NCBI GenBank assembly: GCA_964036295.1
Contig: OZ038462.1
Location: forward strand, 40,467,680 to 40,531,679
Length of the DNA stretch: 64,000 bases
Source: Plumapathes pennacea
Lineage: Eukaryota; Cnidaria; Anthozoa; Antipatharia; Myriopathidae
Reading direction: 5' to 3'
The notes beneath the pieces were generated by a model. The model was given only the letters and a program-made list of their open reading frames with translations. It did no database searches and had not been told where the DNA came from. Below, piece after piece: positions 1 through 64,000 of this stretch. The position numbers and the translations under genes are program-made. Position 1 is the stretch's first letter. Each line of letters begins with the position of its first letter.

Positions 1-272
1 GGGTAAAACATCATCCTGTAACAACTGTTCTGTAAACCGCATCAGTAATAGTTTATGTCCTGATAACTTTTGTGAGGTTTCAGTTTTTCATTTGTTTTTA
101 AATAATAAATTGATTTGTCCTCTCCGCAACGGCCATTTTTACTTTTTTCATGTTTGATTATAATTTATGCATCACTATCAACATGCTACCCCCATAAATC
201 ACATCATAAAGTAAACTATCAACACCAAGCTACAACTTAAAGGGCATTTTGGGTTTGATTCAAAACATTTAG

Positions 273-1763
273 AAAACTGATATCCATGTCCAAAATACTG
301 TGGAATGACCCAGCTATGCCTGGGATAGAGATGAAACATCCAATATTACTTAAAGTAGACCTAAAATCCAAATCTGAGCAACAACCTGAAACCTTAATGC
401 TGAGCACAGCATCTGACGAAGTACTGGTAATCTACTATACTATCAATTTACCAGAAGTACCGCATATATCATGCAACACATAGAGGATATTACACGGCGG
501 CACAAAGATATGAATTTTATTTTCGAGTGGTAAAAACAATGTTTTACGAACGAGTGCTTCGCGAGTGAGTAAAATATTGTTTTTACCACTCGAAAATAAA
601 ATCCATATCTTCAAGCCGCCGTGTAATTTTCTTTTTATTATATTTGAAACGAGTGTTTTATGAGAAATTGCACAAACAGCCGTGCATACGCGGGAAATGA
701 TTCCAACGATATCCTCACTGGTGAGGATATGGAAAATACGCCACTCGGGTCCCGGATGTAGTTTCGTATGGATTTTACGCATGTTATATTTTCCAGTAAA
801 ACACTCTTGTCTATATAATAAAATTTGTTATGTTGGTACGTATAAATGGACAGAGTTGGAGCAATCAATCATTCATCATGTAGCAGCACCCTAACTTCTT
901 CATTTCTTTCTTGTGTTCAGATAATGAAGCTGAGAAAACCCATTTTACAGAAATAGAAGTGAATCAACTGACTGGTGGACATGAAGGATTTTTACCGCCA
1001 CTTCACACAAGTGCAATTTACTCTCAGGTGTATTAAATTAAGCCATGTTTCACTCAAAACCTCAGTTAATCAGTGACAAATAAAGCAGAGTAGTAAAAAA
1101 ACACATGCTCTAGGTTTTGTCCCACATCAAAGAATTTGTTCCGCAATCACATCTACAACATCATGTGAGAGTTATCAGTACAATACTATTCTTTATTAAG
1201 ACACTGCTTTATGTCCAGTATAAATCAGTGCATTACAGCCTATCACATCTATCTAGTAAGTGTTTTTTTACTCATCAAATCTCTATATGGAGCAGAAATT
1301 CTACTTAATTTTCCATCTACAGTAACAGTATTAGCAAGTTACCTGTATCTAGGTGCAATTTGTTTCTGGAAATGTGTACAAACAGTAGCTGTTTCTTGTA
1401 TAAATGTGTTTGGACACTTCACTAAAGACTAATAATTTTGACTTTTTGACAAAATATATGACATATTGTACACCAGTGAATTCATGGATGGTTTATATCA
1501 TTTTTTAGAGACAATATGAAGTCTCTTGTTATAATGAATCTAATAAATTAAAAATATACAAGATTGTCAATAGGTTTGATAAAGTTGTACAAGAAGTACC
1601 CATCTACACTTATTGTATTGAAAGTACTCTTTTTATCAAAATAATGTAGGAAAAACAAAGAGCCTGGGAACACCAGGATGAACTAGAAAGAGTTACTTGC
1701 TCAAAGAAAAATGAAATCATTTTTGCAATGCTGAAGTTTCTACTATCTTGTGAAAAAATATAA
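273..1763 (+). CDS. 3' exons of an unidentified plus-strand gene (partial)
   Basis: Three putative exons join in frame. Exon 921-1027 follows a good acceptor (TTGTGTTCAG) and ends CAG|GTGTAT; it encodes 35 residues containing FTEIEVNQL and EGFLPPLH. Exon 1509-1595 follows a T-rich acceptor and ends GAA|GTACCC. Exon 1650-1763 begins EKQRAWEHQDELERV and ends in TAA. The 921-1027 exon needs one base from an upstream exon, so the gene enters from the left. An ORF at 273-426 (acceptor TTTAG, donor CTG|GTAATC) could be an earlier exon, but its phase does not fit directly, so an exon is missing or it is unrelated. A fold-back repeat (481-832) lies between them. The product is charged and helix-like; I do not recognise the family. 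The middle exon is the strongest by splice sites, and the 3' end is tentative. Confidence 0.42.
481..832. repeat. Fold-back (MITE-like) element, copy 1
   Basis: Two nested inverted repeats are visible. Arms at about 488-546 and 568-626 flank a short loop containing CGAGTGCTTCGCGAGTGAG. A second pair lies at about 630-662 and 795-830 (TTTTATTATAT.. against ..ATATAATAAAAT). A short palindrome, GATATCCTCACTGGTGAGGATATGG, sits at 708-732. A second copy at 17411-17753 is the same length and differs by scattered substitutions. It has no coding content. Confidence 0.75.
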
Positions 1764-2487
1764 TAATAATGATGACACAAAAGAACAGGTTGAAAATTGT
1801 TTCACAGGCTAGTAAATAATGTAAATTACAAAAATATGACCAGCAATATAGAAGTCCTCACATTTCATTTTATACCTGGTACAAGTAAATAGATTATTGT
1901 ACATGGCCATGCCATATCAAATCAAAGTCTACACGATTTGGAAGACATCAAAGGATCAAATTCATATTTAGGGATTTTCCTTTTTGTTGCTTGGAGTTTC
2001 ACTTACCAGCCAGAATCTCCAAGCAATAAAACATGTTCAGATGCTCACTGTAGCTACAGCTATTTTTTCCTCAGAGATGAGCTTTTAAAATCATGCTACT
2101 GCATTTCCATAGTCAATATAAAGTTGCTGGCTTAAGACACAAGGTAACATGTCCTGGTTTTCCCTGAAGAAAAGACAAGGAAATGCTAAATTGGATCGAT
2201 CATCATTGCAAAAAAAAAAACTACTTAATTTACACAACAAATGTACTCTGGCAAAGCTACTAACTTATTTACCTTCAACTGAGCAACGAGAATTGTAGTG
2301 AAAGAAATCCTTGATAATATTGTGTGATGACATTTTTGTGAAGGAATGCTAGTATATAAGAAGCATACAGAGGAATAAGTCCCTGCACGGTCTTCAATCT
2401 CAAGTGCACACTTCAGTCTTGCATGGACAGACCTATGTGACACCTGGATGCTATGAACATTGTGTGTGCCATTAATCTGGTACTTAC
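1764..2487. other. AT-rich interval; possible 3' end of the minus-strand SH2 gene
   Basis: No convincing ORF or repeat. The last exon of the SH2-adaptor gene should lie here or further left. Two acceptors fit the phase of exon 6. One at about 2445 would add nine or ten residues before a stop; one at about 2282 would add three or four. I cannot choose between them. Confidence 0.35.
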
Positions 2488-5400
2488 ATTAAATAATGCA
2501 AAAGGGAATCCACATCAGGGAAGTAAACTTTTCCATGAGATAGATGTACTCCAGCATCAGAGAAACAAATCTGTACAAGAGAATGATAAGTCAGTTTTCT
2601 CTGTGAGCAGTGTATTTTATAAACATAAATAATTATTCTAACGTAATGTTGTTCAAAATTACCTTGAAATTATACATTTCCTTGTCAGAGCCTGGCTTTT
2701 TGCAAAACACTGTCAGTACCTGACAGGTAAAAGAGGAAAAAAAAAGAAACAACAGTGACATAAGGTGACAGACCATAGTCATCAGGGACAACGGACAAGG
2801 ACTAGGAAATATAGTACAAGAAAGACAGATAGGGATGGAGGAAGGGAAGGGACACAAACATTTTAGGTGCCAGCAAGTACATCCTCACCTTGCAGCCTGG
2901 TGTAGACACTGATTCCCGAACAATAAAGGCACCATTTCGCTCAGTGTCAGGTACATTTCTCAGCTGATCTAGCAAAAACTCTTCATAGTCCTGAATGGAA
3001 TAAGACATTCAAAGACAATGATCTTGAACATAATTAAAAAGTCTTGTGGAGATATAAATGACCAGCATCCATGATCTTTGGACTAACAAGAAACATAGTA
3101 ATGGCAAATGGCATGCAGTACTGTACAGATGGAAGAATGATGTGAGTGGAAGTTACTCAGACAATAAGATTTTTTTTAAAAACTCTGTGACTTACCGCTC
3201 TAGACTCTAGTCTTTTTCGTGGTTCACCTGCATCATTGTCTGATTCTGAACTGATATTGGTTGATGTATATTTCTGTCCATCTTCCACATTGGTTGGGTA
3301 TTCCCGTGGAGGCAGAAGTGGTAGATACTGCTCCTCTTCTGATGATTCCTTGCTACCAGGTGACCTTGCCAGATTGCCATTAAACCCCTGCTGGCCATTT
3401 CCTGCCATTGCTGGTGAAAGATTATCTGTATTTCCATCCATGTTGTTCCCAGATAAACCAACACCAGGGATATCTGGCAATGGAGGTTCCAGGATGGCAT
3501 AGTCAACAGTATCCTGATTTTGTTTTTGATTTTCATCGATATCCTTGCTGTTTGATTGATTGCATTTGGTGCTTCCCACTTCTGGTTCTTCAAGAACGGC
3601 ATAATCAGGGCCGTCTGCTGATGGCAGCTCATCCAAAGTACCCTCTCTCGCAGCTCCTCTCTGTCCAGTTAGAGGTCTTGAAGAAGCAAAATCTGTGACA
3701 TCAACTGAAGCATAGAAATCATCTGGCTTACTCTGTGGGGTTTTTTTCTGACTACCAGTTGACAGTGATGAACCTCTTCGATCGGCATTTGCTCTATCTG
3801 TTCGGTCAAGTCTAGAGCTTAACTCTGGTGTGGGCACACGTGACCTGTTTGCAATGATGGTACTCCGTTGGTTTAAAGAGGCCTCATCATAGTTGGGGTT
3901 CATACTTGCACGACTGGATGCTACACTGCTGGTATCATGCTGTTGACTTAACCTCTCTGCTATACTTCCACTCTGGCTTTGGCTTGGTGCTTAAGATTTT
4001 TTTTTAAACAAGAATGTATCTTAGTACCAGCCAGTAGAATAGCAAACACACGCAAATTAGCCAAAGGAATCACAGTTTTACAATATTTCAAAAAAGAATA
4101 TAAATGATGAAACTTTATGCACTTGGCACTTTTATCTTTTAAAGGTTTTGTTCTTCTTGTGATTGCTGTTTTGTTCTAATACTACATTGTAAATTTCATA
4201 CCTCAATACCTGATGATGACAATATAATGAAATATCATAATTTAGTATATATCACACAAGTATGGTGGCCCATTGTTATCATAGTAAAATTATATACAAA
4301 CTCATTAAAATAGATTTAAATACCTTTAAAAAAATAAGTAAATTAAAAAAAGCCAAAAAAAAACAAATTAATTTGATAAAGAAATGAAAATAAAAGTAAA
4401 GTAATTTAAATTAAAAGTTAAAATTAAAAGTTAATAAAATGCTTTCAAAAAAAAAAATGAAGAGTAAAAAATCCGAATGAAAAAAATGCAAACAAAAAAA
4501 GCTAAGTGAAAAGCGAAAAGGAAATCGATTTTCACATGTCCAACATGGCCCAGCGTTATCATAGCCCGCACTACATCAGGACAGCGACGGTCACGATGTC
4601 ACGTGCCGTAACGCGAGAACAAGATGGCGGCCAGAATAAGAAATCCCGAATGGAAAGACGACGACGACCTGAAGACGTATCTGCAGCAGTACGTCTTGAA
4701 GAATCTGAAGCGTGAAGAAATTTTGGATTTTGTTCAACGAGATTTTTCGCAGTACGCGTGGAGCTTGCCTACACTAAGCAGAAGACTCGCCCACTTTAAC
4801 ATCAAGTATATAGACTATGGTGTTGACATAGAAGAGGTCAAGGCAGCAGTTAGACTGGAAAATGACGGGCCAGGGAGGCTTCTTGGATATCGGGGTATGC
4901 AAAGAAAAATACGTGAGCACCACCAGCTACCTGTTCCTCGAGGCTTGGTGTATGACGTTATGACAGACGTGGACCCCGAGGGTTTAGAATGCAGACGCAA
5001 TGTTGGTGCACCAAAGAAAAGAAAAAGAGGCCCGACTGGCACATTCACCTCTTTGGTAAGTAGACAAGGGATCTTTGATATTAAAGGTCCAATTTCTTGA
5101 GTTGTCAGTCAGATATTTTTATTGCTTGAAAATGAAATTATCAAATGAAAATCATCATCATCATCACCTAAAACCCATGTGTTTATGTTTAATATTCAAT
5201 ACTCCTTCTTGCTCCTATAATCTTCCAGGGACCAAATCACACATTTTCTGGAGATGGTCATGACAAACTTATGGCCTTCATTAGAGACACCTTTCCCCTC
5301 GCTGTCTATGGAATGATGGATGTATTCAGTGGACGTCTGCTTTATTTGAAACTGTGGACATCGAATTCAAATCCTAAGCTAATTGGGAAGTGGTACTTGG

Positions 5401-8400
5401 AGTATCTATATGAGTCCAAAGGTGGGTACCAGTATACCTTTACTACCAAATTTATGTAATAATACAGTTGAACCCCAATATATCAAAGTGCCAAGGGACT
5501 AGTAAAATGTTTGTTGTGACAGTGGTTCAATATAAACGAATCCCTGTTTTATTTCTTTTTGGGTAAAAAGAACATCAAAGCATACCCTGCCTTTCATGAG
5601 GGATAGTACATATATTTGCAGGATGCCAAACATGGACTGCTTCCTCGTTTGGCGTTCAGCATTATGAGGATAGAGTAGGGACAGTGACCCTGCGATAGAC
5701 TAGCAACCCATCCAGGAGGGGAGTAGAAAGACATGTACTCTCGGCTGCTTCATGCTACACATCCGCTTACAGTATCTACAGTGTACTGCAGTCTCTTTTG
5801 TATTCTGCACTAAAGTGCAACCCATGTTGATCCAATTACAGTCATCAGTCACCGTTTGAGGTTGGATAAGGGAACTGAAACTGGAGACATGGCAACAATA
5901 CATTCATTTTTAAGAAGTGGTCATGGCGACATACCCGATCCTGCAGATACTGTTCAATATGGTCCCTCAACAAGTAATAAGGTATCAAGTAATATTTTTA
6001 AGGTTGAACATCATTTTTCTAAGGGTGGTTTTATTTTTCTTTCAGAATTACAGTATTCACAGCATGTACATTGTAAAGTACAACTAGCTTCCAAAAACCT
6101 TTCAATGTGTCAACACCAAATTTCCAGGGGGTGCCGTGGGGTATCAGGAATATTTTTATTTTGTATAGGACTTTCACATAATAATGACCACTCCATATGC
6201 CTCCTGTAGAAAATTAACCTTCTAATGATCATGTACTGTACATGTATTCACCTATATTTCTGTATTTTGCAGATTGAGAGATGGTGGCGTGAGCTCCACA
6301 ATCGTCTTGAGAAGTACTTCAAACGACAATTGAACATGTTGCTAGATCAAGGGCATTATGATCCAAATGATGAGACTGACAGGTAATGTTTACACCAGTC
6401 CATGTACTGTAAATTCACTAGTGGAAGAGGCACAGAAACCAAGAAATGCAACACACACTCCTCTTTGGGTAGGAATCAATCCATTCTTGTGAAAGTCTAT
6501 CGTGGATAATATTTTAGTCACTCAACCCATCCCTCTTCATAAACTGGTCCCCAATTGAAACTTTACTTCTGGTTTTCTCACCTTGGTCTAGAAACCTTTT
6601 GGCCTTTGTGTTCATTCCTGTGATCCAAGCAGAGATGGACATTTTCAAAGAAACTGTGTGGAACTCCCATCGGATCAGGAAGCAAAAGGATGCTCAGTTA
6701 CCAAAGGGCATTCCTAATCATTTATTTAACTTTCCTGAAAGATATGGTGCTGAAGATTGTGGTATGTACCTGAATAGCAGGTGAATCCAGTAAATCTACA
6801 ACTTGAAACTGTTGTCTCTCCACAAGCACATATCAACACATCAAAGCACTTAATCTATCAGTGTCTAACCTTCTTGTGGAATGATAATAGGATGCATTTT
6901 ATAAAATGGGACCAACAGCTGCACCATCATCTATCTATTGTTTCTCAGGAAAAACCAGTAGCACAATGTATGTAATGCTATATTGAAATGTGTGTACCAT
7001 CATTATTCAATCATTTAGGCTGGCCAGTTTTGCAAGAGGCTCTGGATGAAGTGTCAGAATTGTCAGGTGTAATGACTGTTGGCGTTGACTACCTGCCACC
7101 TGCTGTACGGACAGAATGCGAACGCATAATACCAGAGGTCACCAGTGTTAAGCCAGGGGATGCAGCAGACACTTATCTATTCCTGAAGGCACATTATATA
7201 TCACCACAATAAGGTGCATTCAAACATTTTATTGTAATACTTTTGGCTTATGTTCTGAAACATAAATTATTTTGGTTGAATATTCTACAAAATGGAACAA
7301 TAACGCCATTAATAATAATTATTGTTTTGTAACAGTAACAAAATTATGAAGATGTTAGATATTAAAACTGGCCATATGCCCATTGCAAAGGGACAACATC
7401 TGAAACATAATCTTTCTTACTGCATTAAAATTTATCTTCTAAAATCAAATTTACAAATTAGATGTGGCCAGTAATAAGTTCTGCATAGTACATGCTGTAA
7501 CACCAGGCATTGCGACTGGTACATGTATTCTTGTCTTAATGTAACAGTAACAAAATTATGAAGATATGCTAGATATTTAAAGAAATGGACATACACCCAT
7601 TTCACAACATTACCATCTGAAATGTACAGTAGATGTACAGTAATACATTGTAAGTTTTGCATACAATCCCATGTAGTACAGTAACTGGAAGGTTATGACA
7701 ACATGCAACCACCTTCATTAGCTTGGGACTGGCAGCATAACTCTAAAATGATTCTAATCCCATCATTGTGCAGTAACTGTTACATGCATGTTCCTGCAGG
7801 AAATTGTTAATCCCAGTCTTGGAGAGGTTCCCACAGCAGAAATACACTTCCTGTGCATTCATGTCAATAAGCTCATCTGTAGCAATTTCTGGGTCATACA
7901 GATGATATCCAGATCCTTGGATGTCTGTCAGCATCATCTTCTTGTCTGTCATACAGTATGTGTAGTGCACCAAGCATTGTGCCTTGTCAAACAACTGTTG
8001 ACATTCTGTGGTGCATCCAGCTGGAGGTGAAATGCACAGTCCATTGTTGTTCACATACTTTGTGAAGGTGCCTGGGACGAATGTTTCCACTGTGCATGGT
8101 TGGTCATTGTACTCTGTGTAGTACACATAGTTGTAGTGAAAACACTCCTCAAATTCAGCAGGCACCTTTGAGGCAAAGCTTTTGGTAAGATGCCTTGCCA
8201 CAGCATGCATTTGTACCTGCTTGCGTGTGTGGTCTTCAATGGATGTGTTGAGGGTCTCCTTTATTGTTTTCATGGCTTTTTCATTATACATCTTTAGAAC
8301 CCAAACCTGACTTTGGCCTTCCACATTACCAGTGGTGACAGCCTTAAAAGCATCTCTGAATGCACCAGATGAAAACTTTTGAGTGTCAACCAGGAGTTCC

Positions 8401-10913
8401 AACTTCATACCTTGTTGCCATTCACGGGTTTCAACATCAAACTTTTCCATCTCAAGAACTGCTTTGTTTTTTGGTTGGGGTTTAATTAGCTTTCCTGCCA
8501 TAAGAAGTGCATCTATGGACACAGATGCAGGAAACTTTGTTTCAGTAAGGCCAAAATTGTGTTGACTCAATTTTTTGGCCTGTGGTGGTGGTGGTGCATT
8601 ACGTCCCCCCGGTAAGCTACCAGTATTAGAGAAAAAATTATCAAAAGAATTGTTGATTTCTCCTTCTTCCTCTTCCTCTTCCTCTTCCTGCACCCCATCC
8701 TGATCTTGCATTAACACAAACCTCACTAGATACACCTGAACAAAGAAATAGCAAAAGATAAAACAATAAGAAAGAAATAGAAATAAAAAAGTAATAATTT
8801 GGATAAGATTCAGATAGATCAATACATTTACATAATAGTATATGTATATGGTTTCGGGGGGGGGAGGCAATAATTAATATGAGGACCGCTTTGAAGTGAG
8901 TGAGTGAAATATGTAAAGCTGTCATTCAGGATGTAACATACCTTGTCCTTTCGGTGGGGGATTTGAGCAATGTTGGTGCAAGATGGCCCCTTGTTTGAAA
9001 CCAGTATGTCGCATGCGCTTGCCGGAAGACTGAAATGTCGAGCGCACGCTTTTCTCAAGTTAGCTAAGTTAAGCTCCTCGTACTCGAAGGGAACAAACTC
9101 CCGCGGTTGAATTGGACGGTAGGTCTGCTTGTTGTCCGGCTCGGACGACAGCTTTTGCACTACAACTTCATGGGGCGCAGATCCTTTCTTGTTTTTTTGG
9201 CGACCTATTGCATCGGCCCTGGTCCTTTTCCCTCTCATTTTTGCTTGTAAATCATCCCAAACTCCTTGTCGTTTAGGCGGCATTGCTGTTTGATAAACCA
9301 CGTGCGATGAGGCTTCCAGGCTACGGTACGTGACGTCAGTGACCGTCGCTGTCCTGATGTAGTGCGGGCTATGATAACGCTGGGCCATGTTGGACATGTG
9401 AAAATCGATTTCGTTTTCGTTTTTCACTTAGCTTTTTTTTGGTTGCATTTTTTTCATTCGGATTTTTTACTCCAGTTTTTTTTTTTGAAAACATTTTATT
9501 TATTTTTAATTTTAACTTTTAATTTAAATTACTTTATTTTTATTTTTATTTCTTTATCAAATTAATTTGTTTTTTTTGGCTTTTTTTTAATTTACTTATT
9601 TTTTTAAAGGTATTTAAATCTATTTTAATGAGTTTGTATATAATTTTACTATGATAACAATGGGCCACCATACACAAGTGAATAGTGCTTTTCGCACGCT
9701 TTGATTGGCTCCTCAATCTCAGAATATCAAGTACTATTCACCTCCCGGCGGCTTCTGGTAAAACAAAATGGTGTGCGAACCCAGTTTTTGCCCACTTTTG
9801 TTGGGAATAAAATAGCTATTTCGGGAGTTGGCTATTAAACTTGTGTGGTATATACTAAAACAATTATTCGCCTCAGTGGGGACTGTCTGTGAATAGCGGT
9901 GGATATTTACCTTGCCAAAACAGCTCTGTAAATATCCACCGCTATTCACCTCCACTTCGGCAAATAATTGTTAAATATGCTGCGTCATATTTTGATAGTC
10001 ACTTACATCGTACATCATCTCCACTATCCACTGTTCCATAGTTAGAGTATCTTTCTGCATTTCTGGCAATTGGCTGAAAAACCACATAGGCAGCTGTGAA
10101 CACACTCAATCGTACCTGCAACCTGGGACTCAAATATTGATGGTAATAAATTGGGTTCCCAGGCTGTAACCTACTAGCTTAATTATAACAAAGCATTTTA
10201 ATACAAAACAGAAAAATGTAAACAGGAGTACTCATAAACCTACTGTAAGCTGCAAAGCAGTCATGGGAGGGGGACTCCCATATAAAAAAGTCGAAATCAC
10301 GGGTTTTGGTACCACTTTGGGTTCTCGAGATCAAATGCTGACATTTTTTATGTAACATGATACCATTTAGGGGCCAGGTGTCAGTCGAATGGACTTTTAT
10401 TGCATTTGCAAAATAAGATCAAGTCATGCCTATTATAATACTTAGGAGTCAAAACAAAAATATCTGACAAGCATCCCCGTCCCTTTTATGTCAACCCCCC
10501 ACCCCCCCCCGCCCCCCCCCCCCAAAAAAAAACAAACAAACAAAAAATAAGCAGTCCCTTCTAGCTTTTCTTCTGACCCGAGTGTCCTGGACATGAAGAT
10601 AAAGGGGATAGCGATGTGCAACCCCACTCCTCCATGCACCCTTAGCAGAAACATGAGCAGAAAAAGGTCTCACCTGATATGGATACTCTCCTATCGAGGT
10701 AGTGTCGTGACTTCCATGCCTTGCGTATTCGTTGCGACGTTTGCTTCTCCACCGCAGAAAGCAACAGTAAACAAGTAGAATCATCAAGATAAAAATAACA
10801 ACAAGCACAGTGGCAAGAATGCCATATGCAAGGCTCGTGTAGACGCAGTGTTCTTCACCCTCAATTTTTCGATTTTTCGTGAATGCAGGGCAAACAATGC
10901 CATCTTTTCCCAT
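2488..10913 (-). CDS. Membrane-anchored tyrosine-rich SH2 adaptor (3' end unresolved)
   Basis: Exons on the minus strand, all phase-consistent: 10913-10674, 10073-10007, 3989-3196, 2990-2889, 2719-2663, 2570-2488; the last coding exon is uncertain. Exon 1 starts at ATG (10913) and encodes a short Cys-containing ectodomain of about 25 residues without a signal peptide. A membrane span of roughly 20 residues (LAYGILATVLVVIFILMILL) follows, then YCCF, a possible palmitoylation site, and a basic stop-transfer RWRSKRR. Exon 3 is Ser/Pro-rich and full of Tyr motifs (NYDEAS, YASVDV, DYAVLEE, DYAILEPPLPDIP, YLPLLPP), candidate kinase and SH2 docking sites. Exons 4-6 form an SH2 domain with the phosphotyrosine pocket GAFIVRES and a late YFPDVDSLLHY. 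The usual SH2-opening Trp is absent. The layout resembles PAG/LAT-type transmembrane adaptors with an added SH2 domain, so a role in tyrosine-kinase signalling is inferred. Intron 2 contains the transposon at 4261-9672. Confidence 0.72.
4261..4610 (+). repeat. Left terminal inverted repeat of the integrase/alpha-kinase transposon
   Basis: It pairs with 9322-9672 in inverse orientation. Identity is near complete over the outer ~90 bp, then with small indels in the A/T-rich middle (about 4320-4500). Pairing resumes over the GC-rich inner part containing CCAACATGGCCCAGCGTTATC and ACATCAGGACAGCGACGGTCA, and fades after CCGTA near 4610. The inner 60 bp lie immediately before the integrase start codon. 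Confidence 0.92.
4624..7212 (+). CDS. DDE integrase/transposase, IS3/rve-like (transposon-borne, intact)
   Basis: Six exons with canonical borders and matching phases: 4624-5055, 5229-5421, 5842-5981, 6273-6382, 6592-6761, 7019-7212. Total 1,239 nt, 412 aa plus TAA. The start is ATG in AAGATGGCGG. The N-terminal ~140 residues hold a helix-turn-helix-like region (PTLSRRLAHFNIKY) and a basic APKKRKRGP stretch, a possible nuclear signal. The catalytic core follows: Asp153 in SGDGHDKL, Asp217 in RLDKGTETG, Glu257 in SNKIERWW, with 39 residues between the last two, consistent with a DDE integrase fold. A conserved tail contains WNSHRIRKQKDAQLPKGIP. I recall this protein type as repeated uncharacterised integrase-like genes in animal genomes. 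It should cut and join the TIR ends in the nucleus. Nothing disabling is visible. Confidence 0.9.
7213..7742. other. Spacer between the convergent transposon genes
   Basis: About 530 bp between the integrase stop (7212) and the alpha-kinase stop (7743). An imperfect direct repeat is visible: GTAACAGTAACAAAATTATGAAGAT occurs near 7331 and 7541. No ORF of note. It presumably contains both 3' UTRs and polyadenylation sites. Confidence 0.5.
7743..9283 (-). CDS. Alpha-kinase (MHCK/eEF2K type) encoded inside the transposon, intact
   Basis: Two exons: 9283-8942 (114 codons, ending AAG|GTATGT) and 8735-7743 (acceptor TTGTTCAG), phase 0, 444 aa. Residues 1-60 are basic (MPPKRQGVWDDL.., GKRTRADA). Residues ~60-120 form a compact domain (FVPFEYEELNLANLRKA, CDILVSNKGPSCTNI, KVYLVRFV) that may be ubiquitin- or PB1-like; this is a guess. 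An acidic run of eight Glu and a Pro-rich linker follow. The alpha-kinase domain spans ~205-440. Key features are Lys262 in VWVLKMY (ATP binding), VETFVPGTFTKYVNNNG, the catalytic Asp385 in TDIQG, the GNLSKTGINNFL segment, and the zinc ligands His430, Cys432 and Cys436 in EHACNSYC. All the usual alpha-kinase signatures are present, so it is probably an active Ser/Thr kinase. It is convergent with the integrase and lies between the same inverted repeats. Confidence 0.92.
9322..9672 (-). repeat. Right terminal inverted repeat of the integrase/alpha-kinase transposon
   Basis: Reverse complement of 4261-4610. Its outer end is GGGCCACCATA followed by the CACAAG duplication. The inner end reaches to about 40 bp upstream of the alpha-kinase start codon (9283), so the kinase promoter probably overlaps the repeat. 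Confidence 0.92.
9679..9990. repeat. Fold-back repeat beside the transposon insertion
   Basis: An inverted repeat, GAATAGCGGTGGATATTTAC / GTAAATATCCACCGCTATTC, lies at about 9891-9949. Outer arms AACAATTATTCGCC and GGCAAATAATTGTT flank it. A further GAATAGTGC.. / ..ACTATTC pair occurs at 9680-9740. This is a small non-coding MITE-like unit. The large transposon's right edge abuts it. Confidence 0.55.
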
Positions 10914-11269
10914 TTCTCAGGTTCAGTTCCCCCGCTTTTTTAATTCATTTCATTGATCTCTTTGCAGTTATGACCTGATGTTGCATTGGCAGCCAGGGAG
11001 AAGAGCTGTAATGAGAAACCGCAGTACAGTTAGAAACAGCTAAGAATGCTACCAAAGATTCCTTGCGAACCTTGGAATTATTACCAGGAAATCCAGAAGC
11101 TTTCCACGAATTAGGGAGCCCCAGAATCCCCTTCGTCAAACATTTTTCGAGTACATGAATAAGTCGGCCCTGGGCACGGGAAATTGCCTACAAACAACCC
11201 AACCGCGACTATAAATCAAGTAAAAAAGGTCGTGAATTTCACCTTTTCAGGAAGTCTTGCGAGCCGCCA
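10914..11269. promoter_or_regulatory. Probable bidirectional promoter between SH2-adaptor and POLDIP3-like genes
   Basis: About 360 bp separate two divergent first coding exons (minus-strand ATG at 10913, plus-strand transcription from about 11200). A promoter here is inferred from gene geometry only. No TATA box or named factor site is claimed. Confidence 0.4.
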
Positions 11270-11385
11270 TGACTGAAATGTCAGAAGTAAGTTGATTGGC
11301 TGAAATCCCTCTGAACCAATCAGCATTAGTGTTAGGTGTTCCACTGTTTGCAAGCGAGGTCACGCGCGGTACGCCAAGTCCAGAA

Positions 11386-12435
11386 ATGGATCGAAGAATG
11401 AAGGGAAGAAGTGAACGGGAACGGCATTTCCTCGGCAAACGAAAGATGGGATACGATTCTGGTGGTTTTAGGAGTGCCCAGGATCTGCGAAGCAGCCTCA
11501 CAGCCAAGAAGAATCAGAAAATCAATCCAACCGAAAGGGCACCGCGAATCACGAGAAAGCGAGATTTGGTCGATGCCAGGCAAAAGCTTCAACGCAAGTT
11601 AAAGACTGATCCTGTATCAAAGCCGGTTCTTAAGACCCAAGAGAGACAGAAGGACCTGAAGCTAAAGGCACAGTCGCGGAAGAGATCTCTGGAATTTTCC
11701 AGTGGAAGTTTGAAGGTGACAACTCGAGAGGAAATTCGCTCCGCTACCGTATCAGGGGGGTCGATTCAAATCGTCGCAAAAGTCGGAGGTCAGGCTAGCA
11801 TTAATAACGAAGAGAGAGATTTCTCTCCCCCTGAAAAGTCCCGTAGGGCCAGAGGACCGATGGATGGCAACCTTACAATAACGGCTAAGAACCCAAACAT
11901 GAGAGATGGATCAACTCCAGAGAACTGGGATATCCCTGATATACTTCAAGAAACAGAGGATGATCTGGCCGTGTATGAGTTAGAGGGAAGACTGAGAAGC
12001 CGGGGTAGCTATAGGCCCAAGGCTGTTTCCCAGACCCCTCAGCCCTCCCCTATGACAAAAATCACTGTCACAAACTTGCACCCACTGGTGAGCCAGCAAG
12101 ATATCGAAGAACTGTTTGGGGTTCTCGGTTCACTTAAAGATTGTAAACTGATTCGCCCAGGGACTGCAGAGGTGATATATGCCAACAAGGAAGATGCAGC
12201 AACTGCACATTTACGATATCACAACCGCAAGCTGGATGGCCAGCCAATGTTATGCAAGTTGGGGTCTGCATCATCAGTGACAGACTCAAATCAAGTTAGG
12301 AGCAGACCTCTACCCCCACTGCACCATGCTGCACCCCCTTCCATTGCAAATACTTCTACACCAAGGGCATCTTCCAACAAAGAACACTCAATTGTTCAGG
12401 CATCTAGGCCAGTGGTGTTTAAGGTCAGAATTTAA
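11386..12435 (+). CDS. POLDIP3: POLDIP3/SKAR-like mRNA-export adaptor with RRM
   Basis: A single long coding exon ending in TAA at 12435. Taking ATG 11386, it gives 349 aa. The N-terminal half is basic and contains a DARQKL repeat-like motif (VDARQKLQRKLKTD) of the kind found repeatedly in POLDIP3. An RRM lies at about residues 223-295: KITVTNLHPLVSQQDIEELF is the first strand and helix, then GTAEVIYANKEDA and NRKLDGQPM, closely matching the vertebrate RRM. The protein ends VVFKVRI, like the FKIKL tail of the human protein. POLDIP3 binds the exon-junction complex and S6 kinase 1 and links splicing to translation and export. The true N-terminus is unsettled: a Kozak-like GCCGCCATGAC at 11265-11275 opens six codons before a GTAAGT donor, so a short first exon is likely, but I could not fix its partner acceptor. 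Confidence 0.82.
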   Translation: MDRRMKGRSERERHFLGKRKMGYDSGGFRSAQDLRSSLTAKKNQKINPTERAPRITRKRDLVDARQKLQRKLKTDPVSKPVLKTQERQKDLKLKAQSRKRSLEFSSGSLKVTTREEIRSATVSGGSIQIVAKVGGQASINNEERDFSPPEKSRRARGPMDGNLTITAKNPNMRDGSTPENWDIPDILQETEDDLAVYELEGRLRSRGSYRPKAVSQTPQPSPMTKITVTNLHPLVSQQDIEELFGVLGSLKDCKLIRPGTAEVIYANKEDAATAHLRYHNRKLDGQPMLCKLGSASSVTDSNQVRSRPLPPLHHAAPPSIANTSTPRASSNKEHSIVQASRPVVFKVRI

Positions 12436-14451
12436 GACCTTGAGGATTTCCTGTCAAAAGGTTTTCAACTAAAATATGCAGCAGCTAGTGTTACAATGTC
12501 AGACTGCAGACAACATTACCAGTAACATAAAGGAGCCAGAAAATCCTCCAGTGTTTTGTAGTCCGTAGGTACACGAGGATTGATTAAAATTTACACACTC
12601 CCATTTGTACACGATTGTGCAGCTGATAAGCTTTTGGCAGTTTTCATGTTTATAGTTCCATTTTGCAAGTCAGAAAGCTCATGCCAAACTTTGGAAGCAA
12701 ATTAACTTCTTCAGAATAGTTTCATTTGGGAAGATCTTGCAACATACAGTACAAGTATCTTTTGAGTTTCATCAGAAAGTAAAATCAGCTAGTTTAAATT
12801 CAGATGCATGCACAAAGATGCTACTTTACTGCTTCATGACTCTTGTAGCCAGTGGGTTAGAATATTAGATTTTTTTAAATCCTATTCTTATGCAGGAAAG
12901 TTCCCTCCCTTATAAATCTTGTGTTCATACAGAGAGAAGCCATAAGCCTTCTGTACAGGTTCAAAGAGAGGGCTTTTCTAGTTGAGTTTGTGGAGGTCAG
13001 GTCTAAGCTAACATATTGAATTTTTTTCTGTATGTGCTGCCGTGAAAATCTTCCAACCTTAGGACTTGTTATTGCTTTCCATCTACCAGAAGGTGAAACA
13101 TTGTCACCTTTTTGTACCCAAAATATTAAAAGTGAAATGGCCATCAGCATAAATAGCAAGGTTTTCACCTGGGGAACACTGTTGGTGAGTTATTGTTATC
13201 AAAATAAACCTGTTCAGATTTGCTAGACAGTGTCATGGGAACAAAGATTGGCTTGCTCAAGCTTTTTCTTTTTTTTTTTTTCTTTATTTGAGGTCATAAT
13301 ATATGTAACTTGAACCCTTAGGGGAAACGAAAAACATTTCAAGTTATTAAGGGTGTATTGGTGTACTCAAAAGATCCAAAAAGTACTCATTGGATAGCAG
13401 GAACAATAGAATTCAATACCTCCAGGAAAGAAATGGTATTGTTATAGAAAAATACTTTATTGTTCCTGCCATCCAACATGGCCACCGTGCAAACCCTCCA
13501 TTACCGGTAATGTGGTGATTCCAAGTGGGAAATTCCTTAGCAACTAAATGAAATTATTTTACTTCTCATAAAATAGTAAATATCTACTGTAAACCTCATA
13601 CCTTCCAGATGTAATCTTCCAACAGACCTGCCTGAAAGCCCTACAAGGTGAAGCTTTTTATTTTTTTCCAAATCTAATCTATTGCTTAAATTTTTCCATG
13701 TCCACATTTTTTCACTCAGTTCCCTTGCCTTAAAACAATAATATTACTGACTGGCTTTCACTTCTCATTGTCTCTGTTCAGAGGTTAAACAAATTCATTA
13801 GATACTTGTGGATCAGGATTAGCAACTCATTTAACAGAATAGTGCTGCTTGTGGAGAACACACTATAAAGACTGCCAATTCCAAATGTGAGCCTCATATT
13901 TACCCAAAGGGATGAAGCTTCTGTACCGACATTCACAGTGTAACAAATGCTAAATTCAACTCTAGATAAAATACACCTATAAAGCTCAAAGTGGTGTTGG
14001 GGTCCGTTTGCAAATTAGACTGCATAGTTAATAATACCAGAAATTACCGTAAGTGTCCAAATGGCTTCTGCAAAGTTTGGCAGTCACAAGATGTTCATTG
14101 GCAAATTAGTGCCCTTCACAGTTGAAAATGATATTACAGCAATATCATTTCCCCTAAATTTCACAAGTGTGAATGAGGCCTTAGGCATTTTGTTGCAGTG
14201 TCTAAACAACTTCGTCCTACAAATAATACTAAATTAATAATAAAGCACATTATCTTACAAGCACTTATTACCAGGCTTCCAGTACGTAGTCATTGATCAA
14301 ACCTGTGTAGTGGTTGGCCAAAAGGTTTAGATAAAGAATTTGGTCTTTGAACAAGTCCAGCAACTAAAAAAGGCATGAATACATCTAGTTTGGACATTTT
14401 GGTTTGAGAAATGAGTAAAGCAGGATAAAAAGACTGTTAAATGACTCAAAC
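12436..14451. other. Intergenic: 3' UTR of POLDIP3-like gene and weak repeats
   Basis: No supported gene. A decayed copy of the TCGAAC/GGTTCGAG-type MITE may lie near 13300-13360 (AACTTGAACCC..AAGTTATTAAGGGT). TGGTATT..ACTTTATTGTTCCTGCCATCC at 13390-13480 is partly self-complementary with the GGATAGCAGGAACAATAG before it. The 3' UTR of TMEM33 occupies the right end. Confidence 0.5.
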
Positions 14452-17400
14452 TTATTGGTTTGGTTGGACTTCAATTGCTGGAGCTAAAGATGCAATGAAC
14501 GATGTGAACTTGAAAGTGAATGAGCGAAGGAAAGCAGGACATCTTTGATGACTTGCAAAATATTCCACTGTCTTCCGGAACTCTCCAAACAACAACCTGA
14601 GCAAAGATAAGATGCAAAACAATCAGTACAAGCTTGGATGAGGACTAGACACAGTGGAAATACATGTTTCATCCATGCAGTTATCTAGTTTTGAGTCAGC
14701 AGTCATTGAACAAAACTGTGGACTCAAATGCAGATTTTATAGTTCAGTGATCAAAAATGCTTGTAAAAAAAAAAAAAAAAACTCAAGACTTAGCCAAGAA
14801 ACTCAACACCAGGACTCTTATGAAGTTGTGCACAAGTAAAAAAGGGATTGCACACGATGTGAAATTCTACCTCGAATTAGAAGAAACTAAATAGCCATGG
14901 TGATGAGCATTGACCAAGGGAAGTGAATTGTCAAGAACGTATTTCCACTGTGTCCATGGACTAGTAATGTATAATGCTGTAAGACACTATGCCTCAACAA
15001 AGGGCAGCAGCTGAATATGACTTGTGCAAAAAAAAGAGTTGGAATTATACCTGACTGCTGGCTCTTACAGTATGTCATATCAATTTATTCTATTGTCTAA
15101 AGAAAAATGTTCTAACTACAGTAGAATCCAGACAACTCCAGCCTCCAAGGGAAACAAAAATTGGTTCAAAGTTATTAGTAGGTTTGAATTATTGAGGGTT
15201 CGAGTTAGCAGGATTCCACTGTAGCTTCACAGATTTTGCAGGAGGTGTACAGAGGTGGAAAATGTGAGCTTGGGAGAGAAGAGACATGGATGTGAAAGAC
15301 TTGGGAGAATTTGGTCATTTGGGGTTGAAAAATGCAATGAACATACCTGCAGTATGGATTGCGTCGTGATGCATATCTGAGGCTCAAGAATCGATAATAT
15401 ACAAAGGGAATAGCGATACCAGCTTGACCACTGATAGAGAAATAAAAATACTGTCAATGACCTCCCTCACCTGTGAAGCAAGAAAACACTGAAGCACAAA
15501 ATGGAGGGATAGAGGGATAAAGAGAATCATAAATGCATGAAAAGGTAATGAATCCACAGCATCATTGGACTACAAGCAAGTAGGGTGTTGCAAACTGTCA
15601 GTCTGTTAAAAAATTGGATGCAAAACTATCAAGCATCTCAATGAATTTCAAACTTCAGTAAAAATAAAATATCCTTTTAATAACTAAACTAACCTGAAAG
15701 TCATGAGTATGACGGCAGGCATCAGCATGATTTCTGTGCATGCAATAAACCTCAGCAGTCCTTGCTGATTAGTCTCCACTTTTTCAATGGCTTTGCGCGC
15801 TGATCTACAGAAAAAGTTAAAATTTTCCACTGCTTTAGGATAAAAAATTGTTTGCTGGCTGTAATATATCCACAACTTGCTGTAGATGTCAAGTTGCATA
15901 CTTTTATCAGCGGCTAAAGTATACCCCACCCCCTCCTCTCCTCCTTCACTCCTCCAATATTGCTTTGTTTGAGGCTACAATCAGTTGTCCTCTAGCAGCT
16001 TCTTGCTTAAACTCTCTATTATTCATTTCACCTGAAAATCTTATTCTTGATGTTACAGTACTTTAGCATGTAGCCCAGCTACCACACTGCAACCCATCTG
16101 TTTGTGACAGAAACTTGATAGAGGTCCAACTTACCGCACTAATGACATGTTGAGGATTCCCCCAGAGCCAAGAATCTGCGACAGTGGTATAGATATTTTG
16201 TTACAGTTTGAAAATAATAGCTTACTTTATCTTTCTGAGCATAGCAAAAGAGATAATAAATAATTTCTCAAATATTTCCAGAGCAACAGGTCATTAGTGT
16301 AGATTGTGTGGTGGTGACTGTAAAGGCATTTTGTGTGACAAATGCTAGTGTATAAGAAGCAAACAGATCCACTCAAGAGTCATCGTGGTGTTGTATACTG
16401 GAGCAGACATATCTACTAGTTGTTTTTCTTGCAGATATCTCTCTTCACATGCTCGATCTAAACCGCGCGATGAGAGACATATGTTTTCTCAGGCAAGTAA
16501 AATGTGTGTAAATGTTTATTGGATAGCTCACTGGTATTCTGAACCTTTAATACTTACATCAAGTAACTTCTTAGTAAATGTTACAGTATGCAGAAGAGCA
16601 AACATGGTCACTGGAATAAGAATCACTGAGAAAATTGTTCAGGAAGCATGATGGAGATAAAATAACTGCTATAAATTTTACTGACTCTTCCTGGTAACTA
16701 CTATTATATATAATTATTAATATACAGTATTATTATATCTCCAGGTCTCATTAGCACATAAATTCTCTTGTATCATAATGAAATTTTAAAGCAGAAATAT
16801 CATGTGTGTATCTGAGGGTGCATATTTATCACATAGCAGAGTTTCTATAGAATTTGTCAATCTTTTTGTAAGCCAAAACAAGAAGGCCTAATTTTTCCTT
16901 TGTTCCAGTACCCGTTTAGTGTTTCTACAAGGCTCTCAGTAAGCACTCTTTTATCACACAATGCTCCCTGCCTATTTTCAGTGCTGGGGATAATACCCCA
17001 GGCAGAGAACAAGCAAAAGCCAATTTATTAGGAAGCATGTACTGTTTTGATCTATATTTAGTGTGATTATTATCTGTTTTATTACTTAGACTATTAGTAA
17101 TCTGACACAATCAAGGATACTGGTGACTGGGTAAGAGTTGATGAAGATCACACTGTAAAGGAGGTAATGACAACTGTCTTCTGTAAACAACCGGCCAAAA
17201 TATTCTCTTGAGAACTGGAACCCCTGCAGAGAGTAAAATTATATTTTTTTCATTCACAACCATCCAAATCTAACATTCAGTAGAGGACCAAGTTTCCAAC
17301 TGCTGCGGATAAGGGAAACCTATCAAGGGCACAAAGAGGTAGAGCCTGGAAATGATATCTAGGAATAACTACTAACTGTGCATTATTGGAAACAAAATTA

Positions 17401-19324
17401 ATTAAATATATAGAGGATATTACATGGCGGCGCGAAGATATGAATTTTATTTTTGAGTGGTAAAAACAATATTTTACGAATGAGCGCTTCGCGAGTGAGT
17501 AAAATATTGTTTTATCATGAGAAAATAAAATCCATATCTTCAAGCCGCAGTGTAATTTTCTTTTTATTATATTAGACACAAGTGTTTTACGAAAAATTGC
17601 ACAAACAACCGGGCAAAAGCGGGAAATGATGCCAGCAATATCCTCACTAGTGAGGATATGGAAAATACACCACTCGGGACCTGGATGTAGTTTCGTATGG
17701 ATTTTATGCACGGTATATTTTCCAGTAAAACACTCGTGTCTATATAATAGAAATCAATAAGCACTCATGGATCCACAGCTTTTTGACAAATGGTATGACC
17801 TGCTTCACCATCAATAAGAGGACAGACACACAAAAAATGACATCAATTTTTTCTCACTTTCTAAATATTGGTTGAGAGTAAACTTCAAAATATTTCATTG
17901 GCTGAAAAATGACAGCTAAATTGACCTGAGCATTTGAAGCATGCAAAATAAAATTCTGCATTGAAATATACAAAACTACACAGTAGACATTTTTCTACCG
18001 CAGCAGTTTTCTCGACAGTTGCAAGACAAAGCACGTCAAGAAGTTCTGCATCAGCCCAAACTCTTTTGATTCTCTACTTCAATTGGGAGTGTCGCTTTTG
18101 TAAGAATTGAGGTAAACTATTGACATTGAATTAACATTCTTTGTCCATGTCATTGTCACCAGCACTCAATTGTATGAGTCTGTCCTCTAATGTTGATGAT
18201 TAAAATATGCCAATAACAAAGCAAGAAACTGATGCATTATTGTAAAATCACTTTTTTACTCACTGGCAGCCTCTGATGAAGCCTCAATGCTGATGTTGCT
18301 GCTGAACTGATCAGAGCCCGCTTGTAGCATGAGTAGTTGAACTGGGGGCTAGATATACCAGTGTATACATTATGAGAAGTACAGTGATTTGCTGCTTCAG
18401 AGTTTGCTTGAGCTAAATAATATATATTAATCATAATAAATTAAGCATACTTCCACCCTGGGATTTATATTGAATTTTGCAATTTGAAAATGCTGTCATT
18501 TGCTGAATATACAACAATCATACAGTAATAAGGAGGTAACTGAATACAGCTGGACATTATTTCATGGTTGATTGTATATACCAGATTGTATATACAAGCC
18601 AATTTCACATTTAGAATAAGTTAAGTATTGTTAGTGAAACAAAACTATAGAAAACTCACTTGAAGAAAGGTAGCAAGTAAAGCAAAGAGTTAATAATAGT
18701 AAAAACTCTGGTCAGCCAAAGGCCTGTGTCAATTTTGTTCTCTTGAAGGTAACCCTGGAAATACATAAAAAATAAATTAAGGTTGAGAATCTTAAGACCT
18801 TGCCAAGATCTAATAGCACTTGATCTTATGTAAGATCTTGCTAAGATCTTCAACCTGGGTATTAAGAATAGGTAGATAATAACAATTTAGTGACAACAGC
18901 AATATCTGCTTTCTGGCAAACTTGCTAGGGAATTGACATTCTTTGCCTATGAACTGAAGTGCATGGAGAAAATACTCTCAGGTCTAAATGAATACTGCAC
19001 ATTTATGTACAGGGAACCAGATGTGCTAAAGGTGTGCATGTATGCCAAGAACTTTGATTGTTGCGAGTTTTTGACACGACAATTTTTACTACACGTAATT
19101 CCATTCAAAGTAGTGCTTATTACGACCTCAAAGTTATTATAATTAGATACGCTGAGGTTAATCCCTGTCTGGGTCTCAACTCCATAACCACATGGCATTA
19201 AATCAAGTCTAACCCTGAGTGCACTCCAATTGGCTGATCCACCGGCCGTCGTGTTGGAACTTTGGCCCGCATCCGTGGCTGTGCTCGCCTCACTCGCTCC
19301 TTGTGAGTTTTCCTGGGGCGGCAT
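14452..19324 (-). CDS. TMEM33: Transmembrane protein 33 (TMEM33/Pom33 family), complete
   Basis: Nine exons with consistent phases: 19324-19214, 18754-18660, 18348-18264, 17214-17121, 16625-16558, 16175-16135, 15804-15694, 15430-15347, 14596-14452. Total 834 nt, 277 aa (human about 247). Family signatures appear in order: a low-complexity Ser/Thr/Gly N-terminus, GLWLTRVFTIINSLLYLLPF (first span), ATSALRLHQRLP, EDSCHYLLYSVIFINSYPVT, ALLHTVTFTKKLLD, NQQGLLRFIACTEIMLMPA, PFVYYRFLSLRYASRRNPYC, and an AFLRSF..FIASLAPAI C-terminus. TMEM33 is a multi-span ER and nuclear-envelope protein that binds reticulons and influences ER tubules, nuclear-pore distribution and the stress response. The gene is intact. 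Intron 3 carries a fold-back repeat and intron 8 a small MITE. Confidence 0.96.
15118..15225. repeat. Short Tc1/mariner-type MITE in a TMEM33 intron
   Basis: Ends read TACAGTAGAATCCAG and, inverted, CAGGATTCCACTGTA. Together with GGTTCGAGTT and AAGGGAAAC inside, this matches the element at 60871-61032 but is shorter and more diverged. TA at each edge fits a TA target duplication. Confidence 0.6.
17411..17753. repeat. Fold-back (MITE-like) element, copy 2
   Basis: Same layout as 481-832 (nested inverted repeats, central TATCCTCACTAGTGAGGATATGG palindrome), in the same orientation. It sits in TMEM33 intron 3, between exons 3 and 4. Confidence 0.75.
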
Positions 19325-20859
19325 CGTTAAAAGCTACAACGGACAAGCTGCAAACACAAGTATAACCGCCAGGGATTCTCTGAAATGATCCGTGAAACTC
19401 AGAATAAAGCACCTGCCCTCAATCGCTGGTGAACTCTTTTCTTCTTCATTGAATTGAAAACCGCTGACCATTTTCTCTGAGATTAAACTCGTTCCCAGGT
19501 CCCACGAAACTAAGAACTCGGAACCGCTCGCACTGCGTCTGGCGTCTGCGACGCCGCACTGCAAAAGGGCGGGAAAATAATTGAAGTGAAGTAAAGTATC
19601 CCGTTCACATGATTCCACAGAGCTGCCCCGTGGTAAGAAAAATGTTTCTTTATTGCTTTCTTTATTGCTTCAGTATTAGGTTGTTGTATATGGCGAATTT
19701 CTTAGGTCGCGTGCTTGTATTTGGGAAGTCGAGCAAACGTGTTTAGTGTGTGTGAGATTATTCATGGACCTGTACATTATAATGGCTAGCTGTTTCTCCC
19801 TTCGTTTTTCGAGATAACGTCCATTTTTGTAACATATCGACAGACCTGGTTGTATGCAAGTTTAGTGATAATTCGTGCCGCTCGAATTTGTAGTTTCTGT
19901 GAGGTCATTGCTCACAATCCCCTTTGTTTCAACCCAAAACCACAAAATACAAATAGCAAAATAAATATACTAGTGTTTCAAAACACTGTGTAACGCCGTC
20001 TCAGCAACTTACAGTAATTGCAGTTCAATTTTTGTCGTCGAGGAAAGCTAGGGAGAAATCGTGATTGGCACCCTATAAATTCAAGGCGTCAAAACGGCGG
20101 CGTTGCGAGACAAGTTGCTTAGAGATTTGCACAATGTAACAGGGCCTTTATTCTACACTTAATAATAATACTTTCACTGTCATACAATACCACTGTACTC
20201 AACAAATAGAATAGCTTCAAGCGTGCTACATTCAGAAATAAAGCCGACTTGAGTCACTTGTGACGAGAGCACGAAAGAAGGGGCAGCAAGAAAACGATAC
20301 TTGCTATTAAGTGCTTTATTTCTGAACAGAGCATGCTTGAAGCTCTTGCACTTGTTTTATAACATAGAACTTTTCCAGTTTTACAAAAAAAGCTGCCTTT
20401 AGTGTATATGACAGATTTTTAAAGTATAAACTGGTTGCACAGTCAAAAAAATTTGAATTGTGGCTGCTGTGAGATACAAATTGTAATGTTCACAGCAATC
20501 TTAGCAAACTAAAGCAAAAAGCACCGAGATAAGATAAAAGTATATTCGTACTTTGCTCCACAGCAATACCGCAAAAAAAATGTTCTCACAGATCTCTCAC
20601 GCAAACGCGTATCAAAAGATTGAATACTCTACGAGCGTCTGCCTGGAGGTACCTCCAGAACAGCTTCATTTCAAGCGTGCTCCGTTCAGAAAAAATGCAC
20701 GCAGCAAGTGACGAGAGCACGAAAGAAGTGTAGGGAGAAACGCGAGCCGACAAGGCTCTCGTCACTTGCTATTAAGTGCTTAATTTCTGAACGGAGCACG
20801 CTTAAAGCTCTTGTACTTGTTTCATAACATAGAACTTGTTCAGTTTTACAAAAAGCTGC
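19325..20859. other. TMEM33 upstream region and short tandem similarities
   Basis: No supported ORF. The first ~300 bp presumably hold the TMEM33 promoter. From about 20200 a unit containing AAGTGCTT.ATTTCTGAAC.GAGCA.GCTT.AAGCTCTT is repeated twice (near 20305 and 20775), with an inverse form near 20215 and 20670. A fragment at about 20560-20690 (CACAGATCT.., GGAGGTACCTCCAG) recurs at 23680 and 25855. Confidence 0.5.
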
Positions 20860-23130
20860 CTTTAGTTTATCGAAATGTTGGCATGAATGCTAACAGCGAT
20901 CAGAAAACAGATTCTCTCAAAATACGCCAAACTTACGCCATTACTCAATAAATAAACTTTGATTGATTGAAAAATACAAAGATGTCGGAGCTAATTGCAG
21001 TGGCATATTTTCGTAAAATCCTCAATGCCATTTCCGTTCGAGCAAAGTATAAACAAAAGAACGGCAGCGCGTTGCATGGTGGGAAGAGTCCGCTGGCTTC
21101 CTTTCATTCCTGGCACTAATGAGTATGTTTAAGCAATCACACGAACGTCCCTGCATTCTGTGTTTTCTTTTGTGTCCTTGGCTGCAGACTTTGAGACATT
21201 TTGTCAACTTGATCACTGGAAAGCTGACGGAGAACCTGTTTTTTGTTTTGTTTTGTTTTGTTTTGTTTTGTTTTGTTTTTCTTTTTTCTCCCACTTCCCC
21301 GGCTCGTCATTGATCTTTCATTGTTCTGCCGGCCTGTTGATCTTCAGAAAATAAACACCAAAAAGGTCTCATTCCCCCCAACTAAACGTGTACTTTGAAA
21401 CATTACAGCACTTATTTCCCTGGCTATCCTTGCAACTGCTTAAAAGGTTGCTTCATATTTGCGAGGGTCACTCCCCATTAATGCTGATGTTGTGTACAGA
21501 GCTTCTAGTGTGGATATGATGTACCTGTAACAGTCTGTTTTGGCCCTCTGGTCTGAAAAGTCCCCATATCCAAATTTGTCAAATGTTCAGTTTAAATGGT
21601 TCAAGCAAGAGAGATGAGTAAACTGTCATTTTTTAGCAAACTAACGAACTCGTCGCCGGGAGGGAAAGATCAACGCCTCAATTTAGCGTCTCAAGTTGAA
21701 AGCCGAATAAACTGCTGAATCGTCCGAGCAAGCCAGAGAAACGGTCTAGCTGAAATCTAGGCTCCATCGATCAACAGTAAACTTGAATAATAGATTCTTG
21801 TGGCGCACCACAGGCACAGTTTCAAACAAAAAGATGGGCATTTGACCCTTGCGGCGCGCCAGCCAAGTTTCGTTCTTTCAGAAACGATGACGTATTTGTT
21901 GCTATAGTCACGCTTGCTGTAAATCAAATATTTGAGGTAAGACGCGTTTCGCCACGAGCGAACAAATGGCAGATTTTTGTTACTCCTTTGTCTTTTCCTG
22001 TCGCTATATTATCTTATTTCGCCTTCCAACTTCAGTAAATGCGTAGGAAAGATGCTTATCTGGGATGTATATGCAGCTTTCTTACGCTCGATGAGAAATA
22101 TTTTTAGCTTTTTTGAAGAATCGATCCAATTCAACACGCGCGCGAATAGGTCATATGTCGATATTTCGTACCAAATACGAATTGGTTGCGGCCGGAGACT
22201 CGATCTTTGAAAATTTTACCAGTATTTCTTATTTCCCTCCTGTAAAATATTTCTTTTCTTTTTTATTAGCTTTGATTGACTGAATTTTATGTCATTTTAG
22301 GATCATATTTTTGTGCTGAATATATGTGAAGATCTTAGGTTTGTTGTGCAACACAACACTTCACTGTGTATTTTGTTCCAAAGAATATTAAAATGTGTGT
22401 TTCTTTTCTGACTTAAGAGACTTGCAGAACAATAATAACCCTCCTGGTTCTTCAAATAATAAAATTTCTGAGATTTTTGTTGATCACGAAGTCAGTGACA
22501 GTACATGATTCAGGTGACCATGATGATCAACCAATCCAGAGGGGTCGAGCTTAGGGGTCCAGCCAGAGGAAGAGAACGTGGAAGGTGAAGAGCAAGACAA
22601 ACATTTTACACTTGTTGACATTATCCATGTTGCTTTACATTACCAGACATGTACTTCCACTGTACCACATTTAGTTAAAGAGTAAGTTTTGGTCACAAAA
22701 TAAATACGTTTCTACACAACTTTTGCCGGTTTCCTCAGTCAACACTCTGCAATTTGAATTCCTGACTCCTTTGACTGCAATTTGTCGTCCGTAAACTCAG
22801 TTCCAACGTCTTTTTTCTTTCCGTATCATCTTCATCCCATACAGATTTTGGCTAGCATGTTTGGCGACTGAAAGCGGAGAAAAAATCCGAAGACACTGCG
22901 ACAAAGTTCATGAATAAAACTCATCTAGCTGCTCGCACTAGCTCGCATCACTGTCAAAATTTGACACTGGGGGAGCTAGTTGTGTTCTTCTTGACTTCCG
23001 TTTCCGCTATGTATCACCGCAACAAGTTTCTTACAGTGTCTGAATCAATTTTAGAGTGCAAAATAAATATGTTAAAAATAAAATATGTTTAAAAGAAGAT
23101 TTTGAATCGTAAATAAAGTTAAATCAGCCG
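20860..23130. repeat. Segmental duplication set I, copy A
   Basis: Collinear with 32270-34780, from GCCTTTAGTTTATCGAAATG to AAAGTTAAATCAGCCG. Shared landmarks include GCATGGTGGGAAGAGTCCG, TTGGCTGCAGACTTTGAGAC, GTAACAGTCTGTTTTGG and CAACCAATCCAGAGGGG. Copy A lacks the MITE inserted in copy B. The minus strand near 21470-21600 can be read as FGYGDFSDQRAKTDCYRYI.., also partly readable in copy B, so a decayed exon is possible. Neither copy keeps a full gene. Confidence 0.75.
21237..21283. repeat. (TTTTG)n microsatellite
   Basis: About nine uninterrupted TTTTG units. The corresponding position of duplicate copy B (about 32870-32910) has a TTTTC/TTCTT-type run instead, so this tract changed after the duplication. 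Confidence 0.85.
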
Positions 23131-25076
23131 CGTTACACGACGTAAGATACGGCAAATGCCCGTGGACAGATATCGGAAAACACTGCACGGCCAGGGAGCC
23201 AATCAGATTGCAGAATTGGTAGGCGTACGGACCGGAAAAAAAAAACAATGTTTCAAAATCCCAACGAACGCGAAATCGAAATGCAAGTTTTAAGTCACTC
23301 CTCATTCACGAACCAGCAACCGACTTACCAGATTTTGACTTGCACTATAATGCTAAAGACATGATAAACAGAAGGCAAAAACTTTGTGGAAGAAAGACGT
23401 CGGAAGAACAGCCTCTCACTACGACCACCATTCATTTTGACGCAGTTTATGACGGCAATTCATTGAAATGCGTGCGATCATTTATTGCTTCATATGACAG
23501 ATTTTAAAAGTACAACTAGTGGCATAGTCAAAAATATCTCATTGTGGCTGCTTTGAGATAAAGTTTCGCGGGTGAATTGGTAATGTTCACAGCAATCAGA
23601 GCTTAAAACAGAAAGACCGAAGTAAGATAAAAGTGTATCGTACTTTGTAAAAGAATTGGCTAAAGAGTTTCACACAGCAATACCGCAAGAAGAAACGTCT
23701 CACAGATCTTCAAGCGAACGTGTACCAAAACCCATTTCTCTTTTGACTCTCTATTTTGAGAGAAGAAGGGGGACGATGGCCCCATTAACGAACCAGGATA
23801 ACATGTTGTGAACGGCATGGGCCTCGTGTTATGACCACTGGGCATTCGCTCCCATGCGCTTGTGGAATCTGTATACACCCGCCATGTTCAGTGGGATCTT
23901 GCGCCCCAAAGTGGAACGCATTGGTATGCAGACTTCCTTATACTACTAAACCGTATCTTGGGAGTGACTCTCTTATCCTCGTTTAATTGATATCAAATTC
24001 AAGACATATTACAGCTGATTATACCCATTGTTTAGCCGTTTTAAATAATTCTGCCAAAATATTCAGGCAAATAATTTATCACAGTGGATAATGAAACCAA
24101 GCTCTTTGTTTGATAATTTTGTAGTGGCGAGGTTTGACTTTTGTGCACAGGAGAATTACTAGGCTGGTAGACTGTTCTTTTTCTGGAGTGAAACCCCGGC
24201 TATATTTTGCAACTCGGATAAACATTGTAGTATATACTGGTCTTGCGTGCACATTTAGTTGTATTTACTTTTTTGTACAGTCCAACACATTTGAGTGCTT
24301 TCGTATGTTTTGAGAATTAAAAAATAATGGCGGCGGGAATCCGGTGTATGTTATACAGACACATACTTTTTGCTGAGCAGTTACATCTCGGAGAAAGGGT
24401 TTGCAGGACTAAGTCCTTCTTTTATCGGAAAGCTCCACTTAGTTTTTCATATACCCAGATTTCTTTGGGTTGGCGAAAATCTGATCAAACTATTTGCTAA
24501 ACGCTCTTGTGTTCTGCGAACAAGAATCAAGTGGAGATGACAAAAATTATATGTAGTTTATTAGACAAGACTGTAAAAAGGATGTATATCTTAGAAAAAC
24601 ACGAGATCTCCAATTCAGTGGGTCTGTTCTTGTGTGTAAGACTGTCCGAAAAGCCCTGGCTAACCACGGTCCTCCAAGTCGACGTTTGCAACTTTTAGCG
24701 AGTCAGCGTAGATTTGTTTAGTCACCATTCGTTTGGCCACTCCTCGCAAGTCCGTTTGCAATTCTGCTTTTGTAAATGTACGTTGATATGAGTCAACGTG
24801 CGAGTTCGTTTGGCCAGGGCTTTAAGTTTAAAGTTTTAGTTCTGGTAACTAGAATGAGCAGTTCATCAACTCGCGATGTAAAAATATGGCTCCCATTTCG
24901 CGTACTTTTTCCTTTTAGCGTAATTTGGACTGAAAACTACGTGTGATAATTTCGATCAAAGGCAAAACAGTTACTTTGAAATGTTTACACGGCTTCAGTT
25001 TAGTGCAGTTTGAATTTCTTCCCAGTTTTCTTGGTGATTAGTTGTTCGGTCGCACCACAGAATTGACTGACGACCA
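23131..25076. other. Gene-poor interval with scattered repeat fragments
   Basis: No supported gene. Around 23485-23745, sequence seen at 20390-20670 recurs (TGTGGCTGCT.TGAGATA, AAGATAAAAGT.TAT.CGTACTTTG, TCACAGATCT). A 57-codon ORF opens at 24327 (AATAATGGCGGCG, MAAGIRCMLYRHILF) and could be a first exon, but nothing confirms it. Confidence 0.4.
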
Positions 25077-25268
25077 ATGGAAAGCCTTTTACCGTACATG
25101 CAGGTGACCATGATGACCAACCTATCAAGAGGGGTCGAGTTAGGGGTCCGATCAGAGGAAGAGGACGTGGAAGGTGAAGAGCATGACAAAGAAGGGGAAT
25201 TAAGAGACAGGATAGAAAGCCTGGAAGAAATTCACAAAGCTATGATGACTCAAGCAGTGGCAAACTAG
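25077..25268 (+). pseudogene. Fragment encoding an Arg/Gly-rich C-terminal tail (family of three)
   Basis: From about 25098 one frame reads AGDHDDQPIKRGRVRGPIRG followed by RGRGR and TGA. The same stretch recurs in set I duplications near 22515-22590 and 34318-34400, where substitutions and stops interrupt it. Each of those is preceded by a possible acidic stretch readable as GSSDDENPEISVDHEVSDS. It looks like the last exon of a repeated gene; I do not recognise the parent. RGG-like tails often bind nucleic acid. Confidence 0.35.
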
Positions 25269-25416
25269 ATTTCATACCAGCACGTGAACCAGGACTGCAC
25301 TTATGACAAGTCGGGCCACTGACTTTTTTTTACTTTTCTTTTTTGGATCTCATCAAAGAGATTTAAAACCACATAAATCGTTATGGGATATTATTCTCAA
25401 CAAACCAATACTATGG

Positions 25417-25722
25417 TATACCTGCCAACTCTCACGCCCGCGGGTCGAAAACTTTGATCTCACGCCAACTCACGCCTGCGGGCCAATTTCTCACGCTTGG
25501 CTGGCTCAGTAATACAAAAAAACGATTTAAACCGCTTAAATTTGGCTAAAAACTACCACGAATATGAAGGAAATGCCATTTCAGGAAGACTAGATTTCAA
25601 AATTTTCCCCGGGCTCCCCCAGAAGCTCGCGCCTTTCAGGCGCTCGTATCAACCCCCCTCCCCCACCCTCGCAATTCTGAAAAAACCTCACGCCTTGCAA
25701 TCGAAAAATATTGGCAGGTATA
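25417..25722. repeat. 306-bp TIR element with 6-bp target duplication
   Basis: Ends TATACCTGCCAA and, inverted, TTGGCAGGTATA. CTATGG is duplicated at 25411-25416 and 25723-25728. The interior is C-rich, with ACTCACGCC-type repeats, and non-coding. The 6-bp duplication and TAT terminus match the signature of the large transposon at 4261-9672, although the TIR sequences differ. Confidence 0.8.
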
Positions 25723-25829
25723 CTATGGAGACAAGCATGGGCGATGCATATAGGTTGAGACGACACCGGAAGAAATCAGGAAGTTTAATTCCTGCTCTTA
25801 TTTTGTATATTGGTTTTTAGTTGTGCAGT

Positions 25830-25970
25830 GTATTCTATTCGTATGTGAAAGAGTTCCACAGCAATACAGGAAGGAAAAACGTCTCACAGATCTTCAAGCA
25901 AACGCGTACCAAAGATTGAATACTGTACGAGCGTCTGCCTGGAGGTACCTCCAGAACGCAAGGATTATTT
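25830..25970 (+). pseudogene. Coding-like fragment present in three places
   Basis: Frame 25823-26041 reads through ERVPQQYRKEKRLTDLQAN and YQRLNTVRASAWRYLQN. The DNA recurs, more degraded, at about 20560-20670 and 23680-23745. This suggests a duplicated exon of unknown function, not a lone random ORF. I do not recognise the family. Confidence 0.35.
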
Positions 25971-28900
25971 TCAACGCAGGGACTTATCATATATTATGGG
26001 AGTGGAGGGGGGGGGTCACAATATTTATTAACAGTGTCTAAGATGGACCTCTCATTGTGAAATCAGTGCCGCTTTTTTGTGGACTTTGGTAACTGAAAAG
26101 AGAACCATTCTTCCCCTTTTTAACTTGTGAATGCGAAGCAGTGAACGAGTTATTGTGAGTGGTGGGAAATCGCTCGCTGCATGGTGTAAACTTCCGATGG
26201 AAGCGGGTTCTGCTGACCAGTACATAACATTTTCATTTCATTTCATTTATTCGTTGGATGACACACAAAGATTTACATGAAGAAGTAAGGCCAAAGCCAG
26301 TGGCTTAAATGGCTTGGGGTCAACAGATGAATTAAGTGTTTCATCGCAGAGGTGATGCACTCAGCAAATAACACTGGCGCAGGCCTTCCAAAAACAAAAT
26401 GGCGGCCAGTTTGCGATCGAAAGCACTCGGCGTTCGAAACAGAGGTTGAGAGTCGCAAGAGCGATGAACTGATGTTTTATATTTGGAGTCCTTTGATTCT
26501 CAAGGCACATGTTATTGAAAATTAAGATCGAACTGCGGACTTTACCTGGATTTTACAGTTCGATCGATCGAAAGTTTTTTAGCACCTTTGAACCGTAGCG
26601 TTGGCTAAAACCACAGTACTTGTATGGCTTCAATGCTATATTTTCCAATGCTATATACAGAGGCTAGATCTTTAGCGTTTCTCATTCACGAGTTGGCTCA
26701 CAGGAGCCTTTGCATCCAAATGATATATTGCAGGCAGCACTCCTGTACATAGATGCAATGGTTGCAACACAGGCGGCCCAAGCTAGCTTGGGGGAGTCCG
26801 GTGGTTGCGTGAAGGGCCAAGATTTTAAGGAAATGTATGGAGATTTTGACGATGGCGATAAATCATAGGATTTGCTAATACAAAATAATAATATAAATAT
26901 AAAACACGAAATAAACGCACTCTACCTGTTAATTGTTGTCTCCTGTGTCCCTTGTGTAAATTTAGAGCCGCTACGGCCAGTATTAGTGGTCCAAATTCCC
27001 GGCGGAAAAACGACTTTGCTGACTGTGCAAAACTGATCGAGTCACGATTCTAGTGGCGCTTTTCTTGCCTTTCAAGTCTCGGGAGTATTCTTTAGTTTCG
27101 TGTAAAAGTTGTCTGAACTAAACCAGACTGCCGTGCGACAAAGATTTTTTTAGCGGCCGACTGGTGACGCCGCTACACAAACCCGTGGTTTGTAAAAAAG
27201 ATTTTGAAATAATCTCCAAGCGGAAAATAAACAAGAACCCCGCTTTCCGAAAACCCACTACAGAGCGAGGGGATATCTTTGATTATCGTATTTCTAGTAG
27301 AATAGGCTGCTGTAAACAGGGGGTCTCCTTGAAAAGCCTAACAGGTTTCCCGAGAGCTCCTGCTCCTATCGCAACTGTAATAACACTATTGTAAATATAT
27401 GTCCATTGGTGCAGATAAATAAAATTGAAATTTGAGTTGAACAATTATGGAAATGAAGGGCAACTGCCATCGCTTTGAGCGGGCCGCGGAGAAAGAATCC
27501 ACCGTAAGCTACAAAAATGTTTTTTCAAAATTACGGGGTCGTGTAAAGTGCATATACGTGCCGTGTTTTGTGTTTCTCAAGCCGATCACTAAAATATTTT
27601 TGACCAAGAGTCAAAACTTGGCACACACGGCTCCTCATTGTAAGAATTTTCGAAGATGTAAAAATTATTTCAATTTAGCCTCCAGTGCAGGAAGTTTACT
27701 GTTGCTCGATCCCAGTCTTCAGCCAGACTGTTCCTCTTGCTCAAACGATTCAGCAGTTTATTCTTTCAGCTTTAGACGCTAAATTCAGGGCGTTTGCTTT
27801 CCCTCCGGGCGACGAGTTCGTTTGCTAAACAATGACAGTGTTTATACTCGTCTCTCTTGTTTGAAATCATTTGCCGGAAAAAAAAAGCATAAGTTTGGAG
27901 ATATGGGGACATTTCAGACCAGAGAGCAAAACAGAGTGTTACTGGTACATATTTAAAGTGACCCTCGCAGTTATGAAGCAACTTAAGCAGTTGCAAGGAA
28001 TTAGCCCGGGAAAAAATGCTGTACGTAGTTTTTCAAACCACGTTTAGTTGGGGGCCGATATGACCTTTAAGGTGTCTATTTTCTTACCTGGGCACCTCTG
28101 GCAGTCTTTCCACTATTTTTTATGGAGGGCATCTCTCCTTGGTTTCCTGTCAACTCTACATCTCGCTACAACCAACAGAAGTACGTTGCTTTTCTTCTTC
28201 TCTAAACTTCGAAGTCCATTATCGGAGGTGTGAAGGCTCAGCCGCTGTTGTGATGTTCGACTGCTGTCCATTTTTAGACGCTTGTGAAATCTTCGTGAGC
28301 TGTTTTCACTTCAAGCGCGTCGTGGTCGTGGTCTTGGCAAGGACCTCCATGTACATAAGGAAGAATATGATGATGGCAAAATTTAACAGCGCAGTAAACC
28401 CTAAGTTACGTTTCTGAGTTTCATCGTGCTCTTGCAAAGTCCGACTGTATCACGACGTCGAACACTTTGACTTGCTGGCTCGTAGTGAAAACGTCACGTT
28501 TCTTGTCCTTTTTCATCGTGCTCTTGCAAAGTCCGAATTATACATAAGAAAGAATATAATAGCAATACTTAGCAGCGAGGCCACGTCAACAAACTGGAAA
28601 AGTTACGTTTTAGTGTCTTTTTCATCGTGCTCTTGCAAAGTCCGACTGTATCACGACGTCGAACACTTTGACTTGCTGGCTCGTAGTGAAAACGTCATAT
28701 TTGGAAAACGGTTACGTTTCTTGTCCTTTTTCATCGTGCTCTTGCAAAGTCCGACTTATACATAAGAAAGAATATAATAGCAACACTTAGCACTTAGCAG
28801 TTAGCACTTAGCACTTAGCAGGGAGGCCACTCCGATAAACCGGAAAAGTTACATTTCTTGTCCTTTTTCATCGTGCTCTTGCAAAGTCCGACTTATGCAT

Positions 28901-29075
28901 AAGAAAGAATATAATAGCAACATTTAGCAGCGAGGCCACGTCAACAAACTGGAAAAGTTACGATTTAGTGTCTTCTTCATCGTGCTCTTGCAAAGTCCGA
29001 CTCTATCACGACGTCGAACTCTTTGATGGCTCGTAGTGAAAACGTCAACTTTGGTTGTGAGCGACATCAGAAAAT
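25960..29075. repeat. Segmental duplication set II, copy 1
   Basis: Blocks match 37330-43100 in the same order: 25958-26110 with 37331-37630, 27300-28060 with 41205-42370, and 28060-29075 with 42370-43020. Shared landmarks are AACAGGTTTCC.GAGAGCTCCTG, CATCGCTT.GAGCGGGCCGCGGAG, and CGGAGGTGTGA.GGCTCAGCCGCTGTTGTGATG. Part of it (27700-28030) is an inverted relative of set I at 21430-21720. Confidence 0.65.
28300..29060. repeat. Tandem units built from a membrane-anchor exon
   Basis: TTTTTCATCGTGCTCTTGCA recurs near 28420, 28515, 28618, 28727, 28866 and 28975. It alternates with CATAAGAAAGAATATAATAGCAA.. and GTCGAACACTTTGACTTGCT blocks. On the minus strand the AATATAATAGC units read as a hydrophobic span (for example ASLLNVAIIFFLMHKSDF). 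The 28300-28415 unit reads LLNFAIIIFFLMYMEVLAKT. The blocks look like repeated partial duplications of one exon for a signal-anchor segment. They are not a CRISPR: unit and spacer lengths vary and the spacers are themselves repeated. 28790-28820 has a short TTAGCACTTAGCA run. Confidence 0.6.
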
Positions 29076-29649
29076 GGCAACCCAAATAAAGAAAATTCTA
29101 CCTTTTGCCATTCGGACGACGTACTCAGTCGACCTAAATTAGGGCAGGGTGTTGGCTTTAGTTGAGTGGACGCAGTTGGGTATGAATGACGCGTGCACTG
29201 GGACGTGAAATAGATCGTGCTTGATGCCTCGTACTTTTGACCAATGATTGTGTTGGGTGGCTTCCGGACGTGACTAATTTAACTATAATTAAAATCGTTA
29301 AAATATTCCAGTGACGCACACGTTCATGCGGTTCGTGAACTTGGCCTGAAAAATAACATTCTTTTTTAAAACTTCAAAGTGACACTTAAAAGTGACAAAG
29401 TTTCGGTTTTTTATCCGAGACATAAAAGACCTTGTACGACTTAACAATTTCAAGTCAAGGTAACTCTGTAAATACCAGTTCGCGTACTACTGAAATGCAT
29501 GATTACATTACAAAGAACTGAATAGCCATGTGGGAGTATAACTTCAGTTTTGTTTTGGTCGAAATGTTGCTTGCCAACTCACGATCGGTGCATATTCTTA
29601 CAACGTACTGTAGGCAGAGAAGTAACTACAGAATTCCCCGCATTTTTTG

Positions 29650-29960
29650 GAGCACCCCTAGAAAGCGGTAGATACGCGGATATGCAGTCAAGCTAGACCA
29701 CCCTCATCAGTAGAACGAGAAATACATTGGAGTTAGACCATCCCTTCTCCTAGGTTTTTGAAGTATAGGTGGAAGTGGATACGTGGATACGCGGATACAC
29801 AGTGGAGTTAGACCACCCCTCTCCCTACGTTTTAGAAAGTGGAGCTAGACCACTCCTCGGCACTAAGTCATTGTTTGAAGTACATGTGGAAGTGGATACG
29901 CGGATACGCAGTGGAGTTAGACCACCCCTCCCCTAAGGTTTTGAAGTATATATGGAAGTG
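29650..29960. repeat. Minisatellite with GGATACGCGGATACGCAG / TAGACCACCC units
   Basis: Four to five imperfect units of roughly 60-100 bp, sharing GTGGATACGCGGATAC, AGTGGAGTTAGACCACCCCT and TTTGAAGTA. Nothing coding. It abuts the palindrome at 29962. Confidence 0.7.
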
Positions 29961-29961
29961 G

Positions 29962-30186
29962 AAGCGTTTCCCCTCGATACAAAGAGCATACGACGACTTT
30001 TTCGATTTTGGCCGCGCGAAAAATGGGACGAGCGCAAAAATTGGGGCGAGGGGGAGGATGAGAAGGAAAGGTTTCCTTTTCCTCCTCCTCTCTTCCCCCT
30101 CGCCCCAATTTTTGCGCTTGTCCCATTTTCGCGCGGCCAAAATCAAAAAAGTCGTCGTATGCTCTTTGTATCGAGGGGAAATGCTT
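29962..30186. repeat. ~225-bp almost spacerless palindrome
   Basis: Left arm 29962-30072 and right arm 30073-30186 are reverse complements with few mismatches: AAGCGTTTCCCCTCGATAC on the left pairs with GTATCGAGGGGAAATGCTT on the right. The centre is GAAGGAAAGG/TTTCCTTTTCC. The transcript of either strand would form a very long hairpin. No coding signal beyond chance. Confidence 0.88.
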
Positions 30187-30195
30187 GGAGCAGGC

Positions 30196-30437
30196 TAAAG
30201 GCCCTGTCGAACGGTCACAACATTTGTCTTAATATTCTTTAAACATTGTTGAGAACGTGCCGTGCCAAACAGCTTTACATTTCGAAAACAAAAGAAATGT
30301 TGAGACGATGTTGAGACAAAGTTTAAACGAACTCAAACTCTTCTCAACATCGGTGTCAAAATCGGCCTCAAAATTGGCTTTCAACACCGTTGAGAGAATT
30401 GTGAGACAATTGTTTTGACCGTTTGACAGGGGCTTTA
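30196..30437. repeat. ~240-bp MITE with ~32-bp TIRs
   Basis: The left end TAAAGGCCCTGTCGAACGGT and the reverse complement of the right end, TAAAGCCCCTGTCAAACGGT, match for about 32 bp. The internal TTGAGA.AATGTTGAGAC motifs are partly self-complementary. Non-coding. Confidence 0.75.
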
Positions 30438-31029
30438 CAAAACGTGCAGTACCAGAATGTGTCATGCACTACGTGACAAACTCTCCTGTTTGATATATGG
30501 CCTTATTCTAACAACTGTATTGTGTTGCTGATCTATACGAAAAAGGGCATTCAAAGTTGAAGCTGCTTAATAAAGCGAACACGAATTTTTGGTCAAAATA
30601 GTTAGGTTATTGAGTCTGACAGAAACCTATCGGTAGCTTTATGATATGTTTATTACTTTCTTAAAGATAGAGTAAATCCAATATTGTGGGGGGGGGGGGG
30701 GGGGGGGAGGTACTCCCTATAGTGGACTATACGGGGAGGCTCTGCCCGAAAGGGGTACTTTTTTCAGGCTGAAAGTATATGAAAGGGGCGCATTTTGTCC
30801 GCAGTATCTTGACTCCCACCATTTGCTTCAACACCTCTTGATGTTCCCTAAATTAATTCTGAGGGTACAGTGATTCCCATTTAAGCTAACCACGTAACAA
30901 ACCTCATCGAAAGTGATCATCACAACCACGACAGTGTCAAAACCATACGAGAAACGTATGACGGGACACAGTTCGAGTTTGAACGGTTCAGTACGACTAA
31001 CGTACAGGTGCGCACTTGAAAACATCAAT

Positions 31030-32260
31030 CACAGGAATGGACTCAGGTGCTCCACCCAAACTCCTTAAGATAGTGGCCAAGGGAATAGCGCCATCACTAA
31101 CCAGGCTGTACAGTAATTGTATTGAGCAAAATCAGTGACCCCACAAATGGAAAATGGGCAAATGGACCCCTTTATTTAGAAAAGGGGACAGGCTGGAAGA
31201 TAAGAACTACCGCCCCATTACATCCCTCATCACCATTGACAAAATATTCAAACATTTGCTCAGTAAACAAATCACTGGACACTATGGCCATACAGAGAAA
31301 AGAGCTTGTGCCTATATTATCTACTGACAGGAGTAAGGCGTTTGATTCCCTTCGCCGCTCCCTTATCATAAAACTGACTTGAAGCCTATGGCTTCAGTAG
31401 CGGTTCACTGAAACTCATGCGGTCATTCTTCCATCAAAGAGTAAACAGAGTAAAACTTAATGGCGTCACGAGCGAGTGGAATGAAATAACACTTGGATGT
31501 CCACAAGGATCATCTTTTGGACCTCTACTATGAAATCTGTTGCAAAACGATATGTCTTTTTACGTCAAAAATGTCATATCTCACTGTGTATACAGACGAT
31601 TACCAACTAATGCATAACGGGGAAGGATATTAATACTGTCGAGACGACTGATGACGGAAGGGCAGTTGGCCTCGTATTGGTACAGAAACATTATCTCCTG
31701 GCGAATCCTGACAAGTTCCAGTTACTAACCGTTAACCCTTGGGGTCAGTGTCCAGCTAAGGGGAATGCGACCTTAAGCATAGATGGTAAGGATATAGCAA
31801 AAACGCCCCAAAACAAGCTTACTTGCTGTACACATCGATGAAGAACATCTAAATTTTAACAAACACACAAGTGAAGTGTGCAAAAAATTTAGCCAGAGAG
31901 TAGGAGTTCTGTCCCGATTACGCAATTTAATTTCCATTGAAGCTGAACTGCAGCTGTACAAAACAGCTATTTTACCTTATCTCATTTGCTGCCATCTTAA
32001 TGGCATTTCTGTAAAGCCTTAGACAAAAATATACCTGAACGCATCCAGGAACGTGCGCTTAGGGCGGTCTACAGGTCTAAGACTGACACATAGCAGGGGC
32101 TTCTAAGCCCCGCTAAGTTACCTAGCCTTATATTGTCCAGATATAGTAGTAATATCTTGATATCTTGACACGATATCACTACGATTATGTTTCAAGTAAA
32201 GCATGGTTTAGTACCTAAAAGTATAAGGGAGATTTTTAAACCCGACTGCGCTGGCTATGT
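31030..32260 (+). pseudogene. Decayed non-LTR retrotransposon reverse transcriptase (CR1/L2-like)
   Basis: Broken frames can be followed for about 1.2 kb. Segments include NYRPIT-like text near 31200, a LDRSKAFDSL-like core near 31330, EAYGFSSGSLKLMRSFFHQR (31380-31440), LNGVTSEWNEITLGCPQGSS (31460-31515), and a C-terminal ALRAVYRSKT-like part near 32055. Many stops and frame changes make it dead. Order and motifs fit an RVT_1 domain of a CR1/L2/Rex-type LINE; the clade is a guess. No target duplication or tail was found. Confidence 0.75.
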
Positions 32261-32269
32261 GTTGCTATG

Positions 32270-34780
32270 AGATACCTTTAGTTTATCGAAATGCTGGAAT
32301 GCTAAAAGCGATCATAAAACAAATTCTCTCAAAATACGCCAAACTTATTAACAAATTTCCACTGGTTCATTCGGCGAAGCGCCTCGTTAATCCACAACAT
32401 TTTAACCATGTGATGACGTATATCGCGGTAAATACTCCACACTACGGCAAACAAGTGGAATTTTTCTTTTTTTTTTTTTACCACAATATTCAGCGATAAA
32501 CGTACAAGACTAAATTCGCTGCAAAGCGTGTCAAACTAAGTGAGTTGTGGTAAAAATGAATTTTGATTGGTTGAAAAACACAAAAATTGTCAAAGCTAAT
32601 TGCAGTTGCACATTTTCGTAAAACGCGTAAATGCCATTTCAGTTCAAGCAAAGTTATAAAAAAAAAAAGAACGGCAGTGCGCTGCATGGTGGGAAGAGTC
32701 CGCCATCACTACCGACTGACAGTTGTGACTTCCTTTCATTCCTGGCATTGGTGAGTATGGGGGTCTGAGCAACCACACGAACGTCCCTGCGTTCTGTTTT
32801 CTTTTGTGTCCTTGGCTGCAGACTTTGAGACATTTTGTCAACTTGATCGCTGGAAAGCTGACGGCAAACCTGTTTTTATTTTCCTTCTTCTTCCTTTCTT
32901 TTCTTTTCTTTTGTCTCCCACTTCCCCCGCTCGTCATTGATGTTTCATTGTTCTGCCGGCCTGTTGTTGTTAAGAAAATAAACACCAAAAAGTCTCATGC
33001 CCCCAACTAAACGTGTACTTTGAAACACTACAGCATTTATTTCCAGGGCTATCCTTGCAACTAGTAACCGGCTCCCAAGAGTTAACTTCGATTTTCTACT
33101 TCAGTTTATCACCAGAAATATATCATATATAGTAAGGTAAACCTGGCTTTTGATAACTTGCTCAGATGATATCTTGATTAAAATATCAAGTTACGAGGGT
33201 CACTCACCACTACAGCTGATGTCATGTACAGAGCTCCGAGTGTGAATATGATGTGCCTGTAACAGTCTGTTTTGGACCTCTGGTCTGAAAAGTACTCATC
33301 TCCAAATTTATCAAATGTTCAGTTTAAATGATTCCAAGAAGAAAGAAATAAGTAAACATAACTAACTGTCATCTTTTAGCAAACGAACTCGTGGCCGGGA
33401 GGGAAAGGCCAACGCCCCAATTCAGCGTCTCAAGTTGAAAGCCGAATAAACTGCTGAATCGTCCGAGCAAGAGAAACAGTCTAGCTGAAATATAGGATCC
33501 ATCGATCAACAGTAAACTTGGCAAACAGACTCTTGTGGCGCACCACAGGCACAATTTGGAAAGGGTACGCAGTTTCAAATATAAAGATGGGCATTTGACC
33601 CTTTGGCGACGCGCCGGCTAAGTTTCGTTCCTTCAGGAACGATGGCGTATTTGTTGCTATAGTCACGCTTGCTGTAAATCAAATTCGCAAGACAGCAGAT
33701 TTGAGGTAAGACGCTTTTCGCCACAAACGAGCACATGGCAGATTCTCGTCACACCTTTGTCTTTTTTCTGTCACTATATTATCTTATTGTCTTCCAACTT
33801 CAGTAATTGCGTATGAAAGATGCTTTTCTTGGGTGTATATGCAGCTTTCTTACGCTCGATGAGAACTTTTTTTAGCTTTTGTGAAAAATCCAATTTCGCA
33901 ACCGGCACAGCTGAGCGCAAGAATGTATCATTATGTCGATACTTCATACGAAAAAACGAATTGGTTGCATGGCTTCCTTCGTGGCTTCAATGCCCACCTA
34001 TTATGGGCACTCGATCTTTGAAAATCTTACCAGTATTTCTTATTTCCCTCTTGAATAACTATTCCTTTTCTTTTTTTTTTAGCTTTGGTTGACTGAATTT
34101 TATGTTATTTTAGGATCATATTTTTGTTAATAGATGTGATGATCTTATGTTTGTTGTGCAAAACAACACTTCACGGTTTATTTTGTTCCAAAGAATATTA
34201 AAATGTGTTTCTTTTCTGACTTAAGAGACTTGCGGAACACTGTAATAACCCTCCTGGTTCTTCAGATGATGAAAATCCTGAGATTTCTGTTGATCACGAA
34301 GTCAGTGACAGTACATGATTCACCAATCATGATAATCAACCAATCCAGAGGGGTCGAACTTAGGGGTCCAGCCAGAGGAAGAGAACGTGGAAGGTGAAGA
34401 GCAAGACAAACATTTTACACTTGTTGACATTATCCATGTTGCTTTACATTACCAGACATGCACTTCCATTGTACAACAATTACTTGGAGAGTAAGTCTTG
34501 GGACTCTTGGTCACAAGCAAATACGGCTTCATCACAACTTTTGGCAGTTTCCTCAGTCAATACGCTGCGATTTGAATTCCTGACTGCTTTGACTGCAAAT
34601 ATTGTCCGTAAACTCAGTTCTAACGTCTTTTTTTCTTTCCGTGAAATTATCTTCATCCCATACAGATTTTGGCTAGCATGTTTGGCGACTGAATGCGGAG
34701 AATAAATCCGAATTAATTTTAGAGTGCAGAATATATGTATGAAAAAAGAATTTGAATTGTAAACAAAGTTAAATCAGCCG
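32270..34780. repeat. Segmental duplication set I, copy B
   Basis: Direct-orientation relative of 20860-23130, longer mainly because of an inserted MITE at about 32345-32560 and extra sequence near 33060-33180. It ends near AGTTAAATCAGCCG. Confidence 0.75.
32345..32560. repeat. MITE inserted in duplication copy B
   Basis: Copy A reads continuously from CTCAAAATACGCCAAACTTA into TTTGATTGATTGAAAA. Copy B is interrupted here by sequence with AATTTCCACTGG, GCGAAGCGCCTC, TCCACAACATTTTAACCATG and ACCACAATATT. These motifs are shared, inverted, with the fold-back at 51240-51615. Confidence 0.6.
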
Positions 34781-34789
34781 ATTTAACTT

Positions 34790-35150
34790 TACTTAAAACG
34801 CACATGGAATCAAACAGACACCTCCGCTTGACTTTATTCGTTTTACTGTTCGCCCTGGTCGAAGCACAGCAGCAGATATGCTTGTAACGGCAAAGTTGTG
34901 ATAGTGTCTTAGTTTTCGAAAAACGAAGTGGATTTTACGAAAACTAAGACCCTGTTAAAACGCACGCGGAATTAAACAGACACCTCCGTTTGACTTTATT
35001 CGTTTTATTGTTCACCCCAGTCGCAGCACAGCAGCAGATATGCTTGTTATGGTTAAATTGTGACAGGGTCTTAGTTTTCGGAAAACGAAGTGGTTTTTAC
35101 ACAAACTAAGACCCCCTGTTAAAACGCACGTGGAATCAAACAGACACTCG
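34790..35150. repeat. Tandem ~160-bp repeat with internal hairpins
   Basis: Two full units and part of a third start with AAAACGCAC.TGGAAT.AAAC (34795, 34956, 35118). Each contains AGCACAGCAGCAGATATGCT and an inverted pair, TCTTAGTTTTCG.AAAACG / ACAAACTAAGA. Non-coding. Confidence 0.8.
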
Positions 35151-35299
35151 CACAAGGTAACAGAACACAGCGCGGGCTCCTATGAGCAGTCTCATGAGAG
35201 TTTTAGGTGGGCCTTAATTTTTGGGTCTTAGGTCTTCGTTTTCATGGGTCTTAGTTTTCGTAGCAACCCTAGTTTCTTCGCCTGCGGACCTTCCATATT

Positions 35300-35632
35300 G
35301 GCACCGAGTTAGAGGAAATATGGCAATAAATTAGAACTAAAGCTTAAAAGACGAAGGAAAGTTTGGGCTTTATGGACTCCATAAAGCTTCAACTCGATGT
35401 CGCGAGCTGGACAAATTGTACCCGACACAAGCAAATCATCAGAATACGGACTTGAAATGAAGTTTATGCCAGTTCCGAGGGGATACAACTTCGGTACAGA
35501 AGGATACTTTGGCTGGTGGAATAGTCGATGCAAACCTACCAACTTTGACTTATTTCTTCGGGTTGACGATGATTATTTTGTGTGCTTAAAGAAACTTCTG
35601 CTCTAGCTTCCTTACCGGACAAAAACAAGGTA
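35300..35632 (+). pseudogene. Broken exon of a beta-1,3-galactosyltransferase-like enzyme
   Basis: Frame 35397-35605 ends with FDLFLRVDDDYFVCLKKLL, an Asp-rich DXD-like metal-binding motif of a Golgi glycosyltransferase. An in-frame TAG (35603-35605) follows, after which LPYRTKT continues to a plausible donor (AAG|GTATGT at about 35633). Upstream text (YGLHKASTRCRELDKLYP) lies in a different frame, so a frameshift as well as the stop is likely. The family call rests on the DDD motif and context only. No other exons were found nearby. Confidence 0.4.
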
Positions 35633-35889
35633 TGTGATTTGACCACATTCTAAAAATTTCTGACATGTGTTTGATTTGACTTGCTAGCTTGTGTACAAAT
35701 TAGTAGGCTTGCACTAGCTTGGCGGCCTAGTTGATTTTTGATATAACTCAGCATTGCATTGAGAGCAAGATGACGGCTTTGCTGAAGTTTTAGCGATTTA
35801 CCGACATAATTTATTCGTGGGCGACAGCGCGTCGTTTGTATACTCCCAAGGTGATTCCCTAGAAAAAGAATCTGCAATAGATTTGTAAT

Positions 35890-36240
35890 GGAACTTGGCA
35901 CACTTCTACAACAATTCAAGTAGGCCACAATGATGCAATAAAAACAATGGGCCACCATGATCGTTTTAACGGCACAAGGCTGACGAATATGGCTTCTAGC
36001 GTCTGTTGCGCCCACCCCAACACTTGGAAAGTATGGTCAATAATTTTCAATGCAGTCTGATTATCAGCAAATTCTCGACTTTATCTATTGATTATTCACC
36101 TATGTCACAGAAAAATATCTTTGAATAGCTCCTAACTTACTGAAAAATCTAAAATTGGTGGGAAGTTGATGTGCTGTCTTGAACCGGGAATGGCCCGTCA
36201 TCCATAGGATTTCTTTCAACTGCATAAAATCTGCCAATAG
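35890..36240. repeat. Direct duplicate of 37790-38115
   Basis: Both copies share CACAATGATGCAATAAAAACA, GCGTCTGTTGCGC.CACCCCAA, TTTTCAATGCAGTCTGA and GATGTGCTGTCTTGAACCGG in the same order, with many small differences. No intact ORF is common to both. Confidence 0.7.
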
Positions 36241-36260
36241 ATTTCTGCCTATTTTTTCTC

Positions 36261-37330
36261 GTTTTACTAGGGAAACTGTTCTTATCAAAATTATGGAATA
36301 AAAATAGGGATCAACCGTACTCGCTTTTTTTGCGCATTTGTTAGGAAAGAACAAATATTCACTTCAAAATACGTCTTTCCGAGAGGGGATTGGGACGAGT
36401 TTCAACTTCGAGGTGGCTGGGGGGACAACAAGGAAAGACGAAAAATAAAACTTATTTGCGTAAAGAATATAAAGAACTTTCGATCTTGAAATGTGGTTCT
36501 CAATGTCAACCATCTCAAAAGTGTGAAATATCGAGATTGTTTTGAGCTTATATTTTTGCTAATAAAGTCGCAAGTAAAGCCGTGGCCAGGGTTTACCGTA
36601 AAACTACATGGGGTATTTCATGAATGTTGCAATTTGTACTGAGAAAAACTCAGCAAATCAGTGATATATAGAATTAGCAATCATGTAGGTTGCAAATCAG
36701 TAGTGTAAGCGGAGTGTACTTTCAATACGTCTTTGATGATCAAAGGTTCTTTCAACTGACAGCTGTGTGCTTTAACCCTTTGTGTCCCGAAGTGCCTTCA
36801 GAAACGAGATGTCATATTAGAATTATAGGGCTATAAGCATTTTCAAAAGGTCTAATAATTATTAAATCTGGCAAACACCAACTACTTCAATTTGATATAC
36901 CAAAGGCATTAAACTACGCGTACAATTTGAAGTAAACCCTACGCTTCAAATCTGGGAGATATTTAGTCTGATGCACATATACAAAACAATTTGCACACTT
37001 AAGACAATGCCACCATCCAGTGCAGTCCAGAGTTACAAAAACATCGCACAGGAAGCCTATTTATTGGTATTGCATACGAATTAATTTAACTGGAAAACTA
37101 GAAACTTTTAATTTACGCTACTGCATTCGTAAAAATTGATTGAAAACGCGGGAAAACTTGAAACACAACCTCGCGGCGAAGTATAATATTTTCCGGAAAC
37201 ATTTTCTTCGTTTGTGTTCATGTTTTTTTCCGTATTATTAAACGGCCGGTCAAGTAGACTGCAAATTAAAAATTATTTTGGTGCGACAAAGTGTTACAGT
37301 ACAGCCCAGAAAATGCATACGGCATTTAAC
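36261..37330. other. No feature recognised
   Basis: AT-rich sequence without supported ORFs, splice-consistent exons, or repeats that I could match elsewhere in the window. Confidence 0.4.
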
Positions 37331-37448
37331 GCAAGGATTATTTTCAACGCCAAATATTGTTAAATGTTTTTCGAACGTTAAAGGGACCTATAATTTATTC
37401 TATAATTTATTATGGGAATGAAGGAGGGAGTGGGAGAGTGGTCATTTT

Positions 37449-37483
<35 letters not shown>
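37449..37483. repeat. (GT)n microsatellite
   Basis: About 17 GT units followed by a G-rich stretch. The matching position of copy 1 (about 26000) has only a short G run. Confidence 0.9.
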
Positions 37484-37485
<2 letters not shown>

Positions 37486-38898
37486 GAGGGGGAGGTTCAC
37501 TTTTTTTCACTTTTTTTAGCACCTCTAAAGGAGGGGGAGGGTCAGAATTTCTTAGCAGTATTTAAGATGAGCCTCTCATTGATACCAGTACCGATTTTTG
37601 TGGACTTTGGTAATTGAAAAGAGAACCGATCTGTGATATAGAAATGGGTTCTACTTTGTGCAACACGTTGCTACAACTTGCAACATGGTGGTAATACGCG
37701 CGATATTACAGTGCAAATTGCAGCGCAACAAGTACTGATTACTTCACTTTTTACGAAAACACGGGCTTCTGGCTGAATTGTATAACAACTCAAGTGAGTC
37801 ACAATGATGCAATAAAAACAGGAGGTCACCGTGCTCATTTTAAGGTAAAAGGCTGACGAGTATGGTGTTCAAGCGTCTGTTGCGCGCACCCCAATTCTGG
37901 GAAAGTAAGGTCAATGATTTTCAATGCAGTCTGAAATACACTACCAAACCATCGCCTTTATTCTATTGAATATTCATCTTTGTCACAGAAAAATTTCTGT
38001 GAATAGCTCCGATTTTACTTCAACACCAAACATTGGTGGAAGTCGATGTGCTGTCTTGAACCGGAAATGGCCCGATCTGTAGGGTTTCTTTCAACAGAAT
38101 CTGGCCATAGAATTTTTACTGAAGGATCTTAATTAGCATGATTTAAAGGTTTTTCACCGTAGTGCGTTACAGAAAATAGAACGTACGTTAATTTTACTTT
38201 TGGACCAAAATACGCACATGAAAACATATGAAAATTGCGTCCGATCTTTCTTCATTGAAACCTCTGAAGGATGTTTGGTCCGAGGTATGTCAAATATTTC
38301 ATCCAGCTTTGTTGTGTCTACTGTTTCGAAGAAGCGTAGACACTATGTCATCGGGTGCGTAAGTAAGTAAGAATCAATAAATGGTCGCGCGTTGATATTC
38401 GGAACCATTGAAAGGAAGCACTGGATTGTCGATTGTGCACGAACTTCGCTATTGGTCGAGAAAACAATAACAGGGCGGCAAACGCTGGTTCGTGACAAGC
38501 TCGTGATCACGAGAAACCCATGAGGTCACAGCGTTTTCAGCGAGCCGATCAGGTTAGTGAATATTTCAGGATGAATTGCTTCAAACTTACCAGGATAACT
38601 TACCACAGCTTTCGAAGTTTATGTCAAAACCGCTCAAACGAAAGGTTACTTTAGTGTTATATATTAGGAACGCACTTGTAACTGTGGCAAATAAAGATCG
38701 ATTGAGTGTTGTGAATCGACGAATTTGGCGCCGACTGAACGGATACGGAGATTCATGCTGTCGCGTCGCGAAGTTCTTGTGCGCGGTGTTTTAAGTTTGC
38801 CTTAAATCGCAGTTTAAAATATGTATGCCAAAAACGATCGAATGAAAGGTTCTGGCCAGTACTATGCATCGCCCGATTTTCCTGACGAACTGTGTACA

Positions 38899-40101
38899 CA
38901 ACCTCGTTCCCAGGCTCTTTCGTCTCCCGGGCCACGCCCCCGAAGAAAGACCCTGGTTCAGGCTGGTCACGTGTCGGCCAGAATCTGGCCGGTTGCAAAA
39001 AAAGAAACCGAGGGAGGGGCCGTTAAGTCGAAAATTTGCTCTACTCTGTCCACTAGGGAAAGAAACATTTTGGCCTCGCCGCTTTCGACACCAAATTTGC
39101 ATAATGTTTGCTGAATCGCACGTGCGCCTGCAGCGTTTAGAAGTCGCGCTGCCCATAATACAATTTCTCTGCAGCTTGGCGACTAAAAGTATACCTAAAC
39201 GTAAAGACATGCGGGCAACTTCAATGTGGAGTTCTAAAACGAAAGTTTGCTTTTGACTGCCAAAATACATTTTGAATTTCGCGGTCTAATGCGACGCATG
39301 GCTGCGCACCAAGAATATTTAACTTCTTGCTTTGAAGATTATTCTTGGATTTTACTCAAATTGCACTCAAAATGAATGTTTATGTGATGGAAAATTCGTG
39401 AGACAACATGTTGTTTTGCGTGGTATTCAAGCACAAGGAAAAACAAAATATGGTGGGCTTTGAAAAAGTTCTGCTCCATCTTTGCAAGACAAAACGGCTT
39501 CAGGATGCGTGAAGACGAGATCGTATTTCGCATCTTTCAGCGAAGACGAATCCGTGCTGCCAGAATCCAGCTGCAAGTCATCACTATTCGCTTTCTTTTT
39601 AACGCTGAGGATGGTGGCTTTAACTTTTCCTTGCGTGCTCCTCCTTATCTGATCGCTGATTAGCGCGTTTAACGGCGAAACGACAACAACAACCGGGTGA
39701 ATCGGGAGGGAGGTTGGCGATTTTTCACAGTTAATTTTGTCGAACAAAAGTTCTGGAAGGAGATGAAAAATATAGACTTTCCGTATCCCGTTGGCAGCAC
39801 AGCGACAGTATCTCTTCCAGAATAAATTGCTTCCAAGCACTTAACTTGTTTCGGCTTGAGAATTTTGTTCCAGTAGCTGCTATTAACAATAGCGTAATGA
39901 AGACTGCTAAAGAACATGGCGGATGTGTCGTTTGTTCCAGCCTCGTTTAGATTTCGACAAACGCACAGCACGACAAATTCATTTGATAAAGGGACCCCTC
40001 CCAGCAATTTATTTTTGTTAGCGATGCACGTGACCAGCCTGAACCAGGGTCTTTCTTCGGGGGCGTGGCCCGGGAGACGAAAGAGCCTGGGAACGAGGTT
40101 G
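38899..40101. mobile_element. Mutator-like TIR element with captured RecQ helicase fragment
   Basis: The 75-bp terminal inverted repeats (38899-38973 and 40027-40101) are identical and start CAACCTCGTTCCCAGGCTCT. A 9-bp duplication, CTGTGTACA, lies at 38890-38898 and 40102-40110. The related repeat at 49315-50580 shows the uninterrupted site with a single CTGTGTACA near 49979, proving the insertion. A 9-bp duplication with long TIRs suggests the Mutator/MULE superfamily. No transposase is inside; the cargo is a helicase fragment, the Pack-MULE arrangement. Perfect TIRs suggest it is young. Confidence 0.9.
39425..39965 (-). pseudogene. RecQ-type helicase fragment (frameshifted, truncated)
   Basis: Read on the minus strand: SSLHYAIVNSSYWNKILKPK and then QVKCLEAIYSGRDTVAVLPT with GYGKS, the Walker A (motif I). 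A one-base shift at about 39770, in a T run, changes frame. It continues IFHLLPELLFDKI and VVVVVSPLNALISDQIRRS (motif Ia) to YDLVFTHPEAVL. It stops before the DEAH motif II, so it cannot be a working helicase. No introns are apparent. The fragment fills most of the transposon's interior. Confidence 0.75.
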
Positions 40102-41444
40102 CTGTGTACAGTATGACAACACGTTGCAACGGTACGTAAATCGACCAGTTAATATTTTGTGTCGATGTTTCAGTCGGCAGAGACAGTACAGTAAAATGTG
40201 AAGCCATGATCTATGAATCTGGTCATTCGCGTACTAGTTGAAATAAATATATACTTTACTTGAGCCTAGTTGTGCTTGTCGTAATACTGATTTGATTTGG
40301 TCGTGACGGCTGTGAAGTAAAATCTTTACAAAAACCGTCAATGGCGACTGAATAGGCACATTTCCTAGCAATGGTTACTACATCCTCAAGCACCTTAATC
40401 TCCGGGAACCTACATTTCTCCAGTAGTCCAGTAGATCCGAGTTTTGATCTGTGAAATGCCTTCAATGTCTGGGTATCCTTCTCTCTGTTCCTGTATTAAT
40501 TGTATGCGTTTTCCCAATTCTTAAATTTTCCCAGTTTTCCAGAAAAGAATTGTTTCTTGTAGAACAGTTTTAGCGTAAACACAGATGCGACGCGACATTT
40601 TGGCAGCGGGCCAGCTGATTCAAGCTAACGGAAATACGTCACAAATCATCTTGTGGTGCAAGAGGGGTGCCTGTGGCAAATGCAATTTCTTCATGCAAAA
40701 AAATAGAAGAAAAAGTGCAATAGACACATGCACTTCACAGGTGCCTATTTTTTTATCTCGCTGACGGAAAACGGTCGAAAAATTGCAAAATTGTATTATC
40801 CGCTCAGTATCGATGTTCACTCTTTCCGCCTTGTTAGATTTGTGTATGACGTAACTCTCAGCGCATTAGACTGGGAGCTACAGCCCCCCAAAAAGGAAAA
40901 ACAGTCCATATTGAAAGCTCTATTATTCCCGCGAAACAAATCACATAAAGACAGATATGAACAATAATTACGCCACGTCATGCCCCGGGAATGTCGACAG
41001 ATCCGGCCATTGTTGTAAGAGTTACGAGGCCTTAGGCCTTGGGCCTGAAAGCTTGGCAAATACTGCACAATTATGAAGATGCTCGTCGATTTTCAATGTA
41101 AAACGAAGCTGATGTTTGGTACGAATCAGAGAAAGATTTGTTCTGACGTGGAAGAACCTTCTATCAAATAATAATACAATTATACAGTTATATATGATAA
41201 AATTGCTGTAAACAGGCTCTCCTCGAAAAGTTCAACAGGTTTCCTGAGAGCTCCTGCTCCTATCTAGCAACTGTAATAATAACACTGCTGTAAAAATACG
41301 TCCATTGGGACAAATATATAAAATTGAAAATTGAATTGAAAAATTGTGGAAATACATTTTAGCGAAGAGCGAAGGGCAACGGCCATCGCTTCGAGCGGGC
41401 CGCGGAGAAATAATCCACCCTAGGTTACAAAAATGTTCTTTTAA

Positions 41445-41649
41445 AGGTGGTGTTACACTGGTCGATTTGCAACGATACGATGTTGCGCTAAAAATTGTTC
41501 AGGTGTAACACCCCATTGCGAACGATTTTTCGCGATGTTTGCAGTGCTGCAACGCGTTGCAAGTTTTTGAAAGCGATTTATAAACTTGCAACACCGTTGC
41601 GCGAATTTGGAGCAAATCGTCGTTGCAAATCGACCAGTGTAACACCAGT
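41445..41649. repeat. ~205-bp MITE, copy 1, TTAA-flanked
   Basis: TIRs AGGTGGTGTTACACTGGTCG and, inverted, CGACCAGTGTAACACCAGT extend about 30 bp. TTAA stands at 41441-41444 and 41650-41653. A second copy in inverse orientation lies at about 45009-45213. TTAA duplication is typical of piggyBac-type elements; the match is suggestive only. Confidence 0.8.
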
Positions 41650-43100
41650 TTAACTTAAAGAGTCGTAAAAAGTGCATATATGTGCCATATTTCATGTTTC
41701 TCAAGCAACACTAAATTATTTTTGACCAGGAGTGTAATTGAAGACTTGAAATACAGTAGTTCAGGCAGAAGGTGCTAAAGCTGTCAAAATTCATGGCAGC
41801 GGGACCGCGCAACGGTGAAACCACAACCTCCAGGGAGCTGTTATTTTCCTCGTTTTTGCCGCGAAACCTGTTAGTGTATTTCCAACATGGCAGCGCATGG
41901 ACATAAAACATGGCACACAAGCTCCTCATTGTAAGAATGTTTCGAAGGTGTAATTACTATATAAATCCGAGAGGGTCACTTTGTTTGTATTGCTCGATGC
42001 CAGACTTCAGCCAGACTGTTCCTCTTGCTCACACGGATTCAGCAGCTTATTATTTCAGCTTTAAGCCAAATTCAGGGCGTTTAAATTCCTTTCCCTCCCG
42101 GCGGCGAGTTTGTTTGCTAAACAATGGCAGTTTACTCATCTCTCTTGTTTGGAATCATTTCAAAATGTGATACATTTGGCCGATATGGGGACATTTCAGA
42201 CCAGAGGGACAAAACCGACTGTTACAGGACTAGAGTCACTCTCAGAACTCTGTACATAACACAGTTTACATAACATGACCCTCGCAGTTATGAAGCAACT
42301 AAAGAAGTTAGAAGGATAGCCCGGAAAAAGTGCTTTCGGTAGTGTTTCAAACTAGTACATGTTTATTTTGGCGCCGATAAGACCTTTATGGTGTCTATTT
42401 TCTTACCTGAACACCTTGGCAGTCTTTCCACTATGTTTCACGGAGGGCATCTCTCCTGAGTCTCCTGTCCGCTCCACATCTCGACAACCAACAAAAGTAC
42501 GTTGCTTTTCTTCTACTTTAAACTTCGAAGTCCATGATCGGAGGTGTGAGGGCTCAGCCGCTGTTGTGATGTTCGACTGCTGTCCGTTTTTAGACGCTGG
42601 TGAGATCTTCGTTGTGTGTTGAAACAATCAGGCGTCATGTGCATTATGAGGAACTTAAATCAGGTTTGAGCCGTTTTGCACTTTGAACGCGTCGTGGTTT
42701 TGGCAAGGACTTCCGTGTCGCGGAAGAATATGGTGGTAACATTTAGGAGCGAGGCCACTCCGATAAATCGGAAAAGTTACGTGTTTTGTCCTTTTTCAGC
42801 GTGCTCGTTGCAAAGTCCGACTTATACATAAGGAAGAATATGATAGCAAAGCTTAGCAGCGAGGCCACACCAACAAACCGGAAAAGTTGCGTTTCTTGTC
42901 CTTTTCATCGTGCTCTTGCAAAGTCCGACTGCATCACGACGTCGAACATTTTGATTTGCTGGCTTGTAGTGAAAACGTCAAATTTGGTTGTCAGCGACAT
43001 CAGACCGAGCCATATGAAGAAAATTCTACCATTTGATTCAGACGCACTTATTCGGCCCTTAGAGGCAGGTGTTGATAGCTTCGGTTGGGCAGTTCTGACA

Positions 43101-43632
43101 GTATGAATGCCGCGTGCCCTTGGGCTTTGCTTATTGGATAGTTTGAAAAATTAAAAAGTATAAATACGGTGGTTCCTTGTATGGGATTTCGAGAGTACAA
43201 TATAATTACCCTCAGAGACAGGAAACGAAAAATGTTATCTATTCGCGTGCTCCTTGTCATGTAAAGATTCCAAAGAACTGAATAGCCATGTGGGAAATAT
43301 AACTTCAGTTTTTTCTGGACGAAATGTTGCTTGGTCTGAAATAGGGTCGAAAATCGCAAATTTTGGTCTGAAATAGGGTAAGGGTTTTCAGTCTTGGGCA
43401 GCACACTCCCACCCAACATTTTGAGGAGTACCCCCCTCCAACCCCCTCCCCCCCTCCCTCTCCCCCACTCCACCCGGGAGAGACAGACAGACAAACACTA
43501 TTTATTCATACATTTTATTGCTGTTGAAGTTAGCCGACTAGCAGAGCACGGCAAACATTACTTTAATTAGTAGGGTCCTTAATGATGCCAACTTGGTTCC
43601 AGTTTATTTTAACCTGTTTCACAGGAGCTAGC
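43101..43632. other. 3' flank of the LDH gene
   Basis: No gene. A C-rich run at 43425-43475 and TGGTCTGAAATAGGGT-type repeats at 43333-43380. The LDH 3' UTR should start here (reading leftwards). Confidence 0.45.
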
Positions 43633-50776
<7,144 letters not shown>

Positions 50777-50849
50777 TCTTTTTCTTGACCTGATATTAAC
50801 ATAACTGGGTATCAGCTTGATTCTTTATTTTGATAATTATTATTACTAA

Positions 50850-50940
50850 ATATTATTATAAATATATTATTGGTATTACTATTCTATTATTATTATTCTA
50901 TTATCATCATCATTATTATTATATATGACTTATCAGATTA
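50850..50940. repeat. Imperfect ATT-rich simple sequence
   Basis: TATTATTAT and CATCATCATTATT runs upstream of the LDH start. No gene is seen from here to the repeat at 51240. Confidence 0.6.
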
Positions 50941-51239
50941 TAATGATTATCTTATCACTCTCAACTGGGCATGAGTGGTTGATGTCATAATTGAAGGTGC
51001 AAGGTGGTTCACAGGAAACTCAAATCAATTTGCCTATTTTGCCTTTGCTTTTCTTTTGTGCTTCTGTAGTCTAACAGTGCTCAGGGGTTTTGTGTTCAAA
51101 CCTTTCTTGTCTTTGTGTCACCATTCATTATATATTTTTATTATAAGAAATCACCAGTATTCTAGTTATACGGTCTGTACTAGCTTGATTGTGAAAGTCA
51201 TTTAGAAACATATGTTGTGTTTACACTAGACACAGCTAC

Positions 51240-51615
51240 TGTGGTATAACATTAACCACACTAAATATGCATTTTTACCACAACACACTAGTTTCTCATT
51301 CTCTGATTGGTCAATTTACTGGCAGGGCAATTAAGAGTCCAGACAACAATGCTGACACCAGCATGTCACGCTTTGCAGTGAAATACAATGAAACTTTCCT
51401 GTATATTTCTAAATATTGTGGTAAAAACCGAATTTCCACTGATTTGCCATGGTGTGGACTCTTATTTACCACAATTTAAGTCATCACATGGTCAAAATTA
51501 GTTGTGGACTCACTCGACGAAGCGCCTCATGAGTCCACAACAGTTTGACCATGTGCATGATGATGTAAATCATGGTAAATAAGAGTCCACACCACGGCAA
51601 ACCAGTGGAAATTTA
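51240..51615. repeat. Fold-back element related to the insertion at 32345-32560
   Basis: Arms at about 51428-51520 and 51528-51615 are inverse copies (CCACTGATTTGCCATGGTGTGGACTC.. against ..GAGTCCACACCACGGCAAACC). The centre is CACTCGACGAAGCGCCTCATGAG. The GCGCCTC centre and flanks recur in the insertion at 32345-32560. Confidence 0.75.
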
Positions 51616-52785
51616 TCAAATAGACCATGATGCTAAGCTCATATTTATCCTTTTACATGGATTGTGTGGTTGATTCACTGCAGTAAATCAAATGCTTTTA
51701 CCACCGTAAACGTGTTTTGTGTAAACACAGCATTGTTGGTAAAAATGTTTTAAAATTTTCTAAACGAAAAAAAAAAAAAAAAACCAAAATGAGTTCACCT
51801 AACCATTGCAAGCTTATGACGTCATGAGAATCGATCCAACATACAAAACCGCCTGATCGCTGCAGATCAGACAACGAGCAGTTCTACATTCCTAAATCGC
51901 TGAGCAAGAAGACATGGTTATCGTAGTTTTCACGCTGTGGTATCAATAAATTATTTGCATGGGAGCATATACGTGTTATAAATAAACCAACAAAATCCAT
52001 TTACCCAAACCAAGAAGATGTCGTCCGTTCCTCTTTGGAAATGCACTGATTGGGCAGTTTAGAAAATGACAGTATTGCTAAAGCTCCAAAATTAGATATT
52101 CCACCAGGATTTCACGTTCGCTTTGAAGTATTGCAGTTGCGTGCACTGCAGCATGAACATTTTGGCTGTGGAAAGACATTATGTATGCTACATATAACGC
52201 CGAAAGCTCCACTCTCGCCAGGCCTTCTCAGAGCTTTCTTAGACCTGGCGTGGTCACCAAGTTCTGATCTTTGAATTTTTGCCGCCATTGTGGGATGTTT
52301 ACTGTCCATTTCTGTTGTTTTCCAACTGACTTACCCCGTATATAAAGTACATCCATCGACATATACATTAGGGAAGAAATCACCATTATTCTTTATCTTC
52401 GTTTCCGGCTGGTCTCGGGGCAAGGATTGTCATAAGGTATAAAACTATTTGTTGCTATTTTGATTTGAATTGATTGTTCGATCGTCCGACCGTTTGTTCC
52501 TTTGTTTGTTTGTTTGTTTGTCAAGGTTTCTCCCATGTTGCTCACGCTCAGATGGTGAAGGCCTGTTTTCATTAACCCATACAAATAAACATAAACATGA
52601 GAGAACGGCAGTGCGACATAAGCGTATAAGGAATCGAACACGTCCGTTCCTTGTGCTTATGCGCTAAAAATTGTGTGTTTGAGGGGGGGGGGGGGGGGTT
52701 TGTGAATGCTGATAATATATCTAGTTGGATAGTTAATACAACACCAAATATTGCATACCTGTAGGCAGTGTTAATGATTTGGGAT
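51616..52785. other. No gene recognised
   Basis: Contains a poly-A tract (51768-51783), a (TTTG)n run near 52500 and a poly-G run at 52682-52699. A 74-codon ORF at 52050-52274 has no supporting splice or family evidence. Confidence 0.45.
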
Positions 52786-52789
52786 GAAG

Positions 52790-52990
52790 AGGAATAATGG
52801 AATGTTCATTCTTCCATTATTCTGGAATAATGAAGTGGCATTATTCCATTATTCCACCTCAAAAATTTCCATTATTCCATTATTCCGATCCAGAAAACCT
52901 CCTTATTCCGTTATTCCAGAAAAACCAAGGCCATTATTACATTATTCCGCTGCAAAAATTCCTGTTATTCTTATTCCGTCATTCCTCTTC
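52790..52990. repeat. ATTATTCC short tandem repeat block
   Basis: TTCCATTATTCC, TTATTCCGTTATTCC and variants occur about twelve times in 200 bp. The 53005 ORF starts immediately after it. Confidence 0.8.
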
Positions 52991-53004
52991 ATCCCACGAT
53001 AAGG

Positions 53005-53388
53005 ATGGAAAGCTCACATTCAAGAATATCAGAAGATGTTCCAGCTCATTCAGAGGAATATAATCAATCTTCTTCTGAGACCCAAGATGGTGCAGTGCTG
53101 GAACAGATGACCAGTGCTGAGCGGCAACAGTACAACAAAGCTCTCAAGGCCATGTATGAGATTGTGAAGTTGGGGTCACGGCGGATGGAAGCATCATTTT
53201 CTGAAAGAGACACAGAACCTGGCACAGAAACTTCAGGCACAGAAAGTGGTAAGGGTTATCTACTGAAACAACTTGTTGATCAGACGGTGTTACCTACTTA
53301 CAAAATTTCAAGTAATGATTGTGATAAAATAAAGCAAATCTTGTATCCATGTGTTCGACCTAGTCATGCTTGCATCATAACTAAGTAA
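53005..53388 (+). CDS. Hypothetical protein, 127 codons or first exon of a longer gene
   Basis: ATG in AAGGATGGAAAG, followed by a Ser/Glu-rich acidic protein with a helical stretch (LEQMTSAERQQYNKALKAMY). The tail after about residue 95 looks like intron read-through, and ACAAAATTTCAA|GTAATG could be a donor. It is convergent with the transposase-like gene at 53974-57361, so it could be a second gene of the same element. I do not recognise it. Confidence 0.35.
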   Translation: MESSHSRISEDVPAHSEEYNQSSSETQDGAVLEQMTSAERQQYNKALKAMYEIVKLGSRRMEASFSERDTEPGTETSGTESGKGYLLKQLVDQTVLPTYKISSNDCDKIKQILYPCVRPSHACIITK

Positions 53389-53973
53389 TTAGCAGCGAAT
53401 TTGGCGGTCTAGACATTACGGGGCCATGAAATTGTCTTTACAAGTTTGTTCTTCAATAATTTTTCCCAGTATTTAGACTCCCCTGATTCAAATTTAAGGA
53501 TGTAACGGTGCTGCGATCGGCTTTTTTTTACCGCGAGTACTGTGGTTCTCGAAAGCTGTTGTGATGTTCAGTACAACCACCGGAAATTGGACTGGTACGA
53601 CTTTGAAAGTACATAAAATCGTGTATCTGCGTTATCGATTCACAATTGTTGTTTTTTATGACTTGTTTAAGTTGTCTTTGGTAGTAAATATTTTACTGCG
53701 TTTTTTGTAATGTATAATGTGACAAATTCAGTGGATAATTGTGATTTTTGCCAAATATAATCATATAAATTATGCTATTTTTTTTCTGTTGCCTGTCTGA
53801 AATTAGGTATGGTGCAAACCCTTTCATCTCAAAATAAGTTTGCAGTTACCGGTAGCTCGTTCACTTTCTTGCACATTGTAAACTAAAAGCTACTTTTAAA
53901 AGGCCTTGCATCACATAAATAACCAACTCAAAATTGCCTTCAGAGTGCAAATGGATTGCAATGTGCCAATGAC
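53389..53973. other. Interval between convergent ORFs
   Basis: No coding signal. AT-rich, with a T run at 53521-53530. Presumably the 3' UTR of the minus-strand gene. I compared it by eye with the sequence right of 57361 and found no convincing inverted repeat. Confidence 0.4.
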
Positions 53974-56900
53974 TTAGTTTGTGCTTTGCGCCTTGTTTTC
54001 CTTGTTGAACTTGCTTAATCGTTGCCTGTGCCGCCTTGACCAATACTGGAGAATCTGTCTTTCACTTAATGAATTGTCAGGCCCCACTTCAGCATGTCTT
54101 TTCATTTCAGCCTGACACATGGCTGCAGTGTACCGGGCAGATTTTGATTTTGTCCCAGAGTCATAACACCTGTCCATGACCTCTTTTTGTACATGAGAAA
54201 ATCGAGTATGTTGATTTTTTGGTCTGTGGATCTTTCTGGCCATCCCTTTCAAGTTACTAGTGATTTCTTGCTGTTTGTCCACCAAAGTAGTGTTTCCATT
54301 CTTAGATTTACACACAGTATTTGCACAAGTAATTCTTGACACAGCCTCTGTTATTTTTTGAGGAGCCACATCCTTTGGTGCACAAGCCAGATACATTCTC
54401 TCACACTCTCTGCTGTCTTTGTGCCGTTGCATATTTCCTTTCCTCAAGAAAGATTTTCCACATTGCTCACAGGTAGAAAGTTTTGAAGGGCTCTCAAAGT
54501 TCTGCTCTTTGCATGCTTTAGAATTTTTGTTGGTCATTTGGCATTTTTTCCCTTCCTTTGGTTCCTGGGAAATTAGAGGTTGGGTTTGTTTAGCTGTGTG
54601 TGTGTCAAAATTAGACAAACTCCCTGTTGATGTTGCTGGTGCCTGCAGGAGTTTCTCCAGTTTTTTCGGTGGATAGAGTATTCCATCACCCAAGCGCGTT
54701 TGTTCACGAGCCCGTATCCCACTGCAGCAACCTCCCTCTTTGCCACACAAGTATTCAAAGTCAGAGTAGGTTGTAATACCAAGCAAAGTCTTTGCTGGTT
54801 TTGGTTCTTTTTCCCTGTCGATGAATACCTGATAAACATGAGTCCCTCTGAGTCGTCCTTGAGTGCCTGCAATAATGTCTTCACTGCTTTCAACGTTGTG
54901 TCCTTTGTGCCTGTAAGACCTCAGGGAAAATTTCAGTGTTGCATAATGTGAATCAAGCTTTGTTTTACCCTTTTGTGGCTCAAAGTTGGAAAAGTTGTCC
55001 AGCTGAATGTCAGTTACTGATTTGAAGGAGGCAAGCCATATCACCAAGGAAGTGTTCTTATAATGTGGACCATTGTCTGACCAAAGTTTCATGTTTGTTA
55101 TTTCTGGATGGAGTGATTTGAAATTAGTTGTAGCTTCCTCCAGGCAGCTGGCTGAGAAAAACCAGTTTTGAGTGTCATCTGAATCAGAAAATGTATCATG
55201 AAATTCGGTGATGAGTTTTCCATCTTCGGTCTTAAACATAAACATTACTCCATGGAGAGAAACACCCTTTTTTCCATACCACTCTCGTTGTGGCTCATAG
55301 AGCTTTTGAAACATCAGTTTCATCATAAAGTCACTGACAGCAATTACTTCTCCAGGCTTCAGAAGATTTATGTCTTCAAGAAATTTGTCTCTTTGAAATT
55401 TACCCCTTATTAGGTGTCCAACATATGCATTTAACTTCTGCTCGATTTCTTCAAGTTTTTGGTGAAGTTCTTTTTTGTTTTCATTTGTGCAATTTAGTTT
55501 GGTGATGCTTGCTTTTATGTCCTCGAATACTGTGATCCGTTCCATACAATTCATGCACTCCATGGAATGGCTTTCTTCGTCGTGATCACATTTCCCTCCC
55601 AACTGCCAAGTCATGCAGTGGCTTGCACATGTATCATTCATCCTGAGATTTCTTTGAAAATCCGAAAGAAGATAACCTTTCAAGGCTTTAAGTCTGGTTT
55701 TTATATCGGTGTATGGGCTTTCTGTGGTATTATTTTCATTCCAATGGAGTTCCATTTGCTCAACAAGAGCTGACAAGTTTTGGAAGTTTTCAGCACCATA
55801 TTCACTACAAATGTTACACAAGCCTGCCAATTCTGTTAATTCTTTAAAGTTGCCTGCCTCGAGACCTTGATAAAACATTGATTGACTGATGACCCGTCTT
55901 CCATTTTTGTTTGCCTCTTGACGGTACATGTGATACAGCTTCGCCTTATTATGTTTTAACCATAACACAGGCTGTGTTCCACCCCCCATTAGGTCACTCA
56001 ACCAGGACTTCTTTTTGCCTTCACAGGATGCATTCCTATAGGATGATCGTTCTACACAATCAGAATTGTGGATGAAGTCTAGAAGAAATGCTATATCTTC
56101 CACTGGGATATAAAATTGCCTTGCAGATCTTGGCTGTTTGGAAGGTTTTTGGAGGCCAGAGCCAAACAGATGGAAGTGCTTTCTTGCTTCTGTAATTTCA
56201 TAATCTGTGCAAGTTAGCTCTTGCCCTTGTCTTCCAATGTAGTGAAACTTTTTCTTAAGTTGGGCATTATTCAAGGTGTTTGCCACACAGCTCAGTATCC
56301 GTAGTCTCTCAGCTGTATTTGCAGCTCTTGAATAGGAGAGTGCCATACCATATACAAAGTTTTCATTTGTGCTCTGGGTGGGCTAAGGAATAATGTGGTG
56401 TGTAGGGTGTGAAAATACTGTATGCAGTATCATTATTTTATTATTCTACTACTGTATATGGCCTGAATAAAAGGAGAGTGGAGCAAGATTTTAAAGATGT
56501 CAATAATATTGTATACTGTCGTTATACTGTCATTATAGTGTCTAACATTGCTGACTTTTATTTGCATATAAATGTACATAAAGTTCAATTGACAGACCCA
56601 AAACAGATAATCCAGGGGTAATTATTTTATTAGCTCAAAGTATTCAATATTATTTTTGTCGTTTCAATAAACCTATTGTTTTGTTTTGCCAGTGTACCAT
56701 CAAACTTGGCATATTATTTTTCTATTTTCCACAAGACCATAGTTTTCTGAGACAGGGGGGGGGGGGGGGGGGTCCATATTTGGCTGCAGAAAAATAAGTG
56801 ACCTACCTGCTCTTCCTCCTTCATTATGTCTGCCAATAACTGCTTCCCACAATTCCCACTTATTTCATCCAGAGTTTCATTTAGAATGGCCTCAGCCTTT

Positions 56901-57361
56901 GTTTTGATCTTTGCTTGGGTTCGCTTACTTGCTTTATTGTAGGGTGTTGGGGGCCTTCCTTGTTTAGGAATTCGATTATCTTCAGGGTGGACTACAGGCC
57001 TGTCTTGGGAAGATGGGGTTGCAGAGATGGTTGAAGTGCAGACCGGTGTTGCTGTAACCAGTTCAGATGCAGCCTTGTGGATTTTGGCATAGCATGCTTT
57101 GCAGCATTTCATTTCACGGACTGTTCCGAATTTATTGTCCACAAGAGACTGTAGTTTGGCTTCCAGAGTTTGGTATCTCAATGGCAGGCTTCTCATGCTA
57201 CATTTTCTCTTGGGTGTTGTGCAGCCAAGAACTTTGCATCCCTCTTCCCACTTCTGACGTACGGAGCAACTTATGCATAACCTGTGCTTGTTGTCTTGTC
57301 TGGCCGGTCTGGAGTTCGCACTTAAAACGTTTCGCTCACAGCTAGCACAAACTACGTCCAT
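53974..57361 (-). CDS. 984-aa zinc-binding, DDE-transposase-like protein
   Basis: Two exons: 57361-56807 (ATG to GAGCAG|GTAGGT, 185 codons) and 56373-53974 (acceptor CCACCCAG, phase 0), stop TAG at 53974. Exon 1 has paired CxxC motifs (residues 5-8 and 29-32) and further Cys pairs, a probable zinc-binding N-terminus. A central core resembles an RNase-H-type transposase: Asp ~533 in IAVSDFMMKL, Asp ~618 in KLWSDNGPHYKN, and an acidic pair ~650-659 in FEPQKGKTKLDSHYATLK. A C2HC finger follows (CEQCGKSFLRKGNMQRHKDS, ~820-843), then a basic tail. The frame is fully open for 2.9 kb, so it is either a recently active transposon gene or a domesticated one. I found no flanking TIRs. The DDE reading is inferred from motif spacing; the superfamily is unknown to me. 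Confidence 0.7.
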
Positions 57362-58097
57362 GCTGGCAGACTACGAGCCACGACCGGAAAGATGCGAGTA
57401 ATTTAAAACTCGTAGAAAAACGATTTGAAAAACTTTTTTAAACGTATAGTGCTGCTGGACTTTAAATTTAAAAGTACTACGAACTGTTTACATTTTACGA
57501 TGCGCGCTCGCCCATTTTGGCGCGCACTTTTGGCGCCTAAACTTGCGCGGTAACGCACCATCGATCGGGAAGAAAACACTGACACGAGCAATTCGTTAGT
57601 TTGTTTTTATTGTTTTCACATAATAATTCTGCTATGCCGGCAAATGTGTTTATATGCTCATTGTCTAGCCGCAAAGAAATAATTCAAATCACAAGAAACA
57701 ACATCGTTTAGATACGGTATATGTATGAAGTACGAAAGTGCTGCATTTAAAATTGGCGACACTGGCCGTTCATCGAATTCACTGCGTTTGGAATATCATT
57801 TCATGATCCGATTTTTGATCGTACAACGCGTGCTGCTACCTGATTACTTTATACAACGGAAGCTGGATCTCATTTCTTGAAAAAGGTACGTAAACGACAC
57901 TAAACTCTGTCACTTTTCTTCAAAGATGCTCCCATCCGCCATCTTGAAATGCAAAAGTTCCAGTGATTACTCGCGCAATGCTTACTGGGATATTGTTTCT
58001 CGAATTGAGCTCTGTTGCTCGAGTCGAAAATGGAATGCCTCTTAATATCTTTTACTGTCAATATATATATATAAATTATATATATATATATATAATT

Positions 58098-58133
<36 letters not shown>

Positions 58134-58169
58134 TATTACCAATATTATTTTATACATTACATTTGATAG
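57362..58169. other. Upstream region and (TA)n tract
   Basis: No supported gene. It should contain the promoter of the 984-aa gene and, to the right, 5' sequence of the coiled-coil gene. A 39-codon ORF at 57927 (MLPSAILKCKSSSDY) could be a first exon, but no good donor follows. Confidence 0.4.
58060..58130. repeat. (TA)n microsatellite
   Basis: Three blocks of TA repeats separated by AAATTA and ATTTACA. The longest is about 15 units. Strongly self-complementary. Confidence 0.9.
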
Positions 58170-59649
58170 GGAGATCTAAAGGAGGAGAGTATCCAGAAGG
58201 TGTATGCAGAGCTGAGACAGATAAGCAAGAAACTTCAGGTACATTACATTATGGTCAGTACTTGAAGGACAACTAATTAGCCATTTTGTGCAAAATGAAT
58301 CAAATTGAAAAAATAACCTGTCACAAGAAAGTGCACATCCACATTAGTAAGTATTGTATTCCATAGGCCTATCCAAAACTGCATGGCAAGCTTTTATAAA
58401 TCAGAAAAATAAGACACTTTACTATTCCATACATACTAAAGAATCAAGTTTCTTGTTTTAACGATCTGTAAAAGCTTGCCATTCAGTTTCTGATAAACCA
58501 ATCGTACTGATACTTCGAAATAGTCATTACCAAATGTCTAGTAATTGTCCCTTATAAATATGAAAGCGGACAGCAATATTTCAGTATTTTCTTTATGTAA
58601 AATAATGTTGGTCACATTACATTTTCCTAATCGGCCTAATTAATCTTTTTTCCCATTTACAGAGAGAAAATGTATTGCTGCAAGAACGGGAGCAAAAGTT
58701 GAAAGAACGCGAGAAGGCACTCCGCGATGCTGACAAGCTTGGGGAAACAACTCAAATTGTAATAGACAGGCTCATAGATGAAGAGGTGGAGAGAAAAAGC
58801 CAGGAAATTATTGAGGTGGGACATCTGCCGAATATTGTCAAACTTATGTGCCATTTACTTGACACGTTTGGTATATATTTCATTGTCTCAAACTCTGAAT
58901 AGTTAGAACACAGCATTTAGGTCTGGTCGTTTATCATGTAGCCCCTGTATAGTAACTCTTTTGTCTCTTTGGTAGCACTATGAATCAAGAATTGCTGGAC
59001 TTGAGGAGGATGTGAAAAAGAAAACAAGAGACCTGAAGAGAATGAAGGCTTCGTTCGACACCATCAAGACAGCAAACGACTCTTTGAAGAAACAGGTGTG
59101 AAAATCAGAAAATTGATAACATTCAGGACTCGGGAAGATTTCATCTGCGTCACTAGCTAAGGACTAGTAGGTAGTGCAAGTATGGTATCCCGTCCTAAAG
59201 AACTCTAGCCATAAACACGACACTTCTCGTTGTCGTGATCAACTGCAGATGCCGTTCTTTTGGTGTCTATCGCGTAACTTGCCTAGAATTTGATTTGTCA
59301 TTTGGTGCGACTTACAGAAACTGAATTGATGTTTTGATATGCATAATAATACTTTTGGTGCATGGAAAGTCGGACTGAATTCTAAAGGAAAACTTTTCGC
59401 CAAGCAAGAATGTGCGAGCTTTTCCGTGGTAAACATTATGAGTAAGCGACATGTTACTGTTAATATAGCTCAATTGCCGTGCTGATATGTGTCGAGAACA
59501 TACTTCAGTGAAGTCAACAAGCTAAGGAATCTATGATGCTAGTAAAAATTTTATATATGTTGCCACTACAGCTAGCAGATGTTCAAGAACAGAACCGCAG
59601 ACTGGAAACACAAGCCATCAGTGTGCAACACAGGCTAGCTAACCTCCAG
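58170..59649 (+). CDS. Coiled-coil protein, four internal exons (partial; CCDC138-like?)
   Basis: Exons 58170-58238, 58663-58815, 58976-59095 and 59572-59649 each have AG/GT borders and a length divisible by three, and join in phase 0 to 140 residues. The sequence is an unbroken heptad-rich coiled coil: KVYAELRQISKKLQ, REKALRDADKL, HYESRIAGLEEDVKKKTRDL, MKASFDTIKTANDSLKKQ, VQEQNRRLETQ. The SFDT.K..NDSLKKQL..V..QNR segment reminds me of CCDC138, a centrosome-associated protein, but this is from memory. The first and last exons are missing; the 3' part may lie beyond the recombinase at 61-63 kb and past the window. Confidence 0.72.
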
Positions 59650-59898
59650 GTAATGAGTGCGGGCTTATCTGTTTATACTTAACTGTACTGGTTCACTATA
59701 GGAAATTACCATCGCAGTCACCACTACAACTTCTACTACTTCTGCTACACCACTACTACTACTACTAGCATAGTTATCGGTCATTTGGCACACTTTTCGG
59801 TTAAAGTTATAATACGCATTGCTTCATCAAATGCACAGCAGTTGGCACGAAACTTAAGGGGTATTGGGAGAAACTTTAGCTGAACAGGTGGGTAAGGT

Positions 59899-60470
59899 AT
59901 GGTAAAGATTTGCAACATCCCTGAAGAAATGGAGCATTTCTCCCGGAGGCTGTGTTTTCGGTCGGGAAACTTTGAAGCGGTCTACCACGTTACCATGGCA
60001 ACGGATCTCAAAGCCATGCGCAGGAAAAATAGAACTTGGATAGGGCTATGCTCTGACGAAGTACGAATAGTTAGCCTTGGAATGGGAAAGAGCGGCGCAG
60101 TTAAGAAGTTCAGGGCCAGTTAACATCATACTGAAACATGGTCGATCATTTCCCGAATTTAGTGTAAAAATAGGCAACTCAAATAACTCCCCAACGAATA
60201 GACCAAATGAAACCATTTTACTCATGATATGTTGGGCTGCCAAGGCAGACGTGATGGTGTGTTCGAGTGTGCAATCGATTACGTAATAGCCAAGATCTAC
60301 GATTTTTCTGCGATAACGGTCCAAACGACCGGTGCTTTTCCCACCACAATGCAATGGTGATCCAAAACTGTATGCAAGCACCACAGAAAATTGGACCAGA
60401 ACTATTAAACAGTTTAGTTGAAGCTATCAAGAGCATGAATGTTCCATTCCTTACATGATTTAGTTTTACA
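59899..60470 (+). pseudogene. Frameshifted coding relic
   Basis: Three frames are open in succession without overlap: 59899-60123 (NIPEEMEHFSRRLCFRSGNF.., RKNRTWIGLCSDEVRIVSL), 60100-60286 (VNIILKHGRSFPEFSVKIGN..) and 60290-60458 (FFCDNGPNDRCFSHHNA.., ending SMNVPFLT and TGA). Each reads as protein-like rather than random. This suggests one ORF of about 185 codons broken by two frameshifts, or short introns. It sits downstream of the coiled-coil exons in the same direction but does not look like coiled coil. I do not recognise it; a transposon gene is a guess. Confidence 0.4.
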
Positions 60471-60870
60471 ATGAGCCGTGGGAATTTTTTAAACTTCGGC
60501 GCTCTGAGATTGCGCTATTATGAACACTGAGCACTGGAAAAATACCAAATGATCACAGTCGATGGTGTCTAATATTCTCTTTATCACATTGATGTGGGAG
60601 TTTGAATACTAGAGTTTTGAATTCCAAATGGACAAAAAACCTTATAACTCAGATACTACTGACCGGTCTTATTCCCGCAAAAGTAAAATAATTTCGTCAT
60701 TCATCCCATTTCATGGTAGATCTTTGTAAAAAGGTCTGTTTTAATAGGCCCTCGGGTTTGCCCGACCATATAAACGAAAGAATAAGAATTTAGCGCTTCA
60801 GTCTGTTTAATAAGTGACAATTAGATAAGAAAATCACAGTGCCGGTTTCACTACACAATCATCTTCATAA

Positions 60871-61032
60871 TACAATGGAATCCCGATAACTCGAACCTTC
60901 TAATCAAGGGAAACGAAAATTGGTTTGAGTTATCGGGAGTTATTGGGGGTAAAATTACAGTGTTAACAGGCGAAGGGGAAACGGCTTTTGGTTCGAGTTG
61001 TCGAGGGTTCGAGATATCGGGATTCCACTGTA
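60871..61032. repeat. 162-bp Tc1/mariner-type MITE
   Basis: TIRs of ~28 bp: CAATGGAATCCCGATAACTC on the left and, inverted, GATATCGGGATTCCACTG on the right, bounded by TA at 60871-60872 and 61031-61032. Related to 15118-15225. Confidence 0.85.
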
Positions 61033-61354
61033 AGTTCTCTTTAACAAATAACGAGTTGAACATCAAAACGCCTTCATCAACAAAAGCACGTGCATTCATT
61101 ATATGTATCCTACGTATTTATAATGTTCATAAACGTGTTCAGACTAAACATGTTCGTCATCAGAATCATATCAGGCTAGTAACAGCCTCAAACATGCTCG
61201 TAATGAGAGTCAGTATGATCATCATCAGCATCAAGACTTCATGATCATGTTCATCAATTGTGTTTATATCCGTGTTCATAATCAAACTCAAATGTGTTAA
61301 CAGTGTTCGTAGGCACAGCATTAATCAGACTCGAAGATGCACATAACGTCTTTC
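61033..61354. other. 3' flank of the recombinase gene
   Basis: Contains loosely repeated TGTTCATAA/TGTTCGT and CATCAG motifs. No gene seen. Confidence 0.4.
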
Positions 61355-63287
61355 TCATTTGTTACGCTGCATCTGATAGTTCCTTCGCATGTGCTTAACC
61401 TTTTGGTAGGCCCTCTCTGCGCCTTCTGCCTCAACCATGTCGTGAGTATCTGGATTGATGCGGAGTTTTCTGATGATAGATGCCCTTGTGGGTACCGTTG
61501 CCCCGGTTATCTCAGATTGGCAAACAGACCTTATTTTCTCTGTGTTTGCCCTTGACCAGTGTCGCCGTCTCGAGCCCCAGCTGGCAGTCTCAGATGGCGG
61601 AATGACGTTAGAAAACCCAGAGAGCAGCGTTACCTCGTCGTCATCTTGAGATTCCAAGGAGGCTCTCTTCTTATGGTCATCCATTGGCTGGGGTCCCTTC
61701 ACATCAGACTCCATGCCCTGCTGTTGATCTTTAGGTTTCTTCTTCGTGGAGGAACACTCATCCACGTCAAGGAGAGTAGCTACAGTATCGTGCGCTTCTG
61801 ACGCTGCCTTTATCTTGTTTACCAGGTTGTACCACCTGTCAGCGGTGCTCCGGCTGTGGCCCATCTTGCTCGCCAGGCTGTTCTTCTCTGGCGAGCTTAG
61901 ACCTCTGGTATTGGTCACGACAAAGTGCCGTAACATGCTTGAGCAAAACGCTGACAGACTTTCCTCTCTCAGGCAACCTGTACATACAGCAAACTGTTTT
62001 AGGGCGTGGTGCACATGCGAGTTGGTATACGGCGATCCAGTTGAATTGAGGAACATTGCATCTGTCTTGACAGTACCATTTTGTGCCAAGAGTGGGCGAA
62101 AATGATGGATGTACTTGCCTATCATCAGCTTAAGGTCGTTGGAGAAGTTGAGAATTAGTCCTCCTCTGGTTCTGGTTGTCTTCTGGTTAGAGATGTGGAC
62201 GGTCCACTTGTCATCCACCATCCGGCCATTCTCGAAGGTGCTTAGGGTAATCTCGGCCACTGGGCCAGCCCTACTGGCATTCTCCATGTTGATGTTGTAG
62301 ATTAAGAGGTTACGGACTGCAACCGCGTCCTCTGTGGTCAGCTTGTAGCGTCGTGGGTGCATGAGCATCTGTCTCATTTTCTGCACATGCTCTGAGGACT
62401 GGATGTTTTTCATTTCCTCTTTCGCTGGAAGATTTTTCTCGGCCTCCCATTCCACCTCAGCTCGTTGCTGTGCTATCGTTTTCCCCCACGCTTCTCTCCA
62501 GTTACTCTGGGCGTCTCTGAGATCTTCTAAAGCTTCCCTCTTCTCTGAGGACAGTGATTGGCGCATAGATTTCACGGCAAAGGACAGAAAACGCTGTAAG
62601 CTCGTAGAGTAGCAAGAGAGCGTTTTGCTGCAGTACCCCTGTGATCGGTCTTGTTTTCGCAGCTCTAGCTGGCGCTTGAAGAACTGCTTATAAACAAGGT
62701 CCTTGTTGAGGAATACATCCAGGTCTCGCGCGTCGGGGTCTACAGCCTTGGCGATGGTCGCCACATGATGGCACATTTGGCGAATCATGGCTGGTGTTTT
62801 TTGGTGCCATCTGGGGTGGCAAGGTGTAAATTCCACCCTCTTAGCAATACCTGAAAAGCAGACGTCGCTGTGCATGTGCCTTGGCTTCTGGCGCTTGTTC
62901 TTGTCCTGCTGTGGCTGTATGGGGGCGCACCTCTGCAGCCTCCCGGTCAGCTGATCGTTCTGCTGTTAGTGGAGCAGCAATCTCTTTCCTGGTTGCTGTA
63001 AGGGGACGTTCTGGTTGTACCGAATTGTCACTGTCCTGTTCCTTTTCCTGGTCTTGTTCTTCATCTTCTGGTCCAACAACTTGTAGAAGTTTATTTGCAT
63101 ACTGGCGCAAAAGAGACCTGGCGGAGCGCTCGTCATTCATACCCTTTGGTAGAAATGCCAAGTGTTTGCCAACACGGCAAAAGTGGTGGCTCTGGAGGGT
63201 TGACGTCAAGAAGGCAGCTCGCTGAGACAAATGTGGTTGCTTATCATCAGTGAGAACTTGCTCTATCAGCAACTCAATTGCTTGAGC
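61355..63287 (-). pseudogene. Crypton-like tyrosine recombinase with a probable frameshift
   Basis: Two overlapping minus-strand frames. The first is open from 63287 to 62841 (first ATG 63140): SARSLLRQYANKLLQVVG, an acidic linker and KAHAQRRLL. The second, 62875-61355, gives about 506 codons. They join sensibly if one base is out of place in the TTTT run near 62850; no intron fits there. The second part holds a tyrosine-recombinase core: an N-terminal SAM-like helical region, Arg ~202 in NASRAGPVAEITL, SSMLRHFVVTNTRG with Arg ~316 and a following His, GHSRSTADRWYNL with His ~340 and the candidate nucleophile Tyr ~349, then an acidic linker and a basic C-terminus. Animal genomes have Cryptons, and genes derived from them, of this type. 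No start ATG precedes 63140, so an upstream exon may exist. Confidence 0.72.
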
Positions 63288-63530
63288 CAACCATTAAACT
63301 TTTTGTGCCGCTAGAAAAATATGCACGTAAAATTTGCACGCGAAACTAATAAGTATTTTTTTATTTTTCACTTCTTTTTGGCTGACTTTTACTCTTTCTG
63401 ATATAAATCAAGGAACTACAAAAAGTCTGGTTCACATTCGATAGGCAGTTTTTGCGTTTCTAGCGGACAAATAAACAAACACACTCCAGATATTTATTGA
63501 TTACACTTGGCAGCCTGTGCTATAGTCCAC

Positions 63531-64000
63531 CCATTTGTGCAGAAAATGCGCACTTTTGACCAAACCTCAGATCCTCTAAATCTTTCAGCAAACCTTACTG
63601 GGAGTATAGCGAAGGTGACAATGTAACATTTGACCATATAAATGAAGCCGCCCTTGAGAGATTAGCACAAATCAACGGTTAACAGATCAAAGTTTTCAAA
63701 CAAAGGCCATACGATAGCTCGTTTCTGTGCTATATCTTTGTAACTTATTTAGCAAAATAGGGCAAATGTGTTGCAAAACGTCCCATTTTAGTCCCAAGAA
63801 GCTCGCCTGACAGTTTCAAGGGATTCTAAAATTTGAGAAAAATGCCAGTGCTATACTGAGTCCACGGCATTTCTGAAGAAAATGTACACTTTTTGCCAAA
63901 CTTCAAAATGCTTTGAAACTCTCAAGACATTTCTCAATGAATAGAACAGGTTGTATTCCTACGTTTGACCATAATAATGCGTGGGTTCTCAAGAAATACA
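63531..64000. repeat. ~338-bp direct tandem repeat running off the window
   Basis: Unit 1 starts CATTTGTGCAGAAAATGCGC (63531) and unit 2 CATTTCTGAAGAAAATGTAC (63869). Both continue through TTTTG.CCAAAC.TCA.A and end near CATTTGACCATA / CGTTTGACCATAATAA. The rest of 63288-63530 has no recognised feature. Confidence 0.65.

Follow-up and report, generated by a model that had tools for sequence, protein, structure and literature searches.

The window, as we call the whole analysed stretch of 64,000 nucleotides from the anthozoan Plumapathes pennacea, contains an element of 5412 bp in which a transposase gene and an alpha-kinase gene point towards each other between long inverted repeats. Its features are listed below; the splicing of both genes was predicted from sequence and homology.

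4261-9672: whole element, 5412 bp, with ends TATGGTGGCCCA...TGGGCCACCATA and CACAAG on each flank
4255..4260, no strand: target-site duplication CACAAG, left copy
4261..4610, + strand: left terminal inverted repeat, 350 nt, starting TATGGTGGCCCA
4624..5055, + strand: transposase exon 1, predicted start codon 14 nt inward of the left repeat's inner edge
5229..5421, + strand: transposase exon 2, with the first catalytic D, D153, in DGHDKL
5842..5981, + strand: transposase exon 3, with the second D, D217, in LDKGTE
6273..6382, + strand: transposase exon 4, with E257 in IERWW
6592..6761, + strand: transposase exon 5 (gene model)
7019..7212, + strand: transposase exon 6 and stop (gene model)
7213..7742, no strand: space separating the 3' ends of the transposase and kinase genes, 530 bp
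7743..8735, - strand: alpha-kinase exon 2, encoding the linker, the catalytic domain and the zinc residues
8942..9283, - strand: alpha-kinase exon 1, encoding the N-terminal module, whose last few residues lie in exon 2
9322..9672, - strand: right terminal inverted repeat, 351 nt, finishing TGGGCCACCATA
9673..9678, no strand: target-site duplication CACAAG, right copy

The two repeat arms (350 and 351 nt) are 94.9% alike over the 353 columns of a gapped alignment; within them, two stretches that align without gaps cover 198 nt (96%) and 101 nt (98%). The nearly identical repeats of about 350 bp and the clean CACAAG duplication described in a first-pass annotation of this DNA are therefore present. 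The element termini, TATGG..CCATA, fit the IS3EU pattern TAYGG..CCRTA with its TA..TA marks. No open reading frame of at least 80 aa in the window's ORF list overlaps the gap at 7213-7742.

The element is flanked by two frames at 3157-3903 (-) and 10491-10913 (-), which share one strand. One has a transmembrane-like stretch and the other repeated DYA(V/I)LE motifs, and neither gave a Pfam match above the cut-off. Both may belong to a single host gene for a membrane protein, as exons on either side of an intron in which the element would sit. Further along the window, long open frames are found at 53974-56346 (-), which has a zinc-finger-like stretch, and at 61355-62875 (-), which we take by eye to resemble a tyrosine recombinase of the Crypton kind.

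The transposase and the alpha-kinase

The transposase is predicted to be a protein of 412 aa, encoded by six exons in a stop-free frame with five introns that are all GT-AG. Residues 145-325 match the Pfam domain rva_4 (PF24764) at 6e-18. The DDE residues D153, D217 and E257 are conserved at 98-100% among 93 aligned transposases, and 39 residues lie between D217 and E257. This agrees with the intact DDE integrase annotated earlier. An HHCC motif upstream of the DDE core is absent, as residues 1-145 hold only H57, H99, H100 and C123 as candidates. The assignment to IS3EU, which had also been proposed, is in line with the ends, the 6-bp duplication and the DDE core lacking HHCC, and the transposase, by domain an rva_4 protein, would then be expected in the IS3EU/GingerRoot clade.

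The kinase gene has two predicted exons for a product of 444 aa and is convergent to the transposase gene; its predicted start codon lies 39 nt past the inner edge of the right repeat. The product matches the Pfam domain Alpha_kinase (PF02816) at 1.1e-32, with 114 bits against a curated cut-off of 21.3, and no second Pfam domain scored above the cut-off. K262, H371, D385, Q387, H430, C432 and C436 are conserved at 96-100% among 151 aligned kinases. We take K262 to be the ATP lysine, D385 and Q387 to be the catalytic Asp/Gln, and H371, H430, C432 and C436 to be the zinc residues. With the expected catalytic and zinc residues in place, the kinase appears to be as intact as the first-pass annotation had claimed. 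Sequence matches in the PDB were obtained with 1ia9 (1.6e-12), 3pdt and 3lkm (2e-11 to 3e-11) and 7shq (1.4e-6), and the solved structures closest in sequence are those of TRPM7, MHCK-A (myosin heavy chain kinase A) and eEF2K. The catalytic domain is thus like that of these three proteins by sequence; the N-terminal module has no credible relative in Pfam or the PDB.

This module of about 85 residues precedes the linker and is common to the aligned full-length relatives with few exceptions, one of which is P0081, where part of it is missing. Q43, C80, G99 and C102 are conserved at 100%, and C91, D92, P100, S101, R119 and F120 at 95-99%. When four N-terminal pieces were searched against Pfam at E up to 10, a single weak match was found (Fin, 0.15), which is below the cut-off. 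Among the 27 matches from a PDB profile search of the module (E up to 10), the best had an E of 0.33 and none was credible; most were short, Cys-rich alignments with coronavirus spike chains, and they were taken as chance. By eye, the module gave the impression of a ubiquitin- or PB1-like fold, for which the Pfam and PDB searches gave no support. The module may serve as a contact site for a substrate or partner. Viral contigs scanned with the kinase alignment yielded 18 pattern matches, of which none was confirmed.

Copies, subfamilies and relatives in other animals

The genome (290 Mb, 24 contigs) contains 25 matches to the left repeat. Six copies, including the one in the window, have both ends, and each is flanked by a different perfect 6-bp duplication (CACAAG, GTCAAC, CTGTAT, CAGTAG, CAGGTG and CTGATG). 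This recurrence of the same two ends at five further sites rules out a chance arrangement. Both genes are present in five of the six (the window and four others); the sixth, L012, is internally deleted. Identity to the window is 99.5-99.8% in the four other copies with both genes. In four of the five two-gene copies the kinase frame is open (it is frame-shifted in L013), and the transposase frame is likewise open in four, L009 having a stop. Loci L014-L020 of the repeat search represented single ends, partial or diverged copies or other families and were left out of the six; one of these, L015, is a 97% partial copy that keeps parts of both genes. Because the copies of the window family are near identical, they are judged to be young, and the element appears to have been active recently. 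At L013, a 1.3-kb insertion (6294-7625) breaks one repeat and has element bases 165-168 on both sides, which suggests another mobile element with a 4-bp duplication.

It had been proposed to look for further copies that hold the kinase between matching repeats with 6-bp duplications, and four such copies exist. Two separate elements, or their repeats, might by chance have come to surround a host kinase gene. This view, in whose favour nothing was found, is contradicted by the finding that the unit has moved as a whole, with six copies that have both ends and their own duplications, five of them carrying both genes, and we consider its probability to be practically negligible.

Alpha-kinase sequences were detected in 63 matches at 55 merged places in the genome. 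We examined the 30 best-scoring matches (L021-L050), which lie at 29 places since L021 overlaps L041. These loci are not independent, as four of them belong to the window family: L029 is the window itself, and L028, L030 and L031 are copies of it. Transposase sequence (E up to 1e-4) was found within 1.5 kb of the kinase in 27 of the 30 loci, or 26 of the 29 places, the exceptions being L026, L038 and L045. Three more of the 55 places were covered through L013, L015 and L019, which lie outside L021-L050; the kinase is accompanied by a transposase at L013 and L015 and not at L019. These numbers bear on the idea that the element is kept because its kinase is of use to the host, for example under stress or in defence. 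Alpha-kinases do include ALPK1, a sensor of bacterial sugars. However, such a role is very unlikely, as the window-family copies are near identical and so young, and as the kinase is seldom by itself, the transposase being present at 27 of 30 loci.

Conversely, of 116 merged rva_4 places (from 150 of 151 matches), only 7 have an alpha-kinase match at a distance of up to 6 kb and 109 do not. This count carries little weight for two reasons: it favours unspliced integrases, the window's own split gene not being among the matches listed, and the kinase-free example with the best score, L059/L060, shares only 25% identity with the window transposase, this being the one family compared. It is a repeated unit of 4.4 kb (L059 1760-6172, L060 1817-6212; 97.8% alike) with a 525-codon rva_4 integrase frame. 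A frame on its opposite strand has a RING/TRAF-like Cys/His pattern by eye, and the unit gave no significant kinase match.

Eight loci were chosen as separate subfamilies and the far side was added to each (E22, E24, E25, E27, E33, E35, E46 and E50), their gene models being chains of tblastn matches. The transposase and kinase genes are convergent in all eight. A long pair of inverted repeats was found in seven, E24 having none. Perfect 6-bp duplications flank five of the eight (GACGTG for E22, CTATTG for E35, CCAGTC for E33, GTCGTG for E27 and GAGGAG for E25); that of E50 matches at 5 of 6 bases, and E46 has no matching duplication. L019 (C5:15523544-15525682), a derived copy of 2.1 kb, has ends of the E35 type and a fragment of the kinase but no transposase; it is flanked by CTGGTGTG on each side, which is 8 bp rather than 6.

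The 11 perfect 6-bp duplications in this genome (six from window-family copies, five from other subfamilies) have C or G at position 1 in 11 of 11, A or T at position 2 in 10 and at position 5 in all 11, and G or C at position 6 in 10. This bias is a symmetric target preference, as expected for joining of the integrase type.

The start codons also lie close to the repeats. For the transposase and the kinase, the distances to the repeat edge are 31 and 22 nt in E35, 25 and 15 nt in E22, and 7 and 13 nt in E27; the transposase starts 31 nt past the edge in E33, 15 nt in E46 and -15 nt (within the repeat) in E25. In four elements (the window, E35, E22 and E27) both genes therefore start 7-39 nt beyond the repeat edges. 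The start codons of the other elements were chosen by homology, and in several the open frames extend further up.

Across the nine subfamilies (the window and these eight) the kinases are 34-61% identical and the transposases 45-69%. The presence of the kinase in other copies and in eight further subfamilies is at odds with the notion of a one-off passenger that the first-pass annotation had allowed for. Judged by these sequences, the kinase appears to be a stable second gene of the transposon lineage.

For other animals, the best 120 of 159 kinase relatives, the best 120 of 259 transposase relatives and, in a second kinase search with an alignment as query, the best 120 of 342 were considered. 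The named hosts among the matches listed are mainly anthozoans (among them Exaiptasia, Paramuricea, Oculina, Desmophyllum, Stylophora, Pocillopora, Dendronephthya and Actinia), many rows having no name. Among these rows Ciona has matches to both proteins, Saccoglossus to the kinase, and Clytia, Patella and Lottia to the transposase. We then compared the 239 kinase rows and 111 transposase rows that give a record length. Eight lengths are common to both. Judged by equal length, kinase and transposase relatives share six records of at least 64 kb (64267, 85488, 374143, 3130359, 4408652 and 12273785), the longest of which say little about closeness; the shared lengths 1503 and 1668 are too short for both genes and were taken as coincidence. 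The clearest pair is the Exaiptasia kinase LOC110237033 (P0350) and transposase LOC110237035 (P0127), which have nearby gene numbers on a contig of 374,143 bp. Invertebrate relatives of about 350-470 aa carry the names TRPM6, myosin heavy chain kinase or eEF2K; these are probably transposon genes.

Selection on the kinase and its partnership with the transposase

Pairwise codon models were applied to open stretches of the kinase domain from nine representatives (the window, L022, L024, L025, L026, L027, L033, L035 and L046); L026, which has no transposase nearby, stood in place of E50. An omega of 1 was rejected in all 36 between-subfamily pairs (LRT 24.9 to 138). The highest omega was 0.277. 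Because dS was saturated in most pairs, these values say no more than that omega is 'well below 1'; where dS was lowest (two pairs, about 2.5), omega was 0.12 and 0.28. Omega ranged from about 0 to 2.1 in eight close pairs that differ in 1 to 22 codons; this spread is as expected for copies that decay or drift after insertion, and these pairs lend no support by themselves. The dN/dS check suggested in the first-pass annotation therefore came out in favour of purifying selection between subfamilies and not among close copies. Selection thus seems to preserve the gene between bursts rather than within them, as would be expected if the transposon itself depends on it.

These data also speak to whether the kinase is a host gene that was captured once and is now a passenger without function. 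Transposons do carry captured host genes, so that such a capture has precedent, and the kinase at L038 differs in sequence and looks host-like by eye. However, a related kinase with the same N-terminal module occupies the same convergent place in nine diverged subfamilies, and neutrality was rejected for every one of the 36 pairs. We regard the passenger explanation as highly improbable.

The kinase and transposase distance matrices correlate at 0.42, a value reached in 740 of 20,000 permutations. Without E22 the correlation is 0.67 (239 of 40,320 permutations) and without E35 it is 0.36 (4,167 of 40,320 permutations). The agreement between the kinase and transposase trees is therefore only moderate. 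In 33 of the 36 subfamily pairs the kinase is less conserved than the transposase, and two of the three exceptions involve E22. E22 (L022 plus L052) has a kinase that resembles those of E50 and E25 at 58-61% and a transposase that resembles all others at 46-52%. E22 thus seems to join a kinase and a transposase of different lineages, possibly through an exchange of gene modules between transposons, although this discordance could also have come from recombination or from the use of match chains as gene models.

The kinase might phosphorylate its own transposase or the assembled complex, and so set the activity, timing or location of transposition. Since both genes begin beside near-identical repeats they are probably co-expressed, which would suit such a partnership, as would the moderate agreement of the trees. 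On the other hand, the lower conservation of the kinase in 33 of 36 pairs would be odd for a strict partner, and the E22 kinase is close to those of E25 and E50 while its transposase stands apart from all others. We therefore consider the transposase an unlikely substrate, though by no means an implausible one.

Described relatives and the possible role of the kinase

The view in the first-pass annotation that no described transposon system pairs these two enzymes does not hold. In the fungi studied, all TET+ IS3EU families are reported to have a transposase and an alpha-kinase in opposite orientations, with a TET/JBP gene between them (Kojima 2025, PMC12730594); in the text of that paper that was accessible, 'alpha-kinase' appears twice, both times in section 4.1. 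The window element resembles these families in its 6-bp duplications, TAYGG..CCRTA ends and repeats of more than 30 bp, and in carrying a transposase and an alpha-kinase in opposite orientations within one element (PMC12730594, as described in the accessible text). It differs from them, as far as this text goes, in that its host is an animal and its intergenic gap holds no TET/JBP gene and no open reading frame of at least 80 aa. The fungal and window kinases were compared by published description (PMC12730594).

IS3EU elements, which have been in Repbase since 2013, are marked by TA..TA termini and usually 6-bp duplications, and the IS3EU/GingerRoot DDE core is without a preceding HHCC motif, according to the available portion of PMC10045372. 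The window element shares all three marks described there (PMC10045372): the TA..TA termini, the 6-bp duplications and the lack of HHCC before the DDE core. Unlike that account, in whose main text the word kinase has a count of 0, it adds an alpha-kinase (PMC10045372). No account of animal alpha-kinase transposons was found among the matches listed from the open-access literature, and earlier database entries, for instance in Repbase, are possible. Going by the accessible texts, the window element is a member of a known but barely described kind, and its animal form is apparently new in print.

Taken together, we consider it almost certain that the window holds a transposon that carries a conserved kinase gene. 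Our explanation as a whole, namely a young, autonomous-looking transposon of the IS3EU type with a conserved helper kinase, has in our estimate a probability of roughly 0.75. The proposed mechanism is as follows. Because the start of each gene lies a short way inward of one repeat, we infer that the near-identical repeats may act as twin promoters that co-express transposase and kinase. The transposase, a DDE enzyme of the integrase type, would bind the repeats and join the element's ends to target DNA cleaved with a 6-bp stagger, as is suggested by knowledge of the family and by the duplications. The alpha-kinase, made alongside it, would aid transposition, a helper role that is proposed from its conservation. 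It is probable, as judged from the sequences, that the kinase is needed for the spread of the element or helps it. The kinase would more likely phosphorylate a host nuclear or chromatin factor than its own transposase, because in 33 of 36 pairs it is conserved less well than the transposase and because of the seemingly mixed lineages in E22. Whether a host factor is indeed the main substrate, in preference to the transposase, we regard as evenly poised.

More tentatively, and with somewhat less than even confidence, the alpha-kinase with its N-terminal module may be an ancestral core gene of an animal/fungal branch of IS3EU that predates the present groups of those kingdoms, co-expressed from the twin repeat promoters and phosphorylating a nuclear factor of the host so as to lift its block on transposition. 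In this respect it is relevant that the alpha-kinase family of rust fungi has been called highly expanded, with 79 and 39 members in two genomes (PMC4469406, available part); a transposon origin would explain this expansion. If the ancestral-core reading is true, the alpha-kinase expansions of rusts and the 55 places found here would mostly be transposon genes.

Hardly anything has been written on eukaryotic DNA transposons that keep a protein kinase as a permanent second gene; a single passing mention was found in the accessible literature (PMC12730594). Our findings also carry a warning for annotation: invertebrate proteins of 350-450 aa labelled 'TRPM6-like', 'MHCK-like' or 'eEF2K-like' may be transposon genes, and the same may apply to alpha-kinase expansions that are counted by domain. 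If the kinase helps transposition, it would offer a direct route to the host factor that limits transposons of the integrase type, in much the same way as the TET/JBP enzymes borne by transposons point to DNA methylation.
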